NCBI RefSeq assembly: GCF_900187405.1
Contig: NZ_LT896716.1
Location: forward strand, 3,844,753-3,908,752
Origin: Geobacter sp. DSM 9736
GTDB lineage: Bacteria > Desulfobacterota > Desulfuromonadia > Geobacterales > Geobacteraceae
Direction: 5' to 3'
Length of the DNA: 64,000 nt
The translations under genes and the position numbers were made by a program. Positions 1-64,000 of this stretch are shown here, one piece after another; within the stretch, counting starts at the first letter, position 1, and every line of letters begins with the position of its first letter. The notes under the pieces were generated by a model. The model saw nothing but the letters and a program-made list of their open reading frames with translations. It did no database searches and was not told the origin of the DNA.

Positions 1-1269
1 GAGGTTCCACACCATCTTTCCCGTCCTGCCGAGAGTGCCCAGAAATAGCGCCATGACTAGAGGACCACCTGCAAACCCCAGCTTGAAGGTGATCCCCCCG
101 GGAAGTGGAATCGGAATGCTTCCGAGGAGAAGGCCGAGGGCGAGTCCGAGGCTGAAGGTGAGGATATCGATTTCGCTCACGGCACGGTAGGAGTCCCCGA
201 GGTATTTTGTTACTCCCTGCATATGCTCGCGATAAGCCAGTACCCGCACCCGGTCTCCAAGTTCGAGGACAAGGTCGCCGTTGGGCAAAAAGTCGTCATC
301 GCCGCGCCGGACCCTTGTGATGACCGCCCCAAATTTCTTTCGAAGGTTGAGGTCCTTGAGCCGCCTCCCTGCGACCTGGGGGTTCGATACGAAAATTCTC
401 CGGAAATCGAATTCGCTACGGTCCAGGTCGAGTTCCTCTTCGCTCTTTTCGCCGAAGTAATCGGCAACCCGCCGTATTTCCCCTGCCGTCCCCACTACTG
501 TCAGCAGGTCCCCTACCTTCGGTTTCTCCTCCGGAAAGGCCATGATTACCTGGTCGCCCCGCTTGAGGCGACCGAACATCACCAGCCATCCCTCTTCGCG
601 ACGGAGATCCTCGAGGTTTCTGGTGCAGCATCCCGGTCGGGTGACCCTGATAGTAAAATTCTTGAGCGGCTCGGTGGCCGCACCGAAAGAATGGAGCTGC
701 TTTGCCTCCGCTGCATAGTCGATCCGCCAGAGCCGCTGTGCCACATTTATTGCCAGCACCATTCCAATGATTCCAACCGGATAGGTGATTGAGTAGCCGA
801 GAACAGGTTCCGCCAGGAGCTGTTCGAGGTGTTCGCCTGCGAAGTGGTGCTTTATTGTGTCCAGGGCTCCGGCGAGGCCAGGAGTGTTGGTGAGGCTTCC
901 GGCGAACATCCCGGCGGTGATACTTGGCTTGATGTGGAGGAGCTTTGCGGCCAGCGCGGTCAATCCGGCTGAAGTCGAGATGACCCCAAGAACCAGGAGG
1001 TTGTAGCGCAACCCCTGCCGCTTGAAGGAGGAGGTGAAGGTCAGCCCTCCGCTCAGGCCTATGGTGTAAATGAAAAGGCCCATTCCAAGCATGTAGATAA
1101 TCTCCGGGAGCTTCATCTCCGGGTCCAGGGCACCGAAGGCAAGCCCGACGAAGAGTACTGCGGAAACACCCAGTCTGCTACCGGCAATTTTGATGCCTCC
1201 GAGAGGGTAGCCGATGGCGGCAACAAGGAAAAGGAGGAGGAGCGGGTTGTCGAGAAGAAGTTGTATCAT
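1..1269 (-). CDS. AspT/YidE/YbjL-type membrane transporter (truncated by window edge)
   Basis: The reading frame opens at ATG 1269-1267, has a Shine-Dalgarno-like AAGGTG just upstream, and stays open for 423 codons to base 1, so the C-terminal end lies outside the window. The N-terminal half (about residues 1-190) is a run of hydrophobic helices rich in Gly and Leu. It contains a GLFIYTIGLSGG-type segment and a GMFAGSLTNTPGLAGAL segment, as seen in the AspT/YidE duplicated transporter family. Two hydrophilic blocks resembling TrkA-C (RCK_C) domains follow, centred roughly on residues 210-275 and 300-365. The second membrane half then starts with FSLGLALGLLLGSIPIP. Family members are aspartate:alanine antiporters or uncharacterised permeases; the substrate here cannot be read from sequence. 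Confidence 0.82.
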   Translation of the reverse strand, partial: MIQLLLDNPLLLLFLVAAIGYPLGGIKIAGSRLGVSAVLFVGLAFGALDPEMKLPEIIYMLGMGLFIYTIGLSGGLTFTSSFKRQGLRYNLLVLGVISTSAGLTALAAKLLHIKPSITAGMFAGSLTNTPGLAGALDTIKHHFAGEHLEQLLAEPVLGYSITYPVGIIGMVLAINVAQRLWRIDYAAEAKQLHSFGAATEPLKNFTIRVTRPGCCTRNLEDLRREEGWLVMFGRLKRGDQVIMAFPEEKPKVGDLLTVVGTAGEIRRVADYFGEKSEEELDLDRSEFDFRRIFVSNPQVAGRRLKDLNLRKKFGAVITRVRRGDDDFLPNGDLVLELGDRVRVLAYREHMQGVTKYLGDSYRAVSEIDILTFSLGLALGLLLGSIPIPLPGGITFKLGFAGGPLVMALFLGTLGRTGKMVWNL

Positions 1270-1413
1270 GAGCACCTTCTGCAGGCGGCGGAGGTGCTGG
1301 GAGCGCACTTCCCGGAAAAAGAGAGGGATATGAAGGGCGCATCCGGCGTCCTACATATCCCTGTCCTCATCGTCACAGATTCGGCTTTTGCCCTAGTGGA
1401 GGGGTTTCACTCC

Positions 1414-2019
1414 TCAGAACCGGAAACCAAGGTCTCCTGTAGCTGAATAACCGTCAAGCCTGATATCCCGTCCTCCGAATTCCGGCTCTGCCCAGAGATA
1501 GCGTGCTTCGGCACCGACGAAGAACCGTTCGGTTACGTCGAAGTTGATCCCGGCTCCGGCATGGAGGCCGTAGGTAAATTTAGTTGAGCTTGTGGCGTCG
1601 CTGGTGGTGACGTCGGCGTCGAAGTCGGTGAGATAAGCGCCGATGCCGCCAAGAATGTACGGTTCAACGGGACCGAGTTGAGCAAGCAGTTTCCCTGTAA
1701 GTACCACCGGCACCACGCGCAGCTTTACCGTTCCCGCCTGATTGGCGGCTGTTCCCTTGTTCTCGAAATAGCCGGCGCCGAGCTCGAGAGCAAAGACAGG
1801 AAGAAAGTAGTGGCCGATAGCAACTTCGCCGCTGAACCTGGTTTCGTTGTTGACATCCAGTCCATCCCCGCCTGCCCCACTGATGGTGAACCTGTTGCTG
1901 GGGTCGTAGGCACCGGCTTTGATCATCAAATAGTTTGCCGGTTTCTCTGCAAGCGCAGCAGCGGGCGCGAGGGCCAAGAGCATAGCGATAACGATCAATA
2001 CGAGTGCATTGGGTTTCAT
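1414..2019 (-). CDS. small outer-membrane beta-barrel protein
   Basis: This gene encodes 201 residues. I chose ATG 2019 because AAAGGAGG sits 5-8 bases upstream and the protein then begins with a clean signal peptide (MKPNALVLIVIAMLLALAPAAALA). The mature part alternates polar and apolar residues in strand-like stretches (for example VAIGHYFLPVFALELGAGYF and KFTYGLHAGAGINFDVTERFFVGAEARY). It ends in ...DLGFRF, and a C-terminal Phe is the usual recognition signal for BAM-dependent barrel insertion. This fits the OmpX/OmpW/Opa-like eight-strand porin superfamily (beta-barrel porin 'bbp_2' type). The role is unknown; small barrels of this kind act in envelope integrity or as narrow channels. Confidence 0.75.
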   Translation of the reverse strand: MKPNALVLIVIAMLLALAPAAALAEKPANYLMIKAGAYDPSNRFTISGAGGDGLDVNNETRFSGEVAIGHYFLPVFALELGAGYFENKGTAANQAGTVKLRVVPVVLTGKLLAQLGPVEPYILGGIGAYLTDFDADVTTSDATSSTKFTYGLHAGAGINFDVTERFFVGAEARYLWAEPEFGGRDIRLDGYSATGDLGFRF

Positions 2020-2099
2020 GGTGCCTCCTTTTATTATGGGAGATATGTCGGCCGCTGGCGGCGGCACCACTACGCGATACGCCTTGGTGCGGAGCCGTC

Positions 2100-2453
2100 T
2101 CACTTACTCTTGGGTGCGTCGCTTTCTTCTATTTTCATCTCATTTACAACACTCTTCACACCCTTGACTTCTTCGGTCAGTTTGGATGCAAGCTCTTTTT
2201 CTGCCTGTGAACGTGCTTTTCCGGTTAGCGTCACTACCCCGTCAGTGGTCTCCACGCTCGTGTTAAGAGCACTGGTAGCCTTGTTGCCGAGAAGCTTCAT
2301 CTTGACCTTGGTAGTAATGGAGGCATCATCCATCTTCTCGCCAACTGTTTCGTCGCTGCTCCGGGTGCCAGTATCGGCTGCCTGCAGGTATACGCCCGGG
2401 CCAAGGAGAGCCGCAGCAGTCACAAGAAATGCAAATACATTGCGCGTTCTCAT
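2100..2453 (-). CDS. BON-domain periplasmic protein (OsmY-like)
   Basis: This gene encodes 117 residues. A signal peptide covers about residues 1-25 (MRTRNVFAFLVTAAALLGPG...). A single BON domain follows (about 40-108) with the family pattern DASITTKVKMKLLGN ... VETTDGVVTLTGKARSQAEKELASKLTEEVKGVKSVVNEM. BON proteins such as OsmY are periplasmic and bind membrane phospholipid or support envelope homeostasis under stress. A Shine-Dalgarno AAAGGAGG precedes the ATG, and a good sigma-70 promoter lies upstream. The gene ends about 80 bp before the outer-membrane barrel gene on the same strand, so the two may be co-transcribed. Confidence 0.85.
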   Translation of the reverse strand: MRTRNVFAFLVTAAALLGPGVYLQAADTGTRSSDETVGEKMDDASITTKVKMKLLGNKATSALNTSVETTDGVVTLTGKARSQAEKELASKLTEEVKGVKSVVNEMKIEESDAPKSK

Positions 2454-2534
2454 TTCCTATCCTCCTTTCAAATGTTGCGCCGCAAAGGCATGTCATCATT
2501 ATTGATTATCAAGCTGTAATTAGATTACGCTAAA

Positions 2535-2562
2535 AATATAAAACAGATTTTCACGAAGTCAA
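2535..2562 (-). promoter_or_regulatory. predicted sigma-70 promoter of the BON-domain gene
   Basis: On the minus strand TTGACT (2562-2557) is followed after 16 bases by TATATT (2540-2535), about 80 bases upstream of the ATG at 2453. The surrounding DNA is AT-rich compared with the flanking genes. This is pattern reading only. Confidence 0.5.
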
Positions 2563-2713
2563 CCGGTGTAGCTGCTGGCTCGGGGGGTAAATGGCGGCAT
2601 GTGGTATGGCGGTTTTCCAGACTCTGTCGAAATCAGGAAAAGCTGCTACAATTTTACGGTGTCGGTGTGGCGGGACGGGACTCCCGTCAAGGTTCTGAAG
2701 GAGGACCCGTGAG

Positions 2714-2854
2714 ATGGCGAAGTTTCACCCCCTCCGGGTGAGCGTGCTGCACAAGAAGAGGGGGCGGAGGTCAGACCAGAAGTTGGCGAAGCTGCAGGAT
2801 ACCGATCATATTTCCCCGGAGGCTCGTCATGATACGCTATCCCAGTATTCGTGA
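2714..2854 (+). CDS. possible small basic protein (46 aa), unrecognised
   Basis: An ATG at 2714 is preceded by AAGGAGG nine bases upstream and opens a 46-codon frame. The predicted product is strongly basic in its first half (MAKFHPLRVSVLHKKRGRRS...) and has no membrane segment or signal peptide. Its end overlaps the start of the next small ORF (2829) in a different frame, which would be consistent with translational coupling. No homologue is recognised. The good ribosome binding site is the main support; without conservation data it may be spurious. Confidence 0.35.
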   Translation: MAKFHPLRVSVLHKKRGRRSDQKLAKLQDTDHISPEARHDTLSQYS

Positions 2855-3035
2855 GGGCGATTGTGTTCGTCCTGAAGACAGGCTGTTTATCTGCGAGGAG
2901 TGCCAGCGGGCGGAATGGTTGTGCGACCGGTTCGCTTCGATCATATACTGCCACCGCGAGGGGCACGGCAGGATGCGGGAGGCAAACACCATCGAGTACG
3001 CTTTCGCCAAGCAGGCACTGAAGACGTTTATCTGA
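2829..3035 (+). CDS. possible small Cys-containing protein (68 aa)
   Basis: ATG 2829 has GGAGG seven bases upstream. The 68-residue product contains an ICEECQ CxxC pair followed by two further Cys and several His (LCDRF...YCHREGHGR), a layout compatible with a small metal-binding fold. It is acidic at the N terminus and has no signal peptide. It overlaps the preceding 46-aa ORF by 26 bases. A hairpin ends about 48 bases downstream. I do not recognise the family. Support is the ribosome site and the Cys/His pattern; an antisense ORF over the same bases has no comparable signal. Confidence 0.42.
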   Translation: MIRYPSIREGDCVRPEDRLFICEECQRAEWLCDRFASIIYCHREGHGRMREANTIEYAFAKQALKTFI

Positions 3036-3052
3036 GTAACTGCGGACCAGGA

Positions 3053-3083
3053 CAAAAAATGCCCGCACTCTGGTGCGGGCATT
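3053..3083 (-). terminator. intrinsic terminator of the FecR/DUF6600 gene
   Basis: A perfect 11-bp stem (AATGCCCGCAC / GTGCGGGCATT, 3058-3083) with a TCTG loop is followed on the minus strand by a run of six T. It lies 25 bases past the stop of the gene ending at 3109. Read on the plus strand it lacks a clean T tract, though it could still act weakly for the small ORF ending at 3035. Confidence 0.85.
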
Positions 3084-3108
3084 CTCAGTTATTCCTGCTT
3101 TGTCCGGC

Positions 3109-4791
3109 TCAATCCCTCCGCTGCTCGCCCCTTCTTCCCCCGTCGAATCGTTCACCGCTTCGCGTCCCGTGCCGGAACCTGTCCGGTTGTCCCTGATGTT
3201 CCTTGGCAGTTCCCGATGCATTCCCTGATTTCGTCTGCGGTGTTTCCTTCGGCCGTTGCTGCTGGTGCTCTCGATGAGCCGGTGAGGCCCGTCTATCGGT
3301 TTTGACGGGGCGTGGCCCGCTCCCTTTTCCCGCCGTGGGGGAAGGGTGCTTCGGAGGAATGGGAGATCGTTGCGGCCCGGGCATCTGAATTGAGCGGTGT
3401 TCCCTGCGTTTGTCCGGCCCCGGGATTCCGCGCCCTTCACTTGTCGTTCGGATTCCGTCGCTTCCACCTGGGCGACGGGTGCGCTGCTTCCATTCCGGTG
3501 CCGGAGTTGCAGCTACGGAGGGGGGAGGCAGCTTCGTCGGAGGAATCCGTTTTATTGCCGGCATTCTGACGGTCCGGCTGTTTGTGGGCGGTTCAGGGCG
3601 GCTTATGGTCGCGCCGGAAGAGGTGGAGACGATGTCTCCTCGCGTCCTGACGTAGTTCATTCTTCCAGTTGCGAATGCCTCACGGGGCACGACTGTAAGC
3701 GCGCCGCCTGCGGCTCGCTGGTTCCGGTATGAGAATCTGCCGGTAACGCTGATGTGGTTGATGTTAGTGACATTGGTAATGGTAACGCTCGAACGGCCAT
3801 AGTAGCCGCGCCCGTAATAGATTTCCCCTGGGGCCAGCGGAACCCATGCCACATGCTGAGGAGTGGTGATCCAGCCCACATATGCGGGAGCCCAATAAAC
3901 ATCGCCACGGGCAGGAGGGACCCAGCACCAGCCTCTTCCGGAAATAGCCACCCACCTCCCGTAGTGGTAGGGAGCCCACCCCCAGCTTTCGTAAGAGATC
4001 CAGACATAATCGTCGCCGCGCCAGATCCATCTTCCTACCCGATAGGGAGTCCAATTCTCCCCCGCGATGATTGTCGGCCTCCAAACGCGGCCATAGTCGG
4101 AAACTTCGATCCATTCTCCCGATGATCCCAGCTCATTCTCATACAGCCAGAGCTCCTCGGGAAGTCGAGCGCTTCGAGTGCGGGGCTTTATCTGCCGGTC
4201 GCGCTTCTGGTTCCACTTCTGCCATGCGTCCGGAGGGGCGAGGGGAAGCAGTTTGCTCTCCTCATCCCCTATGCTCAGCATCTCTCCGCTGTGGAGCTCG
4301 GTACTGCCTTCGCTGTCTTCCACGTAAGCCGTACCTTTAAGGACTGCAATAGTCTCGTGACCCTCAGAAGGGAGATCAAGCCGGATAAGCGTATGATTTT
4401 CGATCGTGACGGTGCTTTCGGTGAGTTCGAACTGGCAGGCTATTCCTGGGGCGCTGCCGGAGTTTACGTAAGCATGACCCATCGTAAGATGGAATTGGAG
4501 AAGATCGTCCCCTGCCTCCACCAGATCCAGCAGGGTTTCGCTGCCGAGACGAACGTAGGTACCGTTCCGGAGCTGGATTTCGACTTTGCTCCCGTCAGGG
4601 CTCCAGACGCTGTCCCCCTCCTCGAGAGGGGTATTGACCGCTGCGGGGACCCAATCGTTGTCGTCGGCCATCCGGATCTGGACATCTCCCTGCACCAACA
4701 TGATTCGCGCAGTTCCCCGGAGTTCGCTGGCGGAAGCGGGGGCGGGAAGAAGAAAAGCAATGGTCAGCACTAGAAACGGAAACACTCTCAT
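3109..4791 (-). CDS. secreted FecR-domain / DUF6600 protein
   Basis: This gene encodes 560 residues. A signal peptide covers residues 1-22 (MRVFPFLVLTIAFLLPAPASA). A FecR-like domain occupies about 30-190; it includes the typical phrases GDVQIRMADDNDW, LEEGDSVWSPDGSKVEIQLRNGTYVRLGS and a prolonged beta-rich region. A Trp/Tyr-rich DUF6600 region follows at about 215-330, with repeated WxPY.GRW, WGWAPYHYGRW and WCWVPP motifs. The final 190 residues are low-complexity, rich in Pro, Arg, Thr and Gly, and probably disordered. FecR domains in this arrangement are usually extracytoplasmic structural or binding modules, not the iron-siderophore anti-sigma regulators. No sigma factor gene is adjacent. 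Function unknown. Confidence 0.78.
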   Translation of the reverse strand: MRVFPFLVLTIAFLLPAPASASELRGTARIMLVQGDVQIRMADDNDWVPAAVNTPLEEGDSVWSPDGSKVEIQLRNGTYVRLGSETLLDLVEAGDDLLQFHLTMGHAYVNSGSAPGIACQFELTESTVTIENHTLIRLDLPSEGHETIAVLKGTAYVEDSEGSTELHSGEMLSIGDEESKLLPLAPPDAWQKWNQKRDRQIKPRTRSARLPEELWLYENELGSSGEWIEVSDYGRVWRPTIIAGENWTPYRVGRWIWRGDDYVWISYESWGWAPYHYGRWVAISGRGWCWVPPARGDVYWAPAYVGWITTPQHVAWVPLAPGEIYYGRGYYGRSSVTITNVTNINHISVTGRFSYRNQRAAGGALTVVPREAFATGRMNYVRTRGDIVSTSSGATISRPEPPTNSRTVRMPAIKRIPPTKLPPPSVAATPAPEWKQRTRRPGGSDGIRTTSEGRGIPGPDKRREHRSIQMPGPQRSPIPPKHPSPTAGKGSGPRPVKTDRRASPAHREHQQQRPKETPQTKSGNASGTAKEHQGQPDRFRHGTRSGERFDGGRRGEQRRD

Positions 4792-4918
4792 GACGACTCC
4801 ATTTCTGTCCGGTTCCGGAGGGGCAGGATGTTCCTTTAGAACTGCAAGAGCGTGCTGATCCTGTTTGTCGGCTCAGACTCGTATTACTTGATTGTATCAG
4901 GAAACTTGCTCGGTGGGA

Positions 4919-5935
4919 TCATCGCCCGTTTCCACCCTTCAGGTACCTGCGGACAGCCTGGTTGTGCTGCTCGAGTGTGGAGGTGAAAGCGTGGGTGCCA
5001 TCCTTCTTGGCAACGAAGTAGAGGTATTCGGTTCGTGCGGGGGCCAGAACGGCTTCCACGGCTTCCCGGCTCGGATTGCCGATGGGCCCCGGAGGAAGGC
5101 CTTTTATAAGATAGGTGTTATAGGGGGTGCGGCGCATGATGTCATTTTTCGAGACGTTGCCTGCGAAGGCGCGTATTCCGTACACTGCTGTCGGGTCGCT
5201 CTGAAGAGGCATTCCCCTTTTCAGCCTGTTCAGAAATACCGACGCGATGAGCGGGCGCTCCGCTGGAGAAACCGCTTCCTTGTCCACCATAGAAGCGAGG
5301 GTGAGAATCCGGTGCCGGTCAAGCCCCGTAGAACTCGCGCGCGCTGCGAACTTTTCTTCGTAGATCCTGTCGGACTGCTCTACCATCATCCGAATTAGTC
5401 CGGCTTCATCAGTCTTCGTGGATACGTTGTAGGTGCAGGGATAGAGGTAGCCTTCGACGCTTGATGCGGCTATGCCAAGGTCCTGCAGTAGCGTTTTGCT
5501 TCTGCATAGCTCCAGAAAGACCTTCTTCCGGAAGGTGCCCTGCGATTCGAGGAGTTCGCCGACCTGGAAGATGGAGTATCCTTCAGGCACGGTGACTTTG
5601 CGGGTATAGACTTCTCCCGCCACCATCTTGCGCAGGATTTCTCCAGGAAGCAGCCCGTCATTGAACTGATAGTACCCGGCTTTGACCTTTGCTTCTGCTC
5701 CCTTCATTCTGGAGTAAAGGACAAACATTCCTGCGCTGGAGACGATCCTTTTTTCTTCCAGTTCCCGAGCAATCCGGGTCAAGGAAGAGCCCTGCTCAAA
5801 GTCGAAAAGCTGGACATTTTTCCCGTCTCCTGCAGAGCTGAAGGCAAAAATGCCGAATCGCAGACAGGGGATGAGAAGAAGAAGGATGACAGCCAGTAGG
5901 AGGAAAGTGGTGCGGGAGCTGAACCGGACTTTCAT
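4919..5935 (-). CDS. mltG: endolytic murein transglycosylase MltG
   Basis: This gene encodes 338 residues, the usual length for the YceG/MltG family. One N-terminal membrane anchor (about residues 10-32) is followed by a LysM-like region (SSLTRIARELEEKRIVSS). The catalytic domain carries EGYLYPCTYNV and the signature LASMVDKEA...ERPLIASVFLNRLKRGMPLQSDPTAVYG. Glu220 in VDKEA corresponds to the family's catalytic Glu. MltG cleaves nascent peptidoglycan strands and sets glycan chain length. It is the last gene of the packed minus-strand operon, starting 3 bases after the plsY stop. Confidence 0.95.
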   Translation of the reverse strand: MKVRFSSRTTFLLLAVILLLLIPCLRFGIFAFSSAGDGKNVQLFDFEQGSSLTRIARELEEKRIVSSAGMFVLYSRMKGAEAKVKAGYYQFNDGLLPGEILRKMVAGEVYTRKVTVPEGYSIFQVGELLESQGTFRKKVFLELCRSKTLLQDLGIAASSVEGYLYPCTYNVSTKTDEAGLIRMMVEQSDRIYEEKFAARASSTGLDRHRILTLASMVDKEAVSPAERPLIASVFLNRLKRGMPLQSDPTAVYGIRAFAGNVSKNDIMRRTPYNTYLIKGLPPGPIGNPSREAVEAVLAPARTEYLYFVAKKDGTHAFTSTLEQHNQAVRRYLKGGNGR

Positions 5936-5938
5936 GCT

Positions 5939-6526
5939 TCAGGCCTTGAACCTGTTCTCGGTGCCCAGCTTCAGCCTCACGATGTTTTCCCGGTGCTTCT
6001 GGACCACAAGAGAGGCTATGAGGGCCGTCATGGCGATCATAAGGGTATTGCCATCCATGAGAGCCACGAGCAGAGGCATGGCAATTGCCGCGCATATCGA
6101 TGCAAGAGAAACGTACCGCCACTGCCACAGGACGAAGGCGAAGACCCCTACCGCGAGGAGTACGGCTAGGGGAGACGTGCCGAGAAAAACTCCGAGAGCG
6201 GTGGCGACTCCTTTTCCCCCTTTGAATCCGAGAAAAACGGTGTAGACGTGACCAATGAAAGCGGCCGCGCCGACGGCGGCGATCCAGAGGTCGGGGAAGC
6301 CCAGGTGCTTTGCAAGGAGCACAGGAATAAGACCTTTGAGGCAATCCGCGATGAGCGTCGCGATTCCCATCTTACGTCCCATGGTCCGGTAAACGTTGGT
6401 GGCGCCTATGTTGCCGCTGCCCGTGTTCCTGATGTCGACCCCGCCGAAGGCTTTTGCCAGGAGCAGTCCGCTAGGGATAGAGCCGAGGAGATAGGCGAGG
6501 GGGAGAAGAAGCAGTTCTTTCGTCAT
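5939..6526 (-). CDS. plsY: glycerol-3-phosphate acyltransferase PlsY
   Basis: This gene encodes 195 residues with five predicted membrane segments. It shows the PlsY family signatures SIPSGLLLAKAFGGVDIRNTGSGNIGATNVYR near the N terminus and GFKGGKGVATALG in the middle. PlsY transfers the acyl group from acyl-phosphate to glycerol-3-phosphate, the first step of membrane phospholipid synthesis, at the inner membrane. It starts 36 bases after the stop of the MauE/DoxX-like gene and is followed directly by mltG, so a shared transcript is likely. Confidence 0.95.
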   Translation of the reverse strand: MTKELLLLPLAYLLGSIPSGLLLAKAFGGVDIRNTGSGNIGATNVYRTMGRKMGIATLIADCLKGLIPVLLAKHLGFPDLWIAAVGAAAFIGHVYTVFLGFKGGKGVATALGVFLGTSPLAVLLAVGVFAFVLWQWRYVSLASICAAIAMPLLVALMDGNTLMIAMTALIASLVVQKHRENIVRLKLGTENRFKA

Positions 6527-6562
6527 GGTAAGTCTATGTTCGCTTTCAATTTAATAGGGATA

Positions 6563-7000
6563 CTACCGGAAACGGTTGGACGACCGCTCCGGCTGATACA
6601 TCGTGAAAAGTGCCAAGGCAAGGAGCAGGAGATCACGCATTATGGCGGTCCAGGCAGACGTTTTCGGCCCCCCTTGCCTGAAGCAGCCGCAGTCGATGTC
6701 GAGTCCGCGGACGATGGTAGATGCAAGGAGCAGGATGAAGACGATGTTGAGCAGGGCTACGGTCGCTGCGGCTCCCCTGGCACGGTACCCGGTCACGAGC
6801 AGCAGGCCGCAGAGCAGTTCCAGCCAAGGGAGAATTGCAGCAGCAAGGTAATTGCCGAAGTAGGGAAGAACTTGATAGGCGGCGATGTTACCGGCGAATG
6901 CAACCGGATCTATGATCTTTATGATTCCTGCGTAGATGAAAATGCCCCCAAGGAGAAGGCGCACTAGGATGTGAATGATATTCGTGGTGCGCTTAGTCAT
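6563..7000 (-). CDS. MauE/DoxX-family membrane protein
   Basis: The start at ATG 7000 gives 145 residues and overlaps the upstream rhodanese stop as ATGA, which favours it over the longer 158-residue frame. There are four hydrophobic helices. The first shows the DoxX/MauE-type pattern LVRLLLGGIFIYAGIIKIIDPVAFAGNIAAYQ. A CGC motif sits in the loop LDIDCGCFRQGG, a feature of MauE-type proteins linked to thiol or disulfide chemistry (in methylamine dehydrogenase maturation and in rhodanese-associated pairs). Translational coupling to a membrane-anchored rhodanese suggests a joint role in sulfur or thiol redox reactions in the envelope. The specific function is unknown. Confidence 0.8.
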   Translation of the reverse strand: MTKRTTNIIHILVRLLLGGIFIYAGIIKIIDPVAFAGNIAAYQVLPYFGNYLAAAILPWLELLCGLLLVTGYRARGAAATVALLNIVFILLLASTIVRGLDIDCGCFRQGGPKTSAWTAIMRDLLLLALALFTMYQPERSSNRFR

Positions 7001-7503
7001 GGTGCGTTTCCTTCCACGGGGTAGCCAGCGTCCCGCCACTCCGGATATCCTCCCTCGAAGACGAAGACCGAGCCGTAGCCGGCGGCAATCAGCTTTCTAC
7101 CCAGCTCCATGCTGTCGTGGCAGCCGTAGCCGTTGCAGTAGATGATGATCAGCGACTCAGGGGGGACCTTTTCCTTTAACCGGGCGATGGCCGTGTCGGC
7201 TTCCCCCAGCGGGAGCGACAGGGCTCCTCTGATTCGTCCGTTCGTGAATGTCTCCCTGTCGCGCGCATCGACTATCACCGCTTCATTCCTGTCGAAGAAA
7301 TCTTTGACCTGCATGAGCCCTACCGGTAGCGGCACTGCGGCAGCGGGGGCACTGGTGGGTGCTTCCGCAGGGGCTGGCGCGGCGAGTTTTCCTGTCCATG
7401 CCTGACGAAGCAGCTTCTGATTCCAGATGCTGCCGATGAGGGTGGCCACGAGGAGGAGAAGCGCTATCTCGACCACAGTTTTTTTTATCGAAGATGAGTT
7501 CAT
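6997..7503 (-). CDS. membrane-anchored rhodanese-like protein
   Basis: This gene encodes 168 residues. An N-terminal membrane anchor (about residues 8-25, VVEIALLLLVATLIGSIW) is followed by an Ala/Pro-rich linker and a single rhodanese domain (about 68-165). The domain contains VIVDARDRETFTNGRIRGALSLPLGE and the active-site loop YCNGYGCHDS with the expected Cys. This predicts a periplasmic sulfurtransferase or persulfide carrier. The gene begins 1 base after the copA stop, and its own stop overlaps the start of the MauE/DoxX-like gene, so copA, rhodanese and MauE-like protein are probably made together. Confidence 0.88.
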   Translation of the reverse strand: MNSSSIKKTVVEIALLLLVATLIGSIWNQKLLRQAWTGKLAAPAPAEAPTSAPAAAVPLPVGLMQVKDFFDRNEAVIVDARDRETFTNGRIRGALSLPLGEADTAIARLKEKVPPESLIIIYCNGYGCHDSMELGRKLIAAGYGSVFVFEGGYPEWRDAGYPVEGNAP

Positions 7504-7504
7504 A

Positions 7505-9889
7505 TCAGAGTTTCCGGCCTACCCTTTTCAGGAGCAGAGAATTGCATACCACGGACACGGAGGAGAATGCCATGGCTAGACCTGCGAATTCCGGTTTCAA
7601 CGTGATTCCAAGGGGGAAGAGCGCACCGGCGGCGACCGGAATACCCAGGATATTGTAGAAGAGTGCCCAGAAGAGGTTCTGCTTCACCTTTGAGAGGGTC
7701 GCTTTTCCAAGCCGGATTGCCCGTACGACATCCATCAGGTCGTCCCGTACGAGGACGAGGTCCCCCGTTTCCTTTGCTACGTCGGCTCCCCCGCCCATGG
7801 CAATCCCCAAGTCCGCCTGTGCGAGAGCCGGAGCGTCATTGATTCCGTCTCCCACCATGCCGACATAGAGGCCCCGCTGCTGGTATTCCTTCACTACCTT
7901 CTGTTTCCGGTCGGGAAGAACGTCTGCCTCGAACCCGTCGACCCCTGCCTGGAGGGCTACCGTTGCCGCCACTTCCTTGTGGTCGCCGGTGATCATGAAG
8001 ACCGCTATTCCCGCACGTTTCAGTTCCTCTACTGCAGCGGTTGAGTGCGGCTTCAGTCGGTCGGCGAAACAGGCTGCCCCGACGAGTTCTCCGTTGCGTG
8101 CCACGTACGTCACCGACTTCCCTTCGGCAGCCCATACTACTACAAGATCTGTCAACGGTTCAACGCTAATCCGGTTCTCCGACATGAGCCGGGAGTTGCC
8201 GGCGAGTATCCGGTTCTCTCCGGCTGTGCATATGATGCCGAAACCGGGTTTTTCCTCGTAATCGGAAACACCTTCCGGAGCGAATCCCTCCTTTGCTGCG
8301 GCTTGTATTGCCGCTTGGGCCAGCGGATGGTTCGAATGCGATTCAGCGGTTGCCAGTAGTGCTAGAAGCTCCCCACGGCTGGTGCCGGGGAGTGGGGTGA
8401 TGTCGGTGAGGGAAGGACGGCCTTCCGTTAAGGTACCGGTTTTATCCAGGAGTACCGCCTGGAGCCGTGCGATGTTTTCCAGGACCGAGCCTCTCTTGAT
8501 GAGAATACCCCTATGAAGGCCGATGCCGCTTCCAACCATTATGGCAGTAGGGGTGGCAAGTCCCATGGCGCACGGACAGGCTATCACTACTACGGCGATG
8601 GACAGCTTGAACGCGAAAATAAAGGCGCTGCCGATCCCGAAGTACCAGACCCCGAAGGTGAGGAGGGCCAGACCGACGACGACCGGGACGAACACTCCGG
8701 AGACGCGGTCGGCGAAACGCTGAATAGGGGCCTTGTCAGCCTGGGCCTGCTGAACCATCGACACGATCTGGGAGAGTACAGTATCCGCCCCAACACGGAT
8801 GGCGCGGAGGTGGAGTACGCCGGTCCTGTTTATGGTGGCGCCGGTGACGGTGCTGCCGGTCTCCTTCTCTACGGGAAGCGCTTCCCCGGTAACCAGCGAC
8901 TCGTCCACCGTAGATCTTCCCTCTTCTACGACTCCGTCCACAGGAATAGTCTCTCCCGGTCTTACCACAAGGAGGTCCCCTACCTGGACGAGGGAGGCCG
9001 GCACTTCACGTTCTTCTCCGTCTATGACAAGCCTGGCCTTGTCCGCCTGGAGACGGAGCAGTTTCTTTAGAGCGTCCCCTGCTTTGCCGCGGGCTCGTGC
9101 TTCAAGATATTTCCCGAGGCGAATAAAAGCGATCAACATGGCGGAGGTTTCGAAAAATACCTCGGCCGACTGACCGAATATCCCGAAAAAAGCGAACAGC
9201 GAATAGAAATACGCTGCAGAGGTGCCAAGAGCCACAAGAACGTCCATGTTGGCGCTTCGGTTCTTGAGGGCATACCAGGAGCCGCGGTAGAAGGTGAGTC
9301 CGGCCGAGAATTGAACGGCGGTGGCAAGTATGAGATTGATCCATCCGACCCACCGGACGTGATGGAGCGACATGGTGAGCATGAGCGGGAGCGACGCGGC
9401 CAAGCTGAATATGAACCAGTTCCTCTGAATCGTGAGACCTGCCGCTTCCTCCTTCGCCGTATCGGTTTCGGCTGCCTCGTATCCAGCTTCCTTTACCAGC
9501 GCGAAAAGCTTCTGCGTGTCGATCTGCTGGGGGTTGTACGCCACATAGGCTTCCTCCCGGGCGAGGTTTACCACTGCACGCTCTACCGCGGGATGCGAAA
9601 GGAGCTTCTTTTCCAGAGTAGCGACACATGAGGCGCAATGGAGCCCTCTTACGGCGAACCGAACTTCACCTGAGCCGGCAGCCGGGGCAGCCGAGTAACC
9701 GAGATCATGGACATACTCAAGGATTCTCTCCGATGAAAGGAGTGTCTCGTCATACTCCACGACGAGTTGCTCCAAGGCAAAATTCACCGAGGCCGAGGCG
9801 ATACCCGGCTTCTCCCGCAGCGCTTTCTCAATGCGGGAAGCGCAGTTCACGCACGACATCCCGCGTATGCCGAAGACTTCTTTTTTCAT
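7505..9889 (-). CDS. copA: heavy-metal (Cu+-type) P1B ATPase CopA
   Basis: This gene encodes 794 residues. There are two N-terminal HMA domains with metal ligands GMSCVNC (C13, C16) and GLHCASC (C85, C88). Eight predicted membrane helices follow. The ion site is CPC at 438-440, the phosphorylation motif is DKTGT with D482, the actuator motif is TGE near 334-336, an SNHPLAQA motif is present (the HP of the nucleotide domain), and GDGINDAP forms the hinge. The CPC plus two CxxC HMA pattern is that of Cu+/Ag+ exporters of the CopA/CtpA branch. No CopZ chaperone or CueR/CsoR regulator is nearby. Such ATPases either detoxify copper or deliver it to exported cuproenzymes. The rhodanese/MauE partners hint at a metal- or thiol-delivery role, which is inference. 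Confidence 0.93.
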
Positions 9890-10938
9890 GATGCTCCCGC
9901 CCGGATCTCATGCAGTTCCTGGCCGCAGATCTTAAGTACCGCCGTTAGCGGTACCGCCAGGACAATTCCCCAAAAACCCATCAGTTCGCCCAAGGCCATC
10001 ACTGAGAATATTACAGCCAGTGGATTGAGCTGCAACGCGCCACGCATGATGAAAGGCTTGATGATGTTGGCTTCCACCACCACATTTATCAGGAAGTAGA
10101 TGGCACACACCTTGGGAATTATTAGAACATCGCCGCTTTTCGCGTAACCTATGAAGGCGGGAGGGACCATCGCTATTATGGCTCCGACGAAGGGCATGAG
10201 GGTGGCGAAGCCGGCAAAGATGCCGTTCAGGATGGGAAATTCCACGTCGAGCAGGTAGAGGGCCGCGGCGCAGAGGATAGCTACTAGAAAGCAGTCGACC
10301 AGCATGCCCCAGATGAACTTCTCCAGGCTCCTGTTGATTTTCCGTCCGAGGTGGATGAGGTCTGGGCGCATAGTCGCGGGGATAATGCCCAAGATCGATT
10401 CCTTCAGCTCCTCCTTGTAGTAGAGGAGGAAAAATACGAGGACAGGGGCAAGTAGAAGGTCGAAAAATGCAAAGACTATTTCCTTGAGCCGCTCATAACC
10501 CGATCCTGAGATCTCGGATACCACTCTGTCGAGGCCTTCATCGATCCGTGCGATGACCCACGACAGTTCTTCTGGGTTGAATAAGGGAGAGAGTTGGCTC
10601 TTCCACGTCTCCAGGGAAGTTTGAATCCTGTGCGTGTACAGCGGCATCACGGTTACCAGCGTACTCGCCTGGTGTGCTATGTACGGAATGAGAACAAACG
10701 AAAGGATGAAGGCTGTCAGTGCCACGATCCCGTAAAGGAAAGTAATTGAAAGGAATCGGGAAAAGCCCCGCCTGTCAAGGTACTTCAGCAGGGGATTGAG
10801 CAGGTAGGCCAGGGCCAGTGAAGTGGCAACAGCGGAAAAGGTATGCTGGATCAAATAGGCGGAGGCAATGATGGTGGCCAAGAATGCCGTCACTACATAA
10901 TAAACGTTCAGCCTGCTCCGCTCACTATCCATGCTCAA
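9886..10938 (-). CDS. AI-2E family (PerM-like) membrane transporter, copy 2
   Basis: This gene encodes 350 residues with about eight predicted membrane segments and a soluble region between the third and fourth. The family hallmark [16 protein letters not shown] is present, as is the closing block [33 protein letters not shown]. Its stop overlaps the copA start by 4 bases and its start overlaps the stop of the homologous gene upstream. Members include TqsA-like exporters and Na+/H+ antiporter-like permeases; the substrate cannot be predicted here. Confidence 0.9.
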
Positions 10939-11975
10939 GCCCCGTTAACAGATGCCTGATGCTGGTAATGTTCGAGAACAATCTTGATGGCGGCGGCAAT
11001 GGGGATCGCGAGAAGTATTCCCCAAAATCCCATGACTTCCCCGAAGGCCATTACGAAAATGATTGTGATGAGTGGGTTGAGGTCGAGGGCTTTTTTGAAG
11101 ACAAGGGGTTTGATCACGTACCCTTCTATGAAATAGATCAGGGAGAAGGCTGCAATTACCTGGAGAAGCACCAGGCCGCTCTGGAATTTGACGTAGGCGA
11201 AGAAGAGGGCGGGGATGGTTGCTATTATCACTCCGATGAAGGGAAGAATGGAGGCAAGCCCTGCAAAGATGCCGTTGAAAATGGCGTAATCTATGTCGAG
11301 GAAGAAAAGCGCCGCTGCCGAGAGCACTGCAACGATGGCGGAAACGATGAGTTGACCCCGGATGTAGCCGCCGACGCTGTCGTTGATCTCCCGGCCCAGA
11401 CCGAGAAATTCTTTCCTCTGGCCGGGGGGGAGCCATAAGGTGATGCTCCTTTTTATCTCCTCCTTGTAGTAGAGCATGAAGAATACGAGGATCGGCGCCA
11501 GGGCCATATTTAGCAGGTTGAAGGCCATTGTGCCCGCTGCAGCGTAAATTCTTCCCCCGAATTTAGCAACTAGATGATCGGTAAAGCTCGTGGCATTTTC
11601 GAATAGCCAGCCCAACTGAGCTTCATATCGTTGCTCCGCCTTCCATGCGAGAGCCAGTGCCTTCCCCTTCTGCAGATAACCAGGGAGCCCATTCAAAAGT
11701 CCGTACCAACTGGTGGTCAGGAGGGGGACGAAAACGGCTACGAAAAAAGCCGAAAAAATTGTGAGGGCGGTATAGAGAAGGGCAATGCCGTAACTTCTTT
11801 TTATACCGTGTTTCTCCAGGGTCACGAGGAGGGGGTCGAGCAGGTAGGCGAGTACGAATGAGAGGAGGAAGCAGGAAACGGTGTGCCGGACAGCATAGCC
11901 AACCGCTACAGCAAGTCCGGCAACGACTAGCATTCCTACCATCTTAGGGGACTGTCGCTGATTCATCATCGTCAA
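10935..11975 (-). CDS. AI-2E family (PerM-like) membrane transporter, copy 1
   Basis: This gene encodes 346 residues. It is clearly paralogous to the next gene downstream: both have the LAPILVFFMLYYKEEIKRS stretch and the closing NPLITIIFVMAFGEVMGFWGILLAIPIAAAIKI block. It overlaps its neighbours by 4 bases on each side. The tandem arrangement indicates duplication. Divergence is substantial outside the signature blocks, so the duplication is not recent. A heteromeric transporter is possible but unproven. Confidence 0.9.
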   Translation of the reverse strand: MTMMNQRQSPKMVGMLVVAGLAVAVGYAVRHTVSCFLLSFVLAYLLDPLLVTLEKHGIKRSYGIALLYTALTIFSAFFVAVFVPLLTTSWYGLLNGLPGYLQKGKALALAWKAEQRYEAQLGWLFENATSFTDHLVAKFGGRIYAAAGTMAFNLLNMALAPILVFFMLYYKEEIKRSITLWLPPGQRKEFLGLGREINDSVGGYIRGQLIVSAIVAVLSAAALFFLDIDYAIFNGIFAGLASILPFIGVIIATIPALFFAYVKFQSGLVLLQVIAAFSLIYFIEGYVIKPLVFKKALDLNPLITIIFVMAFGEVMGFWGILLAIPIAAAIKIVLEHYQHQASVNGA

Positions 11976-12406
11976 AACGATTCATTGGCCGGAAATATGT
12001 CGTGCTCTTCTAGCCAGTTCCTGATTCGCTCGGCAAGCAGCTCTTCTTTCAGAACGAGAAACCGGTCCAGTTCCTCGGGATAAAATGAGAGGATGTCGTC
12101 GAGTCGTCCGTGACTCTTTCCCGACAGGGACATGTCGAGCATCCGCTTAAGCCGCTCATTGCCCACTCCCTTGGTAAAATCCTGAAGAAGAAGGCGTTCC
12201 TGGTCGTAATCAAAGCCGGGTATTCTTAGGTACTGTTCCGGGTGCCCATCTATCTCGTTCCAGAACGATTCGTCATGGTAATCGACCGGGACGAAGAAGA
12301 TTTCGCCTGTATATCGGTCGAGCAGGTACACGACATCTTCATCGGTATTGGCGAACGCTTCCAGCAGGTCGTCCCATACTATTTCCATGTCCCGCATCAT
12401 GTTCAT
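11972..12406 (-). CDS. UPF0158 family protein
   Basis: The start at ATG 12406 (144 residues) is preferred because GGTGGAG lies about nine bases upstream; the longer frame would run into the divergent gene. The sequence VWDDLLEAFANTDEDVVYLLDRYTGEIFFVP and the closing ...RNWLEEHDI are typical of the UPF0158 family. The protein is soluble, acidic and has no signal peptide. It is the first gene of the operon leading to the AI-2E permeases and copA. No biochemical function is established for the family. Confidence 0.82.
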   Translation of the reverse strand: MNMMRDMEIVWDDLLEAFANTDEDVVYLLDRYTGEIFFVPVDYHDESFWNEIDGHPEQYLRIPGFDYDQERLLLQDFTKGVGNERLKRMLDMSLSGKSHGRLDDILSFYPEELDRFLVLKEELLAERIRNWLEEHDIFPANESF

Positions 12407-12458
12407 TGACGGGTTCTCCACCTTTACCTCATTTCGATTTTCCGCTATAGTGCCGCGC

Positions 12459-13181
12459 ATGCGCCACGTTTTCATAGCCGATGCCCATCTGCGCCACCCC
12501 AATGACGAGAACTACCGCAGGCTCCTCGCCTTTCTTGAGACCCTCTCCGGCACCACCGACACCCTGTTCATTCTCGGTGATCTTTTCGAGTTCTGGATCG
12601 GCTACAGGAAGCTGGCTTTTCCCCATTTCCTACCGGTGCTGGGGCAGTTGCGGCAACTGAGGGAAAACGGCGTAAAAATCGTGTATTGCGAAGGGAACCA
12701 CGACTTTCACATGGGCCCGTATTTCAAAGAGACCCTCGATGCGCGGATTTCTTCGGGAGTTATGGAAGTTGAGCTGGACGGGAGGCGAGTTCATCTGTGT
12801 CATGGAGACCAGATCAACCGGGCCGATTACGGATACCGGATGCTTCGCGCCCTTCTGCACAGCCCCCTGACGAAGCTGTTGACCTATGTGGTGCCTCCTT
12901 CCGTTGCGTCGGCGCTGGCTGAGTGGATGGGAGGGCAGAGCCGGAAAAAGCATGCCCGGAGGCGCACCAGATGGGACTATCATTCAATTCTTCGCCGCTA
13001 TGCCGAAAGCCTGTTTGCCTCAGGCTGTGATGTCGTGGTAACAGGCCATTTTCATCAGCCGCTGGTCGAGCCTTGGGAGTGCGATTCCAGGCGTATCATT
13101 GTCTCCCTGGGTGACTGGATTACCCACTTTTCCTATGGCGAGTGGGTAGACGGTGAAATCACTCTCAAGAGCTTTCCGTAG
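12459..13181 (+). CDS. lpxH: UDP-2,3-diacylglucosamine diphosphatase (LpxH-type metallophosphoesterase)
   Basis: Starting at ATG 12459 the protein has 240 residues, the usual LpxH size. Metallophosphoesterase motifs appear in order: FIADAHL (DxH), LGDLFEFWIG (GDxxE), EGNHDF (GNHD), CHGDQIN (GDQ) and VTGHFHQP (GHxH). LpxH hydrolyses UDP-2,3-diacylglucosamine to lipid X at the inner face of the inner membrane in lipid A synthesis. The FEFW in place of the commoner FEAW is a mild deviation. The start is not supported by a strong ribosome site, and a GTG nine bases upstream is an alternative. The gene is divergent from the UPF0158 gene, and its end overlaps the convergent YkgJ-like gene by 17 bases. 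Confidence 0.85.
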   Translation: MRHVFIADAHLRHPNDENYRRLLAFLETLSGTTDTLFILGDLFEFWIGYRKLAFPHFLPVLGQLRQLRENGVKIVYCEGNHDFHMGPYFKETLDARISSGVMEVELDGRRVHLCHGDQINRADYGYRMLRALLHSPLTKLLTYVVPPSVASALAEWMGGQSRKKHARRRTRWDYHSILRRYAESLFASGCDVVVTGHFHQPLVEPWECDSRRIIVSLGDWITHFSYGEWVDGEITLKSFP

Positions 13182-13425
13182 ATTCAGCGCTTTCTCTTCC
13201 CAGTCCAAAAACAGCGAGATATAGCTCAACGCGTTTTTCAATGGTCGGCGCGGATATAAGGCTGCAAAGCTCGTCTGGGCTGTACCCGCGGCATACTGCC
13301 GGACGCGTGTCGTAGATTGCGCAGAGCCCTTCACGGGTGAGATGGATACAGGGAACTCCAAGCGGCTTCGCCAGAGCACTGATGTCCGGGGCGGTGCAGC
13401 AGGTTCCACACTTTCTGCACTCCAT
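13165..13425 (-). CDS. YkgJ/YcgN-type metal- or Fe-S-cluster-binding protein
   Basis: This gene encodes 86 residues. The N terminus is MECRKCGTCC, the CxxCxxCC signature of the YkgJ family (CxxCxxCC...). Further Cys lie in GVPCIHL, GLCAIYDTRPAVCRGYS and ELC, giving the eight-Cys pattern typical of the group. It is a small cytosolic protein of unknown function. It lies between lpxH (convergent, 17-base overlap) and the PBP gene upstream on the same strand. Confidence 0.8.
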   Translation of the reverse strand: MECRKCGTCCTAPDISALAKPLGVPCIHLTREGLCAIYDTRPAVCRGYSPDELCSLISAPTIEKRVELYLAVFGLGRESAESTESS

Positions 13426-13453
13426 GACGGCTGCTCTCCTTTGCCGCGGATGA

Positions 13454-14770
13454 TCAGCGGAAGAATGCTTCGAGCGCCTGCTCTCCCAGGTTGGAAGCCT
13501 TTATGTGCCACTTGTCCTGATTCACGATCAGCGCGGCAAGGGCAATTTGAGGATTGTCAGCCGGAGCATAGGCTACGAACCAGCTGTAGTGGCCGGCAGG
13601 CGAGGTGCCATTTATGGAGCCGGTTTTAGCCGCAATGGGGATGGAAGCGAGTTTCGGGCGGCCTCTACGGTCATGGAACGCCCTGCGCGACGTCCCGCTG
13701 CTGACGGTGGTGCCGAGCATCCTGGAAAGCTCCCGGGCAGTTTCGGGGGATACGATCCGGCGTACTGCCTGGGGCTTCTCCACGTAAAGCGGTTCTCCAT
13801 TTGCGTTGCGTACCTCCCGGGCGAGCACCGGTTGCATCATCAACCCTCCGTTGGCGATTGCAGCTATCATCGATGCCGCATGGAGAGGTGAAATCTGAAC
13901 ATCCTTGCACAGCCCAGCCCCCATCAGTTTCAGCTGGTCATTGTCCTGGGGAACGATCGAGCGGCTGGGAAGCGCCGGGGTGGGGAAGAGCGCCTGATTG
14001 AAACCGAAACGCTCGGCGCATGAAACGATGGATTCTTTCCCCACGACGTCGCTTGCAAGACGACCGAAGACCGGGTTTACCGACTTTCCCATCGCTATCG
14101 CAAGAGGCATTTCCAGATGGTTCCGTCCCGGTTTCACATCCCATATTTTGGGGTTCTCGGACGTGAGGCGTCCACGAAATGCAAATACAGTATCGGATGT
14201 TACCTTGTTCTGTTCAATGGCAGCTGTTGCTGTGACTATCTTGAAGAGCGAGGCCATTGGATAAAGCCCGTATACCGACTGCGCCTCCCACGCGGGGTCA
14301 ACCGACGAATGCCCCGTCATGGCGATCACTTTTCCTGTCTTCGGTTCCATCGCCACAAAAGCTCCATAGGGTACCTTGTACCGCCGCAGCGTCTCGGTCA
14401 CCCGCTCTTGCAGCTCCTGGTCGATGTCATAAAGTATCGTGCCCCCACCGGGGAGCGTGGCGAGCAGTTGGCCCCCATCGAACCTAGAAGAGGGGAGCGC
14501 CTCTGCACCCAGCCGAAACAGTTCTTTGCTGTCGATCGCTTTGGCCGGTGCTGCAGTGGCGGTCTTGCTCAGGCTTGAGATAGTGTTGAGAAGACCCGAG
14601 GCTACAGGATAGCCAGCCAGAAGAACTGCTACAATCGGGAGGATTATCCGTAAGCGAGCCTTTTTCGGTTTTGATTCGATCAGGTTCTTGAATCCTGCAA
14701 CTGAGGAGTTACGCTGGGGGGAACGGTGGAATAAACCTTTTTTATCTATGATATGCTTAATATCGCGCAT
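13454..14770 (-). CDS. penicillin-binding protein transpeptidase
   Basis: I chose ATG 14770 (438 residues): AGAGG lies just upstream, and the longer frame would overlap the YihY gene. A short cytosolic N terminus is followed by one membrane anchor (about residues 40-60) and a class-B-like transpeptidase domain. The active site is S174-L-F-K177, the second motif S230-V-N232 and the third K382-T-G384. There is no transglycosylase domain, and the usual dimerisation region of FtsI/PBP2 is very reduced, so this is a compact PBP. It probably crosslinks peptidoglycan or acts as a carboxypeptidase in the periplasm. Its specific partner is not evident. Confidence 0.86.
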   Translation of the reverse strand: MRDIKHIIDKKGLFHRSPQRNSSVAGFKNLIESKPKKARLRIILPIVAVLLAGYPVASGLLNTISSLSKTATAAPAKAIDSKELFRLGAEALPSSRFDGGQLLATLPGGGTILYDIDQELQERVTETLRRYKVPYGAFVAMEPKTGKVIAMTGHSSVDPAWEAQSVYGLYPMASLFKIVTATAAIEQNKVTSDTVFAFRGRLTSENPKIWDVKPGRNHLEMPLAIAMGKSVNPVFGRLASDVVGKESIVSCAERFGFNQALFPTPALPSRSIVPQDNDQLKLMGAGLCKDVQISPLHAASMIAAIANGGLMMQPVLAREVRNANGEPLYVEKPQAVRRIVSPETARELSRMLGTTVSSGTSRRAFHDRRGRPKLASIPIAAKTGSINGTSPAGHYSWFVAYAPADNPQIALAALIVNQDKWHIKASNLGEQALEAFFR

Positions 14771-14810
14771 GGCCTCTCTGCACGTCTTTTTGTGCCTCAC
14801 TATAAGCCAA

Positions 14811-16208
14811 TCACCCGTCCTTGTCAACGTCGACGCTGGTTCTTGCAGAGGCGCTTCTTTCGGCTTCTCCACGCGTCTCAGGCGCAGCTGGAGAACGAAC
14901 CATCTCAGCCAGCGTCATCCCATGAAGGGAATCTGCGACTGCGTTGTCGATACGGGTAAGAAGATCACGCAGCTGCCGGACCTCCATTCCCACATGTAGT
15001 GTCTCGGTTTTTCCGCTCCGGTCGCGAAGGGTGGTGAGTATTTCTGCTACGGCAATAGTCGCAGGGTCTCGAGCCGGGAGGTAGCTGGAAGGGTGCCCTT
15101 TTACGGGAGCCAGATAACGGGCTTCGACCAACTGCGCGAGTAGATCCCGAACCGTTCGAACCGGCGCATCCAGGTGTTCTGCAAGGCGTTCGGTGGTCCA
15201 GGTTTGTTGTCCTGAATAAAAAGCTGTGGTCACGGTTTGGAGGATTGAGAGCGCCAGCAACTCTTTCAGTGACTGACTGGTCGTCGGGCTGTGGATCTCA
15301 CGTCGAAATGTCCTTATGTTCTGATGCGCGCACACAACCTCGACGCCGAACAGAACGATGAGCCAGCTAGTATAGATCCAGAACATGAAGATCGGGACCA
15401 GCGCAAGAGTACCGTAAATGGCGTTGTATTTCGCCACCCCGAATTGGAATGTTATATAGGCCCACTGCATACCTTGCCAGAGGGTGCCTGCGAGGATGCC
15501 CCCGATGATGGCGGATTTCAGGCGGACGTTGGTATTGGGGATGAATGTGTAGACGAAGATGAGGGCGACCCATACGCTCACGTAAGGTATAAGCTGGAAG
15601 CCGAACAGGAGCACCTCTCCGATGTAGCTGGTGCTGAGCAGCCACTGTACAAGCTCCTGGCTCTTCAGGGTTGTTGTAATGCTCGTGGCTGCCAGCAGGA
15701 GGAGCGGTGCGCTTACGACAACACTCAGGTAGTCTGCAAACCTGCGATAGAGCGACCGGGTTTCCCGCACCCCCCAGATGACGTTGAACGCTTCTTCGAT
15801 GCTGCTTAGAAGAGAGACTACCGTAATTATGAGCGTTACCAGACCGATGGCTCCCAACGACGTCATGTTGGTGTTGTTTATGTAGGTAACCACCTTGTCA
15901 AGAATTTCGTCATAACCGCCGGTGACCTGAGCCAGAATAAGGGGCTCGACCTTGTTGTGAACTCCCAAACCCTTGAGCACTGCAAACGTCAGCGCAAAGA
16001 AAGGTACCAGCGAAAGGATGCTGGTGAAGGAGAGGGCTGAGGCTCGCAGCAGGCACTGGTCATCCCAGAAGTTTCTGATGACCATGGCCAAAATCTGCAG
16101 ATACTTGACAGCTTTCCGCTTCATTCCGCCATATGTCTCCGGCTCTTGCCACATTCCCGTGGTTAAGAACCGGCTGACCTTTTCGAACAGCGACTCACCT
16201 GATTTCAT
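14811..16208 (-). CDS. YihY/BrkB family membrane protein with C-terminal winged-helix-like region
   Basis: This gene encodes 465 residues. The first ~295 form the YihY/BrkB unit with six predicted membrane segments (ASALSFTSILSLVPFFALTFAV, GAIGLVTLIITVVSLLSSIEEAFNVIWGVRE and so on). This matches E. coli YihY in length. The C-terminal ~165 residues are soluble; about 325-370 read TTERLAEHLDAPVRTVRDLLAQLVEARYLAPVKG, a helix-turn-helix pattern of the winged type. The tail is known in some bacterial YihY proteins. Despite older annotations as RNase BN, the family has no established enzyme activity. Confidence 0.86.
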   Translation of the reverse strand: MKSGESLFEKVSRFLTTGMWQEPETYGGMKRKAVKYLQILAMVIRNFWDDQCLLRASALSFTSILSLVPFFALTFAVLKGLGVHNKVEPLILAQVTGGYDEILDKVVTYINNTNMTSLGAIGLVTLIITVVSLLSSIEEAFNVIWGVRETRSLYRRFADYLSVVVSAPLLLLAATSITTTLKSQELVQWLLSTSYIGEVLLFGFQLIPYVSVWVALIFVYTFIPNTNVRLKSAIIGGILAGTLWQGMQWAYITFQFGVAKYNAIYGTLALVPIFMFWIYTSWLIVLFGVEVVCAHQNIRTFRREIHSPTTSQSLKELLALSILQTVTTAFYSGQQTWTTERLAEHLDAPVRTVRDLLAQLVEARYLAPVKGHPSSYLPARDPATIAVAEILTTLRDRSGKTETLHVGMEVRQLRDLLTRIDNAVADSLHGMTLAEMVRSPAAPETRGEAERSASARTSVDVDKDG

Positions 16209-16230
16209 GAATGAAGCCCTTCGTGGGAAT

Positions 16231-16258
16231 AAAAAAAGCCCACCGCGCGGTGGGCTTT
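16231..16258 (-). terminator. intrinsic terminator after the YtxH gene
   Basis: An 11-bp perfect stem (AAAGCCCACCG / CGGTGGGCTTT, 16235-16258) with a two-base loop is followed on the minus strand by seven T. It lies 18 bases past the YtxH gene stop and upstream of the YihY start at 16208, so YihY needs its own promoter or read-through. Confidence 0.88.
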
Positions 16259-16276
16259 CTCAAGGAACGAACCTGC

Positions 16277-16588
16277 TCAGGTTTCCATTGTTTCTTTTTC
16301 CCGCTCCATTGCTTCCTTCCCGGCTTCAAGAGCAGATGAAAGGACCGACTTCTTCTCTTTGAGCAGCTCTTTTCCCTCATCAAGAGTAGTCTTGATTTTA
16401 TCCTGTGCTTCGGTCACGTACGTCTTGATTTTGTCGACAGCGTCGTCTGTCATGTCCGAAATGCGATCTCTCAGCTCTTTCCCTGTCTTTGGCGCATAGA
16501 GTAGAGCCAGTCCTGTGCCGACGGCCGCACCTGCCAGAAACGCCATCAGTATCGTCCCCGTGTCAACGCTGTTCTTTTCGTCGGTCAT
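16277..16588 (-). CDS. YtxH domain-containing protein
   Basis: The start at ATG 16588 is supported by AGGGGG ten bases upstream and gives 103 residues; the longer frame adds a non-conserved leader. A single glycine-rich membrane segment (GTILMAFLAGAAVGTGLALLYAPKTGKELR, about 10-38) is the YtxH signature. An amphipathic, charged coiled-coil-like tail with many Lys and Glu follows (about 40-100). It is translationally close to the DUF948 gene just upstream, a frequent pairing in Gram-positives and deltaproteobacteria. YtxH proteins are general-stress membrane proteins of unknown biochemical role. Confidence 0.85.
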   Translation of the reverse strand: MTDEKNSVDTGTILMAFLAGAAVGTGLALLYAPKTGKELRDRISDMTDDAVDKIKTYVTEAQDKIKTTLDEGKELLKEKKSVLSSALEAGKEAMEREKETMET

Positions 16589-16589
16589 G

Positions 16590-16982
16590 TTAATTCCCCC
16601 TTTTCTTGAAAAAACGATTGAGAACGAACTTGCCAGCCACTTTTGCACCGGTCATCCAAAGGGATGATTTTGATACGGCACCGGTCACACTCTTTACGAC
16701 AGTATTTATGGTCTGGAGGCTTCGGCCCGTATCGCCTGCGGCTTCCATAAATGATTTGACGTTTTCGACCTTTCCGGCTGCTTCTTCGGTGAGAATCTTC
16801 AGATTCCCCAACGTTTCGTGAAGTTCGAAAATTACGGGTTTTACTTCCGTTTCCAACTGCTCCATGAAGCTGCGTGCCTTGATCGCGGTCTTACGGACTT
16901 CAATGGAAGTCCTTATTAGAACTATGGCCAGCACCACCAGGACAAGGGCCGCTACTGCGACGGAAACATTGATGATTATCAT
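16590..16982 (-). CDS. DUF948 family membrane protein
   Basis: This gene encodes 130 residues. One N-terminal membrane helix (INVSVAVAALVLVVLAIVLIRT, about 3-24) is followed by a helical coiled-coil region with VKPVIFELHETLGNLKILTEEAAGKVENVKSF, characteristic of DUF948. It stops 1 base before the YtxH start, so the two are co-translated. DUF948/YtxH pairs are inferred to act in cell-envelope stress. No catalytic residues are evident. Confidence 0.82.
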   Translation of the reverse strand: MIIINVSVAVAALVLVVLAIVLIRTSIEVRKTAIKARSFMEQLETEVKPVIFELHETLGNLKILTEEAAGKVENVKSFMEAAGDTGRSLQTINTVVKSVTGAVSKSSLWMTGAKVAGKFVLNRFFKKRGN

Positions 16983-17032
16983 AAGAAAAGCGGCTCCCCC
17001 GAGGGTACTTTTGGAGCAAAGTATAAGATAAA

Positions 17033-17866
17033 TTAAAAAAAATGCAACGTAATGTTGTTTTTCTCATTGGGGGCTGAGGCAAGAGGATCGGGTTCATCCC
17101 GAAGATTGATTATACTTGGATCGGTTCCGCATACTGGGCAGTGCTGATCGCGTTTGATGGGAATCTCACGGAACTTCATTCTTAAGGCATTGAAAGTGAG
17201 CAGTCGGTCGGTAAGGGGATCGCCGATGCCGGCTAGGTACTTGATGGCCTCCGAGGCCTGGATTGTCCCGATTACTCCCGGCAATACTCCCAGGACGCCG
17301 TCCCGCGAGCATGCCGTCGCGACTTCCGCAGGAGGGGGGGCGGGAAAAATACAGCGGTAACAAGCGGATTTTCGTGGATGGACGGTCATGGTCTGGCCAT
17401 CGAACCTGAGTATACCGCCGTGGGAGTAGGGCTTCTCCGCGAGTATGCAGGCATCGTTTATGAGAAATTTCGCCGCAAAATTATCTGTAGCGTCGATGAC
17501 CACATCGTACCCGGCAATGATTTCCCGGATGTTTCCGGCATTAACCCGCAAACGATGAGGGGTTACAGTAACGTCGGGGTTAAGGTCCCGAATTCTTCTT
17601 TCTGCCGAGGATACTTTAGGTTTCCCCACATCTGATGTGGAGTGGATGATTTGCCGCTGCAGGTTTGAAAGCTCGACGTCGTCAGGGTCCGCTATCCCGA
17701 TAGTGCCGACTCCGGCGGCTGCGAGATACAGTGCAGCAGGAGAGCCGAGGCCGCCGGCACCTATTACGAGAACCCTGCTTCCCAGAAGACGTTCCTGACC
17801 TTCTTCTCCAATGCACTCTAGCATAAGGTGGCGAGAGTACCGGTCGCGCTGCTTCTCTGATAGCAT
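17033..17866 (-). CDS. ThiF/MoeB/HesA family E1-like adenylyltransferase
   Basis: This gene encodes 277 residues. A nucleotide-binding motif VIGAGGLGSPAALYLA lies at about 34-49, followed by DPDDVELSNLQRQ with the conserved Arg/Gln residues of the E1 fold. A candidate catalytic Cys sits in VATACSRDGVLGVLPG. A zinc site is formed by CYRC and CPVC pairs. These enzymes adenylate the C-terminal Gly of ThiS or MoaD. The window contains thiS-thiG-thiE at 44.8-46.5 kb but no second ThiF-like gene, so this protein could serve ThiS, MoaD or both. It lacks a C-terminal rhodanese domain, the form expected for MoeB/ThiF of this size. Confidence 0.88.
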   Translation of the reverse strand: MLSEKQRDRYSRHLMLECIGEEGQERLLGSRVLVIGAGGLGSPAALYLAAAGVGTIGIADPDDVELSNLQRQIIHSTSDVGKPKVSSAERRIRDLNPDVTVTPHRLRVNAGNIREIIAGYDVVIDATDNFAAKFLINDACILAEKPYSHGGILRFDGQTMTVHPRKSACYRCIFPAPPPAEVATACSRDGVLGVLPGVIGTIQASEAIKYLAGIGDPLTDRLLTFNALRMKFREIPIKRDQHCPVCGTDPSIINLRDEPDPLASAPNEKNNITLHFF

Positions 17867-17947
17867 CTTTAAGTCCTGGTTACGGGGAAGAGATAGGGGC
17901 TAGGCAGTAAGCCGCCTCGTTTGATCGATGGGATACCGGAAGAGTTT

Positions 17948-17976
17948 GGGAGCGGAGGGTCTTCTGCTCCACTCCC
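17948..17976 (-). terminator. hairpin downstream of rpoH (weak terminator candidate)
   Basis: An interrupted inverted repeat (GGGAGNGGAG / CTCCNCTCCC) lies 9-37 bases past the rpoH stop on the minus strand. There is no good T tract, so termination could be inefficient or Rho-assisted. Confidence 0.3.
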
Positions 17977-17984
17977 GGAGACCG

Positions 17985-18839
17985 TCAGGCAGGAAGGGCT
18001 CGCTGGACAAATGGAGCTAGAGCTGTCTTCATTTTCTTCAGGGCCCCCTCTTCGATCTGTCGAACCCTTTCCCGTGAGATCGAAAAGTGATCTGCTATTT
18101 CCTGAAGGGTTCTGGGATTGTCGGAACTAACCCGGTTTTCGATGATGTAGCGCTCCTTTTCATTCAGGCGATCTAGTGCCTGTCCGATTTCTCTTTGCAG
18201 GAGCGCGGCTTCCTGGAGATCAGCAAGCTGCTCTTCCTGGTTCATGCCATCATCAACTAGGTTCTCGATCAGCGAGAGGCCTTCGCCGTCGGCCACTTCA
18301 GCATTAAGGGAAAATTCGCCTCTCAGCCGCTGGTCCATTTCGCGGACTTCTGATGCCTTCACGTCGAGCGCGCTTGCTGTAGTTTCGGCATCATCCTCGC
18401 CGAACATGTTCATAACGGCATCTTTGGCCTGCCCAAGCTTGAAAAATAGCTTGCGCTGAGCTTGTGTCGTCCCGATCTTGAGCAGGCTCCACGCTGATAT
18501 GATGTGGTTCTGGATGTAGGCACGTATCCACCATACCGCGTACGATATCAGCCTGAACCCCTTGTAGGGGTTGAATTTCTTGACCGCCATCATCAGACCC
18601 ACATTCCCTTCCTGGATCAGATCGAGCATTTTCATCCCGTATGCCCTGTACTCCGCTGCTATTTTTACTACGAAACGGAGATTCGATGTGATCAGTCTGT
18701 GGGCCGCTTCCAGGTCTTTCTCTTCATAATATCTTATGGCCAGTCCTCGCTCCTCCTCTGCTGACAGCACGGGAAACCTGCGTATTTCAGCGAGGTAGAG
18801 GCTCAAACTATCGGCTACAACAGGCAGAGACATACTCAT
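17985..18839 (-). CDS. rpoH: heat-shock sigma factor RpoH (sigma-32)
   Basis: This gene encodes 284 residues. Region 2 is present (LITSNLRFVVKIAAEYRAYGMKMLDLIQEGNVGLMMAVKKFNPYKGFRLISYAVWWIRAYIQ). The RpoH box QRKLFFKLGQAK distinguishes RpoH from other group-3 sigma factors. Region 4 ends in a helix-turn-helix (RTLQEIADHFSISRERVRQIEEGALKKM). RpoH directs RNA polymerase to chaperone and protease promoters, and clpB in this window is an expected target. The ATG is preceded by GAGGAGG. A CIRCE operator overlaps the predicted start of transcription, indicating HrcA control of rpoH itself. Confidence 0.95.
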   Translation of the reverse strand: MSMSLPVVADSLSLYLAEIRRFPVLSAEEERGLAIRYYEEKDLEAAHRLITSNLRFVVKIAAEYRAYGMKMLDLIQEGNVGLMMAVKKFNPYKGFRLISYAVWWIRAYIQNHIISAWSLLKIGTTQAQRKLFFKLGQAKDAVMNMFGEDDAETTASALDVKASEVREMDQRLRGEFSLNAEVADGEGLSLIENLVDDGMNQEEQLADLQEAALLQREIGQALDRLNEKERYIIENRVSSDNPRTLQEIADHFSISRERVRQIEEGALKKMKTALAPFVQRALPA

Positions 18840-18875
18840 TTCGATCTTTCCTCCTCGGCCTTCAGGTGAGCTGCG

Positions 18876-18902
18876 TTAGCACTCATCGTCATTGACTGCT
18901 AA
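18876..18902 (-). promoter_or_regulatory. CIRCE operator (HrcA binding site) upstream of rpoH
   Basis: On the minus strand the sequence reads TTAGCAGTC, nine bases, then GAGTGCTAA. This equals the CIRCE consensus TTAGCACTC-N9-GAGTGCTAA with one mismatch (G for C at position 7). It sits 37-63 bases upstream of the rpoH ATG and directly downstream of the predicted -10 element, where bound HrcA would block transcription. The hrcA gene itself is not in the window. Confidence 0.85.
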
Positions 18903-18903
18903 T

Positions 18904-18932
18904 ACTTTAACAAGTCTGTCATGTGATTTCAA
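18904..18932 (-). promoter_or_regulatory. predicted sigma-70 promoter of rpoH
   Basis: On the minus strand TTGAAA (18932-18927) is followed after exactly 17 bases by TAAAGT (18909-18904). The -10 is only 4/6 to consensus. The CIRCE element begins at the next bases downstream, supporting the assignment. The same -10 hexamer occurs in the promoter predicted at 57840-57868. Confidence 0.6.
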
Positions 18933-18949
18933 GGGGGTATGAGAGGTTG

Positions 18950-19417
18950 TTACTTTTTTTGAAACATGAGAACGGTCAGTTCAGGCCGTTCAGGGGCATA
19001 GGCGAAAGTTATGCGGGTTGTGCCGTCTTGCCAGAGATAGGAAATTAGATGGGGGGCTGATGAGCGGTCGATCAGGCCGGAGCCGTACTGTTTAATGCAT
19101 TGTTTCAGAATTGTTTCGACTCCGACGTTCTTGACGTAAGCCCCACTGAAGGTAACCGAGACGGCATTAAGTCCAGCCTTTTCAAAACCGAAAGTGCGCT
19201 GACGCATCATCTGGTTTGGATTAGCCTGGATGTAGACGAATTGGTCACCTATCTTACCTAGTGTGCCGTTGCGGTATGCCTGGGAGATTGCGTGGACGTC
19301 GGTGCCCCACCTGACGCCGGCGTATCCGGGGAAAAGTCGTGCTGAAAAAGCGGGCGATATTTCGAAGGTAGTCAACGCGAGCAGCAAAAACAAAAATGAG
19401 AGGAAGCTTTTTATCAC
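18950..19417 (-). CDS. exported hypothetical protein
   Basis: The frame extends to a GTG at 19450, but GTG 19417 is favoured: AGGGG lies eight bases upstream, and the 155-residue product then begins with a normal signal peptide (VIKSFLSFLFLLLALTTFEISPAFSA). The mature protein has LFPGYAGVRWGTDVHAISQAYRNG near its start, similar in style to periplasmic 'GVxWG' proteins that assist envelope processes. It has no Cys pair or membrane segment after cleavage. I do not recognise a named family. It is on the same strand as rpoH but has a different promoter region. Confidence 0.62.
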   Translation of the reverse strand: MIKSFLSFLFLLLALTTFEISPAFSARLFPGYAGVRWGTDVHAISQAYRNGTLGKIGDQFVYIQANPNQMMRQRTFGFEKAGLNAVSVTFSGAYVKNVGVETILKQCIKQYGSGLIDRSSAPHLISYLWQDGTTRITFAYAPERPELTVLMFQKK

Positions 19418-19531
19418 TGCCGTTGCCCCTGTATGAAACTGATTAAGCACGAAAAGAATAGAGGATTGATAAAAAGGATGTCAAGGTTTACCCGATGAAG
19501 GCCGGCTCATGGTGCTGCTGAAATTCTACCT

Positions 19532-20212
19532 CTACAGTTGTCTCAGGTCGATCATTTCTTCCCCGAGCAGGTATTCGGTCCGTGCTGCTTGGGAGGCTGT
19601 TGCAAACCTACCGACGATCTGCCGAATCTTCTCAAGTTCATCCCGAATCTGCGATAGATAGGCGCTTGCAGTTGCGTGGGCGGCAACTTCTTTTCCAGCC
19701 AGATGTAAGAGGCCGAAAATGGTGGTCATGGGATTGTTCAGTTCATGGCTTAGTGCAATCGCCATTTCGCGCAGTAGTTTCAGCCGTTCCAGTTCCACCG
19801 CCATCCGCTTTTCACGTCGGGATGCGAGATGAAGGTTGATACGTGCCAGAAGCTCGCCGGGGTAGAAGGGTTTGACAACGTAGTCGTCCGCTCCCGCCTC
19901 GAATCCCCTCACCTTCTCCCGTCCCGTGTCGAGAGATGTAAGGAAAATGACTGGTATACCGCGGGTCTCTTCATGTTCCTTCAGCATTCGGCAAACCTCA
20001 TACCCGTCCACATCGGGCAGATTGATGTCAAGGAGAATAAGGTCTACAGGTTCTGCCAGTGCTGCGGTCAAGCCGGATAGCCCTTCCGCTTCCACCGTCA
20101 GGCGGTAGCACCCACCGAGGATGTCTCGCAACTGGGCTTGGGCCACCTGGCTGTCTTCTATCAGTAGGATATGTTCCATCGGTTCATCCGGAGCGAAAAT
20201 TTTTCCGGCCAT
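19532..20212 (-). CDS. response regulator receiver fused to a HisKA-like domain, no ATPase domain
   Basis: This gene encodes 226 residues. A complete receiver domain spans about 13-130: acidic pocket E19/D20, phosphoacceptor D62 in LILLDINLPDVDG, T92 in VIFLTS and K114 in VVKPF. A helical region follows (about 140-205) with an H-box ALSHELNNPMTT, His156, typical of histidine kinase dimerisation domains. The protein ends before any HATPase N, G1 or G2 box could occur, at 226 residues against about 370 or more for a full receiver-kinase. It may be a phosphotransfer or dimerisation adaptor needing a partner kinase. It is divergent from the membrane protein at 20.3 kb. No truncated kinase remnant follows the stop. 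Confidence 0.85.
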   Translation of the reverse strand: MAGKIFAPDEPMEHILLIEDSQVAQAQLRDILGGCYRLTVEAEGLSGLTAALAEPVDLILLDINLPDVDGYEVCRMLKEHEETRGIPVIFLTSLDTGREKVRGFEAGADDYVVKPFYPGELLARINLHLASRREKRMAVELERLKLLREMAIALSHELNNPMTTIFGLLHLAGKEVAAHATASAYLSQIRDELEKIRQIVGRFATASQAARTEYLLGEEMIDLRQL

Positions 20213-20304
20213 TTTTAGTCCCTTTGGCTCTCATGTCAAGGGAGATTGACGGAGGCGCAAGACTGGATGCTGCATAAGGCATGCAGATGTGGTATACACA
20301 CTAC

Positions 20305-20889
20305 ATGGCTTCTTCAACAACATATGATGTTGTCTCTCCTGCGCGTCTTAGGGCTGCAGGATGGCTCTCCATGGGCGCTTCCTTCCTCACGCTCCCCTGG
20401 TTCCTCTTTACGTATTTGGCCGAAGGACGAGGAGATGCCTCCATAAAAGGCGCTGAAGCCTTGATGCTGGTGGGTCGGCTGGCGCTCTTGATCTACGTTC
20501 TTCTCGTTTTTCAGCAACTGCTCAACAAACATTATGCTTTTACGGGTGCCAACAAGACCATATCCCTCTTTATACAGGCGTCCACCATCCAGGTCGCTGC
20601 CCGATTACTAGCTCTCGCCGTGCCCGAGCTTGCTGACGCAGTCGCTCTTTTCGGTTTGATCATGCTCGTGATTATCGGAGTGATTCATCTGATGTTCGGC
20701 ATCTGGCTTCTCTATCTCCCGGCGAGCCTGGGCGGTATGCACCGTCCGTTCTGCTATCTCAACATCGCCACCGGCCTTGCCTTTGCCTCAATCGTACTGC
20801 TGCCGGTCGGAATGCTCACGAGCACGATTGCAGACCTGATGCTCGGTACTATATTACTTCAGACTGCACGGCTGCCCCGGCTCACCTGA
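20305..20889 (+). CDS. integral membrane protein, unrecognised
   Basis: ATG 20305 gives 194 residues; an in-frame ATG at 20281 would add eight residues, and neither has a strong ribosome site. Five or six hydrophobic segments are evident (for example LTLPWFLFTYLA, LALLIYVLLVFQQLL, FGLIMLVIIGVIHLMFGIWLLYLP and ATGLAFASIVLLPVGMLTS). No conserved motif is recognised. It sits divergent to the receiver-HisKA protein and ahead of ilvE. Function unknown. Confidence 0.68.
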   Translation: MASSTTYDVVSPARLRAAGWLSMGASFLTLPWFLFTYLAEGRGDASIKGAEALMLVGRLALLIYVLLVFQQLLNKHYAFTGANKTISLFIQASTIQVAARLLALAVPELADAVALFGLIMLVIIGVIHLMFGIWLLYLPASLGGMHRPFCYLNIATGLAFASIVLLPVGMLTSTIADLMLGTILLQTARLPRLT

Positions 20890-21003
20890 GCTGCCTCTTC
20901 AACGTCCCCCGGATATTTTCAAAATTCTTGCCCCTCTCTCTGAATCATGGTAGATGTTGACGATATTTTCCCGCACCCGCGCGGCACAAGGAGGTTGTAG
21001 CAG

Positions 21004-22077
21004 ATGGACATCACGGTGCTCCCCCTCCCGGAGGAGAAGAAAAAATCAAAGTACGACGATGAGTCGAAGCTCGGCTTTGGCAGAATTTTCACTGACCGGA
21101 TGCTGGTTGCCGAATGGAAGGCAGGCCAGGGATGGGTCGATGCCAGAATCCAGCCCTACGCGCCATTCATGCTTGATCCGGCGTGCCTCGTCCTGCATTA
21201 TGCGCAGGAGATCTTCGAAGGGTTGAAGGCTTACCGGTGGAAGGATGATAAGATCGCCCTTTTCCGGCCTGAGATGAATGCACGCCGCTTCAACCTCTCA
21301 GCGGAGCGGATGTGCATGCCGGAGGTGCCGGAAGAGCTGTTTCTTAAAGGAATCGAACAGCTGGTGAGCCTTGAGCGGGAGTGGGTGCCTTCTAGCGAGG
21401 GGACATCCCTTTATATTCGGCCCACTCTCATCGCAGTAGAACCGGTACTTGGGGTTAAACCCTCGGATCACTATTTCTTCTATGTCATCATGTCTCCGGT
21501 AGGTGCCTACTACCCTGCGGGATTCAATCCGATAAAGATCCTGGTGGAGGATCATTATGTTCGCGCCGTACCCGGTGGGACCGGCGAAGCCAAGACTGGC
21601 GGCAACTACGCCAGTTCCCTCAAGGCGGCGCTGGAAGCCAAGAAAAAAGGGTTCGACCAGGTGCTGTGGCTTGATGGTGTATCGAAGCAGTTCGTTGAAG
21701 AGGTAGGTGCGATGAACATGCTGTTCGCTTATGGGAATCGCGTGGTCACATCTCCCCTGACGGGTTCCATTCTGAACGGAGTAACAAGAGATTCAGTCCT
21801 GAAGCTGGCGGGTACGCTTGGTTTTACGGTGGAGGAGCGGCAGCTGGACATTAATGAGCTGCTGAACGATATCAGCTCCGGCCGCATCACCGAAGCTTTC
21901 GGCAGCGGTACTGCTGCAGTCATAACCCCTGTGGGAGCGCTAAATTTCAAGGAGAAGACTTATACGGTGGCGGACGGAGGAGTCGGTTCCATCACCCGTA
22001 AGCTCTACGATACGCTCACGGGGATTCAGTACGGCAAGGTCGCCGATACATTTGGCTGGATCCGGAAGATCTCCTGA
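21004..22077 (+). CDS. ilvE: branched-chain amino acid aminotransferase
   Basis: This gene encodes 357 residues with AAGGAGG upstream of the ATG. It is a fold-type IV aminotransferase of the long (eukaryote-like, ilvE type 2) class. Signatures are EIFEGLKAYRW, FRPEMNARRFNLSAERMCMP, TSLYIRPTLIA and VLWLDGVSKQFVEEVGAMNM. The PLP Lys is expected at K197 in EAKTGGNY. It transaminates Leu, Ile and Val with 2-oxoglutarate in the cytosol. A terminator follows. It stands as a single gene. Confidence 0.93.
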   Translation: MDITVLPLPEEKKKSKYDDESKLGFGRIFTDRMLVAEWKAGQGWVDARIQPYAPFMLDPACLVLHYAQEIFEGLKAYRWKDDKIALFRPEMNARRFNLSAERMCMPEVPEELFLKGIEQLVSLEREWVPSSEGTSLYIRPTLIAVEPVLGVKPSDHYFFYVIMSPVGAYYPAGFNPIKILVEDHYVRAVPGGTGEAKTGGNYASSLKAALEAKKKGFDQVLWLDGVSKQFVEEVGAMNMLFAYGNRVVTSPLTGSILNGVTRDSVLKLAGTLGFTVEERQLDINELLNDISSGRITEAFGSGTAAVITPVGALNFKEKTYTVADGGVGSITRKLYDTLTGIQYGKVADTFGWIRKIS

Positions 22078-22084
22078 TCGATTA

Positions 22085-22106
22085 AAGGGCCCCATCTTGG
22101 GGCCTT
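22085..22106 (+). terminator. intrinsic terminator after ilvE
   Basis: AAGGGCCCC, a four-base loop and GGGGCCTT form a GC-rich hairpin with a single bulge just past the ilvE stop, followed by TCTTCATTC. The T tract is weak. Confidence 0.6.
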
Positions 22107-22127
22107 CTTCATTCATAAGTACTTTAC

Positions 22128-22283
22128 ATGATCATCAAGCCGAAGCTTAACAAGCTGTGCGTTTCCTGCCGGCGTAAATGCAAGCAACCAGCCACTGTAC
22201 TGATTGCTTCATGTCCCCGTTACTACCAGGGGCCCAAGATAAAGGAATGTACCTGGAAACAGCTGGAGTTGCCACTGAAGTAG
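22128..22283 (+). CDS. small Cys-rich protein (51 aa), possible zinc-binding fold
   Basis: ATG 22128 opens 52 codons. The product is basic and has CxxCxxxC near the N terminus (LCVSCRRKCKQP), a further Cys in the VLIASCPRYY stretch and another in IKECTW, so five Cys in 51 residues. The first three Cys plus SCPRYYQGP resemble short zinc-knuckle-like proteins often found in Geobacter genomes, but I cannot name a family. No membrane or signal segment is present. There is no clear Shine-Dalgarno sequence (ATAAGTACTTTAC precedes it). Confidence 0.55.
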   Translation: MIIKPKLNKLCVSCRRKCKQPATVLIASCPRYYQGPKIKECTWKQLELPLK

Positions 22284-22306
22284 AGGGGGCAGGCTGTGGT
22301 ACCGTT

Positions 22307-22462
22307 ATGGACATAAGCTGCGCCGGCAGTGGTTGCTGCCTTGCCGCATATGCTGAACGGGCAATGAATTGGTGGCGGAAGGCCTCGCAAACATGCGAAG
22401 GAGCTTGGCCACAGGAGTGCCGCAGCTGTGGTAAATGCATAAGGGAGTACTTGTCAAGCTAA
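22307..22462 (+). CDS. possible small Cys-rich protein (51 aa)
   Basis: An ATG at 22307 opens 52 codons with Cys in ISCAGSGCCLAA, QTCEGAW and ECRSCGKCIREY: eight Cys in 51 residues, two of them in a CxxCxxC arrangement. It is one frame off the preceding small Cys-rich ORF and starts 23 bases after it. A GAGGGGGC lies about 17 bases upstream, too far for ideal spacing. The Cys density argues for a real metal-binding mini-protein, but the region could also be degraded sequence. Confidence 0.32.
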   Translation: MDISCAGSGCCLAAYAERAMNWWRKASQTCEGAWPQECRSCGKCIREYLSS

Positions 22463-22483
22463 CCATTGCTGACCGTGCCTGGG

Positions 22484-22726
22484 TCATTGGCGCTCCCACA
22501 AACCCTTCTGGCGAGGCTTTGCAGCTTGCGTCTGGCGTATTGCAGCTTGAGGAGCCTGCGCAACCGCCGTCCGTTCCCCGGCCGGTTCCTGCCGTTGGTA
22601 CAAAGCCTGCTCAACATTGATTCCGCCGCTCCTCAACTCCCTAAAAGCGGCCTTTCCAATTGTGCCTACTTCAGCACATCCTGCTGCTGTTATCAAAAGC
22701 ACCGCCAACCCCCAAAGCCTCATCAT
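22484..22726 (-). CDS. small lipoprotein, unrecognised
   Basis: The start at ATG 22726 has a strong GGAGGG Shine-Dalgarno sequence 7-8 bases upstream and gives 80 residues. MMRLWGLAVLLITAAGC is a lipoprotein-type signal with Cys17 as lipidation site, although position -3 is Ala, not the preferred Leu. The mature part is short, basic and Gln/Ala-rich (QALYQRQEPAGERTAVAQAPQAA), probably unstructured. It lies on the opposite strand to the small Cys-rich ORFs and to clpB. No function can be given. Confidence 0.6.
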   Translation of the reverse strand: MMRLWGLAVLLITAAGCAEVGTIGKAAFRELRSGGINVEQALYQRQEPAGERTAVAQAPQAAIRQTQAAKPRQKGLWERQ

Positions 22727-22921
22727 CGTTTTACCCTCCATTTTATCGTATTGCGAATTACCATTTTCGTGCCATCTGCTGGGGCTGTAATTTCGCACCT
22801 TTACCGCTGGGAGGCTTCATAGGTTTGGCCGAAAAATGAACAGTGATCCGTGTTCCGGACTCTGGGCAAGCAACGTGGGTGACGCGGTAGGCTTTATTTC
22901 TGGAACAACACGGTCTCTTCC

Positions 22922-22950
22922 TTGACACTTAAAGGGGCCGTGCCTATGTT
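22922..22950 (+). promoter_or_regulatory. predicted promoter of clpB
   Basis: TTGACA (22922-22927) and TATGTT (22945-22950) are separated by exactly 17 bases, 36 bases upstream of the clpB ATG. The context C-TTGACA...GCCTATGTT partly resembles a sigma-32 promoter too, but it lacks the CCCCAT-type -10. RpoH control is plausible from family knowledge but not shown by this sequence. Confidence 0.65.
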
Positions 22951-22985
22951 CTCTTATAGGATGAGGTAACAAAAAGGAGCCGCAT

Positions 22986-25577
22986 ATGATCAGAGCTGAC
23001 AAGATGACAATAAAGGCACAGGAGGCGTTGGCAGGGGCCCAGGAGGCTGCCGGACGTCTCGGCAATGGTGCCATTGAGGCGGAGCACCTGCTTCTGTCGC
23101 TGCTCGAACAAGAGGGGGGGCTGGTACCGGCGCTGCTTCAGAAAATCGGGGCCAACACCGCATACGTTCAGAACAAGGTCGACGCCTCACTTAAGAGGCT
23201 TCCGCAGGCGAGCGGGGCGACGATGCAGGTTTATCTTTCCCCTGGTTTGAACCGCCTGCTCGACCAGGCACAGAAAGAGGCCGACACACTCAGGGACAGT
23301 TTCGTTTCAACCGAGCACCTACTGATGGCAATGTCCTCTGACAAAGGTAGCGAAGCTGGACGCATTCTCGCCGACAACGGCGTGACGAGAGACGCGATTC
23401 TTTCCGCACTCAAGGACATTCGAGGTGACGAGAAAGTAACAGATCAAAATCCTGAGGAAAAATACCAGGCGCTGGCAAAGTACGCCCGTGATCTTACCGA
23501 ACTGGCGAGACGTGGCAAGCTCGACCCGGTAATCGGACGTGACGATGAGATACGTCGAGTGATCCAGGTACTTTCACGGCGCACCAAGAACAATCCCGTC
23601 CTCATCGGTGAGCCGGGGGTAGGGAAAACTGCTATTGTGGAAGGGCTTGCCCAGCGCATTGTTTCTGGTGATGTACCGGAAACTCTCAAGAACAAGCGGT
23701 TGGCTGCGCTGGATATGGGGGCGCTCATAGCCGGGGCCAAATACCGCGGAGAATTCGAGGACAGGCTTAAGGCAGTAATCAAGGAGGTGGTGAAATCGGA
23801 AGGGGGCGTCATTCTATTCATAGACGAGCTTCATACCCTCGTCGGCGCAGGTGCCGCCGAAGGGGCAATGGACGCCTCCAACATGCTGAAACCTGCCCTT
23901 GCCCGGGGAGAGCTGCATTGCATCGGTGCTACGACTCTCAACGAGTATCGAAAGTATATAGAGAAGGATGCTGCCCTGGAGCGGCGTTTCCAGCAGGTGT
24001 ATACTGGGGAGCCTTCGGTGGAGGACACGATTGCCATCTTGCGCGGCCTCAAGGAGAAGTACGAGACCTATCATGGAACGCGCATTCAAGACAGTGCCAT
24101 CATTGCGGCTGCAACGTTATCCGACCGCTATATTACCGACCGCTTCCTGCCGGACAAGGCTATCGACCTGATTGACGAAGCCGCCTCAAGATTGAGAATC
24201 GAGATCGATTCGATGCCGACTGAGGTGGATGAGGTAGAGCGAAAAATCATCCAACTGGAGATCGAAAAGCAGGCGCTCCTGCGTGAGCAGGATCCTCACG
24301 CTCGGGAGCGGCTCAATAAGCTGGCGGATGAGCTTGAGTCACTGAAGACCCAGTCGGTAGCTTTGAAAGCCCATTGGCAGCAGGAGAAGGAGATCATCGC
24401 GCAGTTGCGGGACCTTAAGCAGCGCCTCGAAGACAAGAAGGAGGAGGCGAAGCGGGCCGAGCGGGAAGGTAATCTGGGGCGTACCGCTGAAATCCGATAT
24501 GGCGAGATTCCTTCCATAGAAAACGAGATGGAGGAAAAGAACCTTCGCCTTGCCGAGGCACAAAAGGAGGGCAAGATGCTCCCCGAGGAGGTAGATGGGG
24601 AGATGATCGCCGAGATTGTGGCCAAGTGGACCGGAATTCCCGTGAGCCGGATGATGGAGGGTGAAGCCGAGAAGCTACTGAAGATGGAGGAGCGGCTAAA
24701 AAGCCGCGTGGTCGGGCAGGACGAGGCTCTCGGTCTGGTTGCCAATGCCGTAAGACGGGCAAGGGCAGGTTTGTCCGAACCGAATCGTCCAATCGGTTCT
24801 TTCATATTTCTCGGACCTACCGGGGTCGGCAAGACAGAGACCGCCAAAGCGCTTGCACAATTCCTTTTTGACGACGACCAGTCAGTCGTGCGAATTGACA
24901 TGAGCGAGTATCAGGAGAAGCATACAGTTGCGCGGCTCATAGGCGCTCCGCCGGGTTACGTGGGGTACGAGGAAGGGGGGCAGCTCACCGAAGCCGTCAG
25001 GCGACGTCCGTACAGCATCATTCTCTTCGACGAGATTGAGAAGGCGCACCCTGAGGTTTTCAACGTGCTCCTGCAGGTGCTTGACGATGGCAGGCTCACC
25101 GACGGCCAGGGGAGGACTGTCGATTTTCGGAATACAGTAATTATCATGACGAGCAATCTCGGTTCGCAGGCCATTCAGCAGTACGGTTCAGATTACGGGC
25201 GGATGCGGAATATCGTGACGGATACGCTCAAGGAGAATTTCAAGCCGGAGTTCCTCAACCGCATCGACGAGGTCGTGATTTATCACGCTCTTCCCCTCGA
25301 ACAGATCAAGAGGATCGTTGATATCCAGGTCCATGGGCTTCAGCAGCGGCTTGCGGAGCGCCACATCAGCCTGGAGATAACCGAAAAGGCCCGAGCTCTT
25401 CTTGCCCGGGAGGGATATGATCCGGCTTATGGAGCGCGGCCTCTAAAGCGGACACTCCAGCGAAAGGTGCAGGATCCGCTTGCCCTAATGCTCCTGGAGG
25501 GGAAGTTTGCCGAGAAGGATACTGTTCTCGTCGATGTCGACATGCAGGGTGAAACGCTGGTGATCATGAAGAAATAA
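22986..25577 (+). CDS. clpB: disaggregase ClpB
   Basis: This gene encodes 863 residues, close to E. coli ClpB. It has an N-terminal Clp N domain (1-145). The first AAA+ module has Walker A GEPGVGKT (about 208-215) and Walker B VILFIDE. A long middle coiled-coil domain (about 410-525) is present; this distinguishes ClpB from ClpA/ClpC. The second AAA+ module has GPTGVGKT and [14 protein letters not shown], followed by the C-terminal D2-small domain. ClpB extracts polypeptides from aggregates with DnaK. AAAAAGGAG precedes the ATG. It is an expected RpoH regulon member, and rpoH is encoded 4 kb upstream. Confidence 0.97.
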
Positions 25578-25712
25578 GCTTGGCAGCCATTAGCTTTCGT
25601 GGTAGAGAAGGGTTCGTTTTGGGAGGCATCTTTTCTGGTAATTGCAGCAGGTATGGAACCTGCCACCCGCTGTGGACTGCATTTTCGTCCGGGTGCCCCC
25701 AGCCGGATATCT

Positions 25713-26249
25713 ATGGACTTCTCTCTTCAGGCAGCGCGGCATGCTGCCGGTTTGGCGCTGGCGGTAGTTCTCGCTCTTGCTTACCGCAGGGCAGGGCGTG
25801 GCGGGCCGTTCTGGCTTGTCCTTAGCAGGCTTCCCGGAACACTGCTCCATGAAGGAGCACATTTTGCGGTCGGGTTTTTGACCGGTGGTCGTCCTACCGG
25901 TTTTACGGTTCTTCCAAAGTCTCGTTCGTACCGGAATGGTAACGGGGAGATCCGGAGAGAATGGGTGCTAGGGTCTGTTACCTTGTCCAGGCCGGGCGCT
26001 ATTTCCTCGCTACCGACAGCCCTGGCGCCCCTGCTTCTCTTGTTCGTCGCGTGGTACGTTTTTCGCCACTGGTTCGAGTGGTTCCCATCGGATCTGTATC
26101 ATACCCTGACACTGTACGGAATCATGTTCTGCTTCTGCTGTGGGGCCATTCCGTCCGCTCAGGACGTTAGGGCAGGCTGCTACAGTCTTGCCGGCCTGCT
26201 ACTGTATGTGGCGCTTGCTGCTGCAGCAGCCTTTTTTCTATGCCCGTAA
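25713..26249 (+). CDS. integral membrane protein with HExxH motif
   Basis: The start is uncertain; ATG 25713 gives 178 residues with a normal membrane-protein N terminus. Earlier in-frame starts at 25653 and 25599 (GTG) add a less natural leader, and no start has a good ribosome site. A transmembrane-type segment AGLALAVVLALAYRR is followed by LPGTLLHEGAHFAVGFLTGG. The H-E-x-x-H in a hydrophobic context is the zinc-site pattern of M50-like intramembrane metalloproteases. The rest includes SSLPTALAPLLLLFVAWYVF and AGLLLYVALAAAAAFFLCP. No second metal motif (LDG/NPDG) is obvious, so protease activity is only a possibility. Confidence 0.6.
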   Translation: MDFSLQAARHAAGLALAVVLALAYRRAGRGGPFWLVLSRLPGTLLHEGAHFAVGFLTGGRPTGFTVLPKSRSYRNGNGEIRREWVLGSVTLSRPGAISSLPTALAPLLLLFVAWYVFRHWFEWFPSDLYHTLTLYGIMFCFCCGAIPSAQDVRAGCYSLAGLLLYVALAAAAAFFLCP

Positions 26250-26288
26250 ATTCCCCTTCCGGGATCTATTAAAAGAAGAAAAGGAGTC

Positions 26289-26675
26289 ATGCCCATGGCC
26301 GACAAGCCGGAAGTTACCTTCAAATACGTTTTTTCTTACAACTACAACCCCGTCTATGTGAACGGTGCCCACGGCGGTGTCTCTCCCCGCGGAGAGATCG
26401 TAGTCAACTTCTATCTGGAGCGCCCGGCGCTTCCTAACTCGATTACTCATGAGATCAACCCCAACGGCACCATCGGCAGCGAGACCGCCCAGGAACCGGA
26501 AGATCTTAAGAACAGCCTGGTACGTTTCGTGAGTGATGGGGTAATTCTCAACTATGAGAGTGCTAGGAACATTCACCACTGGCTGGGGGAACGGATCAAG
26601 GAACTGGAAGCGATAGAGCGGGCAAAGGCGAACCTTCAGTTCGGTCAGGAGCCTTCCGGTGGCGTAACCCATTGA
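26289..26675 (+). CDS. conserved hypothetical soluble protein
   Basis: This gene encodes 128 residues; AAAAGGAG precedes the ATG by five bases. The protein is soluble and beta-rich at the start ([42 protein letters not shown]), then helical with many Lys and Glu. I do not recognise a named family, although the first half resembles small periplasm-free proteins seen beside ispE in Geobacter. It ends 47 bases before the ispE start and may share its transcript. Confidence 0.66.
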
Positions 26676-26721
26676 TGCTGCTAACCTGGTGTCGTTGTAC
26701 TTGTACTACCGTGAGGACGAG

Positions 26722-27564
26722 ATGAGGAGTATCGAACTTACCGCTCCGGCGAAAATCAATTTCCGCCTCGACGTGCTACGGCGACGCCCGGATGGTTACC
26801 ATGACCTGCGCATGATCATGCAGCGCATAGACCTGTGTGACCGCCTGTCGATCGCTCTCACCGATGAGCCGGGCATTCGTGTTACCTGCGGGCGTGAGGG
26901 GGTTCCCGATGGCCCCGGCAACATAGCCTGGCGTGCAGCTTCTGTGCTTCTGGAACTGTCGGGAAAGCCAGGGGGGGTGGGAATTGACATTGTGAAGAAT
27001 ATCCCCGTCGCAGCCGGCCTCGGTGGAGGCAGCAGCGACTGTGCCACAGTTCTGGCTGGGCTGAACGATCTTTTGGAGCTGGGGCTTTCTTCAGAAATGC
27101 TCATGGAGATAGGGGTCGGGCTTGGGGCGGATGTTCCATTTTTCCTTTATGGGCAGACGGCCATTGCTGAAGGAATAGGTGAGCGTCTTTCTCCTGTAAC
27201 CGTGCCGGCCGGTATATGGCTCGTGCTCGTAAACCCGAACGTGCCAGTCTCTACGGCCTGGGTCTACCAAAATTTGCAATTGACAAAGAGGGATGAGGAG
27301 CCTATACTTCCCTGCTTCTACGGCAGCATAAACGACATCTGTACTGTTCTCGGGAACGACTTGGAGTCGGTAACGATTCCCCGCTACCCGGTCATAGCAG
27401 AGATAAAAAAGCGGCTGCTGGGAGCCGGGGCCCGCGCAGCTCTCATGTCGGGAAGTGGTCCTACTGTGTTCGGCATTTTTGATGATGAGGCTGCTGCCCG
27501 CGCGGCATCCGGCATCTTGGCCGAGAATGGCCAGTGGTTTGTAGTTCCGACGAGGACGCTATAA
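26722..27564 (+). CDS. ispE: 4-diphosphocytidyl-2-C-methyl-D-erythritol kinase
   Basis: ATG 26722 (280 residues) is chosen because GAGGACG lies eight bases upstream, and the product then begins [29 protein letters not shown], the IspE N-terminal signature. The ATP-binding motif [17 protein letters not shown] and the closing [20 protein letters not shown] are typical. IspE phosphorylates CDP-ME in the non-mevalonate isoprenoid pathway. The order ispE - tRNA-Gln - prs - rplY - pth is a recurrent deltaproteobacterial arrangement. Confidence 0.95.
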
Positions 27565-27618
27565 CTGTAGTTCTAGAGGTATTTTCGGTTTTAACGAAGG
27601 AGCAGGTCGGTTGTGCAT

Positions 27619-27693
27619 TGGGGCGTCGCCAAGCGGTAAGGCACCGGATTTTGATTCCGGCACTCCCAGGTTCGAATCCTGGCGCCCCAGCCA
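27619..27693 (+). tRNA. tRNA-Gln (anticodon TTG)
   Basis: A seven-base acceptor stem (TGGGGCG / CGCCCCA), D arm, anticodon loop ATTTTGATT with anticodon TTG, and T arm with GTTCGAATC are all present. A discriminator G at 27690 is followed by an encoded CCA (27691-27693). It lies between ispE and prs. Confidence 0.95.
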
Positions 27694-27785
27694 GTATCAA
27701 TAATGCAGGGAAAGGTAGAGATGCGGCCGGAGGGCCGGTCTCAGTGAGATTCTATCTTTCGATTGCTTCGGGGAAATTGAGGTTT

Positions 27786-28730
27786 ATGGAAAACAAGATC
27801 AGGGTCTTCAGCGGCAATTCCAACACATCTCTGACCGAGAAAATCTGCTCAAGTCTCAAGGTTCCGGTGGGCGCGGCGAAGGTAAAGACCTTTTCCGACG
27901 GTGAAATAATGGTGGAAATAGGCGAAAACGTCAGGGGACGTGATATTTACGTCGTCCAGTCTACCTGCTGCCCAACCAACAACAACCTGATGGAGCTCCT
28001 CATCATGGTGGACGCCCTGAAGAGAGCCTCCGCGGCGACCATCACGGCAGTCATCCCCTATTACGGCTATGCCCGTCAGGACAGGAAGGTTGCCCCCAGA
28101 ACACCGATTTCCTCCAAGCTTGTCGCTGATCTCATCACAACTGCCGGCACCGACCGCGTCGTGACTGTCGACCTCCATGCCGGCCAGATACAGGGCTTTT
28201 TCAACATCCCCGTCGATAACCTTTATGCTGCACCGGTCATTCTAGAATACCTCCGCAGGCGGTTTACAGACCAGCCGATCGTGATGGTCTCTCCTGATGC
28301 CGGAGGAACCGAGCGCGCTCGCGCGTATGCAAAACGCCTTGGCTGCAGCCTTGCAATCATAGACAAGCGAAGGACCGGCCCCAACGTCGCCGAAGTGATG
28401 CACCTCATAGGGGACGTGAAGGGCAAGATTGCGATTATTCTTGATGACATGATAGACACCGCAGGCACACTTACTCAGGCAGCAAACGCGCTCAAGGAGC
28501 ATGGTGCCAGCGCGATTTATGCCTGCGCGACACATGGGGTGCTTTCCGGTCCTGCTATCGACCGTATCGAGGCTTCTGCCATCGAAGAGGTGGTCATCAC
28601 CGATACCATTCCCCTTGGGGCGAAGGTTGATCCCGCCGGGAAGATCAAGGTGCTGTCGGTTGCTGAGTTGCTGGCGGAGGCGATCCGCCGGATCCACCAG
28701 GACGAATCGGTTAGTTCGCTCTTCGTGTGA
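27786..28730 (+). CDS. prs: ribose-phosphate pyrophosphokinase
   Basis: The start at ATG 27786 (314 residues) opens with [20 protein letters not shown]. It has [11 protein letters not shown] and the PRPP-binding loop [12 protein letters not shown], the hallmarks of Prs. The enzyme makes PRPP from ribose-5-phosphate and ATP for nucleotide, His and Trp synthesis. It follows the tRNA-Gln gene by 92 bases. The stop is 43 bases before rplY. Confidence 0.97.
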
Positions 28731-28773
28731 CAGTCCGTCGCGCCAAATAAATTCAAACGACATCGGAGGATGT

Positions 28774-29361
28774 ATGGATCAGCAGAGAGTGGTGAACATC
28801 GAAATACGGGAGCAGACCGGCAAGGGTGTCAGCAGGCAGCTTCGCAGTAAAGGGCTCGTGCCGGCGGTTGTTTACGGCAAAGGCATAGACCCTGTGCCCG
28901 TTTCTCTTAATCCGAAGGAGCTCGTCGCTGCCATAGCCGCCGGGGGGGGGCAGAACACCCTTCTTACCCTCAAAGGTGGGGGAAGCCTCGACGGCAACAT
29001 GGCCATCATTGCAGACATGTTCCTCGATCCGCTCAAGAACACACTCCGTCATGTGGACCTGCATCGGGTAAATCTTGCCGAGAAGGTGCGCGTGGAGGTT
29101 AAGATCAATCTGATGGGTACTGCAGCCGGGGTGAAGGAGGGAGGTCTTCTGGACTTCACCATGCATGCTGTGGAGATTGAATGTCTCCCGACGCAGATCC
29201 CGGAGCATATCGATGTCGACATCACCGATCTCGCCCTTGGCCACTCCGTTCATGTGGGAGACCTGCAGCTTGCTTCAGGGGTAAAGCTCCTTACCGACCC
29301 GCGGGCATCGGTGGTGAGTGTTCTGGGGAAAGCCAAGGAAGAAGCGCCGTCGGCTGAATAG
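28774..29361 (+). CDS. rplY: 50S ribosomal protein L25 (CTC form)
   Basis: This gene encodes 195 residues, the long CTC form. The N-terminal 5S-rRNA-binding domain (about 1-95) has REQTGKGVSRQLRSKGLVPAVVYGKGIDPVPVSL. The C-terminal domain (about 96-190) has AVEIECLPTQIPEHIDVDITDLALGHSVHVGDL. GGAGGA precedes the ATG. The last residues (KAKEEAPSAE) form a short acidic tail. It lies between prs and pth. Confidence 0.95.
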   Translation: MDQQRVVNIEIREQTGKGVSRQLRSKGLVPAVVYGKGIDPVPVSLNPKELVAAIAAGGGQNTLLTLKGGGSLDGNMAIIADMFLDPLKNTLRHVDLHRVNLAEKVRVEVKINLMGTAAGVKEGGLLDFTMHAVEIECLPTQIPEHIDVDITDLALGHSVHVGDLQLASGVKLLTDPRASVVSVLGKAKEEAPSAE

Positions 29362-29379
29362 CCCCCAGCGCTGTGGACG

Positions 29380-29958
29380 ATGGCTGCAAAACTTATCGTT
29401 GGGCTGGGTAATCCCGGCACAAAGTACCTATGGACCCGCCACAACGCGGGTTTCATGGTTTTGGACCGACTGGCACAGGAAGCGGGTATACAAGTCACCC
29501 GCAAGAGCTTTTCCGGAATGTTTGGTGAGGGGGACTACCGCGGGAACCGGCTCCTGCTTCTGAAACCCCAGACATTCATGAACCTTTCCGGGCGCTCGGT
29601 GCAAGAGGCCATGCAATTCTACAAGTTGTCCCCTTCCGATCTTCTCGTAATCCATGACGAGCTTGATATCCCTTTCGGCAAGATCAAGCTCAAGGAGGGG
29701 GGAGGGCATGGCGGCCACAACGGATTGCGGTCTCTGCAGCAGCATCTTGGCGGGAGGCAATTCGCACGTGTCCGTGTGGGCATAGGCAGGCCGGAGGATG
29801 GAGATGCGGCGGATTACGTCCTTAGTCCTTTCCGAAAGGAAGAGCTTTCCTCTCTCCCTCGGCTGCTGGATGGAGTCGTAGAGCTTCTCGAGATGGTCCT
29901 TGCAGAGGGGTTGCCGAAAGCGATGAGCCTGTTTAATAACCGTGATCTCCTTGTCTAA
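29380..29958 (+). CDS. pth: peptidyl-tRNA hydrolase
   Basis: This gene encodes 192 residues. The N-terminal block AKLIVGLGNPGTKYLWTRHNAGFMVLD contains the active-site His in TRHN. KPQTFMNLSGRSV and VIHDELDIPFGKIKLKEGGGHGGHNGLRS follow, as in canonical Pth. It recycles peptidyl-tRNAs released from ribosomes. It starts 18 bases after rplY. Confidence 0.96.
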   Translation: MAAKLIVGLGNPGTKYLWTRHNAGFMVLDRLAQEAGIQVTRKSFSGMFGEGDYRGNRLLLLKPQTFMNLSGRSVQEAMQFYKLSPSDLLVIHDELDIPFGKIKLKEGGGHGGHNGLRSLQQHLGGRQFARVRVGIGRPEDGDAADYVLSPFRKEELSSLPRLLDGVVELLEMVLAEGLPKAMSLFNNRDLLV

Positions 29959-30032
29959 TGCAAATACCGCTTTGTGCGTCATAATTCTCTTGTAAAGCAT
30001 CTAGGCCTTGTAGTAAAAATATCAGTTTCCGT

Positions 30033-30081
30033 GAGCAGCCATCCGGCTGTTCAAGCTCCTTGCTCCGGGTCGGACCGGGGC
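30033..30081 (+). promoter_or_regulatory. structured leader of the rpsF-rpsR operon
   Basis: Two consecutive hairpins lie between pth and rpsF. The first is GAGCAGCC / GGCTGTTC (30033-30052, 8 bp including one G-T pair, ATCC loop). The second is GCTCCGG / CCGGGGC (30062-30081, 7 bp, GTCGGA loop), followed by AACCG just upstream of the GAGGAGG ribosome site. rpsF-rpsR leaders in many bacteria bind the S6:S18 complex for feedback control through a CCG-containing stem. This match is by position and presence of CCG only. Confidence 0.35.
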
Positions 30082-30106
30082 TAATAACCGTGAGGAGGAA
30101 GTATCT

Positions 30107-30484
30107 ATGAACAGGATGTACGAGACGATATTCATCGTCCAGCCTGATCTCGCCGACGAGGACCTCAAATCTCTCGCCGCCAAGGTTCAGGACGTAGTTG
30201 CCAGCTTCAAAGGAGATCTGAAGAAGCTGGAAGACTGGGGTATGCGCAAGCTCGCTTATCCGATCAACAAGGTCAGCCGCGGCCGGTACTATTACCTGCG
30301 CTTTGATGGCAGTGCCGCGCTCATTGCGGAACTGGAGAGGCGCTTGAGACTGGACGACAAGGTTATCCGTTACCAGAGCGTCAAGCTGGAAACCGAAACC
30401 GTGGCACCTGCAGCCGTTCCGGCCCCTGCTGAGCAGGAGCGTCCGGCAGAGCCGGCCGAAGCCCCGGCCGCCGAAACAGAATAA
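30107..30484 (+). CDS. rpsF: 30S ribosomal protein S6
   Basis: This gene encodes 125 residues. MYETIFIVQPDLADEDLKSLAAKVQDVV and KKLEDWGMRKLAYPINKVSRGRYYYLRFDG are typical S6. The C-terminal 25 residues form a Pro/Ala/Glu-rich acidic tail (APAPAEQERPAEPAEAPAAETE) beyond the conserved core, as often seen in deltaproteobacterial S6. It leads the rpsF - rpsR - DUF2232 gene - rplI operon. Confidence 0.96.
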   Translation: MNRMYETIFIVQPDLADEDLKSLAAKVQDVVASFKGDLKKLEDWGMRKLAYPINKVSRGRYYYLRFDGSAALIAELERRLRLDDKVIRYQSVKLETETVAPAAVPAPAEQERPAEPAEAPAAETE

Positions 30485-30505
30485 GACAACGGAGGTTGAT
30501 CATAG

Positions 30506-30781
30506 ATGAGCGACGAAAGAGCACCCCAAAGAAGTTCAGGCCCTCGGAAGAAGCGGCCGTTCCAGCGCAGGAAGGTTTGCCGGTTCTGCGCTGACAAGCA
30601 GGTTACCATCGATTACAAGGACCCCCGGACCCTGCGCTATTTCATAAGCGAGCGAGGCAAGATCATTCCCCGTCGTATCTCCGGAAACTGCTCCAAGCAC
30701 CAGCGTGAGATAACGGAAGCCATCAAACGGGCCCGCAACATCGCCCTGCTGCCAATAGCAAGCGGACACGTCCTGCCCTAG
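30506..30781 (+). CDS. rpsR: 30S ribosomal protein S18
   Basis: This gene encodes 91 residues. [61 protein letters not shown] is the S18 core. Cys in CRFC plus C and H in GNCSKHQ could form a zinc site, as in the zinc-containing S18 type. It lies 21 bases after rpsF with GGAGG upstream. Confidence 0.96.
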
Positions 30782-30794
30782 CAGGTGTCCGTGC

Positions 30795-31730
30795 ATGAGC
30801 TTTACCGGCAAAGAATATGTATTGGATGTAGGTAAGGGGAGCGTTGCAACATTAACGCTCTTCCTTGCCTTCGTCAGTCTCCCTATGGTGGGAATGTTGC
30901 CTGGCGCCTTTTCTCCCCTACCTGCAATCTTCTATACACTGAAAAGCGGCAGGCTGACCGGTATTGCAATAGTTTCCGTCACCACTGCAGTTCTCGCTGT
31001 GATGGGAGATGTGGCGTCGACGGCGCTGTATCTGCTTCAGAGCGGCTCGCTCGCCCTGCTTCTCTCGTTTTTTCTCTCAGCGGGGAAGGGTGCGGGGAGG
31101 TCGCTGGCCTATGCAGTGGCCATCAACCTGATGCTCGTAGTCGCATTTGCTGCGGGATACGGTGCCCTCCGTGGCTTAGATCTGGATTTGCAGGTGCAGA
31201 AAGGTGTCCAGGCGAGTATCGCGCAGACTGCATCATTCTACGAGAAGGCAGGGGTCAAGGGGGAAGAGCTCCAAACGTTGCGGCAGGGGATGGCCCAGGC
31301 GGGGGATGTGATCGGCAAGGTCTATCCTGCGCTGCTGATCATAAGCGTTGCCGTCATCGCCGGGATGAATATGCTGGTGCTCAGCCGGTTCTCGTCCCGG
31401 TTAAACGACCTGCGTGGGATCGGGCCATTCCGGGAGTTCCGAAACCCTGAGCCGCTCGTATGGGTGCTCATAGGTTCCGGCTTTGCACTGCTGCTCGATA
31501 ACCCCCTTGTCGACAGGATCGCCCTGAATCTACTGATCGTGATCCTGTTCATGTATTTTCTACAGGGGCTGGCAATTACCTCTCACCTTTTTCACCGGTT
31601 CCGCGTATCCCTGTTTCTCAGGGTGATCTTTTACCTGTTGCTGACGGTACAACCCTATTTTGCAGTAGGGGTGGCCGTCGTCGGCATTTTCGACATATGG
31701 GGAAATTTCAGGACCCCAAAAACCACATAA
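30795..31730 (+). CDS. DUF2232 membrane protein (YybS-like)
   Basis: This gene encodes 311 residues with seven or eight hydrophobic segments. The positions LTLFLAFVSLPMVGMLPGAFSPLPAIFYTLKSGRLTGIAIV at the N terminus and VLIGSGFALLLDNPLVDRIALNLLIVILFMYFLQGLAITSHLFHRFRV near the end are in the style of the DUF2232/YybS family. Between rpsR and rplI this gene position is conserved in many deltaproteobacteria. No function is established. Confidence 0.85.
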   Translation: MSFTGKEYVLDVGKGSVATLTLFLAFVSLPMVGMLPGAFSPLPAIFYTLKSGRLTGIAIVSVTTAVLAVMGDVASTALYLLQSGSLALLLSFFLSAGKGAGRSLAYAVAINLMLVVAFAAGYGALRGLDLDLQVQKGVQASIAQTASFYEKAGVKGEELQTLRQGMAQAGDVIGKVYPALLIISVAVIAGMNMLVLSRFSSRLNDLRGIGPFREFRNPEPLVWVLIGSGFALLLDNPLVDRIALNLLIVILFMYFLQGLAITSHLFHRFRVSLFLRVIFYLLLTVQPYFAVGVAVVGIFDIWGNFRTPKTT

Positions 31731-31758
31731 ACCTGTAACTCAGGCTAGGAGGAACGAC

Positions 31759-32205
31759 ATGAAGGTTATACTCAAAGAAAACATCGACACCCTGGGCCGT
31801 ATCGGCGATATCGTGAAGGTTGCACCGGGCTATGCACGGAACTACCTTCTTCCGAAGGGGTTTGCCGCGGAGGCGAACCTGAAGAACACGAAGGCTCTGG
31901 AGCATGCGAAACGTCAGATGGAATACAAAAAGAACAAAGTCCTCGAGCAGGCAAGGCTGATTGCCGCTAAGGTCGAAGGCGCCAATCTGGTTCTTTCTCA
32001 TGCAGCGGGAGAGGAAGGCAAGCTTTTTGGTTCTGTCACCAACATGGAACTAGCGGAAAAGCTTCAGGCGCTGGGGATTGATATCGACAGAAAAAAGATC
32101 ACCCTGGCTGAGCCGATCAAGCAGGTTGGGGAGTACTCGGTTCCGGTAAAGGTTCACCCGGAAGTCACAGCTGCTCTTAAAGTAACTGTTTCCAAGGCTG
32201 AATAA
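31759..32205 (+). CDS. rplI: 50S ribosomal protein L9
   Basis: This gene encodes 148 residues. MKVILKENIDTLGRIGDIVKVAPGYARNYLLPKGFA is the L9 signature, followed by the long central helix and a C-terminal rRNA-binding domain with KLFGSVTNMELAEKL. AGGAGG precedes the start. It ends the rpsF-rplI operon and is followed by a strong terminator. Confidence 0.97.
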   Translation: MKVILKENIDTLGRIGDIVKVAPGYARNYLLPKGFAAEANLKNTKALEHAKRQMEYKKNKVLEQARLIAAKVEGANLVLSHAAGEEGKLFGSVTNMELAEKLQALGIDIDRKKITLAEPIKQVGEYSVPVKVHPEVTAALKVTVSKAE

Positions 32206-32233
32206 GCAGTACACTTCTGTTTCACCGATAAAA

Positions 32234-32265
32234 AAGCAGCCGGTCTTATGCCGGCTGCTTTTTTT
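32234..32265 (+). terminator. intrinsic terminator after rplI
   Basis: AAGCAGCCGG / CCGGCTGCTT forms a perfect 10-bp stem with a seven-base loop, followed by a run of T (TTTTTTT spanning the hairpin end). Confidence 0.92.
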
Positions 32266-32339
32266 GTTGTTGCGCGCGGCGTTGTAGGGGCGCTGTTTAT
32301 TGTTATTCTTTAGCATGATGATTGGATAGGAGGTGCCAG

Positions 32340-33305
32340 ATGAAGATGTGCGTGCTTATTCTGCTGACTGCACTGCTGACGACGCTGACGGGTGGCTGTG
32401 CCTTCGTTAATGTAGAGATGCTCCGCTCAGCCTCTCCCCTTCAGGAGCGGACAGTGGAGGGGGACGGAAAGGCGAAGATCCTCGTGCTCGAAATAACAGG
32501 GGTTATTTCTGAGAAGGATCAGTCGGGTGGGCAACTTTTCGAGCCGAAACCCTCCCTTGTCTCGCATATTAAGGAATCGTTGCAGAAAGCTGAGAAGGAC
32601 AAGGATGTGAAAGGGGTGATCCTCCGGATCAATTCTCCGGGAGGCACTGTCACGGCGAGCGACATCATATACCACGAACTGAACAATTTCAGAGCCAGGA
32701 CCAAGATGCCCGTGCATGCCTGCATAATAGGTCTCGGGGCTTCCGGCGGTTATTATGTGGCAACTGCCGCAGATGAGATTACTATTCATCCCACAGCGGT
32801 GACCGGCAGCATCGGCGTTATGGTAATGAAGTTCAACGTCGAGGGACTGCTGTCTAAGGTGGGGGTCGGAGAAGAGACGATCAAGTCTGCCGACAAAAAG
32901 GATTTTTTCTCACCCTTTCGCCCTACGACCGCTGAAGAACTGCAGATAATGCAGACCATCATCGACAAGATGTACGGCAGGTTTATGGATGTCATAGAAG
33001 CCCGAAAGGGGAATCAGCTCGACAGGCAGCAGATTCGTGTTCTGGCCGACGGACGTGTCTATACCGCAGATCAGGCACTGGAGGGAAAGCTTGTAGACCG
33101 AATAGGCTATCTCGACGAAGTGATCGAAAGTATGAAGGCGTCGCTCGGGGTGAAGGAAGCCAAAGTGATCAGTTATTATCGTCGTGGCGGCTATAAAGAG
33201 ACTATCTACTCAGGTGGCGGGATTCCTCAGTTCAACCTGATCAATATAAACGCAGGCCTGGACCTCCTCACGTCAACCGACTTTCTCTATCTCTGGAAGC
33301 CGTAG
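32340..33305 (+). CDS. sppA: signal peptide peptidase SppA (lipoprotein-anchored S49 protease)
   Basis: ATG 32340 is preceded by AGGAGGTG; 321 residues. The signal ends in LTTLTGGC, a lipobox, so the protein is probably a lipoprotein in place of a membrane-helix-anchored one. It is a single-domain (short, Bacillus-like) S49 protease. The Ser nucleophile lies in IIGLGASGGYYVATAADEI, and the Lys general base is expected in IKSADKKDFFSPFRP. SppA degrades leftover signal peptides in the membrane. It stands alone, convergent with mutM. Confidence 0.92.
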   Translation: MKMCVLILLTALLTTLTGGCAFVNVEMLRSASPLQERTVEGDGKAKILVLEITGVISEKDQSGGQLFEPKPSLVSHIKESLQKAEKDKDVKGVILRINSPGGTVTASDIIYHELNNFRARTKMPVHACIIGLGASGGYYVATAADEITIHPTAVTGSIGVMVMKFNVEGLLSKVGVGEETIKSADKKDFFSPFRPTTAEELQIMQTIIDKMYGRFMDVIEARKGNQLDRQQIRVLADGRVYTADQALEGKLVDRIGYLDEVIESMKASLGVKEAKVISYYRRGGYKETIYSGGGIPQFNLININAGLDLLTSTDFLYLWKP

Positions 33306-33354
33306 ACCCTACAAAAAAGACGGAGGGAACCTGCGGGCATATAGCTCTCCTTCA

Positions 33355-34167
33355 CTATTTCTGACACACCTCACAGTAGAAGGTTGATCGCTCCCCTTGT
33401 CGGATGCGTTTAATGGAGGTACCGCAGCGCCGGCATGGCTGACCGCTTCTCCCATAGACGTTGAACGATACAGCCACTGCCGGATCTACTTCATCGCCTG
33501 CCCCTGCAGAAAGCGCCTGCTCTTCTGTGGTCAGGGCCTGCTGCAGTGTTTCACGAATCGACGCTACGATTACGCGGCATTCTGCCTCCGTAAGTCTGCC
33601 CGACGCCCGGGTGGGGGCGATCCGTGCCAGAAACAGCGCTTCGCTCGCATACATGTTGCCGATTCCTGAAACGTTATGGCTGTCCATGAGGAACGGTTTT
33701 ATCGCAATGCTTCGGCCACGGGTCATCCGGTGAAGGGAATGTCCGTCGAACCCATCGCCCAGAGGCTCCGGTCCCAGTTGCGCTAGCAGCGGATGATGCA
33801 TCGGGTCATCCTGCGTCCAGGCCACCCGACCGAAGTGACGTGTGTCATGGAAACGAAGGATGGTCTCATCCTCCATCAGGATGTCGAAATGGTCGTTGGT
33901 GCGGGGGGGAGCTACCGGGGAACGAAGCAGCAGACTGCCGGATATCCCGAGGTGGAAAATGACCGTTCCACTGCTGCATCGCATGAGCAGGTATTTCCCC
34001 CGCCGGTCTACTGAAATCACTCTTTGGCCGGGAAGCCGTTCCTGAAGGTCTCGCGGCGACAGACGGCGAAGTCCGGGGCTGTATATTTCCACGCTTTTGA
34101 CTGTTTTCCCTGCTATCGCCACTTCTACTCTGTGACGGATTGTCTCGACTTCAGGCAGTTCCGGCAT
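33355..34167 (-). CDS. mutM: formamidopyrimidine-DNA glycosylase
   Basis: ATG 34167 is chosen since the mature protein must start PELPEVETI (Pro as nucleophile, Glu as general acid) after Met removal; this gives 270 residues. The N-terminal block, the ISVDRRGKYLLM stretch, the helix-two-turn-helix region and the C-terminal zinc finger (CRRC...CEVC) are present. Fpg removes 8-oxoguanine and other oxidised purines. It is convergent with sppA. Confidence 0.95.
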   Translation of the reverse strand: MPELPEVETIRHRVEVAIAGKTVKSVEIYSPGLRRLSPRDLQERLPGQRVISVDRRGKYLLMRCSSGTVIFHLGISGSLLLRSPVAPPRTNDHFDILMEDETILRFHDTRHFGRVAWTQDDPMHHPLLAQLGPEPLGDGFDGHSLHRMTRGRSIAIKPFLMDSHNVSGIGNMYASEALFLARIAPTRASGRLTEAECRVIVASIRETLQQALTTEEQALSAGAGDEVDPAVAVSFNVYGRSGQPCRRCGTSIKRIRQGERSTFYCEVCQK

Positions 34168-34301
34168 TCCTGCTCCATGGTTGCATTTTATCTTCAACTA
34201 TAGCCTAGACGGCAGCATCGTCAAATCTGCAGCGGCCTTGCGTGGGTCTTCGACCTCCGTTCAAAAATGGTGGCCGTAGGTGCGGAGTCTGGATGTTCTG
34301 G

Positions 34302-34339
34302 TATAATGAGCTATCGCTAATGCAGGGTCTGGCGATAGC
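34302..34339 (+). promoter_or_regulatory. extended -10 and inverted repeat in the mutM-glyQ gap
   Basis: In the 325-base gap between mutM and glyQ, TGGTATAAT (34299-34307) fits an extended -10 element, with no -35 at 17 bases. Immediately after it GCTATCGC (34310-34317) and GCGATAGC (34332-34339) form an 8-bp inverted repeat with a 14-base spacer. It could be an operator or part of a short RNA. Nothing else recognisable lies in this stretch apart from the glyQ promoter. Confidence 0.3.
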
Positions 34340-34374
34340 ACGCAGGGGCCCTTTGGAGAGGTCACTTATAATCC

Positions 34375-34403
34375 TTGACACATTAAACCATTCACGGTAA
34401 TGT
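34375..34403 (+). promoter_or_regulatory. predicted sigma-70 promoter of glyQS
   Basis: TTGACA (34375-34380), 17 bases, then TAATGT (34398-34403), about 90 bases upstream of the glyQ start. The -35 is a perfect consensus; the -10 is 4/6. Confidence 0.6.
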
Positions 34404-34492
34404 TGTCGGCCTAACTATCCGGATACAATGAAATATTTTCAGCTTCCTGAAAATTTTTTTGCTGTGAATCAATATTATGGAGGAGGTTCCCC

Positions 34493-35371
34493 GTGACGTT
34501 CCAGGACCTGATCCTCTCCTTGCAAGGTTATTGGGCAAGACAGGGGTGCGTGATACAGCAGCCGTACGATATGGAGAAGGGCGCAGGGACATTCAATCCG
34601 GCAACCTTTCTGCGTGTTCTGGGGCCGGAGCCGTGGAATGTAGCGTACGTAGAGCCTTCGCGGCGGCCGACCGACGGACGTTACGGCGAGAACCCCAACC
34701 GCTTGCAGCACTACTACCAGTTCCAGGTCATCATGAAGCCGAATCCGATCAACATCCTGGACCTCTACCTGGACTCTCTGAGAGCTTTCGGGATCGACCC
34801 GAACCAGCACGATATCCGTTTCGTCGAGGATGATTGGGAGTCACCGACGCTGGGGGCGTGGGGGCTCGGGTGGGAAGTATGGCTCGACGGGATGGAGATC
34901 ACCCAGTTCACATACTTCCAGCAGGCGGGAGGTATAGATCTGAAGCCGGTGTCGGGGGAAATCACCTACGGCTGCGAACGAATCGCCATGTATCTGCAGG
35001 GAGTAGACAATGTATATGACCTTGAATGGGTGAAGGGGGTCAAGTACGGGGATATTCATCACATTACCGAAGTGGAATTCTCGCGGTACAACTTCGAAGA
35101 GGCAAATGTGCCGCTCCTTCTGGAATCCTTCACCAACTACGAAAAGGAATGCATTCGCCTCGTGGAAAAGGATCTCGTTTTCCCCGCCTATGATTTCGTC
35201 ATGAAGTGCTCCCACACCTTCAATCTCCTTGATGCCCGGGGCGCAATCTCCGTCACGGAACGGGCATCATACATCGGCAGGGTACGTAATGTGGCGCGTC
35301 TCTGCGCCGAAGCCTACGTACGCCAGCGGGAACGGCTAGGCTACCCGATGCTGAAAGGAGGGGGCAGGTAA
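34493..35371 (+). CDS. glyQ: glycyl-tRNA synthetase alpha subunit
   Basis: This gene encodes 292 residues with a GTG start at 34493, supported by GGAGGAGG upstream. The N terminus [58 protein letters not shown] is the GlyQ signature. [16 protein letters not shown] and [28 protein letters not shown] follow. It forms the alpha2beta2 glycyl-tRNA synthetase with GlyS, whose gene starts 2 bases later. Confidence 0.97.
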
Positions 35372-35372
35372 G

Positions 35373-37436
35373 ATGACGAAAGAACTTTTTCTAGAGGTAG
35401 GGACTGAAGAAATTCCGGCGGGCTTTCTTCCTAAAGCGATGGCAGACATGGAGTCGCTTGTCCGGAGAGAACTCGAAAACGCTCATATATCATTCACCGG
35501 CATCAACAATCTTGCCACTCCCCGGCGTCTCGCCATGTGCGTCACAGGGCTACCGGCAGTGCAGCCGGATACAGAAACAACAGCCATGGGGCCGGCGAAG
35601 AACATAGCTTTCGATTCTTCAGGAACTCCTACCAAGGCAGCCGAAGGTTTCGCCAGGGGACAAGGAGTTGCAGTTGCCGACCTTCAGGTGGTTTCTACGG
35701 ACAAAGGGGAGTATATAGCCGCTGTGAGGAAAGAGAGCGGGCGTCCTGTCGCAGAGCTCCTCGGCGATATCCTGCCGCGTCTCGTCTCCTCGATTCCTTT
35801 CAAGAAATCCATGCGGTGGGGCGATCAGGAAGTCCGTTTCGCCCGTCCGATTCATTGGATCGTCGCTCTTTTTGACGGGATCGTCGTGCCTTTCTCGTTC
35901 GGCAGTGTCCAGAGCGGGAACGTTTCCCGAGGGCACCGGTTCATGGCCAATCAGCCATTTCCGGTTCGTGACTTTGCTCATTACCTGGAGGAGTGCGAGC
36001 GTCATTTCGTCATTCCAGAGCCTGAGCGCCGCAAGGAGATCATTCGCAGGGAGATCCACAGGCTCGCAAAGAGCGCCGGGGGACACCTTCTTCCCGATGA
36101 AGGGCTCCTCGAAGAGGTGAGCTACCTATGCGAATATCCCAGTGCCGTCCATGGGACCTTTTCCGCGGAATTTCTGAAAGTGCCTAAGGAGGTTCTCATA
36201 ACCTCCATGCGGAGCCATCAGCGGTACTTCTCCCTTGTCGATGATAGCGGTAAACTCCTCCCGGGGTTCATCACCATCAACAATACCCTTACCGAAGATC
36301 CTTCCGTTGTTGTAAGAGGCAACGAGCGGGTTCTCCGCGCACGGCTTTCGGATGCACGCTTCTTTTTTGAAGAAGACCAGAAGGTAAGGCTCGAGGATCG
36401 TGTAGAATCTCTTAAAAATGTCGTCTATCAAGCGAAGCTGGGAACGTCGTTTGAAAAGATGGAGCGGTTTCGGGCTCTCGCGGAAGGGCTTGCGGGGCAA
36501 CTTAGGCCGGAGCTTAAGGACAAGGTGTCCCGAGCCGCTTTTCTCTGCAAGGCCGATCTCGTTTCCGGAATGGTTGGAGAATTTCCGGAGGTCCAGGGGA
36601 TCATGGGCAGGGAGTATGCGCTTCTCCAAGGTGAAGACCGTCAGGTTGCCGCGGCCATCGCCGAACACTATCTACCGACTCAGGCAGGGGGAGAGCTCCC
36701 GGCAAGTGATCTCGGTGCACTCGTTTCGATTGCGGACAAACTAGACACCATCTGTGGCTGCTTCGGTGTCGGCCTCATTCCCACCGGTTCCGCCGACCCG
36801 TACGCGCTGCGCCGGTCTGCCCTCGGGATCATCAATATCATTCTCGACCGGAAGTATCCTTTGTCGCTGGCCGGGTTGATAAATTCCGCTCTGGAGAAAC
36901 TGGAGAAGAAGCTCACAAGGGGAAGGGAGGACGTGTTCAGGGATGTTCGACAGTTCTTCGAGGACCGCTTCGTGAATCTCCTCAGTGGCCAGAACTCTGC
37001 TGATGCCGTCGATGCCGCCGTCGCTGCGGGTTGCGACGACCTTGTTGACTGTGCCGCCCGGATTGAGGCTCTTTCCGGCTTCAGAAGCAGGGAAGATTTC
37101 GAGCCGCTGGCCGTTGCCTTCAAACGGGTCTGCAACATCGTGAAAGAACCTGTCTCTGTACCTGTGAACGAAGACCTTTTTCAGGACGAGGCCGAGCGGA
37201 ACCTGCTTGCATCCTTCAAGGCCGCAGAAGCTGCGGTGGCGCAAGCGGTGGGGCAGCGGGATTACCTGGCCGCTCTCACCGAAATAGCGACCCTGAAAGG
37301 GGCGGTCGATCAGTTCTTCGAACAGGTCATGGTCATGGCCGAGGACGAACAGGTTCGAACGAACCGGTTGGCCCTCCTCCAGGAGATAAAGGGCCTCTTC
37401 AGAGACATCGCAGACTTTGCGAAACTAGCCGCTTAG
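35373..37436 (+). CDS. glyS: glycyl-tRNA synthetase beta subunit
   Basis: This gene encodes 687 residues, the expected size. The start is MTKELFLEVGTEEIPAGFLPKAM. It contains ATPRRLAMCVTGLP, IPFKKSMRWGDQEVRFARPIHWIVALFDG, SDARFFFEEDQKVRLEDRVESLKNVVYQAKLG and the C-terminal DALR-like anticodon-binding region (about 575-680). GlyQ and GlyS act together in cytosolic tRNA-Gly charging. A terminator overlaps its last codons. Confidence 0.97.
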   Translation: MTKELFLEVGTEEIPAGFLPKAMADMESLVRRELENAHISFTGINNLATPRRLAMCVTGLPAVQPDTETTAMGPAKNIAFDSSGTPTKAAEGFARGQGVAVADLQVVSTDKGEYIAAVRKESGRPVAELLGDILPRLVSSIPFKKSMRWGDQEVRFARPIHWIVALFDGIVVPFSFGSVQSGNVSRGHRFMANQPFPVRDFAHYLEECERHFVIPEPERRKEIIRREIHRLAKSAGGHLLPDEGLLEEVSYLCEYPSAVHGTFSAEFLKVPKEVLITSMRSHQRYFSLVDDSGKLLPGFITINNTLTEDPSVVVRGNERVLRARLSDARFFFEEDQKVRLEDRVESLKNVVYQAKLGTSFEKMERFRALAEGLAGQLRPELKDKVSRAAFLCKADLVSGMVGEFPEVQGIMGREYALLQGEDRQVAAAIAEHYLPTQAGGELPASDLGALVSIADKLDTICGCFGVGLIPTGSADPYALRRSALGIINIILDRKYPLSLAGLINSALEKLEKKLTRGREDVFRDVRQFFEDRFVNLLSGQNSADAVDAAVAAGCDDLVDCAARIEALSGFRSREDFEPLAVAFKRVCNIVKEPVSVPVNEDLFQDEAERNLLASFKAAEAAVAQAVGQRDYLAALTEIATLKGAVDQFFEQVMVMAEDEQVRTNRLALLQEIKGLFRDIADFAKLAA

Positions 37437-37458
37437 CCGAAAGGCAAGCGGCTTTTTT
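37428..37458 (+). terminator. intrinsic terminator of glyQS
   Basis: GCCGCTT / AAGCGGC stem (37428-37452) with an inner GCC-GAAA-GGC and six T directly after. The 5' arm overlaps the glyS stop codon. Confidence 0.88.
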
Positions 37459-37585
37459 ATTCTTTTATTCCCGCTTAATTTGCATTGATTGCGGCTAAAT
37501 TATTTTTAATTCAGCTGAAGCTTTTTTGAACATCAATAAAATACGGTTGCGACGTCCGCGACCGGGATCAACAAGGAGGAGTGCA

Positions 37586-40243
37586 ATGGCAGCGAAGTAT
37601 GTCTATTTCTTCGGCGCAGGTCAGGCCGAAGGACGCGCGGAGATGAAAAATCTCCTCGGCGGCAAGGGGGCCAATCTGGCTGAGATGACGAGCATAAACC
37701 TACCCGTTCCCCCCGGTTTTACCATCACGACGGAGGTGTGCACGGAGTTCTACAAGAACAGCAGGAACTATCCGGCGGGGCTCAAAGATGAAGTGCAGGC
37801 CAACCTGCGCAGGGTGGAAGAGCTGATGGGTAAGAAGTTCGGTGACCCCCAGAACCCGCTTCTCGTTTCCGTCCGCTCGGGGGCCCGTGCATCCATGCCC
37901 GGGATGATGGATACGATTCTTAATCTTGGGCTCAACGACACGACGGTGCAGGGCATAATCGCCCAGAGCAGGGACGAACGTTTCGCGTATGATGCCTACC
38001 GCCGCTTCGTGCAGATGTACTCAGACGTCGTAATGGGGATGAACAAGGATCTCCTTGAGCACATTCTTGAGCGGAAGAAGGAGGAGCGGGGTGTTAAACT
38101 GGATACCGACCTCACGGCCGCGGACTGGAAGGATCTGGTAGCAAAATTCAAGTCGAAGGTAAAGGAGACGGTCGGTGAGGAATTTCCCGAGGACCCGCAG
38201 GCACAGCTCTGGGGTGCCATCGGAGCTGTCTTCGGGTCGTGGATGAATCCCCGTGCCATTACCTACCGCCGCCTCAACAACATACCGGCTGAATGGGGTA
38301 CCGCGGTTAACGTTCAATCCATGGTCTTCGGCAACATGGGCGATGACTGCGCCACCGGCGTCGCCTTCACCCGAGACCCCTCCACCGGGGAAAACTACTT
38401 CTACGGCGAATATCTGGTGAACGCCCAGGGGGAGGATGTCGTCGCCGGAATCCGGACTCCTCAGCCCATCAACAAGGTGAACGGCGAGAGCGAACTGCCT
38501 TCCATGGAAGAGGTGATGCCTGAGTGTTATCAGCAACTTGTTGGTATACGGGGCATTCTGGAGAAGCACTATAAGGATATGCAGGATATAGAGTTCACCA
38601 TAGAAAAAGGTAAGCTCTACATGCTCCAGACGAGGAATGGCAAACGAACCGCCAAGGCGGCCATCAAAATCGCAGTAGATATGGTAAAGGAGGGACTGAT
38701 AGACGAGAAGACCGGCGTGCTCAGGGTATCCCCCTCACAACTGGACCAGCTGCTTCATCCATCTCTTGACCCGAAGGCGAAGAAGACCGTTCTATGCAAG
38801 GGGCTTCCCGCTTCTCCCGGTGCGGTTTCAGGTGAAGTTGTCTTTACCGCAGACGAGGCCGAAGCCGAGGCCAAGATAGGGAAAAAAGTCATTCTGGTGC
38901 GTGTGGAGACTTCTCCTGAAGATATTCACGGAATGCATGCAGCGCAAGGTATTCTTACCTCCCGAGGAGGAATGACGTCCCATGCGGCAGTCGTTGCCCG
39001 AGGGATGGGGAAATGCTGCGTTGCAGGGTGCGGCGGCATAAACGTTGATTACGGCACCGAGCAGTTCCTGAGTGGGAATGTGACGGTGAAGAAGGGGGAC
39101 ATAATTACACTCGACGGTTCGACCGGAGAGGTAATGCTCGGCGCAGTGCCCACAGTGCCCCCCCAGCTCACGGGGGACTTCGGCATTCTCATGGAGTGGG
39201 TGGACAGGTACCGGAGGCTTAAAGTACGCACCAATGCCGATACACCCCATGACTCAAAAGTTGCACGGGAGTTCGGCGCCGAAGGGATCGGCCTGTGCCG
39301 TACAGAACATATGTTCTTCGAGGCGGACCGTATTGCCGCAGTCCGGGAGATGATCCTCGCGGAGGACCTTGAAGGGCGGGAAAGAGCTCTCGCGAAAATA
39401 ATCCCAATGCAGAAAGGGGATTTCATCGGCATTTTCAGGGAGATGAAGGGGCTGCCGGTTACTATCCGTCTCCTCGACCCACCGCTGCACGAATTCCTTC
39501 CCCAGGAGGAGAAGGATATCGAAGCCTTGGCCAAAAGCATGAAGGTTTCTCCCCAAGCCCTGCGAAACAAGATCGAGTTTCTCCACGAGTTCAACCCGAT
39601 GCTTGGTCACCGCGGCTGCCGGCTCGGTCTCACCTATCCGGAAATCTACGATATGCAGGTCAGAGCGATTATGGAGGCGGCCTGCGAACTAACGAAAAAT
39701 GAGGGCTACTCCATCGTCCCGGAGATAATGATTCCACTGGTTGCAGTGGTGGAGGAGCTGAAGCGGTTGCGGGAGAATGCAATCCGTGTGTGCGAGGAGG
39801 TAATGGCTGGCTACGGGGTGAAAATCGACTACCTTATCGGTACAATGATCGAACTTCCCAGGGCAGCCCTCACGGCAGACGAGATCGCCCGGGAAGCTGA
39901 TTTCTTCTCCTTCGGCACAAACGACCTGACCCAGACGACCTTCGGCCTGTCCAGGGACGATGCGGGGAAATTCCTCCCATTCTACGTGGAGAGCAACCTT
40001 CTACCGGAAGATCCCTTCGTCTCACTCGATCAGGCCGGGGTGGGCCAGCTTGTGAAGATCGCGTGCGAGAAGGGACGAACCACGCGCAACGGCATAAAAC
40101 TGGGCATCTGCGGAGAGCATGGCGGAGACCCTTCTTCGGTCATCTTCTGTCACGATATAGGGCTGGACTATGTTTCATGCTCTCCCTTCAGGGTTCCCAT
40201 TGCCCGTCTGGCGGCTGCCCATGCCGTGCTTATCGCCAAGTAA
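37586..40243 (+). CDS. ppdK: pyruvate, phosphate dikinase
   Basis: ATG 37586 is preceded by AAGGAGG nine bases upstream and gives 885 residues. The N-terminal nucleotide-binding domain has [23 protein letters not shown]. The phosphohistidine site is in [20 protein letters not shown], and the C-terminal PEP/pyruvate barrel has [24 protein letters not shown]. PpdK interconverts pyruvate and PEP with ATP and phosphate, likely supporting gluconeogenesis from acetate here. It is a single gene between two terminators. Confidence 0.97.
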
Positions 40244-40265
40244 CGCAGTAGCAGAAGAGAAATTG

Positions 40266-40300
40266 GGGGAAGCCGGCAAGGCTTCCCCTTAAGTTTTTTT
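40266..40300 (+). terminator. intrinsic terminator after ppdK
   Basis: GGGGAAGCC / GGCTTCCCC, 9-bp stem with a five-base loop (40266-40288), then TTAAG and seven T. Confidence 0.85.
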
Positions 40301-40310
40301 AAATATACAG

Positions 40311-40339
40311 TTGACATAAAGCAGCCAATGATGTTAATA
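40311..40339 (+). promoter_or_regulatory. predicted promoter and leader of the cold-shock gene
   Basis: TTGACA (40311-40316) lies about 17 bases before TTAATA (40334-40339). The leader of about 60 bases carries a palindromic GCTTGCAAGC stretch (40358-40367) before AGGAGG and the ATG at 40406. Long leaders of csp genes often fold into temperature-sensitive structures; that is family knowledge. Confidence 0.5.
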
Positions 40340-40405
40340 GGGGACGTAACCGGCGGGCTTGCAAGCTCCCACATCGAACAGCAGCTATACAGGAGGAAGC
40401 AGCAG

Positions 40406-40606
40406 ATGGCAGATGGCGTGGTCAAATGGTTCAATGACAGCAAGGGGTTCGGGTTCATCGAGCAGGAGAACGGCGAAGACGTGTTCGTTCACTTCTCTTC
40501 TATCCAGGGGGATGGGTTTAAGACCCTTGCCGAGGGACAGGCGGTGACCTTCGATGTGGTGCAGGGAGCAAAAGGTCCGCAGGCTGCTAACGTAGTCAAG
40601 CGCTGA
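40406..40606 (+). CDS. cold-shock protein (CspA family)
   Basis: This gene encodes 66 residues, preceded by [53 protein letters not shown] contains both RNP motifs (KGFGFI and VFVHF). Single-stranded RNA/DNA chaperone of the Y-box/OB fold. It has its own promoter and terminator. Confidence 0.96.
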
Positions 40607-40628
40607 ACTTCAGATGTCCAAGACCAGA

Positions 40629-40654
40629 AGCCCCGGCATGCCTGGGGTTTTTTT
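40629..40654 (+). terminator. intrinsic terminator after the cold-shock gene
   Basis: CCCCGG / CCTGGGG (with one G-T pair) around a CATGC loop, then TTTTTTT. It lies 25 bases past the csp stop and also acts as the leader of the next gene. Confidence 0.75.
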
Positions 40655-40669
40655 ATTCCTGGAGGAGTT

Positions 40670-40894
40670 ATGAATAAATATGTGTCGATCCTGCTGGTGG
40701 TGCTTCCGCTCCTGATTTCGGCCTGCAGTGGTGAAAAGGGAAAGGACCTCTACGAAACCGCTCAGTTCGAGGAGAAGCAGAACAACAAGCCACACGCGAT
40801 ACAGCTCTATGAGGAACTGGTTGCCAAATATCCGGACACGGAACTGGCCAAGAAGGCGCAGGAGCGCCTGTCCGTCCTGAAACAGGACCGATAG
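40670..40894 (+). CDS. small lipoprotein with a TPR-like helix pair
   Basis: This gene encodes 74 residues. The signal ends in LLISAC (lipobox) with the Cys near residue 19. The mature part QFEEKQNNKPHAIQLYEELVAKYPDTELAKKAQERL resembles one TPR unit, of the type found in BamD/YbgF-like lipoproteins. It probably sits in the outer or inner membrane facing the periplasm. It precedes the radical SAM gene by 9 bases and may be translated with it. Confidence 0.78.
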   Translation: MNKYVSILLVVLPLLISACSGEKGKDLYETAQFEEKQNNKPHAIQLYEELVAKYPDTELAKKAQERLSVLKQDR

Positions 40895-40903
40895 CCGCGT
40901 AGC

Positions 40904-41785
40904 ATGCCACGATACGTAGAACCGCTCTTCCGTCCGCCTAGCGAAGCGCGGAGTCTGATCTTTCAGATCACACTGGGATGTTCCCGCAACCGCTGTACCT
41001 TCTGCGGCATGTACAAGGGAAAACTCTTTCGGTTGAAGCCGCTCGAGGAGGTGCTTTCTGAGATAGCGGCAGTCCCGGCCGGGTATCGGACATCCGTGGA
41101 GCGGGTCTTTCTTGCGGACGGTGATGCCCTAGTTTATCCTTTTGCAGGACTAGTCGCCATTCTGGACTGCCTGGGTGACACCTTCCCCCGGCTGACGCGC
41201 GTGGGCGCCTACGCTTCTCCCGCGGCCCTGGAGGAAAAATCGGCTGCGGAGCTACAGAATCTCCGGGAAAAGAAGCTGCGGATTCTTTATCTAGGCCTGG
41301 AGTCGGGGGATGATGATACATTGGCATCGATCGACAAGGGAGCCACCAGCGAGGGGATTGCTGAACAGGCGCTCAAGGCCAGGGGAGCAGGAATCAAGAT
41401 TTCGGTTACGGCTATACTCGGCTTGGCCGGACGAGAGGGAAGCCTGCGCCATGCCCGTGCGACAGCGGAATGGGTTAATCGGGTAAACCCCGAGTATTTC
41501 TCGCTCCTTACACTGTTCTACCGACATAATAATGATTTCATTCGCACCCTCCGGCAATGTTCCCGGGGGGAGCTCCTGCGCGAGGCGCGTGAGTTGGTCA
41601 GTGTCCTGAATCCATCACGCACGATCCTCCGTTCCAACCATGTCTCCAATTTCCTCAACCTTGCAGGCAGCTATCCGAAAGACCGCGAACGGCTGATAGC
41701 AGATGTTGATTCAGCCATCGAGCGGGCGAAGCTCTTTCCAGGTTATCTCGATGAGGTTCCTTCCTATATCGAAGAGTATTATTGA
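40904..41785 (+). CDS. radical SAM protein, Elp3-like
   Basis: This gene encodes 293 residues. A cluster-binding motif CSRNRCTFC (CX4CX2C) lies in QITLGCSRNRCTFCGMYKGK. An adomet-binding GE-like stretch VFLADGDAL and a beta-barrel-like core ILYLGLESGDDDTL follow. The C terminus lacks the acetyltransferase of true Elp3. The family includes uncharacterised one-carbon or tRNA-modifying enzymes of the 'B12-independent radical SAM' group. The substrate is unknown. Confidence 0.85.
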   Translation: MPRYVEPLFRPPSEARSLIFQITLGCSRNRCTFCGMYKGKLFRLKPLEEVLSEIAAVPAGYRTSVERVFLADGDALVYPFAGLVAILDCLGDTFPRLTRVGAYASPAALEEKSAAELQNLREKKLRILYLGLESGDDDTLASIDKGATSEGIAEQALKARGAGIKISVTAILGLAGREGSLRHARATAEWVNRVNPEYFSLLTLFYRHNNDFIRTLRQCSRGELLREARELVSVLNPSRTILRSNHVSNFLNLAGSYPKDRERLIADVDSAIERAKLFPGYLDEVPSYIEEYY

Positions 41786-41893
41786 CGCTCCAGCAGGTGC
41801 CGCTAGCACATGGAGCGGTCTCTTGACTTCAGCCTTCCGGGTGAAAAAATTTACTGAAGGCGAAATTTTTTACGCGGTAAGGACGGAGCAGGC

Positions 41894-42499
41894 ATGACAT
41901 TTACAGCGGCAGTGATTCTTTTCATTCTTGTCATGGATCCTTTGGGTGGCATTCCCTTTTTCATTGCCGCGCTACGGAAGGTTCCCCTGGAACGTAAGAA
42001 GAAGGTAATCGCTCGTGAAATGCTGATCGCTCTTACCTTCCTCATACTTTTCATGTTTCTCGGGCCGAAAATTCTTAAGCTCCTCAGTATTTCGGGACCC
42101 TCTCTCACCATTGCGGGAGGGATCATCCTGCTCCTGATCGCGATAAAGATGATATTTCCGGGGCATCAGGACTGCGGATTTGAGACCCTCGTGCAGGACG
42201 AGCCGCTAATTGTTCCCCTCGCCATTCCGTATGTTTCAGGCCCTTCCGCGCTGGCTACGGTGATGCTCGTCGTGAGCAGGGAGCCGCAGAGGTGGCCGGA
42301 GTGGCTGTTGGCGCTAGTTGTAGCCTGGCTCATAACCGGGATAATCCTGATGATGTGTGTGGAATTGGAGAATATTCTGGGAGAAAGGGGGGTAGTCGCC
42401 ATAGAGCGGCTGATGGGGATGATCCTGACAGCCATAGCCGTAGAAATGACTTTGACGGGCGTGCACTCCTATCTCACCCTTCTGGCGGAGGTCGGATGA
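41894..42499 (+). CDS. MarC family (UPF0056) membrane protein
   Basis: This gene encodes 201 residues with six predicted membrane segments. ILVMDPLGGIPFFIAAL near the start, GPSLTIAGGIILLLIAIKMIF in the middle and VPLAIPYVSGPSALATVML are the MarC signatures. The transport or antibiotic role once proposed for MarC is not supported by later work. It stands between the radical SAM gene and the FAH-family gene (convergent). Confidence 0.88.
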   Translation: MTFTAAVILFILVMDPLGGIPFFIAALRKVPLERKKKVIAREMLIALTFLILFMFLGPKILKLLSISGPSLTIAGGIILLLIAIKMIFPGHQDCGFETLVQDEPLIVPLAIPYVSGPSALATVMLVVSREPQRWPEWLLALVVAWLITGIILMMCVELENILGERGVVAIERLMGMILTAIAVEMTLTGVHSYLTLLAEVG

Positions 42500-42567
42500 G
42501 GCCGTATGCACGATCAGCCGCAGTTTATGTGTCCTGATCGCGCATAGCTCGAAATAAAGAGGCTCTG

Positions 42568-43221
42568 TTACCCTACCGTTACCGTGAGAGTAGCGACTCC
42601 AGGAATGTCGGCTGTGAGGCTGTCTCCGGAAACTATTTGACTGACCCCTGAGGGGGTTCCGGTGAGTATCACATCTCCCGGCTCCAGGGTGAAAATTCCC
42701 GACATGTGGCTAATGATGGCCGGGATGCTGTGTATCATCATGGATGTATTTCCGTCTTGACGAATTTCACCATTAACTGAAAGTACGATCCGCAGGTTTT
42801 GAGGGTCCGGCACCCGTTCCGCCGGTGTGAATCGGGAGAGGGGACAAGCGGTATCGAATCCTTTTGCAATTTCCCATGGAAGCCCCTTCTTCTTCAGGTC
42901 AGCCTGGACGTCCCGCAAAGTCAGGTCTATCGCCACACCATATCCCGCTACATGCTCAAGCGCCTTTTCAATGGGTATGTTCTTTCCCCCTGTCCCGATG
43001 AGAAGTGCCAGCTCTGCTTCATGATGACAGTCACGCGAGTATTCCGGGATCACTATGGTTTCCCCTTCGCCGATGACGGAGCTGGCAGGTTTTATGAAAA
43101 TTACCGGTGCCTCGGGAGTCTCATTTCCTAGTTCCCTGATGTGCTCGGCATAGTTGCGGCCGATGCATATGATCTTGCCGATGGCGTATCCGTCGCTATC
43201 CATGATTTGAGCAGTCCTCAA
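42568..43221 (-). CDS. fumarylacetoacetate hydrolase (FAH) family protein
   Basis: I place the start at TTG 43221 since AGGAGG lies six bases before it, giving 217 residues; an ATG at 43203 has no ribosome site. GKIICIGRNYAEHIRELGN, CHHEAELALLIGTGG (metal ligands), GYGVAIDLTLRDVQADLKKKGLPWEIAKGFDTACPLS and GDVILTGTPSGVSQI are typical of the FAH superfamily (YcgM, FahD type: acylpyruvate hydrolase or oxaloacetate decarboxylase). Mg2+-dependent, cytosolic. The exact substrate is not readable. Confidence 0.87.
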   Translation of the reverse strand: MRTAQIMDSDGYAIGKIICIGRNYAEHIRELGNETPEAPVIFIKPASSVIGEGETIVIPEYSRDCHHEAELALLIGTGGKNIPIEKALEHVAGYGVAIDLTLRDVQADLKKKGLPWEIAKGFDTACPLSRFTPAERVPDPQNLRIVLSVNGEIRQDGNTSMMIHSIPAIISHMSGIFTLEPGDVILTGTPSGVSQIVSGDSLTADIPGVATLTVTVG

Positions 43222-43318
43222 GATTTCCTCCTGTGAAATGTCCAGCCGAAGCGTGGTTCTGGAGCTTCATGCGCTTCTCGCCGCATTCGCTATACTTGCA
43301 TCATACGGGGGTGTTGCT

Positions 43319-43873
43319 ATGGCTGCCAATCTTGATGATCGGAGCGATCGTTCCTCGGAAACGGGCGGAATGGCCGCCGTCGTAGATCGTAACATCGCAG
43401 CACTCCTCACGAGACGTCAGTCGGAGGAGAAGGCGAAGGGGCTGCAGGAGCGGCTTGCCGACGCAATTACCCGCTTTACCGGCAGTATGCTTTTCGTCTA
43501 CATCCACATCGTAATTTTTGGCTTATGGATACTGATTAATGCAGGGTTTATACGGGTAATCCCCAGATTCGATCCATCACTAGTCATTCTTGCCATGGCG
43601 GCATCGGTGGAGGCCATTTTTCTGTCCACCTTCGTTCTCATCAGTCAGAACCGGATGCAGGCACTCGCGGATCGGCGAGCGGAGCTTGAGCTTCACATAA
43701 ACCTTCTTGCCGAGCACGAGGTGACGCGTCTTATTACTCTTGTGACGGCAATTGCCGAGCGCATGGGAATAGAAGAGTCGTTAAATCCGGAGCTTGAAGA
43801 GCTCGCTCAGGATGTGGCTCCGGAGAAGGTTCTCGACAGGATGAGCGAGGTCGAAAAGGAACTCGTCGATTAA
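43319..43873 (+). CDS. DUF1003 family membrane protein
   Basis: The longer frame begins at 43238, only 17 bases from the divergent FAH gene start; ATG 43319 is preferred (184 residues) because GGGGG lies eight bases upstream and it leaves room for two promoters. Two central hydrophobic segments (GSMLFVYIHIVIFGLWILIN and PSLVILAMAASVEAIFLSTFVLISQNRMQ) and the following ADRRAELELHINLLAEHEVTRLI stretch mark DUF1003. A soluble helical tail of about 45 residues ends the protein. No function is established. Confidence 0.8.
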   Translation: MAANLDDRSDRSSETGGMAAVVDRNIAALLTRRQSEEKAKGLQERLADAITRFTGSMLFVYIHIVIFGLWILINAGFIRVIPRFDPSLVILAMAASVEAIFLSTFVLISQNRMQALADRRAELELHINLLAEHEVTRLITLVTAIAERMGIEESLNPELEELAQDVAPEKVLDRMSEVEKELVD

Positions 43874-43882
43874 GTCCCCGGA

Positions 43883-44812
43883 TTATACCTGGCATCCCTG
43901 CCACGTGCCACGGCGTTTGAGTTCATTAACCACCGAGTACCACATCTGGTTATTCTTCAAATCCCAGGTTGGCGCAACCCGTATTGAGAGTGGTGCTGAC
44001 CCGTAAAGCCGCTGTATCGCTATGCGCGAAGGGATTCGCTCGAGGAAATCGCATGCGGCTGCCACGTATTCCGAATGGGCGAGTGGAATGAATTTTCCTT
44101 GGAAATAAAGATCTGCCAGGCGCGTTCCCCTAACTGCGTGCAACTGGTGAAGCTTGACGGAGTCGATGGGCAGCGAACGGATCAGTCCGGCGACCTGGAG
44201 GATGCTATCCCGTTTTTCTCCGGGAAATCCATGGATGAGATGGGTGCAGATGTCTATGCCTCTGCCGGATATGCGATCCACTGCTTCAAGGTATTCTGCA
44301 AGGTTGTGTCCGCGGTTGATGCTTTGCAGTACATGGTCATCCATTGACTGGAGCCCAAGTTCGACACAAACATAATGGGTCTTGGCGAATTCCTGAAGAA
44401 GGTCGATGGCTTCGTCTGAAAGCGAGTCGGGGCGGGTTCCAATCGAAATGCCGACCACTTCGGTATGTGCAAGGGCGCGGCCATAGAGCTCGCGAAGCAG
44501 TGCGACGGGAGCATAGGTATTGGTGTGCTTCTGAAAATAGATTATGAATTTTTCGCTGCCGAGCCTTTGCCGATGGTAAGCCATCCCTTCGGCCATCTGC
44601 ACTTCTAGGGGAATCTCCGGTGTAGTTCTCCCGGGAGAGAACGATGCGTTGTCGCAGTAGATGCAACCTCCGGTGCCGCGACTGCCATCCCGGTTGGGGC
44701 AGGTGAAGCCGGCATCGACATTGACTTTGCTGATTCTGCACCGGAATTTCCTGCGCAGCCAGCTGCCGTACGAATTGAACCGCAGGTCGCGGTGTATGAG
44801 CGATAGATCCAT
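43883..44812 (-). CDS. TIGR01212-type radical SAM protein (YhcC-like)
   Basis: This gene encodes 309 residues. The cluster motif CPNRDGSRGTGGCIYC is the family's long-spaced CX11CX2C. YFQKHTNTYAPVALLRELYGRALAHTEVVGISIGTRPDSLSDE and VCVELGLQSMDDHVLQSINRGH are characteristic. The group contains YhcC of E. coli, a putative RNA- or protein-modifying enzyme. It ends 10 bases past the DUF1003 stop (convergent). Confidence 0.92.
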   Translation of the reverse strand: MDLSLIHRDLRFNSYGSWLRRKFRCRISKVNVDAGFTCPNRDGSRGTGGCIYCDNASFSPGRTTPEIPLEVQMAEGMAYHRQRLGSEKFIIYFQKHTNTYAPVALLRELYGRALAHTEVVGISIGTRPDSLSDEAIDLLQEFAKTHYVCVELGLQSMDDHVLQSINRGHNLAEYLEAVDRISGRGIDICTHLIHGFPGEKRDSILQVAGLIRSLPIDSVKLHQLHAVRGTRLADLYFQGKFIPLAHSEYVAAACDFLERIPSRIAIQRLYGSAPLSIRVAPTWDLKNNQMWYSVVNELKRRGTWQGCQV

Positions 44813-44826
44813 GTAAGCGTGATCTT

Positions 44827-45468
44827 TTAAACGGCGCCGTTGAGACGGGCGATGAGGCTTTCAGCGGCTTGCTGCGGCCTGTCGGCGGCCAGAACCGCAG
44901 AAATGAGTGATATGCCGTGGGTTCCTGCGGCCATTACCTGATGTGCATTGTCGAGAGTCACCCCGCCCAGGCCAAAAACGGGTATAGTTAGCGATTCCGT
45001 TACCTGCTTAAGCTTGGAGAGGCCAAGAGGCTCTCCATACTGCGCTTTCGACGGGGTGTAGAAGACTGGGCCGTAGGTGATGAAATCTGCGCCCTTGTCC
45101 TGTGCGTTCATTGCACTTATCTGATTGTGGCAGGAGACACCGATCATCTTGTTTTTTCCAACCAGGTGGCGTGCCTTGTACAGCGGGATGCTATCGCCTC
45201 CGAGATGTATGCCGTCGGCATCAACGGCAAGCGCGATGTCGATGCGATCGTTTATAAAGAGAAGCGCTCCGTATTGAGCAGTCAGCTTTCGCATTTCGGT
45301 TGCCAGTTCAAAGAGCTCACGGCTTACGAGGTCCTTCTCTCGCAGCTGGACGGCCTTAATGCCACCGCTCAGTGCCTGCTCCACGCGGTCTAGCAGATTG
45401 CCCCTTGCCTGGTGCCGGTCGGTAATTAGATACAGTCTGAAATCGACCGGTAACCGTGGGCGGGGCAT
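44827..45468 (-). CDS. thiE: thiamine-phosphate synthase
   Basis: This gene encodes 213 residues. FRLYLITDRHQARG, AVQLREKDLVSRELFELA, LFINDRIDIALAVDADGIHLGGDSIPL and FITYGPVFYTPSKAQYG are ThiE signatures. It joins HMP-pyrophosphate with thiazole phosphate to make thiamine phosphate. Its start overlaps the thiG stop, and it ends the thiS - thiG - thiE operon governed by the TPP riboswitch. Confidence 0.95.
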   Translation of the reverse strand: MPRPRLPVDFRLYLITDRHQARGNLLDRVEQALSGGIKAVQLREKDLVSRELFELATEMRKLTAQYGALLFINDRIDIALAVDADGIHLGGDSIPLYKARHLVGKNKMIGVSCHNQISAMNAQDKGADFITYGPVFYTPSKAQYGEPLGLSKLKQVTESLTIPVFGLGGVTLDNAHQVMAAGTHGISLISAVLAADRPQQAAESLIARLNGAV

Positions 45469-46244
45469 CAGACAAGGCCTTCAATGGGACTCGAGGCCGT
45501 CGCATACAGTTTTTTCGGAATACGCCCCGCGAGGTACGCAAGCCTTCCGGCCCGGACAGCGAGATTCATGGCGGTGGCCATGGAGACGGGGTCTTTGGCG
45601 CCTGCTATTCCCGTATTCATCAGGACCCCGTGGCATCCCAATTCCATGGCGATAGCGGCATCGGAGGCGGTGCCGACTCCCGCGTCCACTATCACGGGGA
45701 CTTTCACGGTATCAAGAATGATGCGGATGTTGTACGGATTCCTGATACCGAGACCGCTCCCGATTGGAGCGCCAAGGGGCATTACTGCGGCACATCCTAT
45801 ATCCTCCAGCTTCTTGCATATTATCGGGTCGTCGCTGGTATAGGGGAGAACAGTGAAACCTTCCTTCACGAGGATCTTTGCAGCCTTTAGCAGTTCCTCA
45901 TTGTCCGGAAAGAGCGTTTGTTCATCCCCGAGAACTTCGAGTTTCACGAATTCGGAAAGTCCGGCTTCCCTGGCGAGCCGGCAAGTGCGGATCGCATCTT
46001 CTGCGGTATAACAGCCGGCGGTGTTAGGAAGCAGTGTGTACTTGGATACATCGAGATGGTCCAGAAGGGACTCCTTGCTGCGGTCGGAAATGTTGACTCG
46101 GCGCACAGCAACCGTAATGACCTCAGCTCCTGATGCCTCAATTGCATCCACCATCTGCTTGAAGTCCGCGTATTTCCCGGTACCCACCATGAGCCGTGAC
46201 GTGAACTCTCGGCCCCCGATTACAAGTTTATCTTCATTAGGCAT
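45468..46244 (-). CDS. thiG: thiazole synthase
   Basis: This gene encodes 258 residues. [87 protein letters not shown] and [31 protein letters not shown] are ThiG. It uses ThiS-thiocarboxylate, deoxyxylulose-phosphate and dehydroglycine to form the thiazole. Its start overlaps the end of thiS by eight bases. Confidence 0.95.
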
Positions 46245-46482
46245 CAGTAGCTCCTCTTGTTGTGTCTGCAGTGTTTATGCAAGATGCTCCGCCCCCTACG
46301 AAATGTACGATTTCAATGCGATCCCCGGATTTAAGACGCGTCTTTTCATATTCCATCTTGGGTAGGATTTCCAGGTTCAACTCAATTGCGATCCGGCGCG
46401 GATCTATGTCCAGCTCCTGCAGCAGTTCCAGTACCGTTGCCCCTTTCGTCTCCTGCAATTCGCCATTAACTGTAATCTGCAT
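46237..46482 (-). CDS. thiS: sulfur carrier protein ThiS with a C-terminal extension
   Basis: This gene encodes 81 residues. The ubiquitin-like core [22 protein letters not shown] and [15 protein letters not shown] is typical of ThiS, which normally ends at GG so that the terminal Gly can be adenylated and thiocarboxylated. Here Gly63-65 are followed by 16 more residues ([16 protein letters not shown]) before the stop, which overlaps thiG. Either a protease removes the tail, as for QbsE-type carriers, or a sequencing or frameshift error adds it. No JAMM-type protease is visible in the window. The start has TTCGGCGACAAGGAACAGTA upstream, with AAGGA eight bases before the ATG. Confidence 0.85.
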
Positions 46483-46500
46483 TACTGTTCCTTGTCGCCG

Positions 46501-46527
46501 AAAAAGAAATAGCCGCGGATGCGGCCA
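46501..46527 (-). terminator. riboswitch-controlled terminator upstream of thiS
   Basis: On the minus strand GGCCGC and GCGGCT form a stem with an ATCC loop (46522-46511 region), followed by ATTTCTTTTT. It lies between the TPP aptamer and thiS and is the likely OFF structure when thiamine pyrophosphate is bound. Confidence 0.75.
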
Positions 46528-46544
46528 TTATCGGTCTCAGCAAG

Positions 46545-46663
46545 CCGCTTCCCTACGCCGGCATTACCCGGATCAGGTACAAAGGGTTGTCCAGCGTTTC
46601 TGCAGACGGTTGCGTGATCAACCTGCAGAAACCATGGGACTCTCAGTCGAAACTCCCCCAGCG
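46545..46663 (-). promoter_or_regulatory. TPP riboswitch (THI box)
   Basis: On the minus strand the leader contains CTGAGAG, ACCC, then CCTGATCCGGGTAATGCCGG and CGTAGGGAAGC, the conserved TPP-aptamer blocks in the right order. P1 can pair CGCT with AGCG at the ends, and an optional P3a arm is a perfect 10-bp hairpin (GTTTCTGCAG / CTGCAGAAAC). It lies 60 bases upstream of thiS and just before a terminator hairpin. Confidence 0.93.
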
Positions 46664-46780
46664 ATTCTATTTAGTTGAGAATATGGGATTTTGCGGTGCT
46701 AAACTAGCAACAATGACAGCTGGCTGTCAAGCTCTTTTCCTCAGGACCGAGGCCGCGTGAGGGGGCGGATCCTACGGTGC

Positions 46781-47329
46781 TCATTCCTCTGCTTCATGCT
46801 TTTTTTTCAGCGTTCGGTGAAGTTCCTGGAGAGCTTCCTGCTCCTTTTTTATATCCTCGGTGCAGCGGGTCCAGCTGTGGTAACTTTCGAGGCTGAGAAT
46901 GGTAAGGCCGGCTGCGAAAACTGCCCAGAAATTGGCTTCCATGGCGCCTGCAAAATGGTAGAAGAAAAAGAACCCGGCAAGATAGCCAACGTGGGCAATC
47001 CCGCTGCTGCTGGCAGAGCCGCTCGCCATTCGGGAGAGAATGAGAATAATTGCGGAAAAACTGTAGAGCATCAACGCGGCACTTATCATGTTTGAGGAAG
47101 GGGGGCGGCCAAGCAGCGCTCGGAACTGAGGCGAGAAAGAGGGTAGAAAATCGAAATCACGGACCGCTCCTATGCTCAGGGTGATGAAGAGCGCAAGCGA
47201 AAACAGGCCCCGGCTCGCTTTTGACTTAAGGCGGCGGATATTTTCAAGCGCTTCGACCTGCCTTTGTTGAAGTGCAGACAGGCCGTCGCTTCCTTTATCC
47301 CCCGAGGGGTGTGCGGTTTGGTTCTGCAT
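46781..47329 (-). CDS. membrane protein of the redox module, unrecognised
   Basis: This gene encodes 182 residues. A charged N terminus (1-45, ALQQRQVEALENIRRLKSKA) is followed by four predicted membrane helices (LFSLALFITLSIGAV, ISAALMLYSFSAIILILSRMA, HVGYLAGFFFFYHFAG and NFWAVFAAGLTILSL) and a charged helical tail. No conserved motif is recognised and no haem motif is present. It is the last gene of the minus-strand cytochrome cluster, 43 bases after the kinase-less haem sensor, so a role in the same system is inferred. No obvious terminator follows within 100 bases. Confidence 0.72.
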   Translation of the reverse strand: MQNQTAHPSGDKGSDGLSALQQRQVEALENIRRLKSKASRGLFSLALFITLSIGAVRDFDFLPSFSPQFRALLGRPPSSNMISAALMLYSFSAIILILSRMASGSASSSGIAHVGYLAGFFFFYHFAGAMEANFWAVFAAGLTILSLESYHSWTRCTEDIKKEQEALQELHRTLKKKHEAEE

Positions 47330-47372
47330 CAGTCGGTGATTTCTCCGGCGGGGAAATGTAGATGATGTGGCT

Positions 47373-48212
47373 TCACCCGGATTTCTGCCTCACGCTGTTC
47401 CGGGCAAGTTCCAGCTCCTGTTCGGCCTTTTGCAGTCGCTGTGCAACAACGGCGACGTTGTCAGCGAGCGCTTTAAGTTCTCCGGTATGAGGGGGGGGCG
47501 CGGCATTTATATTACCATTCCTTACGGCCGCGGTGAATTCGATTATCTCCCGAAGCGGTACGAACACGTTGCGGCGAAGCAGAGCGCAGACTCCGCCGAT
47601 CGTAAGTATCAGGACGAGGAAGCTGAAGATCATGAGCCTGCTGCGCATGAGAGAGAGTGCTTTCTGGAGCGGAGCGGATGAAACCCCCAGATCGAGTGTC
47701 CCGAGGACCTTCTGATTCGCGCTATGAAAATGGCAATCAGCGGTGAAGCAGACCGGTTCATTGTATACGGGAGCGGTAATGGCTATAACCTCGACCCCTT
47801 TTTCGTTCACGTACCGCCGCGCCTGCTGCATGACCCCCAGGCTGGCGGCTGGGACGGGGCCTGCGTGACAGCCGACGCATCCGGCTGCATTCTTGTCCAC
47901 GAGCCTGTTGATCTCATTGTGGTCCTCGGAGAACATGACGAGGCCCTTTTTGTTGAAAATCCTGACATGCTCCATTCGCTCCTGCGCTCCCACGCTATCT
48001 ATGATGTTGCGCAACGTTTCCCTGTCGGACTTGAGCATGGCGTAACGTGTGGATCTGATGATCGTGTCTGCCAGATCGGTTTCGTAGCTGACGGCGTCGT
48101 TGATCAGATCGTTCTTCATGTGGGAGTAGAGAAGTATGCTGCTCACGATCACGAAACCGGTTACGGCAACTACAACCGGCACGATGGCACGAGCGGTCAA
48201 TGACTTGAACAT
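47373..48212 (-). CDS. kinase-less c-haem sensor with HAMP region
   Basis: This gene encodes 279 residues. One N-terminal membrane helix (about 8-30), a periplasmic domain (about 31-190), a second helix (about 192-213) and a HAMP-like segment (NVFVPLREIIEFTAAVRNGNINA) with a short coiled coil. The periplasmic domain has CVGCH (C112, C115, H116) and CFTADCH (C155, C160, H161), a CX2CH and a CX4CH. It is homologous to the periplasmic part of the kinase at 59.4-61.0 kb (shared CxxCHAG, PVYNE/AIYNE and CHFH blocks). It ends without DHp or ATPase domains, so it must signal through another protein. It sits with the nonaheme cytochrome (74 bases upstream). Confidence 0.85.
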   Translation of the reverse strand: MFKSLTARAIVPVVVAVTGFVIVSSILLYSHMKNDLINDAVSYETDLADTIIRSTRYAMLKSDRETLRNIIDSVGAQERMEHVRIFNKKGLVMFSEDHNEINRLVDKNAAGCVGCHAGPVPAASLGVMQQARRYVNEKGVEVIAITAPVYNEPVCFTADCHFHSANQKVLGTLDLGVSSAPLQKALSLMRSRLMIFSFLVLILTIGGVCALLRRNVFVPLREIIEFTAAVRNGNINAAPPPHTGELKALADNVAVVAQRLQKAEQELELARNSVRQKSG

Positions 48213-48248
48213 ACCATTCCTTTCAGGGGAGCGACAATTCCTGCGATG

Positions 48249-48279
48249 GGCAGGGGCACCGAAACTCGGTGCCCCTGCC
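48249..48279 (-). terminator. strong hairpin between the nonaheme cytochrome and the haem-sensor gene
   Basis: GGCAGGGGCACCG / CGGTGCCCCTGCC, a 13-bp perfect stem with a five-base loop, starts eight bases past the cytochrome stop. There is no T tract, so it may stabilise mRNA or reduce read-through more than terminate. Confidence 0.5.
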
Positions 48280-48286
48280 AGTGGGG

Positions 48287-49045
48287 CTATTTGTGGTGGC
48301 AGGTATCACAATTGGCAGCGACGGTAAATGCGGTTTTGCCGTCATGGCATTTGCCGCAGGACTTCCCTTTCTCCATTTCCGTCATGGAGACAGGTTTGTT
48401 GCCGGTTGCAGGCTTGAAGACGCCATTGTGGCAGTCTCCGCATTTGTACATGCTGATATGGGTGTCGTGGCTGAACTTTACGTTGCTGATCTCTTTTACC
48501 TTGAAGGTGACGTCTCTCGTAGGGTGACAGGCCCCGCACTTGGCGACGCTGAAAGCAGTTTTCCCGTTATGGCAGGCTCCGCACGATTTTCCTTTTTCCA
48601 TCTCGGCCATCGTGACCCGTTTGTTGGGTCCGGTTTCGTAGAGCTTCGTGTGGCAGGCGTCGCACTGCATTTCCTTGAGGTGCCTGTTGTGACTGAAAAC
48701 CACAGGCCCTGTCTCGCGAATCTTGAAGGTTACGTCCTTCACCTTGTGGCATGCGGTGCAGTTGCTTAGGGGGAAGGCGGTCTTGCCATGGCACATGCCG
48801 CACGATTTCCCTTTTTCCATATCAGCCATGGAGTATCGGGTTTTCATCTTCATGTTGTCGTTATGGCATGATTTACAACTGACATTCGGCGATTTGGGAG
48901 ATTTTTTCTTCAGATGCACCTTATGACTGAAGACGACCTTCCCTCCACCCTTGGTATCGTAGGTGACATCCTTCAGTTCCAGCGCTGCAGCATTGGAAGC
49001 ACAGCAGACAAGTATTGCGGGAAGAAGCAGCCATCTGAATTTCAT
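48287..49045 (-). CDS. nonaheme c-type cytochrome of three triheme repeats
   Basis: ATG 49045 gives 252 residues (GGAGAG five bases upstream). A signal peptide (MKFRWLLLPAILVCCASNAAA) is followed by three repeats of about 70-80 residues. Each has VFSHxxH, CxxCH, MEKGKSCGxCH and CxxCH, and the phrase DVTF links them. In total nine CxxCH: CKSCH, CGMCH, CTACH, CDACH, CGACH, CGACH, CGDCH, CGKCH, CDTCH. This is the nanowire-type triheme (c7-like) repeat seen in Geobacter multiheme cytochromes. It acts in the periplasm as an electron carrier or reservoir. It has its own promoter downstream of the NrfD gene. Confidence 0.94.
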   Translation of the reverse strand: MKFRWLLLPAILVCCASNAAALELKDVTYDTKGGGKVVFSHKVHLKKKSPKSPNVSCKSCHNDNMKMKTRYSMADMEKGKSCGMCHGKTAFPLSNCTACHKVKDVTFKIRETGPVVFSHNRHLKEMQCDACHTKLYETGPNKRVTMAEMEKGKSCGACHNGKTAFSVAKCGACHPTRDVTFKVKEISNVKFSHDTHISMYKCGDCHNGVFKPATGNKPVSMTEMEKGKSCGKCHDGKTAFTVAANCDTCHHK

Positions 49046-49070
49046 GTTTCTCTCCTTGCATAAAAATAGA

Positions 49071-49098
49071 ATTGCCGGACCTTTTACAGCCCGGCAAT
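49071..49098 (-). terminator. hairpin between the NrfD gene and the nonaheme gene
   Basis: ATTGCCGG / CCGGCAAT, 8 bp with a 12-base loop, followed on the minus strand by TCTATTTTTAT. It overlaps the -10 of the next promoter by two bases, so transcripts begun at that promoter carry only part of the stem. Confidence 0.6.
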
Positions 49099-49125
49099 TA
49101 TAGAGCAATAAATTTCCATTTTCAA
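49097..49125 (-). promoter_or_regulatory. sigma-70 promoter of the nonaheme cytochrome gene
   Basis: TTGAAA (49125-49120), 17 bases, then TATAAT (49102-49097) on the minus strand, both near-perfect. The predicted start falls near 49090, inside the upstream terminator hairpin, about 45 bases before the ATG. Confidence 0.75.
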
Positions 49126-49135
49126 TTAAATCCGA

Positions 49136-50530
49136 TTAAGTAATTTCGTCCATGGACTTGTAGCTGTTCGAGGAAAGATTCTCATTCTGCATAGTGCTAT
49201 ACGTGGCGACGGAGGCAGGTCTATCCGACACCCGGTATCCCGTCTGCTTGTTCTCGGTTACCGGGACCGTTGCAAGTTCGTCAGCGGTCTTCCATGCGTA
49301 AAGGATCGGCAGGCGGTAAAGGATGAACCGGTACACTGTTATGTAGATGGCAAAAATCGTTATGCAAATGACAACTTCACGCCAATGCGGGATCTCTCTG
49401 TATGGGAGCTTCCAGTTGAAGGTGATGAGAGCGGTGTTTACCCGATTTAGAACTACGCCGAAGACTGTCAGGAATGCAGTGAATCGGACGAGTCCCACCT
49501 GCTTGTTTCTGATGGCGTGGGCGAAGAGGAAGAGCGGAAGAACTACGCCGATCCCCATTTCAAACATGAACCATTTACCCCACCCGGTGGTGAGATATTC
49601 CCACTTGTTGTCATGTGCGATTCCTATGAGCTTTATCGTCAGGTAGGTAGCGAGGCCCATGCTTGCGCCCTTTGCCAGAGCTATCTGAAGTTTTCCGAGA
49701 GTGTTCTTGAAAGTTTCGTCGCAGCGCCAGCCCATGAACTTGTTTGCGATGGTGCTGACTGCGATAACCATGCACAGACCACCTGGCAGCGATGATACGA
49801 AGAAGTGTAGCCACTGGAAGGATGCGGAGTACCAGAGTGGATGTACCTTGCCAGGAGCGTAAGTGAACAGCGCACCCAATGCCCCCTGGTGCAGGGTGGA
49901 GAGGATTATGCCGGCGACGGTAAGACCGAGGACGATCTTTTTCACCGCCCGCTTTCCTATCGGGAACCCAATCCACTCGAAGAAGGAAACGGAAACCTCC
50001 GCGATCTGGACAGAAAGGTACGTCGAGACGTGCCACGCGACCAGAAAAAGAACGGCTGCAGGCCCGAAGGACACTACCATCGGGTACGGTAGCCGCCACG
50101 GCTGCCCCAGATCCACCAGCAGGTACACGACTGCGAAGAAGTATCCGAGTAGGCCGTTGAGCAGTGCCAATCGCTCGATCGGCTCGAAATCGTGCCGCCC
50201 GAATACTTCAACTGTAGTCCCCAGTTGGAATCCGGAGGAGGAGAGCGGCACCATGGCGAACAGGCCGAATCCCAGGAAGAGTCCCCAGGGGTAGTCGTTG
50301 GAGCTGTGTGTTACCCATGACAGCCCGAAAATAAAGCGGCCGATAATTATCGGGATCCCGATAGCGAAGATCACGCCGAGTATCCAGTTGAAGGGATTGC
50401 GCAAGGCCTGGGTCAGGTACTGCCCCGGCGATAGACCGAGAAACAGTTTTTCCATGAGACTCCACTTCTGGCCTGAAGCCTTGTAGAGCGAATCTACCAT
50501 TTCTATGCCGTGTGCTCTGTAGGTTTTCAT
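49136..50530 (-). CDS. NrfD/HybB-type quinone-interacting membrane subunit
   Basis: This gene encodes 464 residues and about ten membrane helices. The charged N terminus is followed by NWILGVIFAIGIPIIIGRF, YPWGLFLGFGLFAMVPLSSSGFQLG, LLGYFFAVVYLLVDLGQPWRLPYP and FEWIGFPIG. This is the PsrC/NrfD/HybB layout; the size and the LDLGQPWR-type stretch resemble the HybB branch. It would pass electrons between the menaquinone pool and the partner Fe-S protein. Its start overlaps the stop of that protein's gene as ATGA. Confidence 0.9.
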   Translation of the reverse strand: MKTYRAHGIEMVDSLYKASGQKWSLMEKLFLGLSPGQYLTQALRNPFNWILGVIFAIGIPIIIGRFIFGLSWVTHSSNDYPWGLFLGFGLFAMVPLSSSGFQLGTTVEVFGRHDFEPIERLALLNGLLGYFFAVVYLLVDLGQPWRLPYPMVVSFGPAAVLFLVAWHVSTYLSVQIAEVSVSFFEWIGFPIGKRAVKKIVLGLTVAGIILSTLHQGALGALFTYAPGKVHPLWYSASFQWLHFFVSSLPGGLCMVIAVSTIANKFMGWRCDETFKNTLGKLQIALAKGASMGLATYLTIKLIGIAHDNKWEYLTTGWGKWFMFEMGIGVVLPLFLFAHAIRNKQVGLVRFTAFLTVFGVVLNRVNTALITFNWKLPYREIPHWREVVICITIFAIYITVYRFILYRLPILYAWKTADELATVPVTENKQTGYRVSDRPASVATYSTMQNENLSSNSYKSMDEIT

Positions 50531-51447
50531 TTGTGGGAGTCCTCCTGCGCTGATTTGGAATGATCATCGTGCTCATGCCCTTTGTTCTTAGTCGAGAGCA
50601 GGTGAAAGCCTGTGAAAAGGGCGGGCCAGATCGAGAGCACCATCGGGACGGTGCCGAGGAACTCCTTGACGTTGGAAATAATCGGTTCGTTGGCCATCGT
50701 GGTGTCAAATCCGACCTGATCGAAGGGGACACCTGACAGGTAGAGCCAGCCGGTTCCGCCAACCTCTTTTTCGCCGTACACGTGGTCTACGTACTTGTCG
50801 GGAGTTTCCCGTATCCGCTCATGAGCCCTCTTGATGAGGTCTTTGCGGTACCCGAATGTAAGAACCTCCTGGGGACAGATCTCTACACATGCTGGGGGTT
50901 TTCCGTATTTGACCCGTGTGTCGTAGCAGAATATGCACTTCTTCACCACCGGATTGAAGGCACTAGAGTAGCTGTAGCCCGGGGCGTTGAACGGGCATGC
51001 TATCATGCAGTTGCGGCAGCCTACGCAGATCTTGGGGTTGTAGATGACCGCGCCCTCTTTCGTCTTTGTATAGGCGTTGACAAAGCATGAAGTGAGGCAT
51101 GCGGGTTCGTTGCAGTGGTTGCACTGGATCTTCCGGTAGACGGGTGCTCCATTGTTCTGTTGGTCGTATTTGTTTACGACGGTGTATGCATATTCATCCG
51201 GTCGGCGTTTTTCCTTGAATACGGATTGATCGGTGAAGGAGGTTTCCGGTTCCGGAAGCTTCTGCTCCTTGTTGCAGGCGGCTTCGCAGCTGCGGCAGCC
51301 GATGCAGCGCGTCAAGTCCACCAGAACTCCCATCGCCTCGGGATACCCCTCAAAGGAACCGCCACTCCAGGCTTTCTTAGACATGCCCACCGTGGACGCA
51401 GCAGCTCCGCATGCCAGACAGCCTTTCAGGAAATCTCTTCGTTTCAT
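50527..51447 (-). CDS. HybA-like four-cluster Fe-S protein with Tat signal and C-terminal anchor
   Basis: This gene encodes 306 residues. The twin-arginine signal MKRRDFLKGCLACGAAASTVG is followed by four [4Fe-4S] ligand sets: CIGCRSCEAAC, CNHCNEPACLTSC, CVGCRNCMIAC and CIFC...CVEIC. A C-terminal helix (VPMVLSIWPALFTGFHLL) anchors it. The arrangement matches HybA/DmsB-type electron-transfer subunits that sit on the periplasmic face beside an NrfD/HybB partner. A strong GAAGGAG precedes it. No molybdopterin catalytic subunit is encoded here, so electrons probably go to or come from the cytochromes. Confidence 0.92.
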   Translation of the reverse strand: MKRRDFLKGCLACGAAASTVGMSKKAWSGGSFEGYPEAMGVLVDLTRCIGCRSCEAACNKEQKLPEPETSFTDQSVFKEKRRPDEYAYTVVNKYDQQNNGAPVYRKIQCNHCNEPACLTSCFVNAYTKTKEGAVIYNPKICVGCRNCMIACPFNAPGYSYSSAFNPVVKKCIFCYDTRVKYGKPPACVEICPQEVLTFGYRKDLIKRAHERIRETPDKYVDHVYGEKEVGGTGWLYLSGVPFDQVGFDTTMANEPIISNVKEFLGTVPMVLSIWPALFTGFHLLSTKNKGHEHDDHSKSAQEDSHK

Positions 51448-51503
51448 GGTTGTAGTCTCCTTCGGTTCGATTTCAAATCTTCAAGCATTTCAAATGCGAA
51501 TCA

Positions 51504-52025
51504 TCAGTGGCCGCCGTGTTTTCTTCCAGCGGTTGCCTTTGGAGCGAATGCCCCCGCTTTGTAAAGTTCGTCACCGGATTTGGTTCGAGGATGGCAGTCT
51601 TCACACCCTGTCGGACCACCCTTCTTGTCATGGCATCCGATGCAGTTTATGTGGTACGCACCCTTCAAGCCGGGCTTGTCGGTGTGGTACATCTGAGGAT
51701 CACGGTCCCTGAGGCTGGCAGCGGCAAACGGTTCCCGGACATGACAGGATTTACATGCAACATTCTTGGTTTCACCACTGTTGCGGTGGCATCTGACGCA
51801 GTTGCGGTCCTCGAAAAGGGTTCCCGTCGTATGATGGTGACAATCGGCGCAGTCCTTAGTGAGGCTGATATGTTTCGCATGATCGAAGGGGACTCTCTCA
51901 TAATATTGAACAAGGGAGTCTAGGTTTATCGTATCGGGCACGCTGGCACCCCGAGAGTCGAGTGGGACCAGGTACAGCATCAGTGCTGCAATTCCACCGA
52001 TGAGCCAGTTCCTGACAGCATACAT
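51504..52025 (-). CDS. pentaheme c-type cytochrome
   Basis: ATG 52025 is preceded by AAAGGAG and gives 173 residues. The N-terminal hydrophobic helix (WLIGGIAALMLYLVPLDSRGA) is a signal or anchor. Haem motifs: CADCH, CVRCH, CKSCH, CIGCH and CEDCH. Additional His (FDHAKH, CHHH, MYHTD, YHINC) can give bis-His ligation, as in class III/c7 cytochromes. It is the first cytochrome of the operon and starts 72 bases after the 56-aa membrane protein. It is probably the periplasmic partner of the HybA/HybB-like pair. Confidence 0.92.
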   Translation of the reverse strand: MYAVRNWLIGGIAALMLYLVPLDSRGASVPDTINLDSLVQYYERVPFDHAKHISLTKDCADCHHHTTGTLFEDRNCVRCHRNSGETKNVACKSCHVREPFAAASLRDRDPQMYHTDKPGLKGAYHINCIGCHDKKGGPTGCEDCHPRTKSGDELYKAGAFAPKATAGRKHGGH

Positions 52026-52097
52026 AGTTAGTTCTCCTTTATCGTTGGCATTACCATTCAATTGAAAGCCGGTGCCGAATCATCGGGTTAAAGCATG

Positions 52098-52268
52098 TCA
52101 ATGGCTGGAATCATTGTTGTCCGATTTGTGGATGTAGCGGTAAAAAATCGGGAATCCGCAGAAAAAAGCGACGCAGATCAGGTACTCGACCCCTTTGATG
52201 TACTGGTAGAAATCTACAAGTGTGTACACCGATTTGATTTCGCCGATTGACTGAAAAAGTTCTGACAT
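52098..52268 (-). CDS. small membrane protein (56 aa)
   Basis: ATG 52268 has GAGAGGAGAA upstream and opens 57 codons; too short to be shown by ordinary length cut-offs. The product has a polar N terminus, one hydrophobic segment (YLICVAFFCGFPIFYRYI, about 29-46) and a basic/acidic tail (HKSDNNDSSH). Its position before the pentaheme and NrfD genes resembles the small accessory subunits of Hmc- or Cbc-type complexes. No conserved motif is recognised. Confidence 0.72.
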   Translation of the reverse strand: MSELFQSIGEIKSVYTLVDFYQYIKGVEYLICVAFFCGFPIFYRYIHKSDNNDSSH

Positions 52269-52314
52269 GATAGTTCTCCTCTCTTTTTTTATTTATGGTC
52301 TCTGAACGAGAGCT

Positions 52315-52560
52315 TTATTTTCCTGTTTCAGCCTTGGCTGCTTCACTTTTGCCTTCAGCGGTCACGACACTTTTGATCATTCCCCAAAGCGTGATGAGAG
52401 CGGGTATCAGCTGAGCAACTACCACCAGTGCGCAGAAGCCGAGGAAAACCAGAACGAGGATGCCGCTGTTGTAAACCTTGGTTGTTGATGCTGCAAATGC
52501 AGGGGTAATGGTCAGAAGCCAAAGCAGCAACGTGTTGAGAAGTAGCATAGTCCCTTTCAT
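52315..52560 (-). CDS. small single-pass membrane protein, paralogue A
   Basis: This gene encodes 81 residues with AGGAGG upstream. A signal peptide (MKGTMLLLNTLLLWLLTITPAFA) is followed by one membrane helix (ILVLVFLGFCALVVVAQLIPALITLWGMI) and a charged Lys/Glu tail. The helix ends in AQLIPALITLWGMIKS, a variant of the FQxxPGxxxxxxMIKG stretch also found in the proteins at 53046-53294 and 57531-57755. I know no function for this family; its position between a receiver-like gene and the respiratory genes suggests a role in the redox module. Confidence 0.72.
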   Translation of the reverse strand: MKGTMLLLNTLLLWLLTITPAFAASTTKVYNSGILVLVFLGFCALVVVAQLIPALITLWGMIKSVVTAEGKSEAAKAETGK

Positions 52561-52615
52561 GACAGCCTCCTTTTGAATGTGATTTCCTCCTGCTTAATCT
52601 TACGCATCATTTTAT

Positions 52616-52999
52616 TCAGCTAGCTCGCTGGCTCTTGAACGCACATTGCACGGCCTGCCGGATTTCTTCTCTGTCCTCCGGTTTGACTGGCTTGAGGGCG
52701 TGGTAGAAAATCCCTTCCTTGCGAAGTTTGCGGATCAGAGGTAGAGACATTTCGTTTGAAACCAGAATGATGGTCACGTCACGATTGCACTTTTTGAGTA
52801 GCGGTATGAGGTCCGTCGCCGTAATTTCATCGAACTCGCTGCTTATCAAAATCACCTGGGCCGTCTTTTTAAGGATTCCGTGGAGCGCGTTGGCTGCCGA
52901 GTTGGTTACAGTTACGTTGTATCCGGCCTCTATGAAAAGGTCCGCCATCTGTTTCCGGGAATCCAGATCCTCATCCGCTATAAGAAGTCCTTGCGTCAT
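52616..52999 (-). CDS. receiver-like protein lacking the phosphoacceptor Asp
   Basis: This gene encodes 127 residues, a stand-alone receiver fold with GAAGAGGAG upstream. The acidic pocket (D9, E10, D11), a Ser at the Thr/Ser position (LVSNE) and K103 (ALKPV) are present, but the place of the phosphoacceptor Asp (after VILI) is Ser53 (LISSEFDE). It therefore cannot be phosphorylated in the usual way and may work as a pseudo-receiver. It lies between the two small membrane proteins of the operon and close to the hybrid kinase at 53.7 kb. Confidence 0.82.
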   Translation of the reverse strand: MTQGLLIADEDLDSRKQMADLFIEAGYNVTVTNSAANALHGILKKTAQVILISSEFDEITATDLIPLLKKCNRDVTIILVSNEMSLPLIRKLRKEGIFYHALKPVKPEDREEIRQAVQCAFKSQRAS

Positions 53000-53045
53000 G
53001 ATCAGCTCCTCTTCGCGTACGTAATGTGGCAGTCCCTGTGTATCG

Positions 53046-53294
53046 TCAGGTCCGATCGCTCTCGGTTCCCGTTGGTGAAGCCTCTTCTTTCACTGAAGAG
53101 AAAAGGCCCTTGATCATCGACATGAAGAGCATGGTGCCGGGGAAAAGCTGAAACACGACTATTAGGGCACCGAAGGCAATGAATAGCACCAGAATCAGGC
53201 TAAATCCTTCCGTCTCGGCTCCTCCGGCTGCATAAGCAGCAGAAGCGAATCCTGTAAAGATGGCAAATGGTAGGTTCTTGATAGTCGTTTTCAT
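53046..53294 (-). CDS. small single-pass membrane protein, paralogue B
   Basis: ATG 53294 is preceded by GAAGGAGG (82 residues); the longer frame lacks a ribosome site. A signal peptide (MKTTIKNLPFAIFTGFASAAYA) is followed by one membrane helix (FSLILVLFIAFGALIVVFQLFPGTMLFMSMIKGLF) and a polar tail. The FQLFPGxxxxxxMIKG block is shared with the two other small proteins. It is the first gene downstream of the sigma-54 promoter. Confidence 0.78.
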   Translation of the reverse strand: MKTTIKNLPFAIFTGFASAAYAAGGAETEGFSLILVLFIAFGALIVVFQLFPGTMLFMSMIKGLFSSVKEEASPTGTESDRT

Positions 53295-53343
53295 GGTGAT
53301 CCTCCTTCGTGACCTGCAGAGGGACTTCCTTTGCGAGTGGAAA

Positions 53344-53359
53344 TGCACCATATGTACCA
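53344..53359 (-). promoter_or_regulatory. sigma-54 (-24/-12) promoter
   Basis: On the minus strand TGGTAC, five bases, then GTGCA. The GG and GC are separated by exactly ten bases (GG-N10-GC), the invariant spacing of sigma-54 promoters. It lies about 50 bases upstream of the small-protein gene starting at 53294. Two sigma-54 activators are encoded within 5 kb. The rest of the gap to 53714 is AT-rich with runs of A and T and no other clear signal apart from a possible short ORF. Confidence 0.8.
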
Positions 53360-53467
53360 GTATTAAAAATGTTTATTATTTTTATATTAACTATTTGAAA
53401 CTCATCATTTTTTTTGTGTAGAAAGGCGCTATCGCCTGCAGGCTGTCTGTTCGTCTGTATAAGTTTT

Positions 53468-53626
53468 TTATACGGGATATACAGGAGAAAAGGGTGTGCA
53501 AGACTCGGTATGAACGTGTAAATACCCTAAACCAATGAAGATTACGCCTGCGGCGAAGGTGTATGTAAAAATATGCGGATGTATTTTCAAATAATATTTG
53601 TTAATAATATAGTTCCAAGAGTTCAT
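53468..53626 (-). CDS. possible tiny membrane protein (52 aa)
   Basis: ATG 53626 opens a 53-codon frame ending at 53468, inside the divergent intergenic region. The product has one hydrophobic segment (HIFTYTFAAGVIFIGLGYLHVH) preceded by a Lys/Tyr-rich stretch. There is no good ribosome site and the frame overlaps nothing else. Real or spurious cannot be decided without conservation. Confidence 0.3.
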   Translation of the reverse strand: MNSWNYIINKYYLKIHPHIFTYTFAAGVIFIGLGYLHVHTESCTPFSPVYPV

Positions 53627-53714
53627 GGGGCGCCACTGAGGTTTACTGGAAGGATGATACACTTACGATAAGGCATGTTCTTAGGGCAGGCGGCTGTTCG
53701 CGGGCGGGGTAATC

Positions 53715-56039
53715 ATGATTGAGCGGGATTGCAAATGGAGGCTCAATCCACTCAACATTTCGCTTCTTTACGCGCTCATCGGGGTGTTGTGGGTTGTGCT
53801 TCCGAGCCAGTTTTTCACGATGCTGTCGCACGAGCCAAGCATATACAGAAGGATGGAGGACCTGTACAACGGGCTCTTCATCATAGTGACCGCCTGGGGA
53901 TTGCACTTCATCATCAAGAACAACGAGGAGGCGATACGCCGTCGGCAACAATCGTTGCGAAGGCTGAACAGAGCACTGAAAGCCTTCAGTGAATGCAATC
54001 ACACCCTGATCAGGACGACCGAGGAACTGGAACTGATGAACAGGGTGTGTGAAACAATTGTGAAGGTTGGCGGATACCGGCTTTCTTGGGTTGGTTTGGC
54101 GCAGAGCAATCCCGAGAAGACGGTGTTGCCGGTGGCGCAGTCGGGTGATGACGGAGGGTATCTCGACACCCTGAGGGTCACGTGGTCAGATACGGAAACG
54201 GGGCGTGGGCCTACGGGACTGGCAATCCGCAGCGGCATGCCCAGTGTTGCCCAGCACATCCTGACGGATCCTCGTTGGGAGCCGTGGCGGGAACGTGCCC
54301 TCAAGTATGGCTACGCTTCGGCAATATCGCTTCCTCTCACGGACGATACGGGAGTTTTCGGTGCACTCGTCATACTTTCAGGTGAACCTGGAGCTTTTGA
54401 CCGGGAGGAGATGAAGCTCCTGGAGGAGCTTGCTGACAACCTTTCTTACGGGATAAATGCATTACGCCGAAATGAGCAGCGCAAGAAAGTTGAAAAGGAA
54501 CGTAAGCTTCTGGCCTCCGTCGTCGAGCAGGCAATGGAGGGAATCATCCTGTTTGACAGTGATGGCACGATCCAGTACGTAAATCCGGCGGCTGAAAGAA
54601 TAACCGGATATGTGCAGCAGGGAGTGAGCGATGACCCCCATGAGGGGGAGCAGAATCGGGAACTTTACGAGGCTATATGGGAGACCTTGTCGCGAGGGCA
54701 CGATGGAGTCGGGCACTTCATCTACCAGGGGAGACAGGGCATTCAGTATGAAATCGACCCGACTATTTGGGCCGTTACCGACAGTTCCGGTAAAGTCAGC
54801 AACTATGCGGCGTTAATCAGGGATGTGACGCGGGAGGTACAATTGGAGCGCCAACTGCGTCTTGCTCAGAAAATGGAAGCCATCGCTACTCTTGCAGGGG
54901 GGATCGCGCATGATTTCAACAACAACCTCGCTTCGATAATTACCTGTACCGAGATGGCAAGAGAGGATGTGTCCCCCGATTCTCCCGTGCGGGAATTGCT
55001 CGACGTTGTTTTGAAGGCCGGGTACCGGGGCAGGAACCTGGTGAAGCAGATTCTGACGATCAGCTGCCAAGGAGAGCAGGAGAAGCAGCCCGTCCAGGTG
55101 GAGCTGATAGTGGAGGAGTGTCTGAAACTGTTGCGGGCATCTTTTCCTGCTTCAATCGAGATCCGGAAGATGTTCGGCGAAAACCTGGGAGTCGTACTTG
55201 CAGACCCCACTCAGATCCACCAGATAATCGTCAACCTCTGTACCAATGCAGCCTATGCCATGCGAGATAAAGGAGGGCTGCTGGAGATATCTGCATCTAA
55301 TGTGGATATCGATGCAGACGCCGCCGCGGAATTCCAGGACCTCCAGGCTGGTCGATATATGCGGCTTGATGTTGGGGATACTGGACATGGCATGACCCCA
55401 GAGGTGATGGAGCGTATTTTCGATCCTTTCTTTACTACAAAGAAAAAAAGCGGCGGGACTGGCTTGGGCCTTTCGGTGATTCACGGGATAGTGAAGAACC
55501 ACCGGGGCGCGATCACAGTCGATAGCAGTCCAGGCCATGGCGCACGTTTCCATGTTTACTTGCCTCGCATCGACAGTTCACGGGAAGTTTCCGCAAGCGA
55601 GCCACCGCTTCCTGCAATGAAAGGGAACGAAAGGATTCTTTTTGTAGACGATGAGGAGGATGTAGCCTACGCCGGAGGGAAGATGCTGGCCCGCTTCGGT
55701 TATGAGGTCGAGGTTCTGCGGGACAGCCGCGAGGCTCTAAAAATGTTCCGCGCGGACCCTTATCGTTTCGATCTCGTTTTTACAGATCAGAACATGCCGA
55801 ACATGACAGGAACGGAACTCACCAAGGAAATTCTCACGATTCGTCCGGATACGCCTGTAATCTTATGTACAGGTCTTGGTCCGGCCAGCTGTTTTGTGAA
55901 TAAGAAAGAAAAAAAGGCTCTTGGTATTCGAGAGGTTGTGGTTAAGCCCCTGGATCAGTCTGAATTGGCACGAATCGTCAGAAGGGCTTTGGATGCACCG
56001 GGAGAGTTGGGGAGCGCTGCCGGTGCGGGTTCCGGATGA
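53715..56039 (+). CDS. hybrid histidine kinase (2 TM, GAF, PAS, HisKA, HATPase, receiver)
   Basis: This gene encodes 774 residues. Two N-terminal membrane segments (LNISLLYALIGVLWVVLPSQFF and LYNGLFIIVTAWGLHFII) are followed by a GAF domain (about 85-255; WVGLAQSNP, GLAIRSGMPSVAQ, SAISLPLTDDTGVFGALVILSGEP), a PAS domain (about 270-385), HisKA with H-box AHDFNNNLASII, an ATPase domain with N (VNLCTNAAYAM), G1 (DVGDTGHGM), F and G2 (GTGLGLSV) boxes, and a receiver with Asp in LVFTDQNMPNMTG. It likely phosphorylates the sigma-54 activator encoded just downstream. Confidence 0.92.
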   Translation: MIERDCKWRLNPLNISLLYALIGVLWVVLPSQFFTMLSHEPSIYRRMEDLYNGLFIIVTAWGLHFIIKNNEEAIRRRQQSLRRLNRALKAFSECNHTLIRTTEELELMNRVCETIVKVGGYRLSWVGLAQSNPEKTVLPVAQSGDDGGYLDTLRVTWSDTETGRGPTGLAIRSGMPSVAQHILTDPRWEPWRERALKYGYASAISLPLTDDTGVFGALVILSGEPGAFDREEMKLLEELADNLSYGINALRRNEQRKKVEKERKLLASVVEQAMEGIILFDSDGTIQYVNPAAERITGYVQQGVSDDPHEGEQNRELYEAIWETLSRGHDGVGHFIYQGRQGIQYEIDPTIWAVTDSSGKVSNYAALIRDVTREVQLERQLRLAQKMEAIATLAGGIAHDFNNNLASIITCTEMAREDVSPDSPVRELLDVVLKAGYRGRNLVKQILTISCQGEQEKQPVQVELIVEECLKLLRASFPASIEIRKMFGENLGVVLADPTQIHQIIVNLCTNAAYAMRDKGGLLEISASNVDIDADAAAEFQDLQAGRYMRLDVGDTGHGMTPEVMERIFDPFFTTKKKSGGTGLGLSVIHGIVKNHRGAITVDSSPGHGARFHVYLPRIDSSREVSASEPPLPAMKGNERILFVDDEEDVAYAGGKMLARFGYEVEVLRDSREALKMFRADPYRFDLVFTDQNMPNMTGTELTKEILTIRPDTPVILCTGLGPASCFVNKKEKKALGIREVVVKPLDQSELARIVRRALDAPGELGSAAGAGSG

Positions 56040-56062
56040 GCAGCAAGAGGTGAGGGGGAAGT

Positions 56063-57463
56063 ATGGCGAGAATCCTCATAATCGATGATGATGAAGAAAT
56101 ATGCAGTTCATTCTCCTTTGTCGTAAAACGAATGGGGCATGAAGCACTATGCGCAAACACCCTTAAAAAGGGGCTGGAGCTCTCTCGGTACGAGCCGTTC
56201 GATGTCATATTTCTCGATGTGCGCATGCCGGATGGAAACGGTCTTGAAGCTCTGCCTCAGCTCAAGGGTACGCCTTCGGCCCCGGAAATTATAATTATCA
56301 CGGGGTTCGGGGATGCCCATGGTGCTGAGCTGGCAATAAAGAGCGGAGCCTGGGACTACATAGAGAAGGGATCATCCCTCAAGGAGATCAGCCTCCCACT
56401 TTCACGAGCACTGCAGTATCGGGAACAGAAGCAGGCTGAGAGCACCAACGTGGTAGTGCTGAGGCGGGAGGAGATAATTGGCAGCAGTACCAGACTGACC
56501 GAATGCCTGGAGCTAGTGGCACAGGCCAGCGGCAGTGAGGCCAATGTTCTCATAATGGGGGAGACCGGGTCGGGAAAGGAACTTTTCGCTCGTGCCTTGC
56601 ACCGCAACAGTTCCCGGGAGCGAGGCCCTTTTGTGACGGTCGATTGCGCTGCTCTACCGGAGAACCTGATAGAGAGTCTGCTGTTCGGGCACGAAAAAGG
56701 GGCTTTCACAGGTGCTGACCAGGCTAAGGAAGGGCTTATACGTCAGGCGGACGGCGGGACGCTCTTTCTGGATGAGGTGGGCGAACTTCCTATGTCTCTT
56801 CAAAAGGCCTTCTTGCGTGTCCTTCAGGAACATCGGTTCCGCCCGGTGGGAAGCAGCAGGGAAGTCAGCAGCGATTTTCGGCTGGTAGCAGCAACAAACC
56901 GAAACCTGGAAAAAATGGTGGAGAACGGGCAATTTCGGGGGGATTTGCTGTTCCGTCTTCAGGCGTTCGTTATCGAGTTGCCGCCTCTGAGAGAACGCCG
57001 GGAGGATATAAGGGAGCTAACAAGGTATCACGTGGACAGGTTCTGCGAGCATTACAGCCTAAGCGCCAAAGGGTTTTCCCCTGAGTTTCTGGAGACGCTC
57101 TGCTCATACCCGTGGCCGGGAAATGTGCGGGAGCTGGTCAATACCCTTGAGCGGACGGTGATTCTCGCGCGTTTCGAGCCGATACTGTTCCCTCAGCACC
57201 TGCCCCCCTACATAAGAATACAGGTAACTCAGGCTTCGCTGGTCCACGAGATCCATATCGACGAGGATACAGGTGTCAATTATCTGGTCAGCCTGCCGAA
57301 ACTTCACGACTATCGGGAGACTGTGTTTTCGCAGGCAGAGAAGCAGTACTTGCATAACTTGATGTCGCTGGCCGACGAGAACATGGGCGAAGCATGCCGT
57401 ATCTCGGGCCTGTCCCAGTCGAGGCTGTACGCGCTACTCAAGAAGCATCAGATTTCTTCGTAA
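56063..57463 (+). CDS. sigma-54-dependent response regulator
   Basis: This gene encodes 466 residues. Receiver domain (1-120; phosphoacceptor Asp in VIFLDVRMPDGNG), an AAA+ domain (about 145-375) with GETGSGKE (Walker A), the sigma-54-contacting GAFTGA loop, LFLDEVGELP (Walker B) and ATNRNL. A C-terminal Fis-type helix-turn-helix (NMGEACRISGLSQSRLYALLKKHQI) ends the protein. It starts 23 bases after the hybrid kinase gene and so is probably its partner. The sigma-54 promoter at 53344 is a plausible target. Confidence 0.95.
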   Translation: MARILIIDDDEEICSSFSFVVKRMGHEALCANTLKKGLELSRYEPFDVIFLDVRMPDGNGLEALPQLKGTPSAPEIIIITGFGDAHGAELAIKSGAWDYIEKGSSLKEISLPLSRALQYREQKQAESTNVVVLRREEIIGSSTRLTECLELVAQASGSEANVLIMGETGSGKELFARALHRNSSRERGPFVTVDCAALPENLIESLLFGHEKGAFTGADQAKEGLIRQADGGTLFLDEVGELPMSLQKAFLRVLQEHRFRPVGSSREVSSDFRLVAATNRNLEKMVENGQFRGDLLFRLQAFVIELPPLRERREDIRELTRYHVDRFCEHYSLSAKGFSPEFLETLCSYPWPGNVRELVNTLERTVILARFEPILFPQHLPPYIRIQVTQASLVHEIHIDEDTGVNYLVSLPKLHDYRETVFSQAEKQYLHNLMSLADENMGEACRISGLSQSRLYALLKKHQISS

Positions 57464-57530
57464 ATGTACAGTTGCGCATCGTTGGGAGGAGTTCCGTATC
57501 AAAATTTTTCCTCGAAAAATTCAGGGGAGG

Positions 57531-57755
57531 GTGACATTATCTTTGGTGTCGGGCCTTCTGCTCGCGCTGGCCGGCATACTCCCCGGTGATGCTGCATTCA
57601 AGTCCGGTTTCCTCATGAAGCTGTTTTACCTCTTTTTGGGGGCGATTGTGGTCGGAATGATCATAGCCTTCCAGGTTCTTCCGGGGCTGGCGAGCATAGA
57701 GACAATGGTCAGAGGCATCCGCACCCTGTCCAGAAGAGCGGGAAGGCGCCGTTGA
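57531..57755 (+). CDS. small single-pass membrane protein, paralogue C (start uncertain)
   Basis: The first standard start in the frame is GTG 57531 (74 residues), but the run AGGGGAGG abuts it with no spacing, which is a poor initiation site. Extending the frame upstream gives ATC at 57498 with GGAGGAG six bases before and a textbook signal peptide (KIFPRKIQGRVTLSLVSGLLLALAGILPGDAA). So initiation may be at a non-canonical codon or the start has a base error. The helix region LGAIVVGMIIAFQVLPGLASIETMVRGI matches the FQxxPGxxxxxxMIKG stretch of the two proteins at 52-53 kb. Confidence 0.6.
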   Translation: MTLSLVSGLLLALAGILPGDAAFKSGFLMKLFYLFLGAIVVGMIIAFQVLPGLASIETMVRGIRTLSRRAGRRR

Positions 57756-57839
57756 AATCCTCCTGTCCCTCGATTTTTCCCTCCTAGTGGTGCTGCGGCA
57801 CCATCCATCTATCCATCTACTACCCCTAGCTGTTGACGC

Positions 57840-57868
57840 TTGACTTCCAGACTCTTTTTCTTTAAAGT
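57840..57868 (+). promoter_or_regulatory. predicted sigma-70 promoter of the second sigma-54 activator gene
   Basis: TTGACT (57840-57845), 17 bases, then TAAAGT (57863-57868), about 90 bases upstream of the ATG at 57955. The same -10 hexamer occurs at rpoH. Confidence 0.5.
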
Positions 57869-57954
57869 AATTAAGCTCATTTCATGTATGGTGATTCATC
57901 GCTTAATCTTCTAATGCTTGTGTGATTTCAACTGGTTGCACAGGGGCGAGCACG

Positions 57955-59370
57955 ATGGAAACAAAAAATATTCTGGTTGTGGACGATGAGGCGATCATTC
58001 GTGAGGGGCTTCGGCGTATCCTGGAGGGAGAGGGTTTTGTCGTAGAGACGTTCGGTGCAGGACGCCCCGCCATAGAGAGAATGCAGGATGAGGACTTCAG
58101 CCTAGTCATAACTGACTTGAAGATGCCCGGCATGAGCGGCTTGGAAGTCTTGAAGAGCATCAAGATACTTCAGCCGGAAGTTCCTGTGATCATCATAACT
58201 GGTTATTCCACTGTGGATACGGCCGTAGAGACGATGAAAAGCGGCGCAGTGGATTATGTGGCGAAACCGTTCACGCCGGAACAGATCATAGAGAAAGTGA
58301 CAAAGGCTCTTGAGCAGAAGGCAGTACTGATCGACAGCATGTACCTGCGGAAGGAACTGCGCGATCACCACGGCTTTGACATGTTTATCGGCGAGAGTCG
58401 GGAGATGCAGCGGATCTACCGGCGTATCCTTCAGGTTACACCCACTGACAGCACCGTTCTGATCACCGGGGAGAGCGGGACGGGAAAGGAGCTCGTGGCA
58501 AGGGCAATTCACCGTAACAGCCCGCGGCGAGACAATCCATTCGTAGCGGTAGACTGCTCATCTCTGGCTGAGAACCTTCTGGAGAGCGAACTTTTCGGTC
58601 ATATCAAAGGATCCTTCACCGGAGCGATCCAGACGAAGACGGGTCTCTTCAAAGTCGCTGACGGGGGAACACTCTTTCTCGACGAGATTTCCAACATCAG
58701 TCTCACAACACAGGCAAAACTGCTACGTGTCCTTCAGGAACGGGAGGTTACTCCGATCGGTGGTACTCAGCCAATCCCGATCGATATTCGTCTTGTCGGA
58801 GCTACCAACAGGAACCTGCGGTCGATGGTGGCCGAAGGGTCGTTCCGGGAGGATCTGTTTTTCCGCCTGAACATTATTCCCATCGACCTTCCGCCCCTGC
58901 GAGAACGGAAGGGGGATCTGCCGCTGCTCATCGGATTCTTTCTCAAGAAGTTTTCCGAGGAGTTCGGTAAAGAGATCCGCGGAATTGCTCCCGACGCCAT
59001 GGCCCTGCTGGAAGGGTACCAGTTCCCAGGCAATGTACGGGAACTGGAAAATCTGATAGAACGCGCGGTGGTTCTGGCGGAGGGTGACCTTATTCTTAAG
59101 GATGATCTGGAATTGCAATCTGCCGAGGAAAAGAGGAGCCAGGTGGCGGAGTACGTTCCGCAGAGCCTTGAGGAGCTGAAGGAGACCAAGCGGCATATCC
59201 GGGAAAGAGCTATAGAGCCTATTGAAAAGGCGTTCGTACTCCATGCTCTGCAACGTAACAACTGGAATGTCACGAGGGCAGCGGAAGAAACGGGCATGCT
59301 GCGCCCGAATTTTCAGGCGCTCCTCAAAAAACTCGGAATTTCGGTGCGTAATCAGGTGGGAGGGCATTGA
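57955..59370 (+). CDS. sigma-54-dependent response regulator (NtrC-type)
   Basis: ATG 57955 gives 471 residues. Receiver (1-120; Asp in LVITDLKMPGMSG, K in VAKPF), AAA+ domain with GESGTGKE, GSFTGA in place of the common GAFTGA, LFLDEISNIS and ATNRNL, and a Fis-type C terminus (NWNVTRAAEETGMLRPNFQALLKKLGI). The Ala-to-Ser change in the loop is seen in a minority of functional activators. Its stop is 2 bases from the convergent haem-kinase gene, making that kinase the likely partner. Confidence 0.95.
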   Translation: METKNILVVDDEAIIREGLRRILEGEGFVVETFGAGRPAIERMQDEDFSLVITDLKMPGMSGLEVLKSIKILQPEVPVIIITGYSTVDTAVETMKSGAVDYVAKPFTPEQIIEKVTKALEQKAVLIDSMYLRKELRDHHGFDMFIGESREMQRIYRRILQVTPTDSTVLITGESGTGKELVARAIHRNSPRRDNPFVAVDCSSLAENLLESELFGHIKGSFTGAIQTKTGLFKVADGGTLFLDEISNISLTTQAKLLRVLQEREVTPIGGTQPIPIDIRLVGATNRNLRSMVAEGSFREDLFFRLNIIPIDLPPLRERKGDLPLLIGFFLKKFSEEFGKEIRGIAPDAMALLEGYQFPGNVRELENLIERAVVLAEGDLILKDDLELQSAEEKRSQVAEYVPQSLEELKETKRHIRERAIEPIEKAFVLHALQRNNWNVTRAAEETGMLRPNFQALLKKLGISVRNQVGGH

Positions 59371-59372
59371 CG

Positions 59373-61043
59373 TCAGCTGCAGAAATCTTTCAACTGGTTA
59401 TTCATTCCCGAACCATTGTCTGCAATTTCTTCCGCATCAAGCGGAAGTCGTATAGTAAAGGTCGTTCCTGCTCCTACCGTGCTTTCAACTTCGATCTTCC
59501 CCCCGTGACTCTCGATGATCCCGTAAGAAACTGACAGTCCGAGCCCTGTCCCCTTCGTTTCCTTTGTTGTGAAAAATGGATCGAAGATCTTCTCCAGGTT
59601 GTCCGGGGCGATACCGCAGCCATTGTCTATAACTTCTACAAAGACTCCATCTGAACCCGTGCCTGAAGTTATGGTCAAGTCACCACCAAAAGGCATTGCA
59701 TGGCTTGCATTGAGGAGGATGTTGACGAAAACCTGCTCGATCTGGTGCGGATCTACCAGCACCGAGGGGATATTTTCATCGTATCGCTTCGTGATTATTA
59801 TGTCATGGAAGCTGGACTGGTTGGTGACAAGGGCCAGCGTCTCGTCCATTATGGTATTTATGCATGACAGCTGCTTCTGCGGAGGGGTCTCCCGGGAGAA
59901 GTCGAGCAGTCCCTTGACGATCTTTGCACACCGCTTCGTTTCCCGGACGATCATTGCCATATCGTTCTTCATGACAGGATCTAGCCTCGAGTCGTTGTTG
60001 ATCATCGAAGAAAACATGAGGATTCCGGTAAGCGGGTTGTTAATTTCGTGAGCGATTCCGGCCACCAATTCTCCCAGTGACGCAAGTTTCTCGGAACGTA
60101 CCAGTTGATTCTGCATCATCTGAATTTCCTTGGTACGCTCTTCGACCTTCTCTTCCAGGTTCTTTGCCCATTCTTCCAGTTCGGTTCTTGCTTTTTTCAG
60201 GTTGACCGTCATTGAGTTGAAGGCTTTTGCAAGTTCGCCAAGTTCGTCGGTTGAAAAATAGGGAACAGTGGCGTTGAGTTCCCCTCTGGACAGAAGTTTA
60301 GTGTGTTGCAGTAGATGTTTTACCGGCTGATTGACTAACGTTTGAGTGAAGAGGGTGATGCTTCCCCATACAAGCAGCGTCACGAATACCGTCATGGCGC
60401 TGAATTTGTACCGGTAGGAATCGAGCAGCGCACGCATGTTGTCGAGAGACACCACCACGTCGAGGACACCAAGAACGCGGGCCGTGGGAGGATGGAAGTG
60501 ACAGGGGGCCGTGTAGCAGGCCTTCTCGTTATAGATGGCTTTGGCGAGCCCCATGACCTGCTTGTTGTTTCGGTCGTGAAACATTCGACTACGGCTCATG
60601 GTCGGGACTTGGGTCAGAGGCACCGAGCCGGCATGACACATATTGCATGCCTCCGCACTCTTGTCGACAAATGTGCCGATCTCGCTCGCCTTTGTTGAAT
60701 ATATGATAATCCCGTTCTTGTTCACCATTCTGATCTGCTCGATGCCGCTCTGCGTTCCTACCTCCCGGATCGTCTGGTAAACCCGCTTCTGGTCATTTTC
60801 AAGCATTTGATGGTGGGTCGTTTTGATGAGGGTCTCGGTGAGTTTGTCCGCATCGGAGGCCGCCTCTTCAAGGACTAGCTTTTCAAGCGCCTCGAGGCTT
60901 ATGTACGAAAAGAGCGCCATGAACAGCAGGAGCATCAGGCTCGTCGAGATCGAGAGCTTGGTTATCAGGCTGAACCGGAAGAAATTCACCATTTGCTCCG
61001 CAGTGGCTTGGAGGAAACTGATTAAAAATTTGAGAGGATTCAA
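59373..61043 (-). CDS. histidine kinase with periplasmic c-haem sensor domain
   Basis: This gene encodes 556 residues. One helix (about 28-50), a periplasmic domain (51-205) with CNMCH (C133, C136, H137) and CYTAPCH (C176, C181, H182), a second helix (about 210-230) and HAMP (NQPVKHLLQHTKLLSRGELNATVP). A coiled coil, HisKA with H-box AHEINNPLTGIL, and an ATPase domain with N (VNILLNASHAM), G1 (VIDNGCGI) and G2 (GTGLGLSV) boxes follow. CX2CH plus CX4CH predict one or two covalent haems, so the sensor likely reads redox state, O2, NO or similar. It is convergent with, and probably drives, the sigma-54 activator at 57.9-59.4 kb. Confidence 0.92.
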   Translation of the reverse strand: MNPLKFLISFLQATAEQMVNFFRFSLITKLSISTSLMLLLFMALFSYISLEALEKLVLEEAASDADKLTETLIKTTHHQMLENDQKRVYQTIREVGTQSGIEQIRMVNKNGIIIYSTKASEIGTFVDKSAEACNMCHAGSVPLTQVPTMSRSRMFHDRNNKQVMGLAKAIYNEKACYTAPCHFHPPTARVLGVLDVVVSLDNMRALLDSYRYKFSAMTVFVTLLVWGSITLFTQTLVNQPVKHLLQHTKLLSRGELNATVPYFSTDELGELAKAFNSMTVNLKKARTELEEWAKNLEEKVEERTKEIQMMQNQLVRSEKLASLGELVAGIAHEINNPLTGILMFSSMINNDSRLDPVMKNDMAMIVRETKRCAKIVKGLLDFSRETPPQKQLSCINTIMDETLALVTNQSSFHDIIITKRYDENIPSVLVDPHQIEQVFVNILLNASHAMPFGGDLTITSGTGSDGVFVEVIDNGCGIAPDNLEKIFDPFFTTKETKGTGLGLSVSYGIIESHGGKIEVESTVGAGTTFTIRLPLDAEEIADNGSGMNNQLKDFCS

Positions 61044-61153
61044 GACTAATGTACAACCATCCTCTAGTCAAGTCCTTATTCCCAGGGCGAATCATGAGTC
61101 CGACGTGATGCCGATTCTGTGGGGGACTATCGTGTGCGCCCGAGAGGAAAGTG

Positions 61154-61181
61154 TTGCAAAACAGGATTAAGGTAGGATAAT
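61154..61181 (+). promoter_or_regulatory. predicted promoter and repeat before the GH13 gene
   Basis: TTGCAA (61154-61159), 16 bases, GATAAT (61176-61181). Immediately after, TTACAATGC occurs twice with a 10-base period (61181-61189 and 61191-61199), one helical turn, which could be an operator. Confidence 0.45.
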
Positions 61182-61216
61182 TACAATGCATTACAATGCC
61201 CCGGGAGACGAACTAC

Positions 61217-64000
61217 ATGAATAAACCGCAGCTCGCCCAGCAGTTGTTCCCCTTCAATACACCGGTTTCCGCACATTTTTGGAGAAAGCTGCAGCTACAG
61301 GAACTGGTCCTGGTGGCTGATGCTGCCCTGAAACTCCCCCGTATAGTTCTCGTCCGACGTCTGGTGGAGAGGCTAAACCGCTTGCCGGAGCGAAGCGGGA
61401 ACCCGGTGCCTCCGGGGCTACTTCATCTGTACGGGCTGGTCTGCAAGGTTTACCGCTATGTCATAGATCATTTCGAAGCTGCACATCCGGAGATGTGGCA
61501 GAAAGCCATCCGAGGTGCGGGATACGACCCGGAGGGGGATTCGGCTCGTCTGGTGATAGAGGCTTTCTGCAAGTTTTTCCCTCCTGTCGAGGTAGCCACG
61601 GAAACACGCGATGCACATGACTTTCTTTCCGCTGATCCCGATCGACGGGGGAGGAACCTTCTGCTTGGAGAAATGCTCCTGCTGCGGGTAGCCGCCGAAA
61701 ATCCCGCTCTCGATCCTGTTCGGGAGCTTGTTGCCGACCACGAGCTGGTTACGCTGCAGCCCGAATATGCGCCATTCACGTTGAGAACGGAGCGGGAACT
61801 TGCCAACACGCCACCCGTTGCTCCTTTTGAAATGCCCATTCCGCAGCTACTCCGGGCTCCTGTCAAAGCGTCTCCCAATTCTCTCTCAGGACAGATGGAT
61901 TACATACGTCTCCACTGGCGGCAGATGCTCCCTCCTGAAATGCTTGAGGAGATAACCGTAGCACTCGACATCGTTAAGGAGGAAGAGAGGGCGTGGTGGT
62001 CCGGTCCCGGGCTTCCGCAGGTGCTCCAGTTTCCATCCCGGGAAGAGCTGCGTGCCCATGGTGCAGCGGGCTACGAATATCCGGAATACGAGAGGTTTTC
62101 GCCCGACATTGACTGGATGGCGGATGTCGTGATGATGGCAAAGATGGTCTATGTCTGGCTGGATCAGCTTTCCCTCAAGTACGGAACAGTCATCCAGCGT
62201 CTCGACCAGATCCCCGACGAGGAACTGGATACACTCGCGCGCTGGGGGTTCACGGCTCTCTGGCTTATCGGACTCTGGGAGCGCTCTCCCGCATCACAGA
62301 AGATAAAACAGTTGAGCGGGAATCCAGATGCCATCTCTTCGGCCTATTCCCTCTATGACTACATGATAGCTGCGGACCTGGGTGGGGAGGAAGCTCTCAA
62401 CAATCTGAAGGGGCGTGCGTGGCAGCGAGGCATCAGGCTTGCCAGCGACATGGTGCCCAATCACACCGGTATATACTCCCGTTGGACGGTGGAGCATCCC
62501 GACTGGTTCGTTTCACTCGACTACCCTCCCTACCCCGCCTACCGCTTTACAGGGCCCGATCTTTCCTTCGACGGACGGGTAAGTCTCCAAATCGAAGACG
62601 GGTACTGGGACAAACGTGACGCTGCTGTTGTCTTCAAGCATGTGGATAATCAGTCGGGGCACACCCGTTACATCTATCATGGCAACGACGGTACGAGCAC
62701 CCCCTGGAACGATACGGCACAACTAAACTATCTTCTTCCTCAGGTGCGTGAGGCGGTGATACAGACGATCCTCCATGTGGCCCGGCAGTTTCCGATAATA
62801 AGGTTTGACGCGGCCATGACTCTTGCAAAGAAGCACTACCAGCGGCTCTGGTATCCCCAGCCGGGGCACGGCAGTGGCGTTCCCTCCAGAGCGGAGCATG
62901 GCATGAGTCGTGACGCCTTCGATGCCGCCTTTCCGGTGGAGTTCTGGCGGGAGGTGGTGGACCGTGTCGCGGCGGAAGCTCCGGATACGCTCCTGCTGGC
63001 CGAAGCCTTCTGGCTCATGGAAGGATATTTTGTGCGGACTCTGGGGATGCATCGCGTTTACAACAGTGCCTTCATGAATATGCTGAAGATGGAGGAGAAC
63101 GCAAAGTACCGCCAGACCGTCAAAAACGTCCTTGAGTTCAATCCAGAGATCCTGAAACGGTTCGTCAACTTCATGAACAACCCCGACGAGCGGACTGCCA
63201 TCGAGCAATTCGGGAAGGAAGGCAAATATATCGGGGCGGCTGTTCTGCTCGTGACCATGCCGGGGCTGCCGATGATAGGGCATGGGCAGGTCGAGGGATT
63301 CCACGAAAAATATGGGATGGAGTATCGCCGTGCTTACTGGAACGAGCCGGTGGATGAGCACCTGGTGGCCGTGCACGAGGCAAAGATCTTTCCCTTGATG
63401 CGCAGGCGGCACCTCTTTAGCGGCTCTGAAAACTTCATTTTCTATGATTTCTTCACTGCCGATCATGTTGACGAAAACGTTTTCGCCTATTCAAATCGTT
63501 CGGGAAATGAACGAGGCATCATAATCTACCATAACACCTTCGCTTCCACTGCCGGGTGGATCCGCACATCCACTGCCCGGGCCGAGAAGATCGATTCGGG
63601 AGAAACAGTGCTGCGGCAAACGTCTCTCGGCGAGGCACTTTCCTTCAACTCCGACGGACGCTACTATTACGGATTTCGCGATTATGCCTCCGGAATGGAG
63701 TACATAAGGGCAGGGCGCGAGTTGTGTGAAAAGGGGCTCTTTGTCGAGCTGGAAGCTTATGAGTTTCATGCGTTCCTCGATTTCAGGGAGATCATAGACG
63801 ACGAATATGGTACCTGGGGAAGGATGTGTCATGTCCTGGAAGGCCGCCCGGTAATTAGCCTGGATGAGGAAGTGAAACGGATCCGTTACGGCTCGGTCAT
63901 CGATAGGTTCGGAACTGCCCTCCAGCGGTGCAGTAGTTTCTTCCTTTCACCGGAAGAGGTTGAGCGTGCAGCCGCCCGGGAAGCATTGACCGACTTTTAC
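61217..64000 (+). CDS. large GH13 alpha-amylase-family protein (truncated by window edge)
   Basis: The frame opens at ATG 61217 and continues for 928 codons to the last base. A long N-terminal region (about 1-300, helical and unlike other domains I recognise) precedes the catalytic barrel. RLASDMVPNHTGI is the first conserved region, PIIRFDAAMTLAKK (about residue 530) holds the nucleophile Asp, LLLAEAFWLMEGYF (about 596) the acid/base Glu, and FMNNPDERTAI (about 655) the third acidic residue. No signal peptide is seen, so it is probably cytosolic, acting on glycogen, maltodextrin or trehalose. Proteins of more than 1,000 residues of this type occur in Geobacter. The preceding gene is on the other strand. 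Confidence 0.85.
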   Translation, partial: MNKPQLAQQLFPFNTPVSAHFWRKLQLQELVLVADAALKLPRIVLVRRLVERLNRLPERSGNPVPPGLLHLYGLVCKVYRYVIDHFEAAHPEMWQKAIRGAGYDPEGDSARLVIEAFCKFFPPVEVATETRDAHDFLSADPDRRGRNLLLGEMLLLRVAAENPALDPVRELVADHELVTLQPEYAPFTLRTERELANTPPVAPFEMPIPQLLRAPVKASPNSLSGQMDYIRLHWRQMLPPEMLEEITVALDIVKEEERAWWSGPGLPQVLQFPSREELRAHGAAGYEYPEYERFSPDIDWMADVVMMAKMVYVWLDQLSLKYGTVIQRLDQIPDEELDTLARWGFTALWLIGLWERSPASQKIKQLSGNPDAISSAYSLYDYMIAADLGGEEALNNLKGRAWQRGIRLASDMVPNHTGIYSRWTVEHPDWFVSLDYPPYPAYRFTGPDLSFDGRVSLQIEDGYWDKRDAAVVFKHVDNQSGHTRYIYHGNDGTSTPWNDTAQLNYLLPQVREAVIQTILHVARQFPIIRFDAAMTLAKKHYQRLWYPQPGHGSGVPSRAEHGMSRDAFDAAFPVEFWREVVDRVAAEAPDTLLLAEAFWLMEGYFVRTLGMHRVYNSAFMNMLKMEENAKYRQTVKNVLEFNPEILKRFVNFMNNPDERTAIEQFGKEGKYIGAAVLLVTMPGLPMIGHGQVEGFHEKYGMEYRRAYWNEPVDEHLVAVHEAKIFPLMRRRHLFSGSENFIFYDFFTADHVDENVFAYSNRSGNERGIIIYHNTFASTAGWIRTSTARAEKIDSGETVLRQTSLGEALSFNSDGRYYYGFRDYASGMEYIRAGRELCEKGLFVELEAYEFHAFLDFREIIDDEYGTWGRMCHVLEGRPVISLDEEVKRIRYGSVIDRFGTALQRCSSFFLSPEEVERAAAREALTDFY

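Follow-up and report, generated by a model that had tools for sequence, protein, structure and literature searches.

Does a 16-base motif ahead of a cytochrome-rich gene cluster in Geobacter sp. DSM 9736 act as a sigma-54 promoter and, if so, which activator does it serve? The window analyzed here is a 64,000-nucleotide stretch of that genome, and its relevant features are listed in Table 1. The motif put forward in the earlier note, TGGTACATATGGTGCA, is present with GG-N10-GC spacing ~50 bases before the first small-protein gene; its strand, which that note left unstated, is minus (reading 53359-53344). The ATG of this gene, SM1, lies at 53294, 50 bases beyond the end of the element, and is preceded by a GGAGG ribosome-binding site. 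The transcript is predicted to start near 53333. The element agrees with the G. sulfurreducens RpoN consensus TTGGCACGGTTTTTGCT (PMC2725144), and the genome contains one rpoN locus (PF04552, E 4.8e-63). By pattern searching, which underlies all genome-wide counts given here (3.96-Mb genome), the 16-mer is unique, and the element ranked third in a score-matrix scan of the window. Two sigma-54 activators (EBPa and EBPb), both response regulators that carry a sigma-54 interaction domain, and two kinases (HKa and HKb) are encoded within 8 kb, the HKa/EBPa pair being divergent from the promoter, just as had been described.

Table 1. Assigned and proposed features of the promoter, operon, and regulators in the window
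Feature	Position	Strand	Basis or remark
Sigma-54 -24/-12 promoter element TGGTACATATGGTGCA	53344..53359	-	Same place in 48/50 homologous loci tested
IHF-like element TTTCAAATAGTTA, weak	53388..53400	-	Between UAS and promoter
Proximal activator site (UAS) GTATAAAAAACTTATAC	53457..53473	no strand	Only perfect GTATA-N7-TATAC in 3.96-Mb genome; position conserved in relatives
Imperfect distal activator site GCATATTTTTACATAC	53561..53576	no strand	N6 spacing, 2 mismatches; ~104 bp above proximal site
SM1, 82-aa small membrane protein, first operon gene	53046..53294	-	Homologues in 29/38 genomes
REC, stand-alone receiver domain (pseudo-receiver)	52616..52999	-	Pfam PF00072, alignment
SM2, 81-aa small membrane protein, SM1 paralog	52315..52560	-	
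HmcD-like small protein, 56 aa	52098..52268	-	Homologues in 24 loci; NCBIfam HmcD E 8e-4, below cutoff
Pentaheme c-type cytochrome	51504..52028	-	Cytochrome_C7; 5 CXXCH
HmcB/HybA-like 4Fe-4S protein, Tat-like signal	50527..51447	-	NCBIfam HmcB 394.9 bits, cutoff 420
HmcC/NrfD-like membrane quinone-interacting subunit	49136..50530	-	NCBIfam HmcC 362.9 bits, cutoff 550
Triheme-repeat cytochrome c7 chain	48287..49048	-	9 CXXCH
Heme-motif periplasmic sensor, HAMP-like linker, no kinase domain	47373..48212	-	Homologous to HKb input half
Conserved membrane protein of unknown family, last gene of conserved block	46781..47329	-	
HKa, GAF-PAS hybrid kinase, divergent neighbor; probably not cognate kinase	53715..56039	+	
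EBPa, sigma-54 activator named in earlier note; probably not cognate	56063..57463	+	
SM3, lone small membrane protein after EBPa	57531-57755	+	
EBPb, REC-AAA+-Fis sigma-54 activator; proposed regulator and positional ortholog of Geobacter BccR	57922..59370	+	Domains, linkage
HKb, histidine kinase with heme-motif periplasmic sensor; proposed EBPb partner	59373..61043	-	

The head of the operon encodes small proteins. No Pfam or NCBIfam family scored above cutoff for SM1. The REC protein keeps the acidic pocket of receiver domains, with the phospho-accepting Asp replaced by Ser or another residue in every aligned copy (the window and homologues in L036, L057, L054, L069, L049, L076, L033, and L089); since this Asp is missing throughout, REC is a conserved pseudo-receiver. 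Between SM2 and the pentaheme cytochrome, the ORF list seemed to leave a gap, because it missed the HmcD-like gene, which falls below ordinary ORF length cutoffs. An untranslated regulatory element in the gap was ruled out, as the gap encodes this protein. Near the other end of the locus, the kinase-less sensor shares 29% identity (E 5e-46) with the input half of HKb, each having one CXXCH and one CX4CH motif, and it could be a decoy or feedback sensor.

Loci around SM1 homologues in related genomes were annotated with the window's proteins and scanned with a score matrix built from the general sigma-54 consensus rather than fitted to data from this genome. An element (score ≥10, within 160 bp upstream of the SM1 homologue) was found at 32 of 32 loci, as against 0.42 expected from shuffles. 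This set includes the window's own promoter and omits both the EBPa-linked cassettes, which were analyzed apart, and the cassette L033 of the same genome; L033, like a few other homologous cassettes, lacks a recognizable sigma-54 element. In a second, independently fetched set of loci, drawn from named genomes with EBPb as the query, the same scan succeeded at 16 of 18 loci (0.29 expected from shuffles), and for one of the two misses the available upstream sequence was only ~130 bp long. Among 2820 random stretches taken from these loci, 37 contained an element. The GG, the GC, and the T before the GC are invariant in all 46 promoters.

The conserved promoters share a second feature, the palindrome GTATA-N7-TATAC. 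The window's proximal copy is perfect and is centered 106 bp upstream of the promoter element. Allowing one mismatch, the palindrome occurs in 43 of 46 promoters (29/31 that are EBPb-linked and 14/15 other SM1 promoters) versus 0 of 10 EBPa-linked promoters (Fisher p 8e-9). Because the palindrome was first noticed in the first set, the separately fetched set obtained with the EBPb query, whose upstream regions were unread beforehand, is the fairer test; there it was present in 12 of 14. Its centers fall mostly into three ranges upstream of the element, 93-96, 102-109, and 117-119 bp, in steps of about one helical turn. A second copy lies near 196-221 bp; in many relatives, distal copies, often N6-spaced, were placed at about -205, -217, or -228. 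The IHF-like element of the window scored no better than shuffles; such elements recur in 19 of 46 promoters in the same 10-bp bin and on the same strand, and it is this position, the score not being significant, that is suggestive of an IHF site.

Taken by itself, the motif could readily be a chance match, with the operon read from some other promoter such as a sigma-70 one. The window contains 9 matches to TGG-N9-TGCA where 8.5 are expected, and a tighter pattern has 35 matches in the genome versus 34 for the reversed control. Because the degenerate motif is as common as chance, motif and spacing alone prove nothing, and to that extent the earlier note's statement that chance was unlikely does not stand. 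It holds on other grounds: the motif is lifted above chance because homologous promoters carry the element at the same place, together with helically phased palindromes, and because the window's palindrome is unique in the genome and lies at the distance conserved in relatives. Sigma-70-like matches close to the operon start are, moreover, weak (9/12 at best). Comparison of homologous loci thus rules against a chance match, which we consider extremely improbable. Sigma-54 control of the operon headed by SM1 is strongly supported by this conservation across genera, as the earlier note had proposed, and we regard the 16-base motif as, almost certainly, a genuine sigma-54 switch ahead of a cytochrome-rich respiratory operon.

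The choice of activator lies between EBPa, which the earlier note favored at 56.1 kb, and EBPb at 57.9 kb. The activator closest to the promoter is EBPa, which is divergent together with its own kinase, HKa; in the window, the three genes HKa, EBPa, and SM3 separate the promoter from EBPb. Nevertheless, the comparison with relatives makes activation by EBPa very unlikely. EBPa in relatives stands ahead of an SM3-REC-SM2 cassette of its own. The promoters of this cassette contain the palindrome TTCCTG-N5-CAGGAA in 9 of 9 cases and are devoid of GTATA-N7-TATAC, as noted above; TTCCTG-N5-CAGGAA was not found in the window's SM1/HKa intergenic region with up to 2 mismatches. The recognition helices of EBPa and EBPb differ, and each is conserved within its own group. 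The linkage differs as well. EBPb, in which REC, sigma-54 interaction, and Fis-type HTH domains were found, is present as one high-identity copy per genome, adjoining or near the SM1 operon (G029, with two copies, is the exception). In many relatives the divergent neighbor of SM1 is EBPb, with HKb beside it, and EBPb is locus-linked in most others. SM1 is present in 21 of 21 genomes that have EBPb, and 6 of 9 genomes without EBPb also lack SM1 (Fisher p 1.4e-4). EBPa was accordingly rejected as the activator on the grounds of its distinct palindrome and different linkage, and the cognate activator is probably EBPb; the UAS present is of the EBPb kind, and the assignment to the 56.1-kb gene was probably wrong.

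The arrangement in the nearest relative (L052/L072) bears on how EBPa came to lie where it does. There, an HKa-EBPa-SM3 block with the full cassette stands between SM1 and EBPb, which makes a rearrangement the likely origin of EBPa's divergent position; most of its cassette would since have been lost in the window. SM3, the only cassette member left beside EBPa in the window, has no sigma-54 element and looks like a remnant of the EBPa-controlled SM3-REC-SM2 cassette that is kept whole in relatives.

A doubt of a different kind attaches to the downstream end of the transcript. The last three genes (the triheme-chain cytochrome, the sensor, and the membrane protein) are perhaps on the same sigma-54 transcript, and many relatives keep the same order of genes all the way from SM1 to this membrane protein. 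Following the HmcC-like gene there is a strong terminator-like hairpin (49099-49070, minus strand) with a 12-pair stem and a T-rich tail, overlapped by a sigma-70-like match of 11/12 (49125-49097) ahead of the triheme-chain cytochrome. The sigma-54 promoter might on this evidence drive only the head of the locus, with transcription stopping at the hairpin and the last three genes having their own promoter; in some relatives, indeed, the triheme-chain/sensor block joins other respiratory modules. Because the promoter-like and terminator-like matches overlap, at most one of them may be real, and we regard this shorter transcript as a tenable if doubtful reading. It concerns the downstream end alone and is compatible with regulation of the operon by EBPb. 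Directly after the respiratory operon, a TPP riboswitch (46533-46669, minus strand) precedes thiS-thiG-thiE; a search against Rfam returned only this riboswitch and one sub-threshold match.

The window locus is syntenic with the cbcBA region of G. sulfurreducens (about GSU0590-GSU0599), whose regulator we take to be BccR. Joshi et al. reportedly described BccR in 2021 as GSU0598, which is said to help induce cbcBA at low potential. Three loci of genus g9 (L057-L059) have the order SM1, receiver, small protein, CbcA, CbcB, 12-heme cytochrome, heme-motif sensor, membrane protein, thiG (the placement of CbcA/CbcB, the 12-heme cytochrome, and thiG was read in L057), with EBPb/HKb divergent and with the same promoter and activator sites as the window. 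The counterpart of SM1 at the cbcBA locus is GSU0597, and that of the 12-heme cytochrome is GSU0592, OmcQ. Published descriptions of GSU0592-GSU0597 fit these three loci (PMC7726332, PMC10599522): the heptaheme CbcA is GSU0594 and the cytochrome b561 CbcB is GSU0593 (PMC7726332), and the response receiver is GSU0596 (PMC10599522). Since the descriptions match the locus order, EBPb would be the positional ortholog of the regulator there, BccR. The window differs from the cbcBA locus in that CbcA/CbcB are replaced by the pentaheme cytochrome and the HmcD-, HmcB-, and HmcC-like genes and in that the HKa-EBPa-SM3 block lies between SM1 and EBPb. CbcBA is induced upon exhaustion of better acceptors and operates near -0.2 V (reviewed in PMC12307469). 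Transcriptome data from G. sulfurreducens show joint changes of GSU0596, GSU0597, GSU3409, GSU3410, and dcuB (PMC10599522), the last of which is a reported RpoN target (PMC2725144). GSU0593, GSU0596-0598, and GSU3409-3410 are not among the genes named in the main text of the published RpoN regulon. The ext (porin-cytochrome) clusters were ruled out as the Geobacter counterpart, their gene content being different.

The respiratory genes of the window recall the Hmc transmembrane complex of Desulfovibrio, with which they have HmcB-, HmcC-, and HmcD-like subunits in common. The operon lacks the 16-heme HmcA and has a pentaheme cytochrome instead, its cytochromes containing 5 and 9 CXXCH motifs. 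Because all three subunits score below the curated Hmc cutoffs (Table 1; HmcD 19.3 bits, cutoff 34), the module is Hmc-like rather than a member of that family. On the regulatory side, the NtrC-family enhancer systems (such as those of NtrC, AtoC, and ZraR) likewise combine a REC-AAA+-Fis activator, palindromes ~100 bp upstream, and a -24/-12 promoter. The window differs from them in its GTATA-N7-TATAC palindrome and its paired heme-motif kinase, and no equivalog cutoff was reached.

At the level of sequence, the locus comparisons establish the promoter element, activator sites at fixed distances, and a link to EBPb rather than EBPa, and around these we propose the following circuit. The heme-motif domain of HKb would detect a redox signal in the periplasm, and the kinase would phosphorylate EBPb. 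EBPb would then bind the proximal palindrome and the weaker copy ~104 bp above it, and DNA looping, perhaps aided by an IHF-type bend, would bring it to the RNA polymerase-sigma-54 complex waiting at the promoter element, which the EBPb ATPase would open. That the promoter and its two upstream activator sites control SM1-REC-SM2-HmcD-like-pentaheme-HmcB-like-HmcC-like, and perhaps further genes, through EBPb/HKb is in our judgment highly probable, even when the non-adjacent position of EBPb, the degenerate distal UAS, and the chance frequency of the bare motif are counted against it. Low redox potential may be the inducing signal, because of the synteny with the cbcBA/BccR locus.

What began as a guess from a motif has become a testable circuit with a promoter, two activator sites at fixed distances, an activator, and a kinase. 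Systems of this kind are ordinary; the new points are the activator-site code and the swapping of the respiratory module behind a constant regulatory head. In Geobacter, respiration close to the energetic limit appears to be under the control of the BccR-type regulator. Across Geobacter relatives and neighboring orders, one such EBPb, acting through a helically phased two-site code (GTATA-N6/7-TATAC), may govern a conserved head of sigma-54 promoter, SM1, pseudo-receiver, and SM2, behind which the quinone-linked respiratory module, CbcBA or Hmc-like, is exchanged; we give equal weight to the truth of this generalization and to its contrary. If it is true, the pseudo-receiver and the small membrane proteins would belong to the redox response itself and not to any one enzyme.

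The predicted binding site for a BccR-type regulator also allows targets to be predicted in any related genome, two of them in this one. The genome has 30 sites within one mismatch of the palindrome, and in only two cases does a sigma-54 element lie 85-125 bp away: the window promoter (106 bp) and, outside the window, the promoter of a paralogous SM1-SM2 pair (108 bp). The latter (L032; 8651-8875 and 8373-8594, minus strand) is a stand-alone pair with the same promoter and activator sites and is predicted to be a second target of EBPb.
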